Part shown: piece after piece, positions 1 to 33,871 of the stretch
Position numbering within the stretch: the stretch's first letter is position 1
Layout of the letters: each line of letters opens with the position of its first letter
Notes under the pieces: model-generated
Seen by the model: only the letters and a program-made list of their open reading frames with translations
Databases searched by the model: none
Told to the model about the DNA's origin: nothing
Made by a program: the position numbers and the translations under genes
DNA from: a virus
Reading direction: 5' to 3' (one strand)
Length of the DNA stretch: 33,871 nucleotides
Virus record (IMG/VR): IMGVR_UViG_3300045996_001800
Span: 1-33,871 of that record

Positions 1-868
1 GCGCGACCATTTGCGACAATCGCGAAGTGCCAGCGCCAGGAGCAGCGAACCGAATCGCATTGTCAGGGTTGTCGTGATACGTCGCCTGCCCAATGCCCGA
101 ACCGTTGGTGTTGGACATGTGGCCTTCGATGGCGCGCCGTAGTGCGTCGATGGCGGCACCAGCGGCCGCTGGCTTCGATGCCAAGTAGCCGGGGCCCAGG
201 TCGTTGTGCGTGTCCGCGGCATTGTGGACGGTAGCGTCCGCAATGTGACCCTCGAACGTTTCACGTAGGTCCGTGAAGACGTCACTCAGGTCACCGACGA
301 TGTCCTCGGCAGTTTCGTCAGCAAGCGCCTGGAGATTGGACCAGATGGTCGTATCGTCGGCGACGTTGCGAGCCTTCTGCGTAGTCGGCGAGACGATGTC
401 GGGTGTGTCCTCGCCATGCACAGCGAACGACGTGGCCCGCACGTAGTCACCGAACACGTAGAACCGAAGCTTTGCGGTGTCCGGGCTAATGCCAACCGTG
501 CACTCAACAAGTTGGCCAACCTCAAGGGTCAGCGACGTTGACGCGAGCTTGGTTTCGGAGGGCGCAGACTCAGCGGCGCTCTGGTATCCGCCACCGTTTG
601 CAGCCGCGCCACGTGTGAACTCTTCGACAAGGAACGTGTAGCGTCCACCCTTGTCGAGCTTGAGTTCGTACGGGATTGCGAGGTCCGCGTCGTAAACCTT
701 GGCCCGCGTAACGCCAGGCGCATCCAGCTTCTTCCGCAGTTCCGAGCCATCGGGCGCAGAGGTGATGCTGTAGCGAACGAAATTCGCGGCAGCGTCGGCA
801 CCAGACAGCGTCAGGCGCACCTTCATCCCGGGGATTGGGTGCTCAGGGGAGACAACGAGAGACGTCAT
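1..868 (-). CDS. Tail fibre-like structural protein, C-terminus outside window
   Basis: The reading frame starts at ATG 868-866, overlapping the stop of the upstream gene as TGATG, and stays open for 289 codons to the window edge, so the C-terminus is missing. The first 150 residues look like a beta-rich domain (alternating hydrophobic and charged residues, beginning MTSLVVSPEHPIPGM). From about residue 195 there are helical segments with spaced histidines (FEGHIADATVHNAADTHND, then IEGHMSNTNGSGIGQATYH). The same style of H-rich helical repeat occurs in the protein at 18994-19518. Position at the distal end of the tail operon, after the YmfQ-like and C1q-like genes, suits a tail fibre or fibre-associated protein. 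No family is recognised; the role is inferred from position and composition. Confidence 0.6.
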   Translation of the reverse strand, partial: MTSLVVSPEHPIPGMKVRLTLSGADAAANFVRYSITSAPDGSELRKKLDAPGVTRAKVYDADLAIPYELKLDKGGRYTFLVEEFTRGAAANGGGYQSAAESAPSETKLASTSLTLEVGQLVECTVGISPDTAKLRFYVFGDYVRATSFAVHGEDTPDIVSPTTQKARNVADDTTIWSNLQALADETAEDIVGDLSDVFTDLRETFEGHIADATVHNAADTHNDLGPGYLASKPAAAGAAIDALRRAIEGHMSNTNGSGIGQATYHDNPDNAIRFAAPGAGTSRLSQMVA

Positions 869-1476
869 CAGGCGACACGGGTGATGGTCAGGGCGCTAAC
901 CGAAATCGACGACGTGAGCGTAAGTGTTCCCGCTGTTCCGCCGCGGTGAGCCGTGACTGAGATTTTTTCCGATGCCGGTGTGGTGATTTGCCTGAGAAAC
1001 GACGTGGCAGGCTCAATGTTTTCGGCAGGAGTTGCTGACCACCTGACGCCGGATGCGCGGCCACCGAGTGAGCCACCAACCAGCACATTGATCCCAAACG
1101 CGACGGGTGGATTGGTTGTCGATGAATGTGCGACCTGAGACCGGGCAGTGATCAGGTAGTAGCCAGCCTCGGGGACCTGGACCTCGTTCGACGAAAGCGC
1201 ATAGCTGCTGTTACTGTCGATTGATTCGGTGAGTGTGCAGATGGCGTCATCCGCCAGGCCGCTGCCACCAATCGAATACATCGCGCAGTGTCGCGAGTCC
1301 TGGAGCGCGCCCACGTCCGTCTGAAGCGTCGTCACGTCGCCCTGTAGCGCCGTGATATCTGCCAAACCGGCCGTTACCGCTGTGTCCAGCGCAGACTGGG
1401 AAATGTCCAGGTCGTTGATTTGCGTGGCAGTGATTGGATCGCCAGTGACCCAGCCGCCGGGATTTACGCGAGGCAT
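868..1476 (-). CDS. C1q/TNF-like tail fibre or baseplate decoration protein
   Basis: A 202-residue protein. The N-terminus (MPRVNPGGWVTGDPITATQ) resembles the attachment segment of many phage fibre proteins. Residues 26-62 form a short coiled coil with regular leucines (ITALQGDVTTLQTDVGALQ), suggesting trimerisation. The remainder is a beta-rich domain containing VPEAGYYLITARSQV, a pattern typical of C1q-like jelly-roll heads, where a strand with GxYxxxA is diagnostic. The gene starts 3 bp after the end of the YmfQ-like gene and is probably co-translated with it. Likely role: trimeric receptor-binding or accessory fibre at the baseplate. The fold is inferred from short motifs. Confidence 0.65.
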   Translation of the reverse strand: MPRVNPGGWVTGDPITATQINDLDISQSALDTAVTAGLADITALQGDVTTLQTDVGALQDSRHCAMYSIGGSGLADDAICTLTESIDSNSSYALSSNEVQVPEAGYYLITARSQVAHSSTTNPPVAFGINVLVGGSLGGRASGVRWSATPAENIEPATSFLRQITTPASEKISVTAHRGGTAGTLTLTSSISVSALTITRVA

Positions 1477-1479
1477 GTT

Positions 1480-2649
1480 TTAGAGTCCGTCGTATCCAAT
1501 GAGAGAGAGGCCAACGAGGAAGCCGTCGGTGTCCGTGGCTGACCAGCTGAACGTCGCCCACGCAGGGAGCAGTTCGTCGAGGAGCCGCATCAACTGGACG
1601 TTCACGAGGTCCAGGAACACGGGGTCTTTTGGGTCGCTTGGGCGGGTCACGTAGACCTGCACATGACAGCGCTGGGTTGCCCAGACGCCGTTGCCAAGGT
1701 CGTAGTCGTCGCTCCAAGCCGTCGTCGGTGGCGTTGACGTGGGCGGGCTGGAGAGCGCTGAGCCGTAGTTCGTGCCGATGGCCACGAAGCGGTCACCGAG
1801 CAAACTCTGACACGCAGCCTCAAGCGAGAGGAGGTCGGCCGCTGCGACGCTTGCCAGCTTGGTTGCGGCACGCTTTCGAACAAGCCAGCGCGGCTCACTT
1901 TCCGCTGACGGAATCGCCAGCGCCTCGGACCAGTCATCGAGCAGCGCATCTGACTCGCCTGGTACGCAGTTGGCCTGGAAACGCTCAGCGGACCGGTCTA
2001 CCGCCGCGCGGGCTCGAGCCAGGGCCAGCTTGCGAGCGTGAACCATGCCACGCGTTCCGGTGCCGTACGCGGAACCGAGCGATGCGCCGAGTTCCTGGTA
2101 CCAGTTGAACGCGTACGGGATGGTTTCGGTGTTGCAGTCCTGTTTGTCAGGAGATGCGCCGTAGTCGTTTGCCCCGGTAGCAACTGGGCCCCAGTCCGCA
2201 TAGACAACCACGGTCGCGGTGCCAGCGGAGCCGGTGCCCCAGCGAACCGACACGGAAAGCTTGTTACTGGAGACGAGTGTGGTCACGCCGGCAACGGCGC
2301 CACTTGTCGCTTCATGCCCAGCGTTAGCTCGCCGAATCTGGACCTGATATTCGGTGCCGTTGTCGTCTTCGATGGACGACGGCCAGGTGATGACCGCGCG
2401 CTGTGACCCGTCCATTGTCACGGTCGGCGTTACCGTCGGCGCGTGAATACCGCGATAGCTGATGAGCGTGGCGTTGCTGCCGCCGTCACCAGACACGCGC
2501 AGAATCGCGAACGGACGCGTGCGACGCATTGCCGCCACGTCCGCTGAAAGGCGCATGAAGTCCGCCGCGCTCCAGCCCTCTTCAGGGGAGCCACCGAGCC
2601 GCAAAGGAAGCGGCGCAAATCCACCGAACATATCAGGTGTAAATCGCAA
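1480..2649 (-). CDS. YmfQ-like (DUF2313) baseplate protein with extra N-terminal module
   Basis: A 389-residue protein. Roughly residues 205-389 look like the YmfQ/Mu gp48 family of baseplate proteins: a helical VHARKLALARARAAVDR start, ALDDWSEALAIP-type helices, RKRAATKLASVAA, and a C-terminal stretch with LVNVQLMRLLDELLPAW followed by aromatic strands. This family follows baseplate J in Mu-like operons, as it does here. Residues 10-55 (GGSPEEGWSAADFMRLSADVAAM) and the following beta domain are paralogous to the 180-residue protein encoded just upstream (2633-3175), so the protein is a fusion of a module with the YmfQ core; ordinary YmfQ proteins are about 190 residues. It overlaps its upstream neighbour by 17 bp. 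Confidence 0.75.
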   Translation of the reverse strand: MRFTPDMFGGFAPLPLRLGGSPEEGWSAADFMRLSADVAAMRRTRPFAILRVSGDGGSNATLISYRGIHAPTVTPTVTMDGSQRAVITWPSSIEDDNGTEYQVQIRRANAGHEATSGAVAGVTTLVSSNKLSVSVRWGTGSAGTATVVVYADWGPVATGANDYGASPDKQDCNTETIPYAFNWYQELGASLGSAYGTGTRGMVHARKLALARARAAVDRSAERFQANCVPGESDALLDDWSEALAIPSAESEPRWLVRKRAATKLASVAAADLLSLEAACQSLLGDRFVAIGTNYGSALSSPPTSTPPTTAWSDDYDLGNGVWATQRCHVQVYVTRPSDPKDPVFLDLVNVQLMRLLDELLPAWATFSWSATDTDGFLVGLSLIGYDGL

Positions 2650-3175
2650 CCGTGACGGCCGCGTCGGCCAATGCGGCGCCAGCAGAGTTGAAGCAGCGCA
2701 CGCGTACGGATGTGTCGCTCAGGAGCTCGTAGACCGCATACCCGGACGTGCTGTTGACGACCGTGGGAACAGCTCCGGTGATGACGAGGTCAGCGGAAAC
2801 GCCGAACTCGTCAGCGTAGGCAGCGTCCCAGGTCAGCGTGATGTCCCCCGTGCCATTGCGCACGGCAGTTGGCATGCCAGAAGGTGGTGAGCCACCCGTG
2901 TAACCAACCGTGTTCACGCCGGTCATCTGGTGAACGCTTGACACCGAAATCGTCGAACTGATGTCAGTCGTCGACACAGATACAGTCGCAAACGGCGTGG
3001 TTCTGGCCATCGCCGCGACGTCGGCAGTGAGGCGCAGAAAGTCTGCAGCACTCACGTCAGTCTTGGGATTGACGACGCCCTGGGACTGGTAATCGCGCTT
3101 CTCTGGAGAGCCGCCGTACGTCGAAGCGTCAGCATTACGCACCCAAACAGGAGAGCCGGAAGGGGTGGTGCTCAT
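2633..3175 (-). CDS. Baseplate-associated protein, standalone copy of module fused to YmfQ-like protein
   Basis: A 180-residue protein between baseplate J and the YmfQ-like gene. The N-terminal third contains YGGSPEKRDY and then SAADFLRLTADVAAMARTTP, closely matching the N-terminus of the next gene product. The rest is beta-rich with a fibronectin-III-like strand (GDITLTWDAAYADEFGV). Start ATG 3175 overlaps the stop of the J-like gene (ATGA). No family name is recognised. Position and composition suggest a structural protein on the baseplate periphery or a linker for fibres. The paralogy with the neighbour is visible directly; the function is inferred. Confidence 0.65.
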   Translation of the reverse strand: MSTTPSGSPVWVRNADASTYGGSPEKRDYQSQGVVNPKTDVSAADFLRLTADVAAMARTTPFATVSVSTTDISSTISVSSVHQMTGVNTVGYTGGSPPSGMPTAVRNGTGDITLTWDAAYADEFGVSADLVITGAVPTVVNSTSGYAVYELLSDTSVRVRCFNSAGAALADAAVTVAIYT

Positions 3176-4665
3176 GGAGTTTTGTAGATGCCGAAGTGGT
3201 TCGGTACGAGGACGTTCGGCGCGGTATCGATGGATCCAGGAACAGTCGGCGTTGAGGTTGACCGATAGCTGTACGCCACGTCGATAATCTCAGGGTGCGC
3301 CGCCATCAGTTCCTTCAACTGGAACATCGTCAGACCGCTGCGCGCTGTTTCGCTCTGGAACGGGTGTCGAAGCGCACGCGGCAAGCTGTCGCCGTCGTCG
3401 GTATTCTCACCGCAGCCGAGAAGCTCGAGTTGGCTCACCCAAGTGGCGCCGTACTCGTTCAGATGCTGCGCTGCGGGCGACAGGTAGTCACCAGCCGCAA
3501 TGCTTTCGCCAGCCGTGTCCACAAACGGTGAGTCCGGCGTGATTTGCCAGGCGCCAGCCGAGCCGCCCACAGTCACGACGAGTCGCGTATGGAACTGCAT
3601 GTCGTGCGGAGACCACCAGGCGACGTGCGTTTGCCCAGCAACGGGAGCCGTCGTTGTGTCTGCGTCGACAACCACGACTGCGCCGCTGATGCTTGCGACT
3701 GGAATCTTGGTTTCAGCACCCGCAAGAGGGGGCCACGGAACCAAGTCCGTCCAGCCGTCACCGTTGCCCCCGGCTTGCGTCGAGTCAGGGATATCGATGG
3801 TCAGCGAAACGTTCGTGAGTTCGTCCGCAGCCGAGGTGACGACGACCTCATGGGCCGTGCTGACGTCGGCGTGGATGGCATCACGGACGAGGTCGATGCC
3901 AGCAGAGGGGAACACGCGCGAGAAGTCGAAGCGCTCACGGTCGAAGCCCTTAACCGGGACGACCTTGCACGAGCCGGGGCCACCTAGTGCCGGGTAGACG
4001 AAGCACTCCGTGACAGCCGGGGACGCATTGAACGCAAGCTCACGAAGCTGACCCCAGTTCCCGCCGCCTGGAACGTGGCGAATCCGGTTGAGCTCGCGCG
4101 CGCGCAAACGAGCGGGTGTCTCGTCATCGAAGCCGCCAGTGAGCGGAACGGTGCCGGAAACCGTGGCTTCTGCAGCAACATTGAGCGGCGGGTTGAGGAA
4201 GCGGACTACCTCACCGGGGCCAAGGTTCGCCTTTTCACCCTTGTCGATGGTGATGGCATCGACCTCGTCACCGTCGGTAACATTGAGCCATGTGCCGACC
4301 ACGTTGCCGCGGAAGCCGTTGGGCAGCGTGAACACCTGACCGTCCTGGACTGAGCCAGTGCCAGTGACCGTCAGAACAATCTTGCCGGCAGCGGGCGACG
4401 CGGTGACCTCTGGAAGGTCGAGCGCTTCACGCCAGCGAAGCAGGTCATCGCCCGTTGCATTGAGCGGCGTGATCGCAGACTTCAGCCCGTCGATACGCGC
4501 GTGAGCCAGCATCAGCGAGCCGGCCATGCCAGTGGCCCAGACGTAGTTGTCGGTGCCGGGCGAGACGGCCTCGGTGATGCCGGCCTTGTCTGCTTCAAGG
4601 ACGATATCCGTGAGAATGTCCTCACGGATTTCCTTGAACGAAGCGGGTCCAAGCAAATCAGTCAT
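3172..4665 (-). CDS. Baseplate J-like protein (Mu gp47 family)
   Basis: A 497-residue protein, in the usual range for baseplate J. Family features are visible: an N-terminal helical region (FKEIREDILTDIVLEAD), TPLNATGDDLLRWREALDLP (around residue 88), a beta domain with GTGSVQDGQVFTLPNG, and the hallmark GGFDDETPARLRARELNRI followed by GNWGQLRELAFNASPAVTECFVYP. This protein forms the baseplate wedge around the hub and takes part in the structural change that triggers sheath contraction. Start ATG 4665 overlaps the stop of the gp46-like gene (ATGA). The gene order gp46-like, J, YmfQ-like is that of phage Mu and P2-like tails. Confidence 0.9.
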   Translation of the reverse strand: MTDLLGPASFKEIREDILTDIVLEADKAGITEAVSPGTDNYVWATGMAGSLMLAHARIDGLKSAITPLNATGDDLLRWREALDLPEVTASPAAGKIVLTVTGTGSVQDGQVFTLPNGFRGNVVGTWLNVTDGDEVDAITIDKGEKANLGPGEVVRFLNPPLNVAAEATVSGTVPLTGGFDDETPARLRARELNRIRHVPGGGNWGQLRELAFNASPAVTECFVYPALGGPGSCKVVPVKGFDRERFDFSRVFPSAGIDLVRDAIHADVSTAHEVVVTSAADELTNVSLTIDIPDSTQAGGNGDGWTDLVPWPPLAGAETKIPVASISGAVVVVDADTTTAPVAGQTHVAWWSPHDMQFHTRLVVTVGGSAGAWQITPDSPFVDTAGESIAAGDYLSPAAQHLNEYGATWVSQLELLGCGENTDDGDSLPRALRHPFQSETARSGLTMFQLKELMAAHPEIIDVAYSYRSTSTPTVPGSIDTAPNVLVPNHFGIYKTP

Positions 4666-5102
4666 GCGCGAGCGACGCTCAATTCACCGGTTTCGGTGTC
4701 GATGAAGCCGACCGACACGCCCAGGCGACCTGGGACGCGATCTGCTTCGGTGGTGACCTTGATCCAGTCGATGACGATGGAGCCGTCGTTCACCATCGGA
4801 GCGAGCACGGTGCGCACCTCCGACGTGGTGATTTGCTGCGTCGTTCCGTTGTGGACTTCGGGCGCAAGAAAGCCGCGCACAGCCATCGACGAACCGAAGG
4901 CAGTGGTCAGCGCGATCACGACGCGCTGCAGCGCTACCGAGTCGAACTGAAGCGCACCGTCGGTATCGAGCGCGTAATCCTTCGTGCGCGGGTCGATGAA
5001 CCGCACGCCGTCGGGTTGCGACTCAGCGTCGGGAATGGGGTCCTGTCCGAAGCCGACTGGATAGAAGCCGCACGGAAAGAGACCGAGGCCAGTGACAGCC
5101 AT
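4662..5102 (-). CDS. Baseplate wedge protein, Mu gp46/gp25-like
   Basis: A 146-residue protein directly upstream of baseplate J. The segment RFIDPRTKDYALDTDGALQ resembles the opening of Mu gp46-type proteins, in which a short D-rich strand precedes a helix carrying conserved Ala/Thr residues (here VALQRVVIALTTAFGSS). The second half (TSEVRTVLAPMVNDGSIVIDWIKVTTEADR) fits the gp25/gpW-like fold: helix, then paired strands. Expected role: wedge component attaching the baseplate to the sheath initiator. The upstream leader is short and shows no strong ribosome binding site, so the start ATG 5102 is the only reasonable choice but is not independently supported. Confidence 0.7.
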   Translation of the reverse strand: MAVTGLGLFPCGFYPVGFGQDPIPDAESQPDGVRFIDPRTKDYALDTDGALQFDSVALQRVVIALTTAFGSSMAVRGFLAPEVHNGTTQQITTSEVRTVLAPMVNDGSIVIDWIKVTTEADRVPGRLGVSVGFIDTETGELSVARA

Positions 5103-5154
5103 CGAAAGTTAGGCGCCATTCGCCCCAAGGCGGGGCCGGCTTGGCGTGACCGAT
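5103..5154. other. Intergenic hairpin between repeat protein and gp46-like gene
   Basis: A 52-bp gap in the minus-strand operon holding a GC-only inverted repeat (GCCCC 5122-5126, loop AAGGC, GGGGC 5132-5136). There is no T-run after it on either strand, so it may be a weak terminator, an RNA-processing site or chance. Confidence 0.3.
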
Positions 5155-5463
5155 TCAGTCGAGCGGGCAGGGAATCGCGAGCGACGGCAGCCCTGGCAGC
5201 GGGGGCAGGCTCAGCGACGGGAGGGGCAACCCAGGAATTGGCAGCTGAAGCGCCAAACTGAGGCCCGGGATGTCAATCCCAAGTGACGGGAGGCCGGGTA
5301 TCGCCGGCAGCGTCAGAGACGGCAGCGGAAGCCCGGGAATGGGCAGCTGCAGCGCGAGCGACAGTCCCGGAATGTCGATGCTCAGTGACGGCAGCGACGG
5401 AATGGCCGGGAGGCTCAGCGATGGCAGCGGAAGCCCCGGAATGGGGACCGCGAAGTTGCACAA
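5155..5463 (-). CDS. Pro/Leu-rich tandem repeat protein, unknown function
   Basis: A 102-residue protein made almost wholly of a 34-residue repeat: residues 7-40, 41-74 and a partial third copy 75-102. The unit runs PIPGLPLPSLSLPAIP, then SLPSL-IDIPGLSLALQL. Residues alternate between hydrophobic and small/Pro. There is one early Cys and a final CPLD. The only in-frame start is TTG 5463, with no clear ribosome binding site. The DNA copies differ mostly at synonymous positions while the amino acids are kept, which argues that this frame is genuinely translated. It lies in the baseplate/spike region, so a spike-tip, hub-plug or repetitive rod role is possible. I do not recognise the family. Confidence 0.6.
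   Translation of the reverse strand: MCNFAVPIPGLPLPSLSLPAIPSLPSLSIDIPGLSLALQLPIPGLPLPSLTLPAIPGLPSLGIDIPGLSLALQLPIPGLPLPSLSLPPLPGLPSLAIPCPLD
5158..5445 (-). repeat. Three tandem copies of a 102-bp coding repeat
   Basis: Copies at 5445-5344, 5343-5242 and 5241-5158 (last one truncated) encode the 34-residue units of the Pro/Leu-rich protein. Copies are diverged at third codon positions, so the duplication is not recent. Confidence 0.75.
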
Positions 5464-5511
5464 GGCGAGGCGGGTTGACGACTGCCTAAGCCGGACACAG
5501 GATGGTCAGCT

Positions 5512-6027
5512 ATGCGAGGCAGTGAGGTTTTGAAGAGTTTGGTGAGCGGGTGCGTTGTTTACGCACTCGTGATGGCGTGCTCATCGTCTGGTGGAGACGG
5601 TGGCAACACGACTGGCACCGATACTGGCGGCGTCACCGGTATGAACGGTAACGCTGGCTCGAGCTCGGGCGCGTCGATGGGAACCGGTGCCGTTGCGATG
5701 GCGGCCGGCGGGGACACGGGCTCGGGGACTTGTGAGTGTCCGGAGGTGGAGCCACCGGTTGAGATCACGGTCGATTGCGAGGCGAGCTATCAGACGCAGC
5801 TCTGGGCGGAGCTGACGATCCCTGGCGCCAAGGCTACCGACCTGGCGCGAATCAAGGCGGTAACCTTCTACGCCAACGGGAACTCGCTTGTTGGTACGCC
5901 GGGCGAATACAAGTACGCGCTGGCAACCTCGCTCGCATTCAAGGTGGACACGGTTGCTGCCCAGTGCTGGGGCGACAGGGCAACGTTCGTCCTGCCAGCG
6001 GACATTGCGGAGAAGGTGGCCCAGTGA
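5512..6027 (+). CDS. Secreted lipoprotein, plus-strand cargo gene
   Basis: A 171-residue protein on the strand opposite to the tail operon. Residues 1-23 form a lipoprotein signal peptide: a short basic start, a hydrophobic core (GCVVYALVM) and a lipobox ending MACSSS with the lipidated Cys at 23. A Gly/Ser/Thr-rich linker (about residues 25-72) follows, then a Cys-containing stretch (GTCECPEVEPP) and a folded domain of about 90 residues with two further Cys. Long linkers of this type are common in myxobacterial lipoproteins. A TTGACG box at 5475-5480 is a possible -35 element; the start could also be TTG 5530. The gene overlaps the next plus-strand gene (stop/start 6024-6027). It is not a known structural protein. 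As phage cargo it may alter the host surface, for example superinfection exclusion, but this is inference. Confidence 0.75.
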   Translation: MRGSEVLKSLVSGCVVYALVMACSSSGGDGGNTTGTDTGGVTGMNGNAGSSSGASMGTGAVAMAAGGDTGSGTCECPEVEPPVEITVDCEASYQTQLWAELTIPGAKATDLARIKAVTFYANGNSLVGTPGEYKYALATSLAFKVDTVAAQCWGDRATFVLPADIAEKVAQ

Positions 6028-6752
6028 AAAAAGCCGCGCTTATCGCAATCGGGGCGGGGATCGCTGTCGTTGGCGGCACGGCGTTTGCTCTAACTCAGGA
6101 GCCTGTGCAGGCAACGATCCGTGGACTAACCGGGAACGAGTCTGCGGCAGATGTCCTGCGCAAATACTGGGGCGCCGAGCGCTGCTCAGACCGTACCGAG
6201 TTCATTCTCAGCCCGGACGAGAACAAGAAATTCCTTGACGAGCATTACCGTAACGGGTGCTCGTCAAAGTTCACGATTTCGGATTCTGCGCCGTGTGAGA
6301 AAGAACTCGGTGTCGGAAAGTCCTGCCTAATCGACGCCAAGGATGAGCGAGGCCAGGGGCACTACTACTGCATGACCTTGACAGAAGGCGGTTTTAAGGT
6401 CGACTGGCAGTGCTCGGTGGGATTTAGTCCGATTCCGATTGCCGCCTTCAAAGCACAGCGTGCGCCAAAATCAGAGTCCACTGTGCGCGCGATCGTTCGC
6501 CTGTCCGACATGTTCCCTTACGAAGTGCGGCAAGCGCAGGACCAGTTGCTGTCTATCTATGTCGGAGACGAAACCGGGAACAGCCTGTACGCGCTGGTTA
6601 AGAAAGACAGCGAAGATGGTAAGAAGTTCTTTGATGCGCTAAAGGACGGGCGAAACCATGCGTTGACCGTCAAGATTTCTTACCCAGAGCGCATCAACTC
6701 GGCAGACTATGCTCTTGGGTTTTGGGTCAAGGACGGGTGGGAATCCAACTAA
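6024..6752 (+). CDS. Exported or membrane-anchored protein, plus-strand cargo gene
   Basis: A 242-residue protein starting at GTG 6024, which overlaps the stop of the lipoprotein gene as GTGA, so the two are probably co-translated. The N-terminus (VKKAALIAIGAGIAVVGGT) is a signal peptide or membrane anchor. The rest is soluble, with Cys residues near 60, 84, 94, 106, 121 and 133 that could form disulfides in the periplasm, and a C-terminal half containing VRAIVRLSDMFPYEVRQAQ and LSIYVGDETGNSLYALVK. Base composition looks less GC-rich than that of the tail genes. The stop TAA (6750-6752) overlaps the stop of the convergent spike gene. No family is recognised; it probably acts with the lipoprotein in the envelope. 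Confidence 0.75.
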   Translation: MKKAALIAIGAGIAVVGGTAFALTQEPVQATIRGLTGNESAADVLRKYWGAERCSDRTEFILSPDENKKFLDEHYRNGCSSKFTISDSAPCEKELGVGKSCLIDAKDERGQGHYYCMTLTEGGFKVDWQCSVGFSPIPIAAFKAQRAPKSESTVRAIVRLSDMFPYEVRQAQDQLLSIYVGDETGNSLYALVKKDSEDGKKFFDALKDGRNHALTVKISYPERINSADYALGFWVKDGWESN

Positions 6753-7372
6753 GCCCCAATGAACACACCAGCGGCCGGCAGGCTCGCTGCGCCATTCGCG
6801 CCGACTGCCTGCATTGCCACTGGTGTTACTGGTGTTCTTCCGCCGAGCACCACCTGCCCAAAGACGTAAACGCAGCCATCCTTGATCTGGATGCCGGCTG
6901 TTCCGCTCTTGTCGAGGAACAGCCAGCCATTCTCTTCACTGACGTTGCCTGCGTAGCCACCGACTGCCCAGGCAATCTGCTTCTTCTTGCGGTCCATGAC
7001 CGTGACCATGTCGTTGCCCACGATCATGGCAAGAAGCTGGTCTTTCAGGAGAATCTGCGAATCGTAGCCGTCGCCGGTTGAGAAGACGGCTGTTTCTCCG
7101 GGTCCAATCTTCCCGAAGATTTTGGATGCCCGCGGGTCGTACGCGCCGATGCACACGCCGCTGTAGCCGGGCACCTCAGCAACAACCGCCTGCGCGCTGC
7201 CAGCGTCATTCGCAGGAGCTGGGCGGCCCGCTACGCCGAGACACGGCATATACAGCGTTTGCCCGTAGTCCGGCGCCTCGTCCTCTGCAACAGGCGCGCC
7301 TTTGCACTGCACCCAGACGGTGTTGTTGGTTTCGTTCAGGCCAGACGCACCAAGGTCTACAAGATCAAGCAT
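6749..7372 (-). CDS. Baseplate spike protein, Mu gp45/P2 gpV-like
   Basis: A 207-residue protein. The opening is followed by an OB-like beta region (VWVQCKGAPVAEDEA...GQTLYMPCLGV), then GPGETAVFSTGDGYDSQILL and short repetitive strands (LLAMIVGNDMVTVMDRKKK, WAVGGYAGNVSEENGWLFLD), as in spike proteins whose C-terminus forms an intertwined beta-helix. This suits the membrane-piercing spike placed between hub (gp44-like) and gp46-like genes. Start ATG 7372 has a good ribosome binding site (GCAGGAG about 9 nt upstream). Its stop overlaps that of the plus-strand cargo gene. There is no obvious C-terminal metal-binding HxH tip motif; the end is Ala/Gly-rich. Confidence 0.75.
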   Translation of the reverse strand: MLDLVDLGASGLNETNNTVWVQCKGAPVAEDEAPDYGQTLYMPCLGVAGRPAPANDAGSAQAVVAEVPGYSGVCIGAYDPRASKIFGKIGPGETAVFSTGDGYDSQILLKDQLLAMIVGNDMVTVMDRKKKQIAWAVGGYAGNVSEENGWLFLDKSGTAGIQIKDGCVYVFGQVVLGGRTPVTPVAMQAVGANGAASLPAAGVFIGA

Positions 7373-7597
7373 CGATCAGTCTCCTGCGAAGCCCGCCACG
7401 CCCACTGCGTAACGGGGAATAGGTGCGCCACTTTTGATTTCATCAGGAGCCACGAAACCAGGGCAGGCGCGCGCCCGGTGGGTCCTTGCAGGAACGCACA
7501 ACTTTGGCGCGTTCCTGGGTGAAGTAGACCGCCGCGTTCAGGGGAGAGTCTGGGGAGTGAGACCCATCACCCAAGGCCCGGCGGAAGCCCGTGTTCT
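7373..7597. other. 225-bp intergenic region with perfect 9-bp inverted repeat
   Basis: The gap lies between the hub and spike genes, unusually large for this operon. It contains a perfect inverted repeat CAGGAACGC (7489-7497) and GCGTTCCTG (7509-7517) with an 11-nt loop. No T-run follows on either strand. A minus-strand frame of 43 codons (7443-7574) opens with TTG but lacks a ribosome binding site, so I do not call it. The hairpin could be a processing site or a weak terminator that adjusts spike expression. Confidence 0.45.
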
Positions 7598-8902
7598 TTA
7601 GAGGACGTACGACGCGGGACGGATGAGCGTCAGATGCGTCTGCTGTCCGGTGCCACGCGAGTAGGAAAGCTCAGTGTCGACAATCCACAACACCTCATCG
7701 ACGTCCTCGATGGAGTCAGACACGGCTGCCATGGTGTTCGTAGCCCAGGTTGCCCCGCTGATGGGGTCGATATGGCCAGAGACCGTGCACGTGTACTCCA
7801 ACGTGTCGCGCATCCTGTCTGCCAGGAAGCGCCGTGCTGCCTTGTCCAGCTCCTCGGTCGTCCGCGATTCCTTGTCGGTGCGGTACGCCGGGAGGTAGTG
7901 CTTTGGTGGCCTGACACGGAGCTTGCCAGGTGGACGCCCTTCGACGACGTCGCCACCCATGATTCGCTGACCCTCTGGAAGCGCCCAGAGTGTGGACGGT
8001 GAGCCGTCGCCGCTGGCTGGCATCTGACGGAAGCCGCCCTTGGCATCCGTCGAGCTCACAGCACGGCCGCGAGTGATCGTCACCGTGGGCAGGTCACCGT
8101 AGTTGCGCGACGCCGTGGCGTCCTCGATGTTGCCGGGACGCTTGAGGGTGAAGATTGGCTGGCCGTCGAAGTTGGGTCGTGTGACCGCAATCGACGTGCG
8201 AGACGAACCAGGTTGGACACAGAAGCCTTGGCGAGCGGCGAGGCGATCACACCACTGGAAAGCACCCTCGCCGTCCTGTGGCTTGAAGTCGCCGACCTTG
8301 CCGGTCGTCGTTGGCAGAGTGACCGTGCCGGCGCTGCCAATGAGCCTGTCCAGTGCGCCTTCGATGCGGTCGCGGACTTGGATACCTCTGGCTGTAGAGC
8401 CTGTGGCAAGCGCAGCAAGTGCGCCGAGTCCGGCCACTTCGGCGCGGTAGAGCTTTGCTGTGCGCGCGCCCGTCTTGCGAACGGTGACAGCGGCGTCGCT
8501 CGCTTCGACGGTGTCGAAGCCAAACACGTACAGGCCCGCCAGGATGGCGTCTGCCAGGCTCATGTTCGACGTGACGCTCACCGTCGGGTCGATGGTCCCG
8601 CTGACGATGTTGGCCAAGTAATCGCGGCCCTGGACACGGAGAGCAGCTGAGCCGCCGCCGGTTCCCTCGGTCGCGTCGATGCGCCCGATCACCTGCAGCC
8701 GGTCGCCGATGTACAGCTTGACCGGGCGGAGTGGCGAGAACAGGCGCCGGAGCTTGATCGGGTCCGGGTCAAACGCCGTGAACGACCAGCCGTCAGTTGG
8801 CACCGTGAACGACGACTGGATCGAGTAGTCGGTGACGTTCGTCCACTTCTCGCCCGTATCCTCGAACTCGACGGTGAGAGCAGGAGAGGAAGTGTCAGCC
8901 AT
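7598..8902 (-). CDS. Baseplate hub protein, Mu gp44/P2 gpD-like
   Basis: A 434-residue protein. The N-terminus (LTVEFEDTGEKWTNVTDYS) begins the hub beta-barrel. IGDRLQVIGRIDATEG followed by LRVQGRDYLANIVSGTIDP is the characteristic segment of the gp44/gpD family (the GR-D-L-x-D/N region). Two further barrel domains follow, with LKRPGNIEDATASRNYGDLP and a C-terminal EYTCTVSGHIDPISGATWA pattern. The protein forms the trimeric hub that connects tube and spike. Start ATG 8902 overlaps the upstream gene by 8 bp. Length and order match Mu-like tails. Confidence 0.85.
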   Translation of the reverse strand: MADTSSPALTVEFEDTGEKWTNVTDYSIQSSFTVPTDGWSFTAFDPDPIKLRRLFSPLRPVKLYIGDRLQVIGRIDATEGTGGGSAALRVQGRDYLANIVSGTIDPTVSVTSNMSLADAILAGLYVFGFDTVEASDAAVTVRKTGARTAKLYRAEVAGLGALAALATGSTARGIQVRDRIEGALDRLIGSAGTVTLPTTTGKVGDFKPQDGEGAFQWCDRLAARQGFCVQPGSSRTSIAVTRPNFDGQPIFTLKRPGNIEDATASRNYGDLPTVTITRGRAVSSTDAKGGFRQMPASGDGSPSTLWALPEGQRIMGGDVVEGRPPGKLRVRPPKHYLPAYRTDKESRTTEELDKAARRFLADRMRDTLEYTCTVSGHIDPISGATWATNTMAAVSDSIEDVDEVLWIVDTELSYSRGTGQQTHLTLIRPASYVL

Positions 8903-9824
8903 CGCGGCGAGGGACGTTCACCGCGTAACCAGCGGGAATGATGAAGACGTTCGCGAGATCGGGGTTGAACGCGATCAGATCGTCGATGCTGACTTGGTGA
9001 CGTGTCGCAAACGCCATTCGCCCAATGGGTTCCAGGGCGAGCTGCTTGCGGAACGGTCGGGGAGGCCTGCTCGCGGCTTCGTCCAAGCTCTTGGCTGCGA
9101 GCTCGAGCCTGGCAGCGTCGCGCTTGAGCGGGGCCAGTTGCGGATTGCGTGCCTCGTCGATGGAGTCGCGGGTGCGCTCCATCTTGTAGGCGGCATCTTG
9201 AAGCTGAGCGCTCACCTTGTTGCGGCTTGCGTTGACCTGGTCGGAAACCGAGCGAACAGCCGTGAAGATGTCCGTGCGCGCCGTCGGGCTCTCGCTCTGC
9301 AGCAGCGCGACCCTTGCACGGACATCCGGCGACAGGGTCAGCGCGTCAGAGTCGAAGCGGTTGGCCTGCTCGACGGCCCCCTGGATAGAGGAGGCCACGA
9401 ACTGGAACTGGCTGGAGACGTCGTCCGCACTCTCTGGCGAGAACACGAAGTCCACGGAGATGTCGACGCCATCGCGTTTTGTGGCGTCGAGCATCTCCGA
9501 GAAGGAGGCGCACTTGACGCGGACGCTGCCGTGGATCGGATCAACAAGGATGCCAGCGCTGCGGTCTTGGCAAGCGGCAAGGAACCTCGGGTAGACCTCG
9601 GTGAAGAGGTTCTTCCAGGGTCCAAGCGCAATGTCTTCGCGAAACGGGATGCTGAACCGAAACGTCGGATTCTGCCGGCCAAGCGACTCGATGAGCTGCT
9701 CGTCCCGGAAGATGAACCGATGCTGGGCCTGGTCCTGCGAGAAACCGAAATCACGGACTCCGGACGCAGGAAACCCGATCCCGCGAAAGCTCGCTGGCCG
9801 TAGCTGCTTGAGTACGTCGGTCAC
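8895..9824 (-). CDS. DNA circularisation-family tail protein (Mu gp43/N-like) with LysM-like end
   Basis: A 309-residue protein starting at GTG 9824, overlapping the tape-measure stop as GTGA. Residues 9-95 match the DNA_circ_N pattern of Mu gpN: LRPASFRGIGFPASGVRDFG, HRFIFRDEQ, then a compact mixed domain with WKNLFTEVYPRFLAAC. The middle is helical. The C-terminal 45 residues (FATRHQVSIDDLIAFNPDLA, IIPAGYAVNVP) look like a LysM-type module, as in the tail proteins that bridge tube and hub and may bind cell wall. Despite the family name, its role is in the baseplate or distal tail. The order tape measure, N-like, hub is that of Mu. Confidence 0.85.
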   Translation of the reverse strand: MTDVLKQLRPASFRGIGFPASGVRDFGFSQDQAQHRFIFRDEQLIESLGRQNPTFRFSIPFREDIALGPWKNLFTEVYPRFLAACQDRSAGILVDPIHGSVRVKCASFSEMLDATKRDGVDISVDFVFSPESADDVSSQFQFVASSIQGAVEQANRFDSDALTLSPDVRARVALLQSESPTARTDIFTAVRSVSDQVNASRNKVSAQLQDAAYKMERTRDSIDEARNPQLAPLKRDAARLELAAKSLDEAASRPPRPFRKQLALEPIGRMAFATRHQVSIDDLIAFNPDLANVFIIPAGYAVNVPRRDG

Positions 9825-11872
9825 TTCGTGCCGGTAACTGCGGTGTAGCGGTTGGCCGCCGTAGCGCTCGTGCTCACGGCGCCAGCAATTGCGTTCACGG
9901 AATCTGGGTCCAGTTTGACCGTTGCCGCGCTGGCCTTGTCGCTGAACATCGACTCAATCTTCGCCGACAGGTCTTTGACCGCGTCAGAAAGACCGCCACC
10001 CTGCTCTTTGGTTGCCGCCTCAGAGTCGACGGCGCCGGCCACAGCGTTTCCAATCTGCAGCGCCTGGAAGAAGTTACCCAGACCAGGGATCGAGCTAATG
10101 CCGGTTACACCAGCGACGTCGCTCAACGTTTTGCTGCTGCTGAGCTTCTTGCCAAGGAACTCTGTCTTGTCCTCGGCGTTGTAGAGACCGGTTCCGAAGT
10201 CAGCGGCACCAGCAACGGCAGCGCCAATGACGCCTGCGCTAGCTAGGCTCTTCCAACCGCCGCCTTTGCCAACGGCAGCGCCAGGCACAGCGCCCGCCCC
10301 TGACGCGCCAGGGGCATTGCCTTCAATTGCCGACCTGATCGCGTCACCAACCTTGGCAGCAACAATCTCCTCGCCAATCTTGGCACCGACAACGATGCCG
10401 AGGCCCTTGAACGGGTTCTCTGCAAGCCATTCGGCGGCTTTCGCTGCCGCGTCAGCGAGCTGAACCATGTACGGCGTCAGGCGCGAAACGGGGTCAATCA
10501 GTTTCGTCAGGGCAGGCAGGAGCTTGTCGCCGACTTCGCGATTGAAGTCACCCGTGGCCCGGCCCCACTGACGGTCTGCGCCGCCAGCAACGAACGCCGC
10601 GCGCTCATCCATGGCACCGGCGCTGACGGACTGTGCATCCTTGGTGCGGAAGAACTCAGCAATGGCTGACTTGCCAGCCTCTCCTCCGCCAGCGCGCTGC
10701 GAGATGTCCACCAGGCCAGCAACCGACTTGCGGCTCTGTTCCTGGAAAATCTTGTTCATCGCGGCCGGATCGTTGCCAATCTTCGAAATGATGTCCGCAA
10801 GCACCTGGCGCGGATCGTTCATCTGACCATTGGCATCGAAGACCTTGATCCCGTGCTTCTTGTCCAGGGCGCCAGCGCTGCGCGTCAGGTCGCTCTTCAG
10901 CGCCGTGATCGCGGTGCCAGCCTCTTCCGCACTCGTGGCGCCACTCACGCGCGAAAGCTGCATGAGTGCGCTCATGGTGCGCAGGTTGTGAGTCTTGTCG
11001 CCGCCGATGCCGACAACAGAGCCAGCGAGCTTGGAGCCCTGCGTGGCCATGTCTTTGAGCTCAACCGCGCCCAGGTCGCCCTGGCCGGCGAGCGTGTAGA
11101 GCATGTCCTTCGCGCGCTCAGCCGCGTCTGGCATTCCCTCGAACGACTTCAGGAGCGTGCCGAACGTCTCGCCGATGTCGCCCATGTCGGAGCCGGTACC
11201 GCTGGCGACCTTCTCAAGGTCAGCCAAGGCACCGAGCATTCCGTCAAGGTCACCGGAGATGCCGATGCCGCTAGACAGCCCGCGCAGCACCTCAGACTCC
11301 TCCATGCCGGAGGACTTGTTGATGCCAGCAGTCTTGCCCTTGATGCGAGCCGCGAGGCCTTCACGGGTGCCGTGCTTCGACGGGTCGAAACCAGCGTTGA
11401 CGACCTTGCGAACCTGCGAGTCGAACGAGGCGCGGTCCAAGACGGCGCTGCCCATTGCTGCGGTCGCGGCCAGCCCTGCCCCAGCAAGCGCAGCCCTGCC
11501 AGCTCCACCAATGCGCGCGGCCCCGCCCATAATGCGGCCGGCCGTGCGCTCGCGCATGCGCTGCGCTTGAGAATCGGCCCTCTTGTCGGCGGCGATTCTG
11601 GCGCGCGCTTCCTGCTGAAAGTGACGGTTGCGGAAGTTCTGGCGCCAGCGAGCCTGGCGCTCCTCGATGCGCTGCTGGTGACGCGCCGTCTTCTCGGCAA
11701 TAGCAATCTCTTTTGCGGCAGCTTTCTCAGCGGCGCGCACCTTCGCCGCCTCAGCCTTTGCTGCAGCCTTGGCTTCGGCCTTTGCGGCTCGCTCGGCCTC
11801 TTTCTGGCGCTTTGCAGCTTCAGCCTGAGCGTTGCGGACGCGCGTAGATGTTACGCGCTGGTTGAGGCGCAC
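9821..11872 (-). CDS. Tail tape measure protein
   Basis: 683 residues from the first canonical start, GTG 11872. An Ala/Glu/Lys-rich coiled coil spans roughly residues 10-125. A helical core follows, with motifs typical of TP901-type tape measures: SGMEESEVLRGLSSGIGIS, a segment with DIGETFGTLLKSF, and ATSAEEAGTAITALKSDLTR. The C-terminal part has a Gly/Ala-rich hydrophobic region (about 485-620). It sets tail length and is threaded through the tube. The frame is open 33 codons further upstream, reading LEYQIQAVGQDQLRRVLRG, which looks like a true tape-measure N-terminus, yet no ATG, GTG or TTG is present there; the only candidate is ATT at 11971. The HNH gene just upstream may have displaced the original start. 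Confidence 0.85.
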   Translation of the reverse strand: MRLNQRVTSTRVRNAQAEAAKRQKEAERAAKAEAKAAAKAEAAKVRAAEKAAAKEIAIAEKTARHQQRIEERQARWRQNFRNRHFQQEARARIAADKRADSQAQRMRERTAGRIMGGAARIGGAGRAALAGAGLAATAAMGSAVLDRASFDSQVRKVVNAGFDPSKHGTREGLAARIKGKTAGINKSSGMEESEVLRGLSSGIGISGDLDGMLGALADLEKVASGTGSDMGDIGETFGTLLKSFEGMPDAAERAKDMLYTLAGQGDLGAVELKDMATQGSKLAGSVVGIGGDKTHNLRTMSALMQLSRVSGATSAEEAGTAITALKSDLTRSAGALDKKHGIKVFDANGQMNDPRQVLADIISKIGNDPAAMNKIFQEQSRKSVAGLVDISQRAGGGEAGKSAIAEFFRTKDAQSVSAGAMDERAAFVAGGADRQWGRATGDFNREVGDKLLPALTKLIDPVSRLTPYMVQLADAAAKAAEWLAENPFKGLGIVVGAKIGEEIVAAKVGDAIRSAIEGNAPGASGAGAVPGAAVGKGGGWKSLASAGVIGAAVAGAADFGTGLYNAEDKTEFLGKKLSSSKTLSDVAGVTGISSIPGLGNFFQALQIGNAVAGAVDSEAATKEQGGGLSDAVKDLSAKIESMFSDKASAATVKLDPDSVNAIAGAVSTSATAANRYTAVTGTK

Positions 11873-11988
11873 CTCTCGCGTGGCCTGCGCGCGCGCTTCA
11901 CCTTCGATACCGCGAAGAACTCGGCGCAGTTGGTCTTGGCCAACTGCTTGGATCTGGTACTCGAGACGAATTTTTTAGACTTTCAATC

Positions 11989-12627
11989 TCAAGCAGCAGA
12001 TTTCCTCTGCCACTCTGAGAGCAACTTTGCGCCCTTGGAGCAGTTACAACTCCTGCAGGCCGGGACGACATTCTCTGGCGAATCGAGCCCGCCGCGAGAA
12101 ATGGGGATCACATGGTCAACCGTGAGCTTGTCCTCAACTCCGCAGTAAACACAGCGAAAGCCATGTGTTTCGCAGATGGCGCGCCACTGGTCTCGTGTGA
12201 CACCCGGAGAATCCAGAGCCAATAGGCGCAGCTTCCGTCGGATTGATGCCTTGCGGGAATTCTCGCGAACCTTGTCGGGATTTGCTGCAACCCATGCAGC
12301 CATTGCGATGCGCACCTTTTCCGGGTTGCGCCTGCGATACCCGTGCGCTGACTCCCGTTTCTGGACCGCGAAACGCGCATACGCCTCGCGATCCAGCCTG
12401 CGCGCAGCTTCCGGGTCATCGACCCGGCGCTGCCTTCGCCTCGCATTCCACGCGTCTGGGTCCGCCAGATAAACGGCGTGCATCCGAAGTCGGCTACTCT
12501 CGTTTACCGCCTCGCGATTACGGGACTTGTATGCCCTCTGTTGGGCGGCTACCGCTGCCACTCTGCATGGCTCGCAATACTTTGCACGCGGGCTGCTAAC
12601 CGGGGCACCACAGCTGCAGAGCTTCAT
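11989..12627 (-). CDS. HNH endonuclease, free-standing, inserted in tail operon
   Basis: A 212-residue protein. An N-terminal zinc ribbon (CSCGAPV...KYCEPC) is followed by a basic, Arg-rich helical spacer. The C-terminal HNH domain shows CVYCG, then LTVDHVIPISRGGLDSPENV and CRSCNCSKG: the DH pair, the Asn and four Cys of a zinc-bound HNH site are all present. Start ATG 12627 overlaps the stop of the chaperone gene (ATGA). It lies between the chaperone and tape-measure genes, which are normally adjacent, so it is a mobile homing-endonuclease gene. The tape-measure reading frame downstream lacks a normal start codon, which may be a consequence of this insertion. Confidence 0.9.
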   Translation of the reverse strand: MKLCSCGAPVSSPRAKYCEPCRVAAVAAQQRAYKSRNREAVNESSRLRMHAVYLADPDAWNARRRQRRVDDPEAARRLDREAYARFAVQKRESAHGYRRRNPEKVRIAMAAWVAANPDKVRENSRKASIRRKLRLLALDSPGVTRDQWRAICETHGFRCVYCGVEDKLTVDHVIPISRGGLDSPENVVPACRSCNCSKGAKLLSEWQRKSAA

Positions 12628-13409
12628 TTCTGATTGTCTGCATCAGCTTCCAGTGATTCCTGGGCGGCCAGCACAATCTCGCGCGCCTCGTCCCTGGTTA
12701 GCATGTGGTCAGTGGGGAGCGTCTTCCCGGGCAGCGCGCTCGACTGCGTCTCGGGCAGCTCGAAAAACTCGGTAATGGTGCTCGTTGAGCTCGGAGACGT
12801 GGACTCGGAGGAACTGTGCGAGTCGGAAGGGGTCAGGCCAGTCGCTTGCCACAGATCCGCCACCTCCCGGGCCAAACTGAAAATCAGTTCGGGCACATCC
12901 GCAAAGTCCAATCGCGAAAAAAAATAGATGTTCTTCAGCTCGTCGGAGAGTTGCTCGACGAACGGGGCCAACTTGTCGCGAGTGAACTGTGGGCCAACTC
13001 GGTAGTACGCCTTGGCCGTCTCGTAGCAGTTCATTACCTGCGCGAGCTCGTGCTCGAACAGAGCGCTCCGCAGTTGTTCCGCAGAGACGAACGCACGCCG
13101 CCACATCCGTGTGCCATCCGGACGCTCAACGAGTTCCGGCTCACAAAGTGCACGGAGCACAATCTCGACCGTCTGCGACTCTCGGTAGATGTCGCCGTAC
13201 TCCGACGAAATCTCACCGCGAGCCTTGGCGTACTTCTGCGCGTCCGCCAGCGCCTCAATGGTCTCTTCAGGCCGGAGAAGCCGCACGCGGTACTTGAAAA
13301 CAGAAACGCCACCCCCCTCTTGTCGCCGCTTCATTTCGAAGGGCAGGGAGGGAGATGGCGTCATCAACTCGCGCACAAGCGAGCCTTGAATCTCCCCAGA
13401 TTCACTCAT
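12624..13409 (-). CDS. Putative tail assembly chaperone
   Basis: A 261-residue protein between the tube and tape-measure genes, the position of tail assembly chaperones (Mu gp41, lambda gpG). Sequence traits fit: an acidic and helical protein with VRLLRPEETIEALADAQKYA, TVEIVLRALCEPEL, a middle region LRSALFEHELAQVMNCYETA, and a Ser/Thr-rich linker (about 202-215) before a helical acidic tail. A run of eight T residues on the coding strand (12924-12917, codons for IYFFS) is a possible slippage site, as many phages make a frameshifted chaperone, but the zero frame remains clearly coding after it. Family assignment rests on position and composition more than on a motif. Confidence 0.65.
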   Translation of the reverse strand: MSESGEIQGSLVRELMTPSPSLPFEMKRRQEGGGVSVFKYRVRLLRPEETIEALADAQKYAKARGEISSEYGDIYRESQTVEIVLRALCEPELVERPDGTRMWRRAFVSAEQLRSALFEHELAQVMNCYETAKAYYRVGPQFTRDKLAPFVEQLSDELKNIYFFSRLDFADVPELIFSLAREVADLWQATGLTPSDSHSSSESTSPSSTSTITEFFELPETQSSALPGKTLPTDHMLTRDEAREIVLAAQESLEADADNQK

Positions 13410-13417
13410 TGTTCAGT

Positions 13418-13789
13418 TCACTTCGGGACTTCGAAAGTGCCCTTAAAACTGCCGCTAGTTTCGGTAGCGGCGTTCACGGACTGTGAGAGCGAGAAGCTCT
13501 GGAACCAGCCCTTGCTGACGATGGTCTTGGCGCCGTAGACAAGTTGGACCTCGTGATAGCTGCCCTCTGCGACTGCGGTGGGGAAGTCGAACTCCATGCC
13601 ACCGGTCGGAACCGCGCTCGTGAGAGTGAACTCAACGCTTCGCGAGCCCGGCGTCTTGCCGCTCAGACCAAGCGCGATCGTTTCAACAGCCTGAGCGCCG
13701 CTCTCGCCGTTGATGCTGATGTTGGTTGCCTCAGCCTGAAACTGCCCATCGATGAGGGCCGCAAGCCGGACGTAGTCCTTGTTTGCCAA
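13418..13789 (-). CDS. Tail tube protein (Mu gpM/gp40-like)
   Basis: A 123-residue protein starting at TTG 13789, preceded by AAAGGCGG as a ribosome binding site. It follows the sheath gene, as expected for the tube. The beta-strand rich sequence fits small myovirus tube proteins: DGQFQAEATNISINGESGAQ, PGSRSVEFTLTSAVPTGGM, and YHEVQLVYGAKTIVSKGWF ending in SFKGTFEVPK. Hexameric rings of this protein form the inner tube driven through the envelope on contraction. Length is close to that of Mu gpM (about 118 residues). The sheath-tube gap contains a strong hairpin. Confidence 0.85.
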   Translation of the reverse strand: MANKDYVRLAALIDGQFQAEATNISINGESGAQAVETIALGLSGKTPGSRSVEFTLTSAVPTGGMEFDFPTAVAEGSYHEVQLVYGAKTIVSKGWFQSFSLSQSVNAATETSGSFKGTFEVPK

Positions 13790-13818
13790 AATGCGCCGCC
13801 TTTGCGGGTAAGAAAGGG

Positions 13819-13861
13819 GCGCCAGACATCACAATCGCCTCACGGCGGAGACGTCTGGCGC
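13819..13861 (-). terminator. Strong stem-loop between sheath and tube genes
   Basis: On the minus strand GCGCCAGACGTC and GATGTCTGGCGC form a 12-bp stem with one G-T wobble. Inside it a second helix CGCC-GTGA-GGCG closes a GNNA-type tetraloop. CCCCTTTCTT follows, a short pyrimidine-rich tract. This could act as a partial terminator, or as an mRNA-stabilising or processing structure that sets the sheath:tube ratio. Confidence 0.6.
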
Positions 13862-13869
13862 AAAGGAAG

Positions 13870-15402
13870 TCAGTTAGGAGTCGTTTCCGAAATGCGGAAC
13901 GAAACCTGATGTGCGAGATCGACGACGCGACCGGCGGTCTTCACCTGCATGCGGCCCACGTTCTGCGGGTCAATGCGACAGATGGTTGCTGCGGCCCATT
14001 CACTGGGCTTCTGCAGGCGGCCGTCAAAGAACTGATCGAGCTGCCCCAGGAACCACGACTTGTAGCGGTAGGGCACCAGCACAAGCGGCGGGACCAACGC
14101 ATTCACATCGGTCGACCCGTCCGCGAGGGTTGGGTTGTCCATCTGCGCGAAGTTCTGGTAGGTCAGCGCGTGGTTGAGCTTGACCGTATCGGCGACCTCA
14201 TCGAGCACCGAGACGCGATGCGTGTCCGATGCGCGCCAGTCATCTAGCAGGCCCGTCGCGTCCTTCGAGCGCGTCGACACCGACATGGCCACATAGGAGC
14301 CGGTCGGGGTCGAGCAGATGGGCGTAACACCGTCCGTGATGGCGTCGTTCTGGTCGTCGAGGTCAGGCCAATCCGACTGCGTGGGCGCCGCCTTGATGAA
14401 CCAGTCACCGAAGCTGCCGCCGTAGTTGTCAAAGTTCCACCGTGACATGACAGCTTCACGCTTCTGACGAATGGCCAGGTAGTTGCCGAGGAGCTCGTCG
14501 GGGCTATGGTCGCTGTTGCGCTGCCAGACGAGGTTGATGCGCTCGTGGTTCTGGGCAATGGCAAGCGTTTGTGCGCTCGACAGGCTGCCAGTGAAAGCCA
14601 CAAGACCGACAGACGTTAGGCCGGGGTTCGGCTCGCTCTTGGATGCGATGTGCGTCTTGAGCGCCGACACGAAGCCAGAGACGTTCGTGGTTGCGCCGAC
14701 GTAGTAGTATCGGACAGCGGCGATCGTGGTGAGCGCCGTCGTGAACAGCGAAAGCTCGGTCGTCGTGCCGTCTACGCCGCCAGTGAGCAGTGCAGCCGTC
14801 GCAGTAACGCCGACGCCAGTGCCAGACGTGACGCTGGACACGCGGATTCGGTGAACATCGTTCTGCGATGCACCGTAAATCTTGGCGGTGACGGTGACCG
14901 TGCCGGACGAGTTGCTTGCCGTTACGGGCAGGTGCGTCAGCGCATTGATCTTCGCCTCGAGAACGTCACCAATGTTCGTGGCGGTATCACCCGAAACCCA
15001 GCCAAAGCTGATTTCCTCGCCGCAGACGTAAACGGCAGCCTGTCCCGTCGCGGTGGCTGGGCCTGTGATGACAAAGTCCTCGTTGGCGTAGGCCGGGCTG
15101 CCACCGCTCGAAGGCAGGTGACTGTTGCCGTAGACCTTCCCGCCGGGGTTGGCGAGGATGTGCTTGCGGATGGCACGATGGAGAGGAGAGCCAGCACCGA
15201 AATAAGCGGCGGCCTCTTGCTCGCTACCGATTTCGTACGTGGTGCCGCTGACAGCCGTGGCGCCAGAAGCGAGACGCGGCCCGACGTAGCAGGCAGAACG
15301 GGCGCCAGACGGAGCGTTGCTCGCGCCCTGGCCAAGAATGATCTCCGCGGCAATGAAGGGCGCGCGGAAGGAACTGGGCAGACCAGTGATCGAAAACGTC
15401 AC
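13870..15402 (-). CDS. Tail sheath protein (Mu gpL-like)
   Basis: A 510-residue protein, close to Mu gpL in length (about 495). Typical features: the N-terminal segment ITGLPSSFRAPFIAAEIILG, which fits the handshake region connecting sheath subunits; YVGPRLASGATAVSGT and EIGSEQEAAAYFGAGSPLHR (the domain-I pattern seen in Mu-like sheaths); a beta insertion; and the C-terminal half with NLVWQRNSDHSPDELLGNYL, a segment for MSRWNFDNYGG, and RVSVLDEVADTVKLNHALTY. The last domain (VGRMQVKTAGRVVDLAHQVS) closes the handshake. This protein defines the virus as contractile-tailed. The start ATG is followed by TTTTC; the gene is 3 bp from the upstream gene. Confidence 0.9.
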   Translation of the reverse strand: MTFSITGLPSSFRAPFIAAEIILGQGASNAPSGARSACYVGPRLASGATAVSGTTYEIGSEQEAAAYFGAGSPLHRAIRKHILANPGGKVYGNSHLPSSGGSPAYANEDFVITGPATATGQAAVYVCGEEISFGWVSGDTATNIGDVLEAKINALTHLPVTASNSSGTVTVTAKIYGASQNDVHRIRVSSVTSGTGVGVTATAALLTGGVDGTTTELSLFTTALTTIAAVRYYYVGATTNVSGFVSALKTHIASKSEPNPGLTSVGLVAFTGSLSSAQTLAIAQNHERINLVWQRNSDHSPDELLGNYLAIRQKREAVMSRWNFDNYGGSFGDWFIKAAPTQSDWPDLDDQNDAITDGVTPICSTPTGSYVAMSVSTRSKDATGLLDDWRASDTHRVSVLDEVADTVKLNHALTYQNFAQMDNPTLADGSTDVNALVPPLVLVPYRYKSWFLGQLDQFFDGRLQKPSEWAAATICRIDPQNVGRMQVKTAGRVVDLAHQVSFRISETTPN

Positions 15403-15405
15403 AGG

Positions 15406-15774
15406 TTACGCCTCCTTCGAAGTGGGAGTGGACTTGGACTTCGGGAGCCACTCGCCATCGCGGAGCTCGACCGGTTCGAACTTGACGCCACACGCCTTTG
15501 CGGTGGCCTCATCGGCGGGGATGAGAGGCTTTTCGACCTCGATCATCATCAACCGGAGCATCCGCGCCGCACGGTCGCGTTCGGTCCTGTCCTTGCTCTC
15601 GGTGTCGTATTCGACAGCCTCAGCAATGGCCGGGTGCGAGATGCCAGTGACCTTGTCACTGTCGCGCTCGACCTTGGTGGAGCGGCCAACGTAACGGGCA
15701 AACTGCCCGGCCTTACCGTTTGCGCCAGGCACGGACACGGTGTGTCCAGGCCGCGCGTAAAATCGCAGCTTCAA
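15406..15774 (-). CDS. Small virion-associated protein upstream of sheath, unknown
   Basis: A 122-residue protein starting at TTG 15774 with GGGGA about 8 nt upstream. The N-terminus (MKLRFYARPGHTVSVPG, then ARYVGRS) is a pattern seen in phage proteins encoded just before the sheath, the place of the DUF2635 (gp38) gene in Mu. The middle is charged (ERDRAARMLRLMMIEVEKP) and the end is Lys/Ser/Thr rich. The role is unknown; it may be a small connector or assembly factor. Confidence in its being a gene is high, in function low. Confidence 0.65.
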   Translation of the reverse strand: MKLRFYARPGHTVSVPGANGKAGQFARYVGRSTKVERDSDKVTGISHPAIAEAVEYDTESKDRTERDRAARMLRLMMIEVEKPLIPADEATAKACGVKFEPVELRDGEWLPKSKSTPTSKEA

Positions 15775-15801
15775 AAGGGGGTTCCCCGTGTGAGTGGTCG
15801 G

Positions 15802-16263
15802 TTAGAACCGGGCAGCGATCGCGCTCATGCGTCGCTCGAACTGGTTCTCGAACTTGTTGGCAGCGTGCATCGTGGCGCGCGCCAGGAATCTGTAGGGCTT
15901 GTTGCCCGGATGGCGGACAGCTCGCGCGTAAACAACGCGTCCACCAGCGCGGAACTTCAGCCGGCCGCCCATGCGCTTGGCCCGGATGACGTGCGGCTTT
16001 GCGCCCTTGTCGATGGCGGCCGCGTAGGGCTTGCTGTTGCTCATCTTGAGCAGCCGGCCACCTGACGTACGCACGACCTTGGCCTTGGTCGCCTTCTGGA
16101 GTTTGCCAGAGCGCGGTTTGAAGCCAGGTGAGGTTTGCACCTGCTGAACGCCCTGTTCGCCGCCGTGTTGGAGCGACTCGGCGACAGCGCGTTCGTGCTC
16201 AGCCAGGAACCAGTCGTGCTGCCGCGTCATTCGCAGGCAGGACTCGACGGTCAGCTGGAGCAT
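15802..16263 (-). CDS. HK97 gp10-like neck/tail completion protein
   Basis: A 153-residue basic protein. An N-terminal helix (EHERAVAESLQHGGEQGVQQ) is followed by KPRSGKLQKATKAKVVR, then YAAAIDKGAKPHVIRAK and VRHPGNKPYRFLARATMHAA. The Y-A-x-x-I-x-x-G...RHPG-x(3)-FL pattern is that of HK97-gp10-like proteins, which sit at the head-tail junction. Start ATG 16263 overlaps the previous stop (TGATG). It lies downstream of connector genes and upstream of the sheath, consistent with tail completion. Confidence 0.75.
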   Translation of the reverse strand: MLQLTVESCLRMTRQHDWFLAEHERAVAESLQHGGEQGVQQVQTSPGFKPRSGKLQKATKAKVVRTSGGRLLKMSNSKPYAAAIDKGAKPHVIRAKRMGGRLKFRAGGRVVYARAVRHPGNKPYRFLARATMHAANKFENQFERRMSAIAARF

Positions 16264-17036
16264 CAGTCGCCTTCTTCTTCGACATCGCTGGACTCCTCGA
16301 CGAAGTCCTCGATGGTCTCTTCATCCGGAGTTGCCAAGCCGTAGCCCCAGTCAACGATGACCGGAGTGGTGCCGAGCGTTTCGTCGACCCAACCGTCTTG
16401 CTCAACGGATTCGAGGGTCACGGTCAGCGCGTGGTAGATGGGGCCATCTGCACTGAACTTGGCTGGAATCAGCTCGGCGCCGATCGTGCGAATCGACGTG
16501 AAGCCACAGACCTCGATGCCATCTGCAGTTGCGGAGCCGAACACCTGAAGCGGCTGGACGTTGTTGCTGTCCATGCCGTACGCGTTGTGCCCGCCGCGTG
16601 CGACGACCTGCGAGATGAGCTTGGCCATCGCAACGAGCATGGCTTTGAGCTTTCGCCGGTTGCCTGCATCGAGGGGGCCGATGATGTAGTCGACGCCCCA
16701 ACGCTGGGTCATCTGGACTTTCCAGAGACCGGTTTCGTTGAACGTCGGGTCGCCTGTCCGGTAAACGAACAGCGCCGGGAACCCCACTTTCACCTCACGC
16801 ATGTAGTCTGCGTCAGGCTCTTGCGGGTGCTTGCTGGCGACGGGGTCAGTGCCGGATACCGGCGTACCAACCGAAGCGTCTTGCCATCGGAGTGCCAGGT
16901 CGGAGTTTGCGGCAGCCGCGAACACCTCCAGCATCAAGTCAGCGGCCGGGTCCGTGCTCGCAAGCGTCGTCTCGCCGGTGAGCGGGGCCGGAAACTCGAG
17001 CCGGCCAAACTTGCGATTGAAGGCCGGCGTGGTCAT
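16263..17036 (-). CDS. Head-tail junction or tail terminator protein, unknown family
   Basis: A 257-residue protein joined by TGATG overlaps to both neighbours. It has mixed alpha/beta character, with FGRLEFPAPLTGETTLAS, HPQEPDADYMREVKVGFPAL, and WKVQMTQRWGVDYIIGPLD followed by RRKLKAMLVAMAKLISQVVA. The C-terminal 25 residues are very acidic (PDEETIEDFVEESSDVEEE). The RWGVDYI-type strand before a long helix, and the placement between connector and gp10-like genes, are compatible with a tail terminator (Mu gp37 position). No family is recognised from sequence alone. Confidence 0.6.
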   Translation of the reverse strand: MTTPAFNRKFGRLEFPAPLTGETTLASTDPAADLMLEVFAAAANSDLALRWQDASVGTPVSGTDPVASKHPQEPDADYMREVKVGFPALFVYRTGDPTFNETGLWKVQMTQRWGVDYIIGPLDAGNRRKLKAMLVAMAKLISQVVARGGHNAYGMDSNNVQPLQVFGSATADGIEVCGFTSIRTIGAELIPAKFSADGPIYHALTVTLESVEQDGWVDETLGTTPVIVDWGYGLATPDEETIEDFVEESSDVEEEGD

Positions 17037-17491
17037 CAGGCAGCGTCAGGAGGCGTGGACTGCAACGGTTCGGCCGTAATCGTCCAATGAATCGCGCGGC
17101 TCAGGTCCAAGCCCTTGATCACATACAGCGCGTCACCGGTTGGCCCGACGATGCGCAGTTTGAGCCCGTTGAAGCCGTTGGTGAGGTCGGCGCCACGGAA
17201 GGCCGATGCCGCCACAGAACCGGCGTCAGGAGGCGTTACGGGGCCAATCTCGACGGAGCCACCGGCAAGGTCACCGAGGGCTCGTCGCTCGTCGTTGAGC
17301 TGCCGGACCTTGGGCGGCTGGTTGTCGCCTTCGACAAGCTCAACCTGCTCACGGGTCAGGGCGCCGTCGCCGTAGTAGGGGCCGTCCCATTCGTCGGTGA
17401 CGAGGTAAACCCGGTGAGGACGAATCCCAAACTGGCCGGGGATGGCGCGGACGTTGCGGGCGAGGGTCTTTAGGTCGTCTGCGAGCGCCAT
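17036..17491 (-). CDS. Head-tail connector-region protein, unknown
   Basis: A 151-residue protein with ATG 17491, overlapping the end of the glycosyltransferase-like gene by 22 bp. It begins with a helix (LADDLKTLARNVRAIPGQFG) followed by RPHRVYLVTDEWDGPYYGDG, a charged linker, and a beta-rich second half (NGFNGLKLRIVGPTGDALYV) ending in strands (RAIHWTITAEP). Composition suits a beta-barrel head-tail adaptor or stopper; position supports that. No motif allows naming. Confidence 0.55.
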   Translation of the reverse strand: MALADDLKTLARNVRAIPGQFGIRPHRVYLVTDEWDGPYYGDGALTREQVELVEGDNQPPKVRQLNDERRALGDLAGGSVEIGPVTPPDAGSVAASAFRGADLTNGFNGLKLRIVGPTGDALYVIKGLDLSRAIHWTITAEPLQSTPPDAA

Positions 17492-18111
17492 TGCAGGTTC
17501 AACTCACCATCAGGCTCGTAGACAGCAGCCCCGGCATGCTTCAGAACGCAGCCAGGATGCATCCAGATTTCGCCGCCCATCGCAGTCCAGCGATGGCAGA
17601 AGGAGATGTCCTCGCTGCCGTAGCTGCCGTTTTCTAAGACCGGCAGCCAGAGCGCAGTCTGAACAATGCCGCCAGATTCGTACGCCAGATGTGCGTAGCG
17701 ATCGGCCATTGCCAGGACAGCATCTCGAGACAGCAGCAGAAATCCGCCAGGTACATACTCACACCGAAGCAGACCTTCGCGCTCTTCGATGACCAGCGCC
17801 GGGACCTGCCGGTCTTTGCGCTTCATCGCATAGACGCCACTGATGAACGGTTTTTCCGTCGCAAGCAGCGCCTCAACATGGGCCGGAGTCCACCCGATGT
17901 CCGAGTCGACGCACAGCATGTGCGACGCGCCGGAGGCCAGGAAGCGACTTGTCAGCGTGTCCCTGCTTTTGGGCAAGAACGAGCTAACAACTGCATCAAA
18001 CCGAACCCGACCCGGGAACGCCGACATCGCCTGAAGCGCACCAGCCAGGTACAGGTGGTGCACGTTGCCGTCATGAAGCGGTGTTGCGATGAACAGCGTT
18101 GGTTCACTCAT
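17470..18111 (-). CDS. Glycosyltransferase-like protein within head module
   Basis: A 213-residue protein with a GT-A style sequence: an N-terminal strand (EPTLFIATPLHDGNVHHLYL), HMLCVDSDIGW at residues 64-74 containing a D-x-D metal/nucleotide-sugar motif, SGVYAMKRKDRQVP, and the acceptor-side GSEDISFCHRW (165-175) with the ED pair expected of an inverting GT2-like active site; MHPGCVLKHAG near the end supplies the usual late His. Possible substrates are virion proteins, DNA bases or host surface glycans. It overlaps the neighbouring connector genes at both ends (ATGA at its start), so it is co-translated with structural genes, which favours virion glycosylation; this last point is inference. 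Confidence 0.75.
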   Translation of the reverse strand: MSEPTLFIATPLHDGNVHHLYLAGALQAMSAFPGRVRFDAVVSSFLPKSRDTLTSRFLASGASHMLCVDSDIGWTPAHVEALLATEKPFISGVYAMKRKDRQVPALVIEEREGLLRCEYVPGGFLLLSRDAVLAMADRYAHLAYESGGIVQTALWLPVLENGSYGSEDISFCHRWTAMGGEIWMHPGCVLKHAGAAVYEPDGELNLQWRSQTT

Positions 18112-18503
18112 CCGAGGTTCATCACGAAACCGCGCATCGCACCGGTCCCGAAGTAGTCGCCGGCAAGAGGGACACCGAAGCGCTGACGTAGACGCTCGAC
18201 AAGCATCTTGGCTCGCTTCATGGCACTCATGCGATCGCTGGCCGAAAAGGCATCAGGCGCATGAAATTCGATCTCATCGACCGCCTTGAGCGGCCCAGAG
18301 TCGTATGAGGCGGCGCCAGCCGAGGCCAACACGGCATCGACGGTTCCGAGTTCTGTCAGGATCGCTTCAACCGAAGCCTGCTCGACCGCGTTTGCTCCGA
18401 CCGTGTCCATCATGCTTTCCAGCTGATAGGTCTGGTCTCGGAACGCTGCCGGGTAGCCCAGATAGCGCCGGATTTGGTCTCTCTGGGTCTCGGTGAACGC
18501 CAT
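18108..18503 (-). CDS. Head-tail adaptor-like protein, unknown family
   Basis: A 131-residue, mostly helical protein. It opens with ETQRDQIRRYLGYPAAFRDQ, a pattern frequent in phage head completion proteins (a helix ending in R-Y-L-G-Y/W-P). Further helices include QASVEAILTELGTVDAVLA and MSAMKRAKMLVERLRQRFGV. Start ATG 18503 overlaps the upstream stop (TAATG). Likely forms a ring beneath the portal. The assignment is by similarity of the opening motif and position. Confidence 0.6.
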   Translation of the reverse strand: MAFTETQRDQIRRYLGYPAAFRDQTYQLESMMDTVGANAVEQASVEAILTELGTVDAVLASAGAASYDSGPLKAVDEIEFHAPDAFSASDRMSAMKRAKMLVERLRQRFGVPLAGDYFGTGAMRGFVMNLG

Positions 18504-18994
18504 TACTCAGCCTTGCCGGGCTTCTTCTTGACCGCTTCGGCCTTGATTGCCCGCTCTTCGGACTGTGCCGCAGCCTTTGCTGTTTCCTGGATCAGCTGCT
18601 CCGCGGCCTTCGCGTCCGCTTCGAGCTCGCTGATCCGCTGCTCGCACTTGGCAACCTTGTCCCGCAGGAGACGGGTCTTGCCCCGCTCGGTGTCAAGCTC
18701 AACCAGAGTCGCATCGAGCTGCTCTTTGCTGGCTCTCGCGGCGCCCTTTGCCTCGTCCGCTTCGCGCTTAAGAGCCTGGAAAGCGCCTTTCGACGCCTCC
18801 TCCTGCTCTTCTGCGAGCCGTCGCGTAGCCCTCACTTCTGGGTCAACAGGAGCGGGGCCAAGAGGCAGACCTCGGCGCTTGCACGCTTCGGCCTGCCAAG
18901 GCTCAAGGTCGATGCTGCCCCATGGCTCGCAAGTGAACGTGTGTCCGCTCATGCGCCATTTTAGGGCGTGTTTCGTCTGGTTGAATTGCAGCAT
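18503..18994 (-). CDS. Coiled-coil protein with N-terminal capsid-associated motif
   Basis: A 163-residue protein. Start chosen at ATG 18994 (TGATG overlap with the previous gene) in preference to the in-frame TTG one codon before. The first 50 residues include KHALKWRMSGHTFTCEPWGS and then a Pro-rich link. Residues 55-155 form a long highly charged coiled coil (EEQEEASKGAFQALKREADE and onward, rich in Ala/Glu/Lys), ending in KKKPGKAE. Lying just after the capsid and repeat genes, it may be an internal or scaffolding-type virion protein. No family is recognised. Confidence 0.6.
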   Translation of the reverse strand: MLQFNQTKHALKWRMSGHTFTCEPWGSIDLEPWQAEACKRRGLPLGPAPVDPEVRATRRLAEEQEEASKGAFQALKREADEAKGAARASKEQLDATLVELDTERGKTRLLRDKVAKCEQRISELEADAKAAEQLIQETAKAAAQSEERAIKAEAVKKKPGKAE

Positions 18995-19518
18995 CAAGCG
19001 TCGATCAGATTGATATACGCGCCGGCCGGGGCGCTCGCGACGTGAGCGTTGAAGTCGGTCTTCATCTCGTTCACGAGCGTGTAGGCGGTCGCAGCATCGG
19101 TCGCGTTCGCGGCCGCCACCGTGTTCGTGGCGTCGTTCGTGTAGTGAACGTTGGCAGCGGACAAATGCGTGTTGAACGCAGCCTTCAAAGCGTTCGCGAG
19201 TGTGATCGCAGTCGCTTCGTTCGTCGCGGTCGCGGTCGCCACAGCGGAAGAGACCGCCGTGTTGTGAGCGACGGAATCGGCGAAGTGCGTATTGATGTCG
19301 CTCTTCAGCTCGTTTACCAGCGTGACCAGCGTCCCTTCGGTGCTTGCAGTCGCCGAAGAGATGGTGACACGGGTGACGGTGGGCGCTCGGTAGTCCGAGG
19401 TATCGGTCGTTTCCGTGCGATTCAGGTGGAAATACGTCGAGATGCCATCGACCTGACGCTGGTTGTGAGCAGCGACAAGTGCGTAGGCGACGTTGTCAGG
19501 AGTTTTGCGAACATCCAT
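18994..19518 (-). CDS. Helical His-spaced triple-repeat protein, unknown
   Basis: A 174-residue protein. ATG 19518 is preferred because GAGG lies 8 nt upstream; TTG 19524 is the alternative. After about 55 residues, an approximately 41-residue unit occurs three times: TLVNELKSDINTHFADSVAH, TLANALKAAFNTHLSAANVH and TLVNEMKTDFNAHVASAPAG, separated by Ala/Thr-rich linkers. Each unit is a helix ending N-x-H, with a second His about eight residues on in the first two. A similar pattern (FEGHIADATVHN) occurs in the fibre-like gene at 1-868. It is adjacent to the major capsid gene. Possible roles: capsid decoration or fibrous head protein. Confidence 0.6.
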   Translation of the reverse strand: MDVRKTPDNVAYALVAAHNQRQVDGISTYFHLNRTETTDTSDYRAPTVTRVTISSATASTEGTLVTLVNELKSDINTHFADSVAHNTAVSSAVATATATNEATAITLANALKAAFNTHLSAANVHYTNDATNTVAAANATDAATAYTLVNEMKTDFNAHVASAPAGAYINLIDA

Positions 19519-19532
19519 GTGCAAAACCTCAT

Positions 19533-20537
19533 TTAGGCGTTGACGTTCAAGCGGGCGCCACAGGCATTGGGGCGCTCAACAACGAGCTGACAGGTGGCCA
19601 GCGCTTCACCCTTCGAGGCCGGGCCGGTCTTGGCAAGCATCTCGAAGGTCATGTCCAGCGGCACGCTGCCGAAGCCGTCGTCCGCGTCGATGTCCATCAT
19701 CAGTTCCTGCGGCACATCAGCGCTCGGGAGCGTCTCGATGTGGACGTAGTTGCTGTTGAGGTAGTAGATGCGGTTCGCCGTGGCCTTGCTTGCCTTCACG
19801 AACATGCAGCCGTCAACCTCGATGCCCTCGTAACCGGGGCCGAGCGTGATGGCGCCGCGAGACGTGTTGACGATGTTCCAGCGACGGTTGCCGTCGAAGA
19901 GCCCGGCGACCTTGTTGAACACGGCCGTGCTGCAGACCGCGATGTCGGGCGTTTCGCCGGAAGCGTCGAAGATCGAACCGAGGTCGCTGCGAATCTGCGC
20001 GAAGCTGATGTCCGTCGCGACGCCGGGGTCAACGACATACGGCTGCCAGTACGCACTCGTACCACGGACGATCGTCGCGTAGGTGTTCGTGTCGTCAGCA
20101 ACGGCAACGTCGAGGCCGGCAATCAGCGTACCGGTGCCGGCGCCGTCAAAGAGGTCGTCCTCGATCAGGTCGGCCAGTGCCGACGCCGCATTGACGATAT
20201 TGCGGCCCCAGAGCATGCGATTGCCGAGGGGGCTCGACGCCGTCGCGGCCGTGTCCATGGCCAGCTTGGTGACGTGGATGGGAGCTCGGTAGAGGCCCCA
20301 GCCGAGCGTCGCAGCCGCCTGGGCGTCGCTGCCGAAGTTCGCGGCGTCGGCGCCTTCGGAGTAGTTCTCGGCAACATGACCGTCCGACTCCGCAACCCAG
20401 GAGATGTTTTTCCCTCCGCCCGGTCGGATGGGCAGAAGCTTAAGCAGCGTGGTGCGCCGATTGATCTGACGAACGATGTCGCCGCGATACTCTTGCGCGA
20501 GGGTGATGAGAGAAGTGGTCTGGGGTACGTCAGCCAT
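19533..20537 (-). CDS. Major capsid protein
   Basis: A 334-residue protein directly after the scaffold. The sequence is that of an HK97-fold coat: an N-terminal helix (LITLAQEYRGDIVRQINRRT), TLLKLLPIRPGGGKNISWVA, ESDGHVAENYSEGADAANFG, a spine helix region (VNAASALADLIEDDLFDG), and the A-domain with CSTAVFNKVAGLFDGNRRW and GYEGIEVDGCMFVKASKAT. Upstream there is a hairpin-rich 80-bp leader but only a poor ribosome binding site. The late C-terminus (ATCQLVVERPNACGARLNV) completes the P-domain sheet. It forms the icosahedral shell. Confidence 0.85.
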   Translation of the reverse strand: MADVPQTTSLITLAQEYRGDIVRQINRRTTLLKLLPIRPGGGKNISWVAESDGHVAENYSEGADAANFGSDAQAAATLGWGLYRAPIHVTKLAMDTAATASSPLGNRMLWGRNIVNAASALADLIEDDLFDGAGTGTLIAGLDVAVADDTNTYATIVRGTSAYWQPYVVDPGVATDISFAQIRSDLGSIFDASGETPDIAVCSTAVFNKVAGLFDGNRRWNIVNTSRGAITLGPGYEGIEVDGCMFVKASKATANRIYYLNSNYVHIETLPSADVPQELMMDIDADDGFGSVPLDMTFEMLAKTGPASKGEALATCQLVVERPNACGARLNVNA

Positions 20538-20560
20538 GAAAAGAAAGCCCTAAGGAAGTC

Positions 20561-20610
20561 GCCCGCTTGAGCGGGTTTGCTTGTGTGAGCCGCAGTCCCA
20601 TCAAGCGGGC
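20561..20610. promoter_or_regulatory. 10-bp inverted repeat between scaffold and capsid genes
   Basis: GCCCGCTTGA (20561-20570) and TCAAGCGGGC (20601-20610) are perfect complements. A nested alternative hairpin CCCGC-TTGA-GCGGG lies at 20562-20575. The two structures are mutually exclusive, so the leader of the capsid gene could switch between them or simply serve as a processing or partial termination site that raises capsid over scaffold output. The function is inferred; the repeats are seen directly. Confidence 0.5.
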
Positions 20611-20618
20611 AGCGGGCG

Positions 20619-21359
20619 TTAGAGGGATTGGCCGCGTCGCTGCGACGCGTTGAAGGCCTGCTCACGCTCAAGGGCGCGGCGTGCCTTCTCCTCGTCCGTG
20701 CGAGCAGGCTTGTCGTATTGCGGAGCCTTAAAAGGCTGCGTTCGGCTCTGTGGCGCAGGCGTGCCGCGCTGTGCGGACTCTGGCGCTGGAGCCGGGAGAA
20801 AGTGTTTTGCCTCGTCGGACTTGAGCCAATGGCTCACACCGTCCGTGAGTGGCATGGGAGTGTCCTCATCCAGAGCACCGGTCTTGATGCTGAAGAGGGG
20901 ACGTCCCTGGTCATCAAAGGTGACCTTCTTGCGGGCGTCGAACAGCAGGTCTGTCACCACGTCCACCATCTCTGGGCGGACCTGGGAGAGGAGAGCGTTC
21001 TTCAGTGCCGACTTGCCGCCATCCAAACGGGCGCGCTCTTCAGCGGCCTCACGTTTGGTGCGCTCTGCCTGGTTCGCCTTCTCGAGTTCCAGCAGCTTCT
21101 GCTTGAGAGCAGCGACCTCGGGGTCTGGCTTGCGCGCGCCGTCAGCACTCTCGGGAGCCGGCTCAGGCTTGTGCCCTTTGAGCGCCTCTTGGAGCAGCTC
21201 TGGGAAACTCGCCTTGAACTGCTCAAAACCAGCAGTAAACGGCTTCATCTGACGCGTCAGGGCGCCAGTAACCATTGCCGCAACGTCCTCTTTCGTGACG
21301 TACTGCGGCGCTTCCGGCGCAGGCTTCTCGCCGCCCGGAGTATTCTCATCGCCAGCCAT
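20619..21359 (-). CDS. Capsid scaffolding protein
   Basis: A 246-residue, highly charged protein directly before the major capsid gene. It has an acidic/Pro-rich start (PGGEKPAPEAPQYVTKEDV), a long coiled coil (about 75-110, EVAALKQKLLELEKANQAER), a hydrophobic patch SALKNALLSQVRPEMVDVVT, a small beta region (KVTFDDQGRPLFSIKTG), and a basic C-terminus (about 210-246, rich in Arg/Lys/Gln). Basic C-terminal helices of scaffolds bind the coat. Start ATG 21359 has GAGG 7 nt upstream. No protease motif is seen, so it is taken as scaffold only. Confidence 0.75.
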   Translation of the reverse strand: MAGDENTPGGEKPAPEAPQYVTKEDVAAMVTGALTRQMKPFTAGFEQFKASFPELLQEALKGHKPEPAPESADGARKPDPEVAALKQKLLELEKANQAERTKREAAEERARLDGGKSALKNALLSQVRPEMVDVVTDLLFDARKKVTFDDQGRPLFSIKTGALDEDTPMPLTDGVSHWLKSDEAKHFLPAPAPESAQRGTPAPQSRTQPFKAPQYDKPARTDEEKARRALEREQAFNASQRRGQSL

Positions 21360-21478
21360 TTGCGCACCTCATCGACCGCCATGGCTCACGGCGTTCGGGT
21401 GTCTATGAGCTGTCTCAGCCGCTCATCATTCGCTGCTACGGACCTGTTAGGGCGGGACCGTCATTCGCCCAGTGAGCG
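21360..21478. other. 119-bp intergenic leader of scaffold gene
   Basis: The gap holds the scaffold ribosome binding site and a GC-only hairpin (GGGCG 21450-21454, CGCCC 21466-21470, 11-nt loop) just after the stop of the capsid-associated gene. No T-run and no convincing small gene. Confidence 0.35.
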
Positions 21479-22066
21479 TCAGCCCAGATACACGGTGACC
21501 GCGGCGCCGGACGTGGTGCCGGACGTGGTGCGGACGCGAGTGGGGCTGATGAACTCAGGAGTCTTTGCAAGCACGGCGGTTGCGTCAGTCTTCGACGTCG
21601 AGGACTCGCCGTACTTCACATACAACGTGACCGCCGTGTCACACTTCACTGCGGAGAACGTGTCTCCAGCCGGCGCGCAGATGTCAGCCACACCGAACGT
21701 GAACGCGCCGGACGTGTTCACCATCGCAGGGATGGCGATAGACGTCAGTGAATCGAAGGCCTGTGTGCCGTAGATGGTCTCATTGCCACCGGTTGCGGTA
21801 AGCGTGAGGTTCTCGGTGACCGTTTCGCCACCTCGCTTGCCAGTTACGACAATGGGCGAGGCAATGGCGTACGAGCCAACGCTGGCAGAGGAGGTGACAG
21901 AGACCGTTCGCGGGAGGTCCAACACGCCACCAGAGCCCATCGCGGCACCATTCATCGCGGCAGCCAGGATCGTGACCGGTGACGCAGATGTTGCCGCGCT
22001 GATCTTCACGCCATCGGCATCAGCCAGGTCCGCAGAAGCGTAGGTCTTGGTTCGTTTTGCGCTCAT
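21479..22066 (-). CDS. Capsid decoration-like beta protein
   Basis: A 195-residue protein between portal and scaffold genes. It is almost wholly Ala/Ser/Thr/Val-rich beta sequence: ADGVKISAATSASPVTILAA, VVTGKRGGETVTENLTLTAT, SIAIPAMVNTSGAFTFGVAD and a final strand TSGAAVTVYLG. Such sequences are common in head decoration or cement proteins and in Ig-like virion surface domains. Start ATG 22066 overlaps the portal stop (ATGA). No family assignment is made beyond this. Confidence 0.55.
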   Translation of the reverse strand: MSAKRTKTYASADLADADGVKISAATSASPVTILAAAMNGAAMGSGGVLDLPRTVSVTSSASVGSYAIASPIVVTGKRGGETVTENLTLTATGGNETIYGTQAFDSLTSIAIPAMVNTSGAFTFGVADICAPAGDTFSAVKCDTAVTLYVKYGESSTSKTDATAVLAKTPEFISPTRVRTTSGTTSGAAVTVYLG

Positions 22067-23607
22067 TGCGGTTTCTTGGGCGGGAAAGGCGGCTTCTTAG
22101 GCGCGCCTGGTTCCTGACCAGGCTTCGGCTCAAGCTGCATCTTCTGCAGGTCTTTGGTCATGGCAGCGAGCTCGGATTCCTCCTGAGCCTGCTTCTCCAC
22201 GCCTTCCTCGATCTCTTTTCGGATCGTGGCCTTCTGCGCCTGCGTAATGTCAGGTAGCAGCGCTTCGGCAACGCGAGTCTTCATCTCTGCGTTGAATGTC
22301 TTGCTCGGCACGCCGCCGACCTTGTCGACCTTCTCGAGTGCGTCGAGCAGGCCCATGATGTCGGCTGCCGCGAAGTCGTCGAGGCCTTCGACGGACCACT
22401 TGAGGCCATCACCACGGTGACGGCTGATCAGGTCCCAAGCGACCTCGATCGCCTCTTTGACGATGCGAGAGAACGCCAGGAGCACGACGCGCGTGCTCAG
22501 CGCATCTTGCTGCTTGGACTCGCCAGAGCGGCCCACTGCTGCGGCGTTGTTCTCAACGCCAAGGGCCATCTGGTGGGCGATTCGGAAGATCTCGTCCTTC
22601 TGTGACTTGATCTCTTCAGCGAGCGCCGTGAAGTGAGCGGACGGCGGAGCAGCCCATTCGACCTTCTCGTCCTTGCCGATGATGATGCCGTACCCGGCGC
22701 CCATCGTGGGCATCGAGTCGCGGTCCATCAGCGTGAAGACAGGCTGTGCGTAGCAGGTGGAGCTAAAGCCCCAGGTCTGAGCGTTGCTCAGGCGGAAATG
22801 CGCAAGCTGCGGCGTCTCAAGCCGACTCGCCACATGCAGCCCCACTGGGAGGGCGATGGGGATGAGCGGGACCTGGCCAAACTTGTGAGGCTCACTGCTG
22901 ACAAGCGGAATGCTGGCAGTTTTGCTCGGCGGCTTCCGCTTCTCGTACGTAACTTCGTACGTGTCGGTCTTGTCGACCTGGATGTGCTCCCAGGTCTCAG
23001 TGACAGTTGAGCGGCTGCCACCAATGCCGGCGCGCCGATTGGTTACCCGGTGGACGATCGCCCACTCAAGCTTACCATCGTCGTCGTGCTCCCAGTCGAG
23101 CACGTCAGCAGCGTCTACAGCAGAAAGCCAGCAGTTGCCGAGACCGCGCTCGTCATACTCAGCAAGGCTCGCCGGGCCCGTGCCGCCGTCGCTTGGCGCA
23201 TGGACGCGAACCCAAGAACGCCCGGACACCATCGCGTCTGTGAGTTGCGCCTTGAACAGCGCATCGACGTCGTGCCCGTTGCTGTCGCAGTCGTCCTGAA
23301 GCTCGGCGTAGAACTCGTCCGGCTCGGTGACAGGCTTCTTTGACTTGCCGTCCTTCGCAGCCATGACGGGCCGCGTCGAGAACAACATCGCCGTGAAGTA
23401 GTCGACGACCGGGCCGATGTAGTTCCGATAGTGCGCCTCTTTCAGGCGCAGATCGTAACGTTGCTCGGGCTCGGCCGGACGCTGCGGCAAAAGCTCCGGA
23501 AGGAGCTTCTTGAACTCAGCGCCGCCCTTGTACAGGGCATTGAGGCGCGTGAGCTCGGTAGGGTCACAGCTAGGATGCCGCTGCTTGAGCTGTTCGTACG
23601 TCGGCAT
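22063..23607 (-). CDS. Portal protein
   Basis: A 514-residue protein, starting at ATG 23607 overlapping the terminase stop (TGATG). Sequence and place fit a portal: YKGGAEFKKLLPELLPQRPA near the start, the wing region with YIGPVVDYFTAMLFSTRPVM, VSGRSWVRVHAP, the long clip/stem part with LPVGLHVASRLETPQLAHF and AHFTALAEEIKSQKDEIFRI, then AVGRSGESKQQDALSTRVVL. The C-terminal 70 residues are charged and Gln/Lys/Pro-rich (ending PPFPPKKPQ), as in portals that reach the capsid interior. Twelve copies form the DNA entry ring and bind TerL. Confidence 0.85.
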   Translation of the reverse strand: MPTYEQLKQRHPSCDPTELTRLNALYKGGAEFKKLLPELLPQRPAEPEQRYDLRLKEAHYRNYIGPVVDYFTAMLFSTRPVMAAKDGKSKKPVTEPDEFYAELQDDCDSNGHDVDALFKAQLTDAMVSGRSWVRVHAPSDGGTGPASLAEYDERGLGNCWLSAVDAADVLDWEHDDDGKLEWAIVHRVTNRRAGIGGSRSTVTETWEHIQVDKTDTYEVTYEKRKPPSKTASIPLVSSEPHKFGQVPLIPIALPVGLHVASRLETPQLAHFRLSNAQTWGFSSTCYAQPVFTLMDRDSMPTMGAGYGIIIGKDEKVEWAAPPSAHFTALAEEIKSQKDEIFRIAHQMALGVENNAAAVGRSGESKQQDALSTRVVLLAFSRIVKEAIEVAWDLISRHRGDGLKWSVEGLDDFAAADIMGLLDALEKVDKVGGVPSKTFNAEMKTRVAEALLPDITQAQKATIRKEIEEGVEKQAQEESELAAMTKDLQKMQLEPKPGQEPGAPKKPPFPPKKPQ

Positions 23608-25013
23608 CAGAGGGCTGCAGCAACATTCGCCGGCACATGCCCTCGGGGTTGCGCCTGGCCCGCTGCGTGGAGGGCTAGAGCAAGCGACCAGGCGCTATCA
23701 GCGTGGCCCTTGTCAGTGTGCGGCGCGTCGTATCGGACGTTGCCAGCGGTAGTGATTTCGCGGCGCAAAGAGCAGATATCTTCACGCATCGCGTCGGCCG
23801 TTTTTGCCGGCCAACCCTTCATCCCATCCGGTCGCGGCGGCAAAGCGTCGTCCGTCTTCGGGATTGCGACAGTGCGATTGGCGAACGACGAGTAGAGCTC
23901 GGTCGCCAAATCTTCCTTCACCCCGAGCGTGAAGACGATTGGCTCAACCTTCCAATACCCGATGCGCTTTTGCATGCGTGTCGCCTCGAAGGAACCGAGG
24001 CCCGACGCGTCAACGCACAGGCGCTTGATCTTGAACTTGGCAAAAGCCTTGTCGACCATCGCCTGGAGTTCATCCGGGTCAGTGCGCTTACTCGTCTCGA
24101 GGTACTGAACCTTGCGAACGCCACCCTCTGTGCGCACAACGGTGAGCACGGTGCGGTCGACGGTCTTTCCAACGTCGAGGCCAGCGAAGTAGTCGCCGGA
24201 TTGCGTCTTTAGGTCGTCCGACGAGCAGTCAGAGACCATGTGGCTGGGGATGTACTGCAGCTCCCCATCGAGGAACTTGCAGTTGAACATCTGGTCGAAC
24301 AACCGAGGGTCGTTCTTGGCCAGCTGCCAGCAGTCTTGCAGGTCAACCGGGAAGCCTTGCGCAATGGCAAGGTCGATCGGGACCAGGTGCGGCGAGTAGT
24401 CAGAAACACCAGTCTCAGCCGCTCGCCACTGGTGGTGGTAGTCGTTGCCGAAGCCGTTTGGCGTACTGCTGATGCGCAGACGGCCACCGAGCAGAGCTAC
24501 GGCAGCAGTCGCATCCCAGACCTTGCCCGGGTTCTGGTGGTAGGCGAACTCGTCGAGGAAGACGTTGCCAGTGAAGCCGCGGCCACCCGTGCTGGGCAGG
24601 GCCATGATGCGGCCACCGCTTGCAAACCCGACAAGTTCGTCCTTGTCGCGCTTTAGCTTCGCCATACGCGAGCCGAGAGCGATCAGGACGCTGATGTGGC
24701 GCTTGGCCTTGTCGAGGACTTCCTTGGACTCAGTCTCGCCAACGGAAACGACCGTGGTGAGCTCGCCGTGGAAGGCGCCCCAGATGACGCCGATCGCACT
24801 CGTGGTGTGCGACATGCCAATCTGGCGGCTCTTGTTGCAGATGGCGCGCCTCGAGTCGTCGAGGAGCCACTCAATCTGGAACGGATAGAACGTCGAAAGC
24901 CAGGCCGTTAGCGCCCGGTATTCGCACTCAGGAAGAGTGCTTTGGTATCGCGCCAGGGTCCGTTTCGCCCGAAGGCTCAGACTCTGGAATTGCGCGCCTG
25001 GTAGCGTGATCAC
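23607..25013 (-). CDS. terL: Terminase large subunit (Mu gp28-like)
   Basis: A 468-residue protein starting at GTG 25013 with GAGG 6 nt upstream; it overlaps the small subunit by 86 bp. The ATPase domain shows a deviant Walker A (CNKSRQIGMSHTT, 59-71), as in Mu gp28-type terminases, Walker B VFLDEF (151-156) and coupling motif SSTP (182-185). The RNase-H-like nuclease begins at GLDVGKTVDRTVL (278-290, first catalytic Asp 280); RLCVDASGLG supplies the second acid and APHTDKGHADSAWSLALAL the C-terminal Asp. It cuts and pumps DNA into the capsid. The kinship with Mu packaging agrees with the Mu-like tail. Confidence 0.9.
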   Translation of the reverse strand: MITLPGAQFQSLSLRAKRTLARYQSTLPECEYRALTAWLSTFYPFQIEWLLDDSRRAICNKSRQIGMSHTTSAIGVIWGAFHGELTTVVSVGETESKEVLDKAKRHISVLIALGSRMAKLKRDKDELVGFASGGRIMALPSTGGRGFTGNVFLDEFAYHQNPGKVWDATAAVALLGGRLRISSTPNGFGNDYHHQWRAAETGVSDYSPHLVPIDLAIAQGFPVDLQDCWQLAKNDPRLFDQMFNCKFLDGELQYIPSHMVSDCSSDDLKTQSGDYFAGLDVGKTVDRTVLTVVRTEGGVRKVQYLETSKRTDPDELQAMVDKAFAKFKIKRLCVDASGLGSFEATRMQKRIGYWKVEPIVFTLGVKEDLATELYSSFANRTVAIPKTDDALPPRPDGMKGWPAKTADAMREDICSLRREITTAGNVRYDAPHTDKGHADSAWSLALALHAAGQAQPRGHVPANVAAAL

Positions 25014-25533
25014 CGAATGCCTCGCGGACCAGCTGTGCAGCGCGGTCCGGTGTCACCTCGCCGACGTTCACGTGGAGCTCGGGAGCATCCAGGCCGAGCA
25101 ACTTGGCGCGGCGCTCGGACACCTTCAAGAGCGTGTCAATCGCCCGGGTGTCGCCGTCACCAAAGGCCTTAACCTCAAGCGCTCGAATCATCCGATCGAG
25201 CCTATCAAGCTCAACTGAACGGACTTCTTCGGCAGACTCGCGGGTTTGCTCGCGAATCCGCTTCATTGCGGCAGAGCAATCGTTGTAGGCGGTACCTACC
25301 GAAATGCCGAGTTCTGCAGCTATTTCGCGGTAATTGAAACCCTGGACACGCAAGCGAATTGCTCGCTCTTGTCTGGCCTCAATCGCATCTTCATCGGCCG
25401 TAGCCACGTTCAATTCTCTTGGGTGTTCAACACACCCGCCACAACACTCAGGCCCAAACTCGGCCTCAACCCGCTCACGGCTCTTGCCGGCAATGTCGCG
25501 GTCGGTGAGCCCTCGGCAGTGGCAAACAATCAC
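24928..25533 (-). CDS. terS: Small terminase subunit with N-terminal BFD-like iron-sulfur motif
   Basis: A 201-residue protein starting at GTG 25533, directly after an in-frame TGA. Residues 1-36 resemble the bacterioferritin-associated ferredoxin [2Fe-2S] domain: MIVCHCRGLTDRDI at the start (C4, C6) and CCGGCVEH (C30, C31, C34). The spacing between Cys pairs is about 24 residues, shorter than the usual 31-33. Residues 60-90 contain a helix-turn-helix (NYREIAAELGISVGTAYND), followed by helices and ADLLKVSERRAKLLGLD-like oligomerisation sequence (residues 125-145), as in TerS proteins that bind the packaging site. An internal start at GTG 25407 would yield TerS without the Cys domain. The fusion is unusual; the iron-sulfur assignment is inferred from Cys spacing. 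Confidence 0.75.
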   Translation of the reverse strand: MIVCHCRGLTDRDIAGKSRERVEAEFGPECCGGCVEHPRELNVATADEDAIEARQERAIRLRVQGFNYREIAAELGISVGTAYNDCSAAMKRIREQTRESAEEVRSVELDRLDRMIRALEVKAFGDGDTRAIDTLLKVSERRAKLLGLDAPELHVNVGEVTPDRAAQLVREAFGDHATRRAIPESEPSGETDPGAIPKHSS

Positions 25534-25568
25534 TCAATCAGCAGCGGCACATCGGGATGCGCATGGCG

Positions 25569-25904
25569 TCAGTCCCGAAAAATCTTCAGCGTACCCTTGG
25601 CCGTCGCAACCTGTCGCGGCTGCCGTGGTGCCTTGGGTTTCGTTGTCAGAAACACCGCGTCCACTTCCAGGCCCTTGCGCAGCGTCCGGGCCATCTGAGC
25701 CGCACCCTCGACCACAAATGAGTCGAGCATCCGAGCCTTGGCCAGAACAACGTCTGGGACAACCTCGTACGGCAGACTCAGCCAGTCGTCGGTGTGTATT
25801 ACCGGCCTGTCTGTCACCATCGCCGCGTAGTGGGTCGTTTTGCCCGTCTTGGGGCCGCCAACAATCGCGATTCGCTTGTACTGCTTCAGCAGGTCCGCGA
25901 ACAT
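25569..25904 (-). CDS. Small P-loop NTPase
   Basis: A 111-residue protein. Start chosen at ATG 25904, which overlaps the stop of the upstream small membrane gene (TGATG). KRIAIVGGPKTGKTTHYAA (10-28) carries a full Walker A motif GGPKTGKTTH. VIHTDDW (35-41) may be the Walker B or a nucleotide-kinase-type Asp pair. VDAVFLTTKP follows as the next core strand. It is shorter than known kinases (normally 170 or more residues) and has no lid domain. Possible roles: minimal nucleotide kinase, regulator or packaging accessory. It lies next to the terminase genes; its function is unknown. Confidence 0.7.
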   Translation of the reverse strand: MFADLLKQYKRIAIVGGPKTGKTTHYAAMVTDRPVIHTDDWLSLPYEVVPDVVLAKARMLDSFVVEGAAQMARTLRKGLEVDAVFLTTKPKAPRQPRQVATAKGTLKIFRD

Positions 25905-26053
25905 CACTTGGGCTCAGAAGGCACTTCCCGCTTCACCCACCCGCGACGTTCAGCAAACTCGGCAGCTTTGACACCAACGAACGCGAAACAGGCGAGAGCA
26001 AGAAACGCGACACAGGTCACGTAACGGCCGGTTTCACGGCTAAACTGGCTCAT
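25904..26053 (-). CDS. Small single-pass membrane protein
   Basis: A 49-residue protein: MSQFSRETGRYVTCVAFLAL, then ACFAFVGVKAAEFAERRGWV and a charged end. One transmembrane helix (about residues 11-30) with a positively charged C-terminal segment. The start ATG 26053 overlaps the preceding stop (ATGA), and its own stop overlaps the P-loop gene start. Such small membrane genes in phages can be exclusion or lysis factors; nothing specific can be said here. Confidence 0.65.
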   Translation of the reverse strand: MSQFSRETGRYVTCVAFLALACFAFVGVKAAEFAERRGWVKREVPSEPK

Positions 26054-26220
26054 TCGTAGCCGCCGCACAGGTCACAGATGTCGCAGAAGTCGTCAGCCTC
26101 GCCATCGTAGACCGCGAAAAATTGCAACATGCCGGCGACGTGAAGTTCGCTGGGGATGAGACACGGACGGTCCAGCGGCAGGCACTCAGCCGGCATCCAG
26201 TTGACCATCACGTCGTTCAT
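26050..26220 (-). CDS. Small Cys-cluster protein, unknown
   Basis: A 56-residue protein starting at ATG 26220 (TGATG overlap). It reads MNDVMVNWMPAECLPLDRPC near the start and ends DDFCDICDLCGGYE, with a C-x2-C-x2-C cluster that could bind zinc. It is acidic (several Asp/Glu) and small. The tight overlaps on both sides argue that it is translated. No family is recognised. Confidence 0.6.
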   Translation of the reverse strand: MNDVMVNWMPAECLPLDRPCLIPSELHVAGMLQFFAVYDGEADDFCDICDLCGGYE

Positions 26221-26402
26221 CACGCGACCCTGGCCAGTTCGGTACCGTTCGGAGTCTCGTCAGCGGGCACGTTCAGCGCGCAGGCCAGTGAGAAACCGAA
26301 GAGCCAATCAGCCAACTCGTGCGCCGTGGCACACTTGCGGACTTGGCCGGTAGCGCCAGCCGTAAACGCGGAGTCGCCTTCGAAAATGTCGGTGTCGAAC
26401 AT
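26220..26402 (-). CDS. Small protein at head of the packaging operon, unknown
   Basis: A 60-residue protein. Start taken as ATG 26402; an in-frame TTG at 26417 would place the start within the conserved regulatory element. It reads MFDTDIFEGDSAFTAGATGQ and contains helices (HELADWLFGFSLACALNV). The ATG lies only 5 nt from the end of the bipartite element at 26408-26441; if that element is a promoter, the transcript would be leaderless. First gene of the packaging transcript; unknown function. Confidence 0.55.
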   Translation of the reverse strand: MFDTDIFEGDSAFTAGATGQVRKCATAHELADWLFGFSLACALNVPADETPNGTELARVA

Positions 26403-26407
26403 CAGGC

Positions 26408-26441
26408 GACTGTGCAAGAAACGGAGGGGTTTCCTGGGTGG
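26408..26441 (-). promoter_or_regulatory. Bipartite element copy 1 (upstream of packaging operon)
   Basis: Minus strand CCACCCAGGAA (26441-26431), exactly 15 nt, then GCACAGTC (26415-26408). It ends 5 nt before ATG 26402. The same blocks and spacing occur at three other sites. The layout (GGAA box, GTC box) resembles ECF-type promoters; see findings. Confidence 0.6.
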
Positions 26442-26503
26442 AGCCTCGGAAACGGTGCGCTGTTGCGAAGCAACTCCTTGTCCCGATTAGATAGGCAGTA
26501 ATT

Positions 26504-26526
26504 GGCAGCACTTCGCGGGTGCCGCC
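26504..26526 (-). terminator. Hairpin downstream of tRNA-Asp
   Basis: On the minus strand GGCGGCAC (26526-26519) pairs with GTGCTGCC (26511-26504) around a 7-nt loop, with one G-T wobble, 16 nt after the tRNA. No T-run follows (AATTACTG), so it may be a processing or intrinsic stop of limited strength. Confidence 0.4.
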
Positions 26527-26541
26527 TCATCCCATCACTAG

Positions 26542-26616
26542 CGTTCTCAGCGGGATTCGAACCCGCGGTCTCCGACGTGACAAGCCGGCGTCAGTTCCAG
26601 ACCTGACCGTGAAAAC
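26542..26616 (-). tRNA. tRNA-Asp(GTC), CCA not encoded
   Basis: A complete cloverleaf can be drawn. The acceptor is GTTTTCA (26616-26610) with TGAGAAC (26549-26543), including one T-G pair. The D-stem is GTCAG/CTGAC with loop GTCTGGAA. The anticodon arm is CCGGC-TTGTCAC-GTCGG with anticodon GTC, the variable loop AGACC, and the T-arm GCGGG-TTCGAAT-CCCGC. The discriminator is G as in all tRNA-Asp, and no CCA follows. Position 8 is C and the 14th base G instead of the near-universal U8-A14. It is phage-encoded, between the early genes and the packaging operon. Confidence 0.85.
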
Positions 26617-26933
26617 ATGGCGGCCTCAGGTGCAAGCGAACCGCCCACCAGACCGAAAGATTGGCTGGGTCCGCCGTAACGAACCCTCAACTGTGCCCGC
26701 ACCGTGGCGGGTCAGCTCTAAGACTTACCGGTTCGCCGCCACTGGGAGGAGCCGGGCAACGTCAGCGCGTACCGGTGCGCGCAGGGGCGACCTGGAGGAA
26801 GGTGGCGCCGGAGTAGTGCCGGTTTTCGCTGCCGCAGAATGTGTGAGGCGCGGGCTGACCGGAGCGAACCGAGTGCGAGGGTAGCGACCCCTCATGTCCT
26901 AGAAACCAAACCGCATTGCCGCAGTGGTCCCGG
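26617..26933. other. About 0.3-kb noncoding stretch upstream of tRNA-Asp
   Basis: No convincing gene on either strand. A few short inverted repeats are visible: TGACCGG/CCGGTCA (26856-26862 with 26930-26936, overlapping the end of the HTH gene; total span 81 nt, tRNA-like in length), a GAGGG/CCCTC 7-nt-loop hairpin within it, and a 7-bp GTGGCGG/CCGCCAC repeat near 26705-26743. TTCG-containing T-arm-like strings occur (for example GGTTCG at 26868-26863 on the minus strand), but no second cloverleaf could be completed. Possibly decayed tRNA genes or a regulatory RNA. Confidence 0.45.
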
Positions 26934-27236
26934 TCACTCCCACCAGCCCATTTCCTTGGCCAGCTTCTGCAGCGCAGACCAGCGCACCACACGCGTTTTC
27001 ACAGCCCGTCCGCCATTGGGCCCGGGGCGGATGGCGATGTTCCCAATCCCAGCCTTCACGAGCATGTCCCGCATCGTCCGTTCTGGCATATCCAGGATTC
27101 GCGCCAGTTCGATGGTCGTGAACTCCGGGTCAGTGCCAGAGCGCTTGAACTCCAGGTCTTCCTTAAACAGACGCTTCATTCGAGCCTGACCGGCGTCACG
27201 GCGCTTGTCGTTCTCCTCTCGCTGCTTTGGGGTCAT
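26934..27236 (-). CDS. Helix-turn-helix DNA-binding protein
   Basis: A 100-residue protein. ATG 27236 overlaps the zinc-finger gene stop (ATGA), which decides the start. It has a basic helical N-terminal third (KQREENDKRRDAGQARMKRL). Residues 46-68 (FTTIELARILDMPERTMRDM) form a helix-turn-helix, followed by a wing-like VKTRVVRWSALQKLAKEMGW. Probably a transcription regulator or replication/packaging co-factor. It is the last gene before the noncoding stretch and tRNA, near the early/late boundary, so control of late genes is possible. Confidence 0.65.
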   Translation of the reverse strand: MTPKQREENDKRRDAGQARMKRLFKEDLEFKRSGTDPEFTTIELARILDMPERTMRDMLVKAGIGNIAIRPGPNGGRAVKTRVVRWSALQKLAKEMGWWE

Positions 27237-27607
27237 TTTGCCGCCTTTCGTTTCTTGCCAGCACGTCCGAACCGCCGCGACCGGTGCTGCATGTTGATGT
27301 CTCCGCCGCACGAAACGCACAGGTCGAAAGTCTCCGCGCATGAATCGCAGAGCACCGGGCATGACGTGTTCGGGTTCATTCCCTCAGCAGAGCAAAGCCG
27401 ACACCTCCAGCTCGTGAACGCCTGCCCCGAGAGACCGTACGAGTAATGGCAACCCTTGCACTCGTGAGCCGCCAAGCGTCGTTCCTTGGCACCGTCACCT
27501 GCGATCCATGCAGCCTTTGCCAGAACATCGCTGACCTTCTTGTGGCTGTAGGAACTGACGGTGTTAACCCGCTCCAACTCGTCCAGAGACAATCTGGTAG
27601 CTTTCAT
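27233..27607 (-). CDS. Multi-zinc-finger protein
   Basis: A 124-residue protein. Start ATG 27607 overlaps the upstream stop (ATGA). The N-terminal half is helical (LSLDELERVNTVSSYSHKKV). The C-terminal half contains at least four Cys pairs: HECKGCHYSY, WRCRLC, CPVLCDSC, LCVSCGG, enough for two zinc sites, and a basic end (RRFGRAGKKRKAAK). The pattern suggests an RNA- or DNA-binding zinc protein. It lies in an operon of small regulators upstream of the HTH gene. Family not recognised. Confidence 0.65.
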   Translation of the reverse strand: MKATRLSLDELERVNTVSSYSHKKVSDVLAKAAWIAGDGAKERRLAAHECKGCHYSYGLSGQAFTSWRCRLCSAEGMNPNTSCPVLCDSCAETFDLCVSCGGDINMQHRSRRFGRAGKKRKAAK

Positions 27608-27963
27608 GCCGCCACCTGCCGTTTCGCAGCCGCATAGAAGGCCTTGTGTGCAGCAGCAACCTTGGTCTCGGCCGGTTCCTGTTCGCGGTTCGTGTACCAG
27701 ACCCGCAACACCCCGTAGTGATGCTCCGGTACCAGTCGCAGGATCGCGAACAGCCGCCGCATCCGCTTCGCCTCGTGAAGGTTGATGATCGGCTCGTCTG
27801 GCTCGGCGCTGATCTCGGCGCCCAGTTCGATCACGTCTTGGATCGCGCCCTGTGACGACTTCAGCCCGGCGTGCTTGTCGGCCTCGTGAAAGAACCACCA
27901 CAGGTCGGAGCTGTACTTGAGGGTGTCGGGTCCGGTTTGCTCGGGGAATGTTGGGCGAGTCAT
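27604..27963 (-). CDS. Small regulator-like helical protein, unknown
   Basis: A 119-residue protein. Start ATG 27963 overlaps the previous stop (ATGA). It is helical: YSSDLWWFFHEADKHAGLKS, then INLHEAKRMRRLFAILRLVP and HHYGVLRVWYTNREQEPAET. The L-x(2)-L-x(2)-H-x(2)-VL-x(3)-YT pattern is reminiscent of small phage regulators such as late antiterminators, where a helix followed by an aromatic turn precedes the DNA-binding part, but no full motif is present. Operon context (next to zinc-finger and HTH proteins) supports a regulatory role, weakly. Confidence 0.55.
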   Translation of the reverse strand: MTRPTFPEQTGPDTLKYSSDLWWFFHEADKHAGLKSSQGAIQDVIELGAEISAEPDEPIINLHEAKRMRRLFAILRLVPEHHYGVLRVWYTNREQEPAETKVAAAHKAFYAAAKRQVAA

Positions 27964-28196
27964 TCGCCTTCCTCAATCAGCAAACGCGCAGCCCTCAGCT
28001 TGATCTCGTCGTTGGTGTTGCGACTCAGCGAGTGGGCGAATTTCTCAAACAACTGCAACCCATCCTCTGTCGACCACGCTCCAACAGGGACCCCATACTC
28101 ATCTGAGACCGAGACATAAGCCGCAGCCAGTTCATCGTCACCGCGCACCACCGTCAGCCGATAGAACGCAGTGGTCTCTAGGATATTCGTAAACAT
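27960..28196 (-). CDS. Small protein at head of regulator operon, unknown
   Basis: A 78-residue protein. Start ATG 28196 is favoured by GAAGGAG 6-7 nt upstream; a TTG further upstream would lie inside the bipartite element. The sequence starts MFTNILETTAFYRLTVVRGD, with a short beta region (AAAYVSVSDEYGVPVGAW) and a helical acidic end (DEIKLRAARLLIEEGE). It is the first gene after element copy 2 and overlaps the next gene (ATGA). No function is recognised. Confidence 0.6.
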   Translation of the reverse strand: MFTNILETTAFYRLTVVRGDDELAAAYVSVSDEYGVPVGAWSTEDGLQLFEKFAHSLSRNTNDEIKLRAARLLIEEGE

Positions 28197-28231
28197 CACC
28201 ATCTCCTTCGCAGCCCTAACGCCGCTCCAGA

Positions 28232-28265
28232 GACAGTGCCTCAACTGTTAGCGATTCCTGGGTGG
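28232..28265 (-). promoter_or_regulatory. Bipartite element copy 2 (upstream of regulator operon)
   Basis: Minus strand CCACCCAGGAA (28265-28255), 15 nt, GCACTGTC (28239-28232). It begins 1 nt after the stop codon of the upstream gene and is followed by the strong ribosome binding site of the gene starting at 28196. Confidence 0.6.
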
Positions 28266-28266
28266 G

Positions 28267-28566
28267 TCAGGATTCGTAGCCATGCTGCCCGAGTTTAACG
28301 ACGCGCGGAGCCGTGAATGCCAACTCGACCAAGAAAGGCATCCCAAGCGTGTCAACGACACGCAGCGGCTTCCCTGAGCACAGCCGCCGAAACCTCTCGC
28401 GTTCACTGGCAGACATGCGCCAGGCCTGGAGATGGTCACGATACCGCCTGTAGAGACGAACGCGTTTGGCATGTTCACGGGCCATCCTGCGGCGATGCAC
28501 GCGGGCGCTCCGGTGGGTCTTGCCTAACTCGTTGATTAGGCCCCATGTAGCTTTTTCGCTAACCAT
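28267..28566 (-). CDS. Basic Arg-rich protein, unknown
   Basis: A 99-residue protein. Start ATG 28566 has GGAGAAAAGG upstream and overlaps the preceding small gene (TGATG). The first half is very basic (THRSARVHRRRMAREHAKRV and RLYRRYRDHLQAWRM), likely nucleic-acid-binding helices; the second half is a small domain (PLRVVDTLGMPFLVELAFT). Family unknown. It ends immediately before element copy 2. Confidence 0.6.
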   Translation of the reverse strand: MVSEKATWGLINELGKTHRSARVHRRRMAREHAKRVRLYRRYRDHLQAWRMSASERERFRRLCSGKPLRVVDTLGMPFLVELAFTAPRVVKLGQHGYES

Positions 28567-28700
28567 CACCTTTTCTCCTGATTGCACGCATGCCACATCC
28601 AACACCGCTCACACAGGTAAGCCCGGACCCGAAACCGCGCGTGTTTGTTCCCGGCTCGGCACGCGTGAGCGGAGGGGTAGGCGCGTTTGGGGCAGGTCAT
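28566..28700 (-). CDS. Small Cys/His-rich protein
   Basis: A 44-residue protein with ATG 28700 (ATGA overlap) and TGA 28566 (TGATG overlap). It is Arg/Cys/His rich: MTCPKRAYPSAHACRAGNKH, then a CERCWMWHAC cluster giving a possible zinc site (C-x2-C with C3 and C14). The length and coupling on both sides indicate a true small gene. Function unknown; possibly a small zinc-binding regulator of host or phage nucleic acids. Confidence 0.55.
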   Translation of the reverse strand: MTCPKRAYPSAHACRAGNKHARFRVRAYLCERCWMWHACNQEKR

Positions 28701-29059
28701 GAACAGACCTCGGCCACCGCAACACACCGCGCCTCAAGGTGAATCGAGTCCATCGTTATGCCCCACGGGTCACAAGTTGAGCTGCGCGTAGGCAATGGCG
28801 GCGGCGACCATGGCGGCGAACCTGCTGCTCGGTACTCGTCACATGCATCTCGCCATGCGCGCCATGCGTCATCCGCAAAGATGATGAATGATTTGTAGCC
28901 GTCACCGCTGTCGTAGAAGCGCGGCGGCCCGAACTTGCAGACCGTGCACCGGACGTGGTGGTGGAAACAGCCAGCGCCTGCGTAATTCGCCGTCTTCTTC
29001 ACCGCTCCGTCGCACCGTGGGCAGATGTCCCTCCGATGCCGTCGTTTGGCGTTGCTCAT
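28697..29059 (-). CDS. Zinc-finger protein, Lar-like
   Basis: A 120-residue protein. Start ATG 29059 overlaps the stop of the next gene upstream (ATGA), preferred over ATG 29074. CPRCDGAVKKT followed by VRCTVCKFGPPRF is a C-x2-C...C-x2-C ribbon, with ADDAWRAWRDACDEY after it; this is the layout of Lar-type (restriction alleviation) proteins, in which a zinc ribbon is followed by a helix with W-N/R. The C-terminal third has no recognised domain. If Lar-like, it could modulate host restriction. The assignment is tentative. Confidence 0.55.
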   Translation of the reverse strand: MSNAKRRHRRDICPRCDGAVKKTANYAGAGCFHHHVRCTVCKFGPPRFYDSGDGYKSFIIFADDAWRAWRDACDEYRAAGSPPWSPPPLPTRSSTCDPWGITMDSIHLEARCVAVAEVCS

Positions 29060-29346
29060 GGGCGATTTCTCCATTTCCCAATGCGTGCCACAAGCGACGG
29101 CACCGTGGATTCAGCCCACTTCTGGGCCCGATCCAGCGAATCAAACTTGCGTCGCCGTGTTTCAGTGACCCCTGGTCCCATTTCGCAAAGGCTCACTGAG
29201 ACGACGGTGGTGTAGTAACCGTGAGGTCCGTCGTCCCACATGCTTTCGATTGGATATGTCCTGGCGATGACTCCTTCGCGCTCGCTTTCCCAGAGCCGCG
29301 CAAACGTCTCGCCGTGAACGCGCGGCTCCCATCGCGCGCTAAACAT
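29056..29346 (-). CDS. Small phage protein, unknown
   Basis: A 96-residue protein. I place the start at ATG 29346, which overlaps the previous gene by 8 bp; GTG 29352 and upstream codons are alternatives. The start reads MFSARWEPRVHGETFARLWE, with YYTTVVSVSLCEMGPGVTET as a beta region and RKFDSLDRAQKWAESTVPSL as a helix. It resembles a small alpha/beta domain. No family is recognised. Confidence 0.5.
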   Translation of the reverse strand: MFSARWEPRVHGETFARLWESEREGVIARTYPIESMWDDGPHGYYTTVVSVSLCEMGPGVTETRRRKFDSLDRAQKWAESTVPSLVARIGKWRNRP

Positions 29347-29545
29347 GGGCACCCGAACCACCAGGCCCATCATCCAAGTCCGCAGCTTTCGCCGATGCCC
29401 AGAACGCGCCAAGTAGCAGAACCATCGCAGCGAGACCGAACGCGACATTGTCCGGCTTCTCGGCAGTGAGCGAGATGATGGTCATGACCAGGGAGCCAAG
29501 ACCGAAGCAGAACGCGCAGGTTACTAGGGTTCGGAGGTGGGTCAT
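29339..29545 (-). CDS. Small membrane protein with two predicted helices
   Basis: A 68-residue protein. Two hydrophobic stretches: LRTLVTCAFCFGLGSLVMTI (about residues 4-23) and VAFGLAAMVLLLGAFWASA (about 34-52), followed by an acidic/Gly tail. The start ATG 29545 overlaps the previous gene stop (ATGA). Two-helix proteins of this size occur among holins and exclusion proteins; there is no endolysin in the window to support a lysis role. Confidence 0.6.
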   Translation of the reverse strand: MTHLRTLVTCAFCFGLGSLVMTIISLTAEKPDNVAFGLAAMVLLLGAFWASAKAADLDDGPGGSGAHV

Positions 29546-29751
29546 GACACGGTCTCCACGATCACCGCTACCGCCACAGCGACCGAGGCAATGGCTGCCA
29601 CGACGATTCCGAGAGTGCCGATGACGCTCGCATCAATCTCATCAACACCAACCTGCTTGCAGAACCAGGTGATTGACCTGTGATGAAGCGTCAGGAGAAA
29701 CGGTAGCGCGACCATGAAAGCCAACGCCTCCAGGAGTGCGACGATGATCAT
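29542..29751 (-). CDS. Small membrane protein, second of pair
   Basis: A 69-residue protein from ATG 29751 (ATGA overlap with the lipoprotein gene). It begins MIIVALLEALAFMVALPFLL (first helix), then a polar loop (HHRSITWFCKQVGVDEI), then SVIGTLGIVVAAIASVAVAV (second helix). It is adjacent to another two-helix protein and a lipoprotein; together they look like an envelope-acting cassette. The function is unknown; holin-like by topology only. Confidence 0.6.
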   Translation of the reverse strand: MIIVALLEALAFMVALPFLLTLHHRSITWFCKQVGVDEIDASVIGTLGIVVAAIASVAVAVAVIVETVS

Positions 29752-29978
29752 GGCGCGCACCTGCAAAGCCAGTCGTCACCTTCGCGAGTGAGTTTCTGTT
29801 TGGAGTGGTCGCATGAAACCTGGTCCGCCTTGTTGCGCTCGACACTGAAGCGCCTGTCTTCGCAGCTCCATCGCGGGCCGCCGTCTATGTAGTCGCACCC
29901 TGAAAACAGCACAGCCAGGAACAGCAGGCATCCGGCCGTTAACGCCGCCAGCCATGCCAACTCTTTGATCTCGCTCAC
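29748..29978 (-). CDS. Small lipoprotein
   Basis: A 76-residue protein starting at GTG 29978 (GTGA overlap). The N-terminus (VSEIKELAWLAALTAGC then LLFLAVLFSGC) is a lipoprotein signal with lipobox LFSGC and lipidated Cys 28. The rest is polar with five further Cys (WSCEDRR, VSCDHSK, WLCRCAP). Such small lipoproteins in phages include outer-membrane spanins and exclusion proteins. The two membrane-protein genes downstream strengthen an envelope role. Not matched to a family. Confidence 0.65.
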   Translation of the reverse strand: MSEIKELAWLAALTAGCLLFLAVLFSGCDYIDGGPRWSCEDRRFSVERNKADQVSCDHSKQKLTREGDDWLCRCAP

Positions 29979-30256
29979 GCGCCACCCCCCAGTCGACGGC
30001 ACTCGGCGCGGAGGGAGTCGAGTTGCTTTTCTAGTTGCTCGATCCTGGTGTCGCGCGGGTCTGCGGCTTCTGCATAGAGCTCGACAATCTCATCGCGCTG
30101 CAACGCCTTGATGAGACGTTCGAATTCGCCGCCGTAGAACTGCTGCCTGAACATGATCCCACAGTGAATTAGCGTTGGGTCGCTCTTGTCGCGCTCAACC
30201 TTGGATATCTTCCCGTACGCAGCCAACTGCTGCTTCAATGCGCCCATCCCACACAC
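29975..30256 (-). CDS. Small coiled-coil protein, unknown
   Basis: A 93-residue protein from GTG 30256, preceded by GGAAAG 6 nt upstream; ATG 30247 is the alternative. The N-terminal part (ALKQQLAAYGKISKVERDKS) leads into a middle region with MFRQQFYGGEFERLIKALQR, and the last 25 residues form a coiled coil (DTRIEQLEKQLDSLRAECRR). It is the first gene after element copy 3 and is linked to the lipoprotein gene (GTGA). Function unknown. Confidence 0.55.
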   Translation of the reverse strand: MCGMGALKQQLAAYGKISKVERDKSDPTLIHCGIMFRQQFYGGEFERLIKALQRDEIVELYAEAADPRDTRIEQLEKQLDSLRAECRRLGGGA

Positions 30257-30289
30257 CCATCACTTTCCGCAGCTCTTCGCCGCGGGAAT

Positions 30290-30323
30290 GACTGTGCCGG
30301 ATGTGGAGGGGTTTCCTGGGTGG
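30290..30323 (-). promoter_or_regulatory. Bipartite element copy 3
   Basis: Minus strand CCACCCAGGAA (30323-30313), 15 nt, GCACAGTC (30297-30290). It starts 7 nt after the methyltransferase stop and lies 33 nt from the start of the coiled-coil gene. Confidence 0.6.
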
Positions 30324-30330
30324 GTGAAGG

Positions 30331-31935
30331 TTAGGCGGCCATCTCGGACCAGTGAGCAATCCGAGCCCGAGCGATCGCCGTGTACTCATCGGACAATTCA
30401 CAGCCGACGAAGCGGAAGCCTTCCAGAGTTGCGGCGCATCCTGTTGAGCCGCTGCCTGTGAATGGATCCAGGACCAGGCCACCGACTGGCGTGATGAGAC
30501 GACAGAGCCAGCGCATGAGGTCGATGGGTTTGACGGTGGGATGGCCATTCGCTCCAATGAGCCCGGCATTTCTCTCCCGCTTGCTCGACTTCGCAGTGTA
30601 GAAGAACCGCGACGGCCCACCATTGTCGCCGCGCGCTGTTTCGGTCGAATCGATCGCGCCGAACATGCCCAGCGTCGCGTCCGGGCGATGCTTGCCGCCG
30701 CTCTTCATACCTGGACGGTTGCCGGCTTGGGCATCGAGGATGGCGCCGGCTTCTTCGTCAAGGATGAGGTTGGCTGGCCAGCGGCCAAGGTTGCAATTGA
30801 AACCCTCGCTGGTGGTCTGTTTCCCATACACGTTGCCTTGTGACCGATGGACCGCACCATCAGCACCACACGGTGAGCGCCTTCCGCTGTGGTCAATCCT
30901 ACACCCGTCGACATTCACCGCCCCCGTCCCCCATTCAGTGAAGTTCGCGGCTAGTGTCCCTGGAAACGGCTTGCGCGCCAGGATGATTGGCTCATGGGCT
31001 GGCTTAAGCGCAACGTTCCACCCCTCGCTGTTTTTGACGGGATTCCACGTAGCATCTCCGAGAGCAGTAACAATCCGGATGCGCATCGAGTTCGCGGATC
31101 CTGCGTTCAAATCTGGACCCGCATAGATTACAGGCCACCGTTCGCCATCGTTCAGGATCTCGCTGACTGGCGTGGTGTTCCCGGATGTGTGAAGACCAGT
31201 CAACCAACTCCAGGTTTTCTCGTCGGTTATCATCTCGCACGCCGTTGATGTGATGGACCTGCTCGCCTCTTTCGAGGCGTCGGCCAAGCTCTCGCTCGAC
31301 AATGACGTCGTGCTCAAGCCGGTAGCCGTGAGCAGTTCGGATCGCAACGTATCCGTCAGAGCGCACAAAGCGACCTCCGCCCCAGTTACCGTTAGCAGGG
31401 CCAGATCGTCCCCTGGCAGGATTTGAACAAGCGCGGCTGCAATAGGTTCCTTCCCCACGCTTGATCTGACTTGGATAGACTTTGAAGTTTGCACCGCACG
31501 CGGGGCACTCTCTGTTGATTGACATATTTCCGCCTGTAATAGCTGATTGGTAATGTTGAGCCCCTTAGGAAACCCCTGGCCATGCAACCATTGCAACTGG
31601 TCGCGAATCTCAAACCCCGCCAGTCGCAACGACAGACCCATCACGTCGACCGTGCGCGAACCGGCGAACACCAACGCATGCGCGCCAGGCTTCAGTACGC
31701 GTAAAACCTCCCGCCACACTTCCGGGCCTGGAACGAACGCGTCCCATTCCTTGCCCATGAAGCCGCGGCCTTTGGCTTTCCACGGTTCACCAGCCAACCA
31801 CGCCGTCAAAACCTCATGCATGTCCGGCGGCTTCCCGAGTCCGTACGGTGGATCGGTCACGCAAGAGTCCACCGAGTTGTCGGCCATCCCGCGCAACGTT
31901 TCCAGGCAATCACCCTGAATCACTTCCCAGGTCAT
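30331..31935 (-). CDS. DNA methyltransferase interrupted by nested HNH gene
   Basis: A 534-codon frame. Residues 1-127 and 304-534 are a class-beta amino-methyltransferase: DSCVTDPPYGLGKPPDMHE (catalytic DPPY near residue 28), WKAKGRGFMGKEWD, QWLHGQGFPKGLN, then EGWNVALKPAHEPIILARKP, GHPTVKPIDLMRWL and the AdoMet-binding LVLDPFTGSGSTGC (185-198 from residue 304). Residues 128-303 do not look like methyltransferase and coincide with an HNH gene in another frame (31004-31525), a 528-bp insertion in multiple of three and without stops. The enzyme may methylate adenine N6 or cytosine N4 against host restriction. Whether the insert is spliced, tolerated or inactivating is not known. ATG 31935 lies 6 nt from element copy 4. 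Confidence 0.85.
   Translation of the reverse strand: MTWEVIQGDCLETLRGMADNSVDSCVTDPPYGLGKPPDMHEVLTAWLAGEPWKAKGRGFMGKEWDAFVPGPEVWREVLRVLKPGAHALVFAGSRTVDVMGLSLRLAGFEIRDQLQWLHGQGFPKGLNITNQLLQAEICQSTESAPRAVQTSKSIQVRSSVGKEPIAAALVQILPGDDLALLTVTGAEVALCALTDTLRSELLTATGLSTTSLSSESLADASKEASRSITSTACEMITDEKTWSWLTGLHTSGNTTPVSEILNDGERWPVIYAGPDLNAGSANSMRIRIVTALGDATWNPVKNSEGWNVALKPAHEPIILARKPFPGTLAANFTEWGTGAVNVDGCRIDHSGRRSPCGADGAVHRSQGNVYGKQTTSEGFNCNLGRWPANLILDEEAGAILDAQAGNRPGMKSGGKHRPDATLGMFGAIDSTETARGDNGGPSRFFYTAKSSKRERNAGLIGANGHPTVKPIDLMRWLCRLITPVGGLVLDPFTGSGSTGCAATLEGFRFVGCELSDEYTAIARARIAHWSEMAA
31004..31525 (-). CDS. HNH homing endonuclease nested out of frame in methyltransferase
   Basis: A 173-residue protein from ATG 31525 with GGCGGA upstream. 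An N-terminal zinc ribbon (CPACGANFKVYPSQ...YCSRACSN) is followed by GPANGNWGGGRFVRSDGYVA, RLEHDVIVERELGRRL, and the HNH core QVHHINGVRDDNRRENLELV with the HH pair and the Asn. A C-terminal zinc finger (CNLCGSRFERR...CYCSRRC) follows. This is a common free-standing phage HNH layout. It reads in another frame of the same strand as the methyltransferase and ends 22 nt into the methyltransferase coding sequence that resumes downstream. Confidence 0.9.
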   Translation of the reverse strand: MSINRECPACGANFKVYPSQIKRGEGTYCSRACSNPARGRSGPANGNWGGGRFVRSDGYVAIRTAHGYRLEHDVIVERELGRRLERGEQVHHINGVRDDNRRENLELVDWSSHIREHHASQRDPERWRTVACNLCGSRFERRIRELDAHPDCYCSRRCYVESRQKQRGVERCA

Positions 31936-31941
31936 GCATGC

Positions 31942-31975
31942 GACCGTGCCTGAGAAAGTTAGGTTTCCTGGGTGG
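31942..31975 (-). promoter_or_regulatory. Bipartite element copy 4 (upstream of methyltransferase)
   Basis: Minus strand CCACCCAGGAA (31975-31965), 15 nt, GCACGGTC (31949-31942). It ends 6 nt before methyltransferase ATG 31935 and starts 7 nt after the stop of the gene at 31983-32162. Confidence 0.6.
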
Positions 31976-31982
31976 TCGCAGG

Positions 31983-32162
31983 TTATCCCGCCTTGAACAG
32001 CTCCACCGTCGTACCCTTCAGCGCCGCCTCTGCCTCCATCCGGGCCAGTTTCTTTTCAGCCTCGGCCCGGGTGCAGTTGCAGGAGGTTTCGATGATGCAG
32101 AGGCGTTCTTCGCGGAGGTAGGTGAGGTCGGCGGGGTCGAGAATCGGACGCGTTTTCCGCAT
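31983..32162 (-). CDS. Small helical protein after DnaB, unknown
   Basis: A 59-residue protein from ATG 32162, overlapping the DnaB stop (TGATG). It reads MRKTRPILDPADLTYLREER, with ETSCNCTRAEAEKKLARMEA as a second helix. Two Cys (CNC) may bind metal but there are no partners. Coupled to the helicase; perhaps a small replication accessory. Function unknown. Confidence 0.6.
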   Translation of the reverse strand: MRKTRPILDPADLTYLREERLCIIETSCNCTRAEAEKKLARMEAEAALKGTTVELFKAG

Positions 32163-33535
32163 CAGTTGAACTCCATTGGCGACATGTCGAAATGGTCCGG
32201 CGGCTCGTCGAAGCGGGTGAGCTCGGCGTTGAAGTCGAGCTTGATCATGCCGCACGGTCCGTTGCGGTGTTTGGCTAGATTCACCTCGCAGACGCCGGGG
32301 TCCGGCGAGTTCTCGACGTAGTAATCATCGCGGTACAGGAACAGGATGCCGTACGCGTCCTGCTCGATGCTTCCTGATTCGCGAAGGTCTGAAAGAATCG
32401 GGCGCTTGTTCGGGCGCTTCTCGCACTCGCGGGACAGCTGCGACAGGGCCAGAACCGGACACTGGAATTCCTTCGCAAGTTGCTTCAGGCCAGCCGAGAT
32501 TTCGCTGACCTCGTTCTCGCGCGATCGGCCTGCTTTGAAATTGGCCTTTATGAGCTGCAGGTAGTCGACGGCGATGATTCCGATTTTCGTACCCTCACCG
32601 TGGACACTTCGCAGCCGTCGGACCTGACGACGAATTGCTCCACGGAGCTGAGCCATTGTCTGCCCGCCGTTGTCGCCAATGAAAACAGGGAGCCTGGCGA
32701 TCGCCTGAGCCGCGCTCAGAACCCGGTTGTATTCGGCGTCGTGCATCACTCCGCTGTTGATGCGATTCACAGGAACCGCGCTCTTGATGGAGAGCGCGCG
32801 TTGGCCAACCTGGCGGTCTGGCATCTCGAGCCCCATGAAGAGCCCGATCTTCCCGCGCTCGGCTACATCCAGGACCGCTTGCAGGGCCAGCGATGTCTTG
32901 CCCATGCCAGGACGCGCAGCGAGCACATACATGTTGCCGTCGAGCCATCCGCCAAGCTTGGCATCAAGGCGGATCCACGCCGTCGGGGTTGCGTTGTGGA
33001 TCGGTTCGCCACGACGACGGGCCGACATCTCGTCGACCACGACCCTCATCAGGTCACGTATGTCGTGCTCCTGAACGGACTCGGCCGTTGCGCCGACCAA
33101 GTCTTGGAACTCGTCGGCCTTGTTGCGAGCCCACTTGCCAGAGTCACCGCCACCCTTGGTGCCTTCGATGACTGCGGTTCGGCAAGCGTCCACCAAACGA
33201 CGGGACGTGGCGAGCTCGGATAGCTTGCGAGCATGATGGTCGATCGAAGCGACCGCTGGGGTCATCTCCACGAGCTGGGCGAGGTATGTGGACCCTCCGA
33301 TCTGGTCGAGCCGACCCTCCTCACGCAGGCGCTGCATGATGGCCGGGAGGTCGACCGGCACACCATCGTCATCAAGGCCCGCCATTGCGTCCCAGATGCG
33401 TTGGTTGGCGTCGGAGAAGAATACATCGTCCCTGCCGCCAAAGACGCGCCTTGCCCCATCCAGGGCCGAGCAATCGAGCATCGCGGCGGCAAGCACGACT
33501 GCCTCCAGGTCGAGGTCGGCAACTACGGCGTTCAT
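32162..33535 (-). CDS. dnaB: Replicative DNA helicase, DnaB-like
   Basis: A 457-residue protein from ATG 33535 (ATGA overlap). The N-terminal domain (about residues 8-120) shows EAVVLAAAMLDCSALDGARR and FFSDANQRIWDAMAGLDDDG, then DQIGGSTYLAQLVEMTP. The RecA-type core has Walker A AARPGMGKTS (206-215), EMPDRQVGQR, Walker B IIAVDYLQLI (320-329), and the motif-H4 region ALSQLSRECEKRPNKRPILS followed by SGSIEQDAYGILFLYRDDYY. It unwinds the phage genome at the fork, so replication is fork-based instead of transpositional as in Mu. The loader is not identified; the partial gene upstream is a candidate by position. Confidence 0.9.
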   Translation of the reverse strand: MNAVVADLDLEAVVLAAAMLDCSALDGARRVFGGRDDVFFSDANQRIWDAMAGLDDDGVPVDLPAIMQRLREEGRLDQIGGSTYLAQLVEMTPAVASIDHHARKLSELATSRRLVDACRTAVIEGTKGGGDSGKWARNKADEFQDLVGATAESVQEHDIRDLMRVVVDEMSARRRGEPIHNATPTAWIRLDAKLGGWLDGNMYVLAARPGMGKTSLALQAVLDVAERGKIGLFMGLEMPDRQVGQRALSIKSAVPVNRINSGVMHDAEYNRVLSAAQAIARLPVFIGDNGGQTMAQLRGAIRRQVRRLRSVHGEGTKIGIIAVDYLQLIKANFKAGRSRENEVSEISAGLKQLAKEFQCPVLALSQLSRECEKRPNKRPILSDLRESGSIEQDAYGILFLYRDDYYVENSPDPGVCEVNLAKHRNGPCGMIKLDFNAELTRFDEPPDHFDMSPMEFN

Positions 33536-33871
33536 GCGGCCCCCTTGGTGGACGCGTCGAGCTCGCGTTGGATCTTCTCCAGGTTCGCCTGTTTGCGGGC
33601 GTCGGCTGCAGCGCGTGCAACTTGGGCGCTTTGTGGCGACGGAGCCTCTGGTTCTGGTTGCTTCGGTCTGCGCTTGGGGTCGTTCCAGGTCTCGACCGTC
33701 GCGGTGTGGAGGCACTTGAGCCAAACAGTTAGAAAGCGAACGTCGCTTGGATCCGCCATGGCTTTGCCGCGAAACGAGGTGGCGATCTGCTTCTGAGCCC
33801 ACCTTGGGCAGTGGACGTTCATCTCAAGGTTGGCTGCTTGGGCTTCAGTGAGCTCCAGGTCGACAGGACAT
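33532..33871 (-). CDS. Partial gene upstream of DnaB, possible replication accessory
   Basis: The frame is open to the window edge on its 5-prime side, so the start is unknown; ATG 33822 is the first internal start, but preceding codons (CPVDLELTEAQAANLE) look coding. The region MNVHCPRWAQKQIATSFRGK is followed by DVRFLTVWLKCLHTATVETW, then a Pro/Gln-rich link and a basic helical end. It overlaps DnaB by ATGA. Position before a phage DnaB suggests a primosome or helicase-loading protein; no motif confirms it. Confidence 0.55.
   Translation of the reverse strand, partial: CPVDLELTEAQAANLEMNVHCPRWAQKQIATSFRGKAMADPSDVRFLTVWLKCLHTATVETWNDPKRRPKQPEPEAPSPQSAQVARAAADARKQANLEKIQRELDASTKGAA

Follow-up and report, generated by a model that had tools for sequence, protein, structure and literature searches.

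We describe a 34-bp two-box element, CCACCCAGGAA-N15-GCACNGTC, which occurs four times in exact form in the DNA of an uncultivated phage, always on the minus strand, always between genes, and always at the head of one of four co-directional units in the early region. From its sequence and setting we lean, with little more confidence than doubt, toward reading it as a lineage-specific class of phage promoter. The window analysed here is the entire IMG/VR record of 33,871 b, probably a genome fragment, and the motif scan therefore covered the whole of the available genome.

Sequence and statistics of the element

A search of both strands of the window returned four perfect copies: copy 1 at 31942..31975 (CCACCCAGGAA-ACCTAACTTTCTCAG-GCACGGTC), copy 2 at 30290..30323 (CCACCCAGGAA-ACCCCTCCACATCCG-GCACAGTC), copy 3 at 28232..28265 (CCACCCAGGAA-TCGCTAACAGTTGAG-GCACTGTC), and copy 4 at 26408..26441 (CCACCCAGGAA-ACCCCTCCGTTTCTT-GCACAGTC), all on the minus strand. 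The initial annotation of this DNA had reported four copies with a single orientation and a 15-nt spacing, and each proved to be exact at the coordinates given; the genome-wide search of both strands that it had proposed as a check returned these four perfect copies, all intergenic. Its description of a variable centre also stands. Whereas 18 of the 19 box columns are invariant across the four copies, the N15 spacers are invariant in 2 of 15 columns (C at spacer position 2 and T at spacer position 12) and have a mean identity of 44%. The copies are thus not merely recent duplicates of one another, with copies 2 and 4 having more of the spacer in common (10/15).

This pattern bears on the idea that the copies are recombination or boundary sequences around exchangeable cassettes, such as the methyltransferase cassette that lies between two direct copies. 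Direct repeats at cassette borders speak for this idea, and the spacer bases shared by copies 2 and 4 are in keeping with it, but homology borders would not hold an exact N15 while the spacer falls to such low identity, and the same borders are absent from relatives. We regard it as very unlikely. An artefact of chance or composition is hardly credible at all. The chance expectation for the element in the window is 0.04, even allowing up to three mismatches, none of 100 shuffled windows reached five element matches, and the placement of the copies is wholly intergenic; nothing at the observed copy number speaks for chance, and only the matches in bacterial genomes described below run at about its level.

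A degenerate fifth copy, TGATCCAGGAA-ACAGCAAAGGCTGCG-GCACAGTC (18561..18594, minus strand), has three mismatches and the same spacing, retains the spacer C (position 2) and T (position 12), and is followed by GCGGGC at +6 after GTC. It is located within a structural-region gene, 57 nt ahead of the next start (18503); the end of the gene that carries the site is Ala/Lys/Glu-rich and coiled-coil-like. With a matrix built from the four perfect copies, the PWM score of this site is 20.7, and the best control scores were 16.3 in 200 Markov windows and 20.5 in 400 codon-shuffled coding sets. The fifth copy may be a weak working copy or a statistical oddity of coding sequence, and we count it as possible; its position within a gene speaks against the promoter reading.

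Placement among the genes

The genes of this phage, whose starts are our own predictions, are read from the minus strand, most of them adjoining or overlapping their neighbours, and the elements stand at the 5' ends of gaps in this otherwise densely packed array. All four perfect copies are entirely intergenic, compared with 8.4% of 34-mers in that region, and they are restricted to the early region, where four of the five larger gaps are occupied; the nine gaps of the structural region hold none (one-sided p 0.005). Copies 1, 2 and 3 begin 7, 7 and 1 nt past the preceding stop, respectively, that of copy 2 being the stop of the methyltransferase ORF. Copy 4 lies about 100 nt past a tRNA-Asp gene (26616-26541), and both sit in a minus-strand stretch of 531 nt (26933-26403) without a clear gene.

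Unit 1 consists of a DNA methyltransferase ORF alone (N6_N4_Mtase; 30331..31935, minus strand), which is the sole gene between copies 1 and 2. Unit 2 comprises small ORFs starting at 30256, unit 3 small ORFs from 28202 or 28196 through the gene for a winged-helix-like protein of 100 aa (26934..27236, minus strand), and unit 4 the ORFs from 26402 running to the terminase genes. The earlier wording that the copies stand ahead of early and packaging segments was therefore loose: copy 4 heads small ORFs, and the packaging part holds insofar as these continue into the terminase genes.

Nested in another frame within the methyltransferase ORF (31935-30331, minus strand) is an HNH_3 endonuclease ORF (31525-31004, minus strand). 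The methyltransferase ORF remains open across it, with about 190 residues inserted between the conserved methyltransferase parts, and Rfam gave no intron match at the HNH_3 ORF, which may be a homing-endonuclease insertion.

The position of the copies directly after stop codons, together with the exact two-box spacing and single orientation, would also suit a set of operators, at which a phage regulator, whether repressor or activator, would contact both boxes from one side of the helix and switch or block transcription at the boundaries of early units, in the manner of cluster A mycobacteriophage stoperators, with transcription beginning elsewhere or at a weak overlapping promoter. The winged-helix-like protein whose gene precedes copy 4, at most a candidate regulator given its weak matches and single-sequence model, fits such a scheme. 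So does an isolated left box (TCACCCAGGAA) at 7522-7490 (minus strand), which lies in a 225-nt gap and belongs to a perfect inverted repeat, CAGGAACGC-N11-GCGTTCCTG, that is possibly an operator or a terminator. The boxes of the element are asymmetric, however, neither an integrase nor a repressor was recognised among the scanned window proteins, and the constant offset described in the following section is a feature of start sites for which an operator would have no need. On this evidence we hold the operator reading, the main rival of a promoter, to be somewhat unlikely.

A constant offset downstream of GTC

In all four copies, 5-6 nt separate GTC from the next feature, which is ATG, GCGGCG, GCGGCG, and ATG for copies 1 to 4, respectively. 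The methyltransferase ATG lies 6 nt past GTC at copy 1 and the ATG at 26402 lies 5 nt past it at copy 4, in both cases without a Shine-Dalgarno sequence; these distances, like those from the preceding stops, agree with the ones first annotated. At copies 2 and 3 an inverted repeat, GCGGCG-N4/5-GCTGCG, begins exactly 6 nt past GTC, and its two occurrences in the window are the ones after these copies: GCGGCG-AAGA-GCTGCG at 30268..30283 (minus strand), followed by a start at GTG 30256 or ATG 30247, and GCGGCG-TTAGG-GCTGCG at 28209..28225 (minus strand), followed by AAGGAG and then ATG (28202 or 28196). The repeat has the potential to pair as a 5-bp hairpin with one G-U, longer at copy 2.

The simplest reading of this common offset suggests that transcripts start about 6-7 nt past GTC, and the shared distance to an ATG or a hairpin therefore lends support to the promoter reading. 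In such a promoter, an RNA polymerase guided by some specificity factor in place of the housekeeping sigma would contact CCACCCAGGAA on the upstream (-35) side and GCACNGTC on the downstream (-10) side; the factor could be a phage sigma or co-factor, encoded in genome sequence that the record lacks, or an alternative sigma of the host. Starting at that distance, the mRNAs of the methyltransferase ORF (copy 1) and of the ORF at 26402 (copy 4) would be leaderless, those from copies 2 and 3 would have short leaders, with a GCGGC/GCUGC hairpin first and then a ribosome site, and the element would split the early region into four co-directional transcription units. Leaderless mRNAs had been proposed from the outset, and the missing Shine-Dalgarno sequences at copies 1 and 4 support them to the extent of a suggestion, since many genes of this phage are without one.

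Every copy is sense to the genes, and hairpins follow copies 2 and 3, and the element might instead act in RNA, as an intercistronic signal for protein binding, processing or translation initiation within a single long transcript of the early region. With flanks included, the copies do fold better than shuffles, to varying extents (z -1.4 to -3.4), but the 34 nt themselves have no common fold (z +0.4, +1.0, +0.8, and -2.6) and their boxes pair differently in each copy. Furthermore, Rfam matches only the tRNA, and at copies 1 and 4 the boxes are too distant from the start for a ribosome site. An RNA-level element thus seems to us quite improbable. The promoter reading accounts best for what is observed: the copies are intergenic, co-directional and repeated within one genome, as expected of a phage promoter set. 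The initial proposal of a phage-specific promoter or operator set is accordingly retained as the best fit to an intergenic, one-directional element heading four units, alongside the rivals weighed here.

Comparison with promoter classes

The upstream part of the element contains CAGGAA, a GGAA-type -35 box, in all four copies, and the distance of 20 nt from GGAA to GTC given in the initial annotation was borne out. For the ECF sigma factor Mtb sigma-H, the recognised sequence is GGAAYA at -34 to -29 and GTT at -11 to -9, with an optimum of 17 bp between them (PMC6411747). The geometry of our element is close to that of such two-box promoters, its spacer from GGAAAC to GTC being 18 bp, and it has in common with GGAAYA-N17-GTT an upstream GGAA box, a downstream GT-containing box, and rigid spacing (PMC6411747). 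It differs, however, in its conserved CCACCCA and GCAC extensions, in a GGAA-to-GTC distance of 20 nt as against 19, and in a start that, judged from the positions of the ATG and hairpin, would fall 5-6 nt after GTC as against 8 nt after the sigma-H downstream box. Nor does the downstream box have the form GTT/CGTC at a spacer of 16-17 bp that would mark an ECF -10, being NGTC with a variable N. In a duplex-stability profile the DNA is weakest in the spacer and of average strength between GTC and the presumed start, where ready melting is therefore not favoured; this is a further point for the operator reading. Because the spacer is 1 bp longer, the presumed start 2-3 nt closer, the box GTC rather than GTT, and the presumed melting region average, we do not class the element as an ECF promoter. 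The ECF resemblance pointed out initially thus fails as a classification, given the deviating spacing and inferred start, no ECF sigma gene recognised within the window, and no relative with the motif.

Sigma-70-like sites (TTGACA/TATAAT-like hexamers) number zero in 20-33.9 kb, compared with 2.2 in shuffles, and therefore something else probably starts these units. A sigma-54 promoter was considered and rejected on inspection: GGCAC resembles a -24 box, yet no copy has a correctly spaced -12 box. No gene for a sigma factor or RNA polymerase was recognised within the window, which counts against the promoter reading. The sole protein with a sigma-r4-like domain (25533-24928) was likewise rejected as a sigma factor; it is the small terminase, because in seven relatives its homologues are found immediately ahead of the large terminase or portal.

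Comparison with known phage signals

Repeated transcription signals are not without precedent in phages. The phage-sigma promoters of phiEco32 and 7-11, those of 7-11 being low-copy and well conserved, are few, conserved, one-directional intergenic repeats heading gene units, much like the element described here, and were detected by comparing intergenic DNA with itself (PMC4331800). They differ in that theirs are motifs of about 9-12 bp (TAATGTATA, TGTGATGTTATA), whereas ours is a GC-rich 34-bp element with two boxes, and in that the present fragment shows no sigma gene. In cluster K mycobacteriophages, the 13-bp SAS signal lies 3-9 bp ahead of the start, and putative promoters are located within ESAS (PMC3203893, PMC11373665). 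These are also repeated asymmetric sequences just ahead of starts and mostly in one orientation, but ESAS contain a 17-bp inverted repeat around SigA-like hexamers, and neither this repeat nor GGGATAGGAGCCC is present in our element, which places it outside the SAS/ESAS group. The stoperators of cluster A mycobacteriophages are likewise asymmetric, oriented, intergenic sites along the genome; they are numerous single 13-bp sites bound by a known repressor, whereas the present element has two boxes and just four perfect sites.

In kind, then, the element is a new instance of something known, namely lineage-specific phage transcription signals. A more unusual system, in which a phage specificity factor unlike known sigma families would act at a 34-bp GC-rich promoter without an AT-rich -10 and give rise to leaderless and hairpin-capped mRNAs, is an unlikely one in our estimation.

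Relatives and database searches

The portal and capsid proteins are 49% and 40% identical, respectively, to those of MW202476.1 (Manatee Spring), and alignments of both led to more than 20 metagenomic relatives, with capsid identity up to 74%; searches with the helicase or terminase alone found no relatives. In the whole records of these more than 20 relatives, the element, allowing up to three mismatches, was absent but for one genic site, which falls within an ORF of 815 aa on a 137-kb record, and no convincing comparable repeats were found. The relatives examined have the packaging and structural module in common but not the early genes, so the absence of the motif is no test of its conservation in a like context, and, as no relative has the motif, cross-genome conservation cannot serve as evidence. 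The absence of the element from relatives with the same structural genes does suggest that this group replaces its transcription signals far more quickly than its capsid module. In one relative (L064) a 12-mer, GAAGGCCGCCCG, recurs along with variants at four or more sites, all in a single orientation (positions 81, 1364, 7956, and 15146); these are possibly repeated terminators.

The exact motif had no matches in IMG/VR, and relaxing the spacing to 14-16 gave six single matches, one of them at the exact spacing. Among 84,980 bacterial and archaeal genomes the exact motif matched nine times, which is chance level since about 7.5 matches are expected (18 fixed bases, 257 Gb, both strands); both of the planctomycete matches that were opened lie inside genes. 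The pattern of right box plus hairpin gave 16 matches, none with the left box. A host search with the portal protein for prophages returned only weak, distant matches in 294 planctomycete and 398 pseudomonadote genomes.

If the copies do form a promoter set, they offer a handle on early-gene timing in an uncultivated lineage of contractile-tailed phages, whose portal and capsid are common to MW202476.1 and the more than 20 metagenomic records, and a test case for GC-rich promoters of a non-sigma-70 type and for leaderless phage mRNAs. The value of the element comes chiefly from its constant offset, which provides a sharp, testable prediction of start sites.

Other features of the tail region

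Two opposite-strand ORFs are located within the tail region (5512-6752, plus strand). The ORF at 5512-6027 (plus strand) resembles a Gly/Ser-rich lipoprotein in a style that we presume to be associated with Myxococcota; it may be an extra gene of host origin, and hence a clue to the host. Nearby, at 5180-5445, a tail-region ORF contains three imperfect 62-nt direct repeats with a period of 102 nt.

Follow-up and report, generated by a model that had tools for sequence, protein, structure and literature searches.

Homing elements usually spare the gene that they enter by splicing, at the level of either RNA or protein. In phage Aeh1, the homing endonuclease gene mobE was inserted into nrdA without splicing, and the function of the host gene was retained. 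A further arrangement concerns the ShiLan domain, which was reported in 2023 as an unexplained insert (Gosselin 2023, PMC9957025) and recognised in 2025 as a hidden HNH endonuclease, encoded out of frame in a phage methyltransferase (MTase) gene (Arsenault 2025, PMC11855218). The published cases of this type are from actinophages; a GTG start was proposed 18 bp into the insert, no ribosome-binding site was found and leaderless initiation was proposed, and RNAweasel gave no intron signal (PMC11855218).

We describe here a nested HNH gene in the window, by which we mean the whole stretch of 33,871 nucleotides of the IMG/VR record IMGVR_UViG_3300045996_001800. This gene is part of a ShiLan-type element at a new site. 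Since the nested arrangement has already been published, its observation in an earlier note on this DNA is an independent rediscovery. The features are:

30331-31935, minus strand: DNA methyltransferase ORF with an insert that would be translated through (534 amino acids, beta-class N6_N4_Mtase family)
31564-31935, minus strand: N-terminal part of the MTase, residues 1-124, from motif IV (DPPY) to GFPK (from alignment with HNH-free MTases)
31036-31563, minus strand: putative insertion of about 528 bp, corresponding to residues 125-300 of the MTase (edges drawn from what six same-site copies conserve; segment absent from HNH-free homologues)
31004-31525, minus strand: HNH endonuclease gene, 173 amino acids, with an N-terminal zinc ribbon, an HNH domain and a C-terminal Cys cluster (Pfam HNH_3, PHROG HNH families)
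31529-31535, minus strand: aggcgga, a weak Shine-Dalgarno-like sequence preceding the HNH ATG (anti-SD duplex of -5.8 kcal/mol)
30331-31035, minus strand: C-terminal part of the MTase, residues 301-534, with GWNVALKPAHEPI, HPTVKP and FTGSGSTG (from alignment)
11989-12627, minus strand: HNH/endonuclease VII-like gene, free-standing and the second of this sort in the window, 212 amino acids
26542-26616, minus strand: tRNA gene (Rfam tRNA, 45.7 bits)

The ORF beside the free-standing HNH gene is long and, by eye, tail tape measure-like.

An HNH gene nested in a methyltransferase gene

The MTase ORF (31935-30331, minus strand) runs without a single internal stop and matches both Pfam N6_N4_Mtase (E=1.2e-23) and PHROG 67, DNA methyltransferase (E=1.6e-63). 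Motif IV (DPPY, residues 28-31) precedes motif I (FxGxG, here within DPFTGSG, residues 490-496), which is the beta-class order, and both are kept in 21 MTase homologues in the alignment; the predicted fold resembles CcrM (E 1e-9) and M.BceJIV. The claim of the earlier note that DPPY and FTGSGSTG are split by an insert encoding a complete HNH protein is borne out, the 173-residue ORF lying between them. The AlphaFold2 model of the MTase has a pLDDT of mostly 75-97 over residues 1-110 and mostly 78-95 over residues 451-534, and of less than 50 across residues 119-312, one residue excepted.

The best HNH-free relative found for this MTase is not a close one (55% aa), and the edges of the insert were therefore taken from a protein alignment of the window, four carriers and 17 HNH-free relatives and from the same-site sequences. 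Comparison with five same-site relatives places the first after GFPK, at about residue 125, and the second after ATWNPV, at about residue 300, with a precision of a few codons; the insert is about 176 codons long and in phase with the MTase. This is the boundary that alignment to intact homologues had been proposed to give: the size (528 bp) and phase first assigned to the insert hold, and its edges move by 8-10 nt, from 31555-31026 to 31563-31036. The spacing from GFPK to ALKP is mostly 6-73 residues in HNH-free MTases, a few of which have other, longer linkers. The PY6 methylase, which is the best single-piece match, was considered as a carrier and rejected: it has no HNH, and its extra linker is unrelated.

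The HNH ORF starts on the last base of an MTase codon (offset 2) and covers the whole element except about 40 nt. Over 31563-31036, the MTase frame and the HNH frame each contain zero stops and the third frame 10 (8, 5 and 11 in the frames of the opposite strand), which confirms an HNH gene nested out of frame in an MTase gene whose own frame is open. The HNH gene also ends inside the resumed MTase sequence, as had been noticed, with an overlap of about 32 nt instead of 22 nt and its stop codon within the codons for ALK.

The HNH protein matches Pfam HNH_3 (E=1.2e-10), and its AlphaFold2 model has a mean pLDDT of 84. The best solved structure in VIA-align is I-HmuI (Z 7.1, 71 residues, 3.1 A); Foldseek alone gave no confident solved match, and among the sequences of solved structures the matches of the HNH profile were all weak and to zinc ribbons. 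The likeness to the I-HmuI-type homing endonucleases lies in the HNH core; however, I-HmuI is carried by a self-splicing phage group I intron, and none was found at the window locus.

The window HNH starts with ATG, unlike the published ShiLan GTG start without a ribosome-binding site. Its Shine-Dalgarno-like duplex is equalled by 17% of random positions and is therefore not significant alone. Across the HNH family, 41 of 54 members are at or below -5 kcal/mol, versus 24% of random positions, a family count that is inflated by the choice of the best start for each gene. In contrast to the published descriptions, most members would thus have such a site before an ATG or GTG near the zinc ribbon, often GGAGG at a distance of 4-7 nt, and this includes ShiLan itself.

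Relationship to the ShiLan domain and other known systems

A tblastn search with the window HNH retrieved one cyanophage methylase and, from mycobacteriophages, genes with a DNA methylase annotation, the best phage matches being Mantra, Starcevich and ShiLan (49-51% over 91%, E 1e-34 to 3e-36). All six loci that were checked have the same HNH offset and an open MTase frame; offset 2 is common to the window and to L002-L006, among which L003 is ShiLan itself. The window therefore resembles the ShiLan domain (mycobacteriophage ShiLan gp65 and others) in its HNH family (about 48-52% to the Mantra and Bipolar HNH), its phage MTase family, frame offset, open host frame and disjunct distribution, and in having no intron signature. 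It differs in position. The ShiLan site lies between ALK and PxxEPI..ARKP, and this is not where the window element sits: its insert is about 10 codons upstream, after GFPK and before GWxxALKP. Since GWNVALKPAHEPI is intact downstream of the insert, we regard it as a variant at another site and not as a ShiLan-site element; its position was not found in the ShiLan-type descriptions (PMC9957025, PMC11855218).

Two other systems have to be compared. Pacc40 gp60 (PMC11855218, section 3.6) is likewise a phage methylase that holds an HNH-like ORF in another frame, at a non-ShiLan site; it is set apart, going by its description, by a helicase-methylase host that aligns poorly to the ShiLan methylase and by a different HNH-like protein. 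The genes-in-pieces arrangement of mobE and nrdA resembles the window in the unspliced insertion and, presumably, in the retained host function, but the host there is split into two ORFs while the window MTase remains one. A split form of this kind appears to occur for the HNH family of the window, in L018 and L166, where the HNH gene lies beside an MTase gene in pieces. Both of these pieced genes (L018:1638-4889 and L166) also have an intein-like insert before GFPK.

The searches gave about 84 nested loci, near-duplicates counted, and a scan of genome contigs gave one relative only. Five other IMG/VR contigs (L163, L164, L165, L167 and L169) share the insertion position of the window, and nearly all the remaining nested loci are at the ShiLan site. 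L163 has the closest same-site HNH (71-72% identity); an internal stop suspected in this gene was rejected, the apparent stop being its natural end. An HNH-like ORF with the same frame offset is nested near HPTxxVKP in the MTase of L066 (3001-3249), and might represent a third insertion position; only 83 codons were matched.

The relationships among carriers point to mobility. The HNH DNA at the ShiLan site is 90-99% identical while the MTase flanks are 45-86% identical, as expected for transfer between diverged MTases. At the site of the window, a clade of the five complete MTases is rejected in a tree built without the insert columns (p-AU 1.8e-5), and the corresponding HNHs may form a clade (p-AU 0.66); the shapes of these trees are rough, because the branches are long. 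A first HNH tree, which included long free-standing rows, left the window unplaced, and a second one with the same-site relatives grouped it with L163, L165 and L018 with modest support. The carriers thus have a disjunct distribution, which implies homing.

Two further elements were noticed. An in-frame LAGLIDADG insert (WLAGLIDGEGCF) of a type already reported in 2023 is present in the same MTase family in L002 (925-3249, Mantra gp64). This MTase is a hotspot for homing elements. In the large terminase gene of L070 (2075-4490), an HNH-like ORF lies out of frame within an intein-like insert with Hint-like ends (CFPHGTPII and VADSHTYFANGILVHNC), so that an intein may also hold an endonuclease in another frame.

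The open frame and its explanations

The open frame of the window is in itself a weakly improbable outcome, one that 4-11% of synonymous-codon shuffles also give (P 0.04-0.11), and proves little. These values leave room for the idea that the insertion has inactivated the MTase and left the HNH as the sole functional product, in which case the open frame would result from HNH composition or from recency; that the insert is large (176 residues), located in a conserved part and disordered in the AlphaFold2 model is also in line with this idea. The family data are decisive. In 60 non-redundant nested HNHs, the MTase frame contains 0 stops, versus 91 expected when codons are permuted inside each gene and 287 from local codon usage; the third frame of the same set has 606 stops (631 and 534 expected, respectively). 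The corresponding frame of free-standing HNH relatives is usually closed, with 362 stops in 76 genes (a mean of about five; 347 expected with permuted codons and 318 from local usage). The set of 60 was picked by the openness of the MTase frame, and nesting was therefore redefined as having MTase motifs on either side, whatever their frame. All 50 non-redundant HNHs found in this way have both motifs in one frame, with zero stops. The G+C content of the nested set ranges from 0.28 to 0.65, and the frame is open also in loci at 28-37% G+C, where openness is not expected. The family HNHs beside MTase genes in pieces (L018 and L166) have 9 and 12 stops in the MTase frame.

Selection argues in the same direction. 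In pairs of ShiLan-site carriers, the HNH frame has an omega of about 0.1-0.36 (in most pairs), the MTase flanks have one of 0.12-0.40, and the insert, when translated in the MTase frame, has one of 0.66-1.6, all of them simple Nei-Gojobori estimates that are biased by the overlapping frames and, for several flanks, affected by saturated dS. Purifying selection acts on the MTase flanks and on the HNH, and is absent on the peptide that the insert encodes in the MTase frame; it seems that the MTase requires an insert with an open frame but makes no demand on its particular sequence. In one record, L058 (3001-3441), the HNH frame is stopped (KP-stop-RVRRG) while the MTase frame is open, which may mean that the HNH is decaying or that the record has a sequencing error, and which, if real, does not fit an MTase that has become dispensable. 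With catalytic motifs kept in many diverged carriers and with flanks under such constraint, we think that an inactivated MTase is unlikely, and that the "broken but not yet decayed" option of the earlier note loses ground.

The second alternative invokes splicing, either by a minimal group I intron or by a self-splicing element of an unrecognised kind, with an open frame that is incidental. Group I introns often carry HNH genes, I-HmuI is the best solved fold match, and insertion in a conserved region is also a habit of introns. However, Rfam intron models had no match at E 5 in the locus, nor in seven sources searched at gathering score (all matches being to tRNAs, apart from a chance one to a snoRNA), in agreement with the RNAweasel results for the published cases (PMC11855218). 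The roughly 40 nt of the element that are left by the HNH ORF are too few for an intron core, and splicing would not require an insert free of stops, of which none was observed versus 91-287 expected. As for protein splicing, the published cases lack an intein signature; the MTase ORF of the window matches no intein family in Pfam or PHROGs and by eye has no intein-like ends. RNA splicing, which was among the options raised at first, is consequently very improbable. Finally, a segment native to the MTase and overprinted by the HNH frame would also have both frames open, but this hypothesis is hardly credible, since none of the HNH-free homologues aligned (among which a case keeping the segment was looked for) has it, the HNH frame matches widespread free-standing HNH families, and amino-acid constraint is on the HNH frame and not on the MTase frame.

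Probable translation through the insert and its implications

We consider it very probable that a homing endonuclease gene sits in the MTase gene and is tolerated, without splicing, because the host frame is translated through it. Of the readings considered at the outset, translation with a 176-residue insert is thus the one that the data favour, the frame being always open in the family, A+T-rich genomes included, and the flanks being under purifying selection. In the scenario that we propose, a mobile HNH homing endonuclease gene would have entered the linker of a beta-class MTase gene without an intron or an intein. Ribosomes coming from the MTase ATG would read through it, and the enzyme that they make, which presumably still methylates, would have a catalytic half (DPPY) and a SAM-binding half (FTGSG) joined by a disordered loop of about 176 residues, rich in Ser and Thr. 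Others, starting internally at the HNH ATG, would make a nuclease from the same bases in the other frame. Cleavage by this nuclease would fall near the site in MTase alleles that have no HNH, repair would copy the element in, and the copies that persist would be those that leave the host frame open.

One may go further and imagine that the nuclease and the MTase, being read from shared bases, act together as a minimal unit of modification and cutting. The methylation that we ascribe to the insert-bearing enzyme would then influence where the nested HNH cuts, and the element would thereby protect its own genome while it attacks insert-free relatives. We think this coupling very improbable.

While homing elements spare their host genes by splicing in most cases, this HNH family appears to use a third way, in which an alternate frame is left open for translation of the host gene to continue. 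The principle has been known since 2025 for mycobacteriophages (PMC11855218), and the view of the earlier note that dual-frame coding after homing would be unusual holds only in part, since it is recurrent in this family. The window and about 80 further loci extend the arrangement to diverse phage contigs and to two or more positions in the MTase family, and add to it a measurable selection signature and split-gene controls. Annotation overlooks HNH genes of this kind, each being enclosed in a longer gene call, and the arrangement offers a clear case of overlapping-gene birth.
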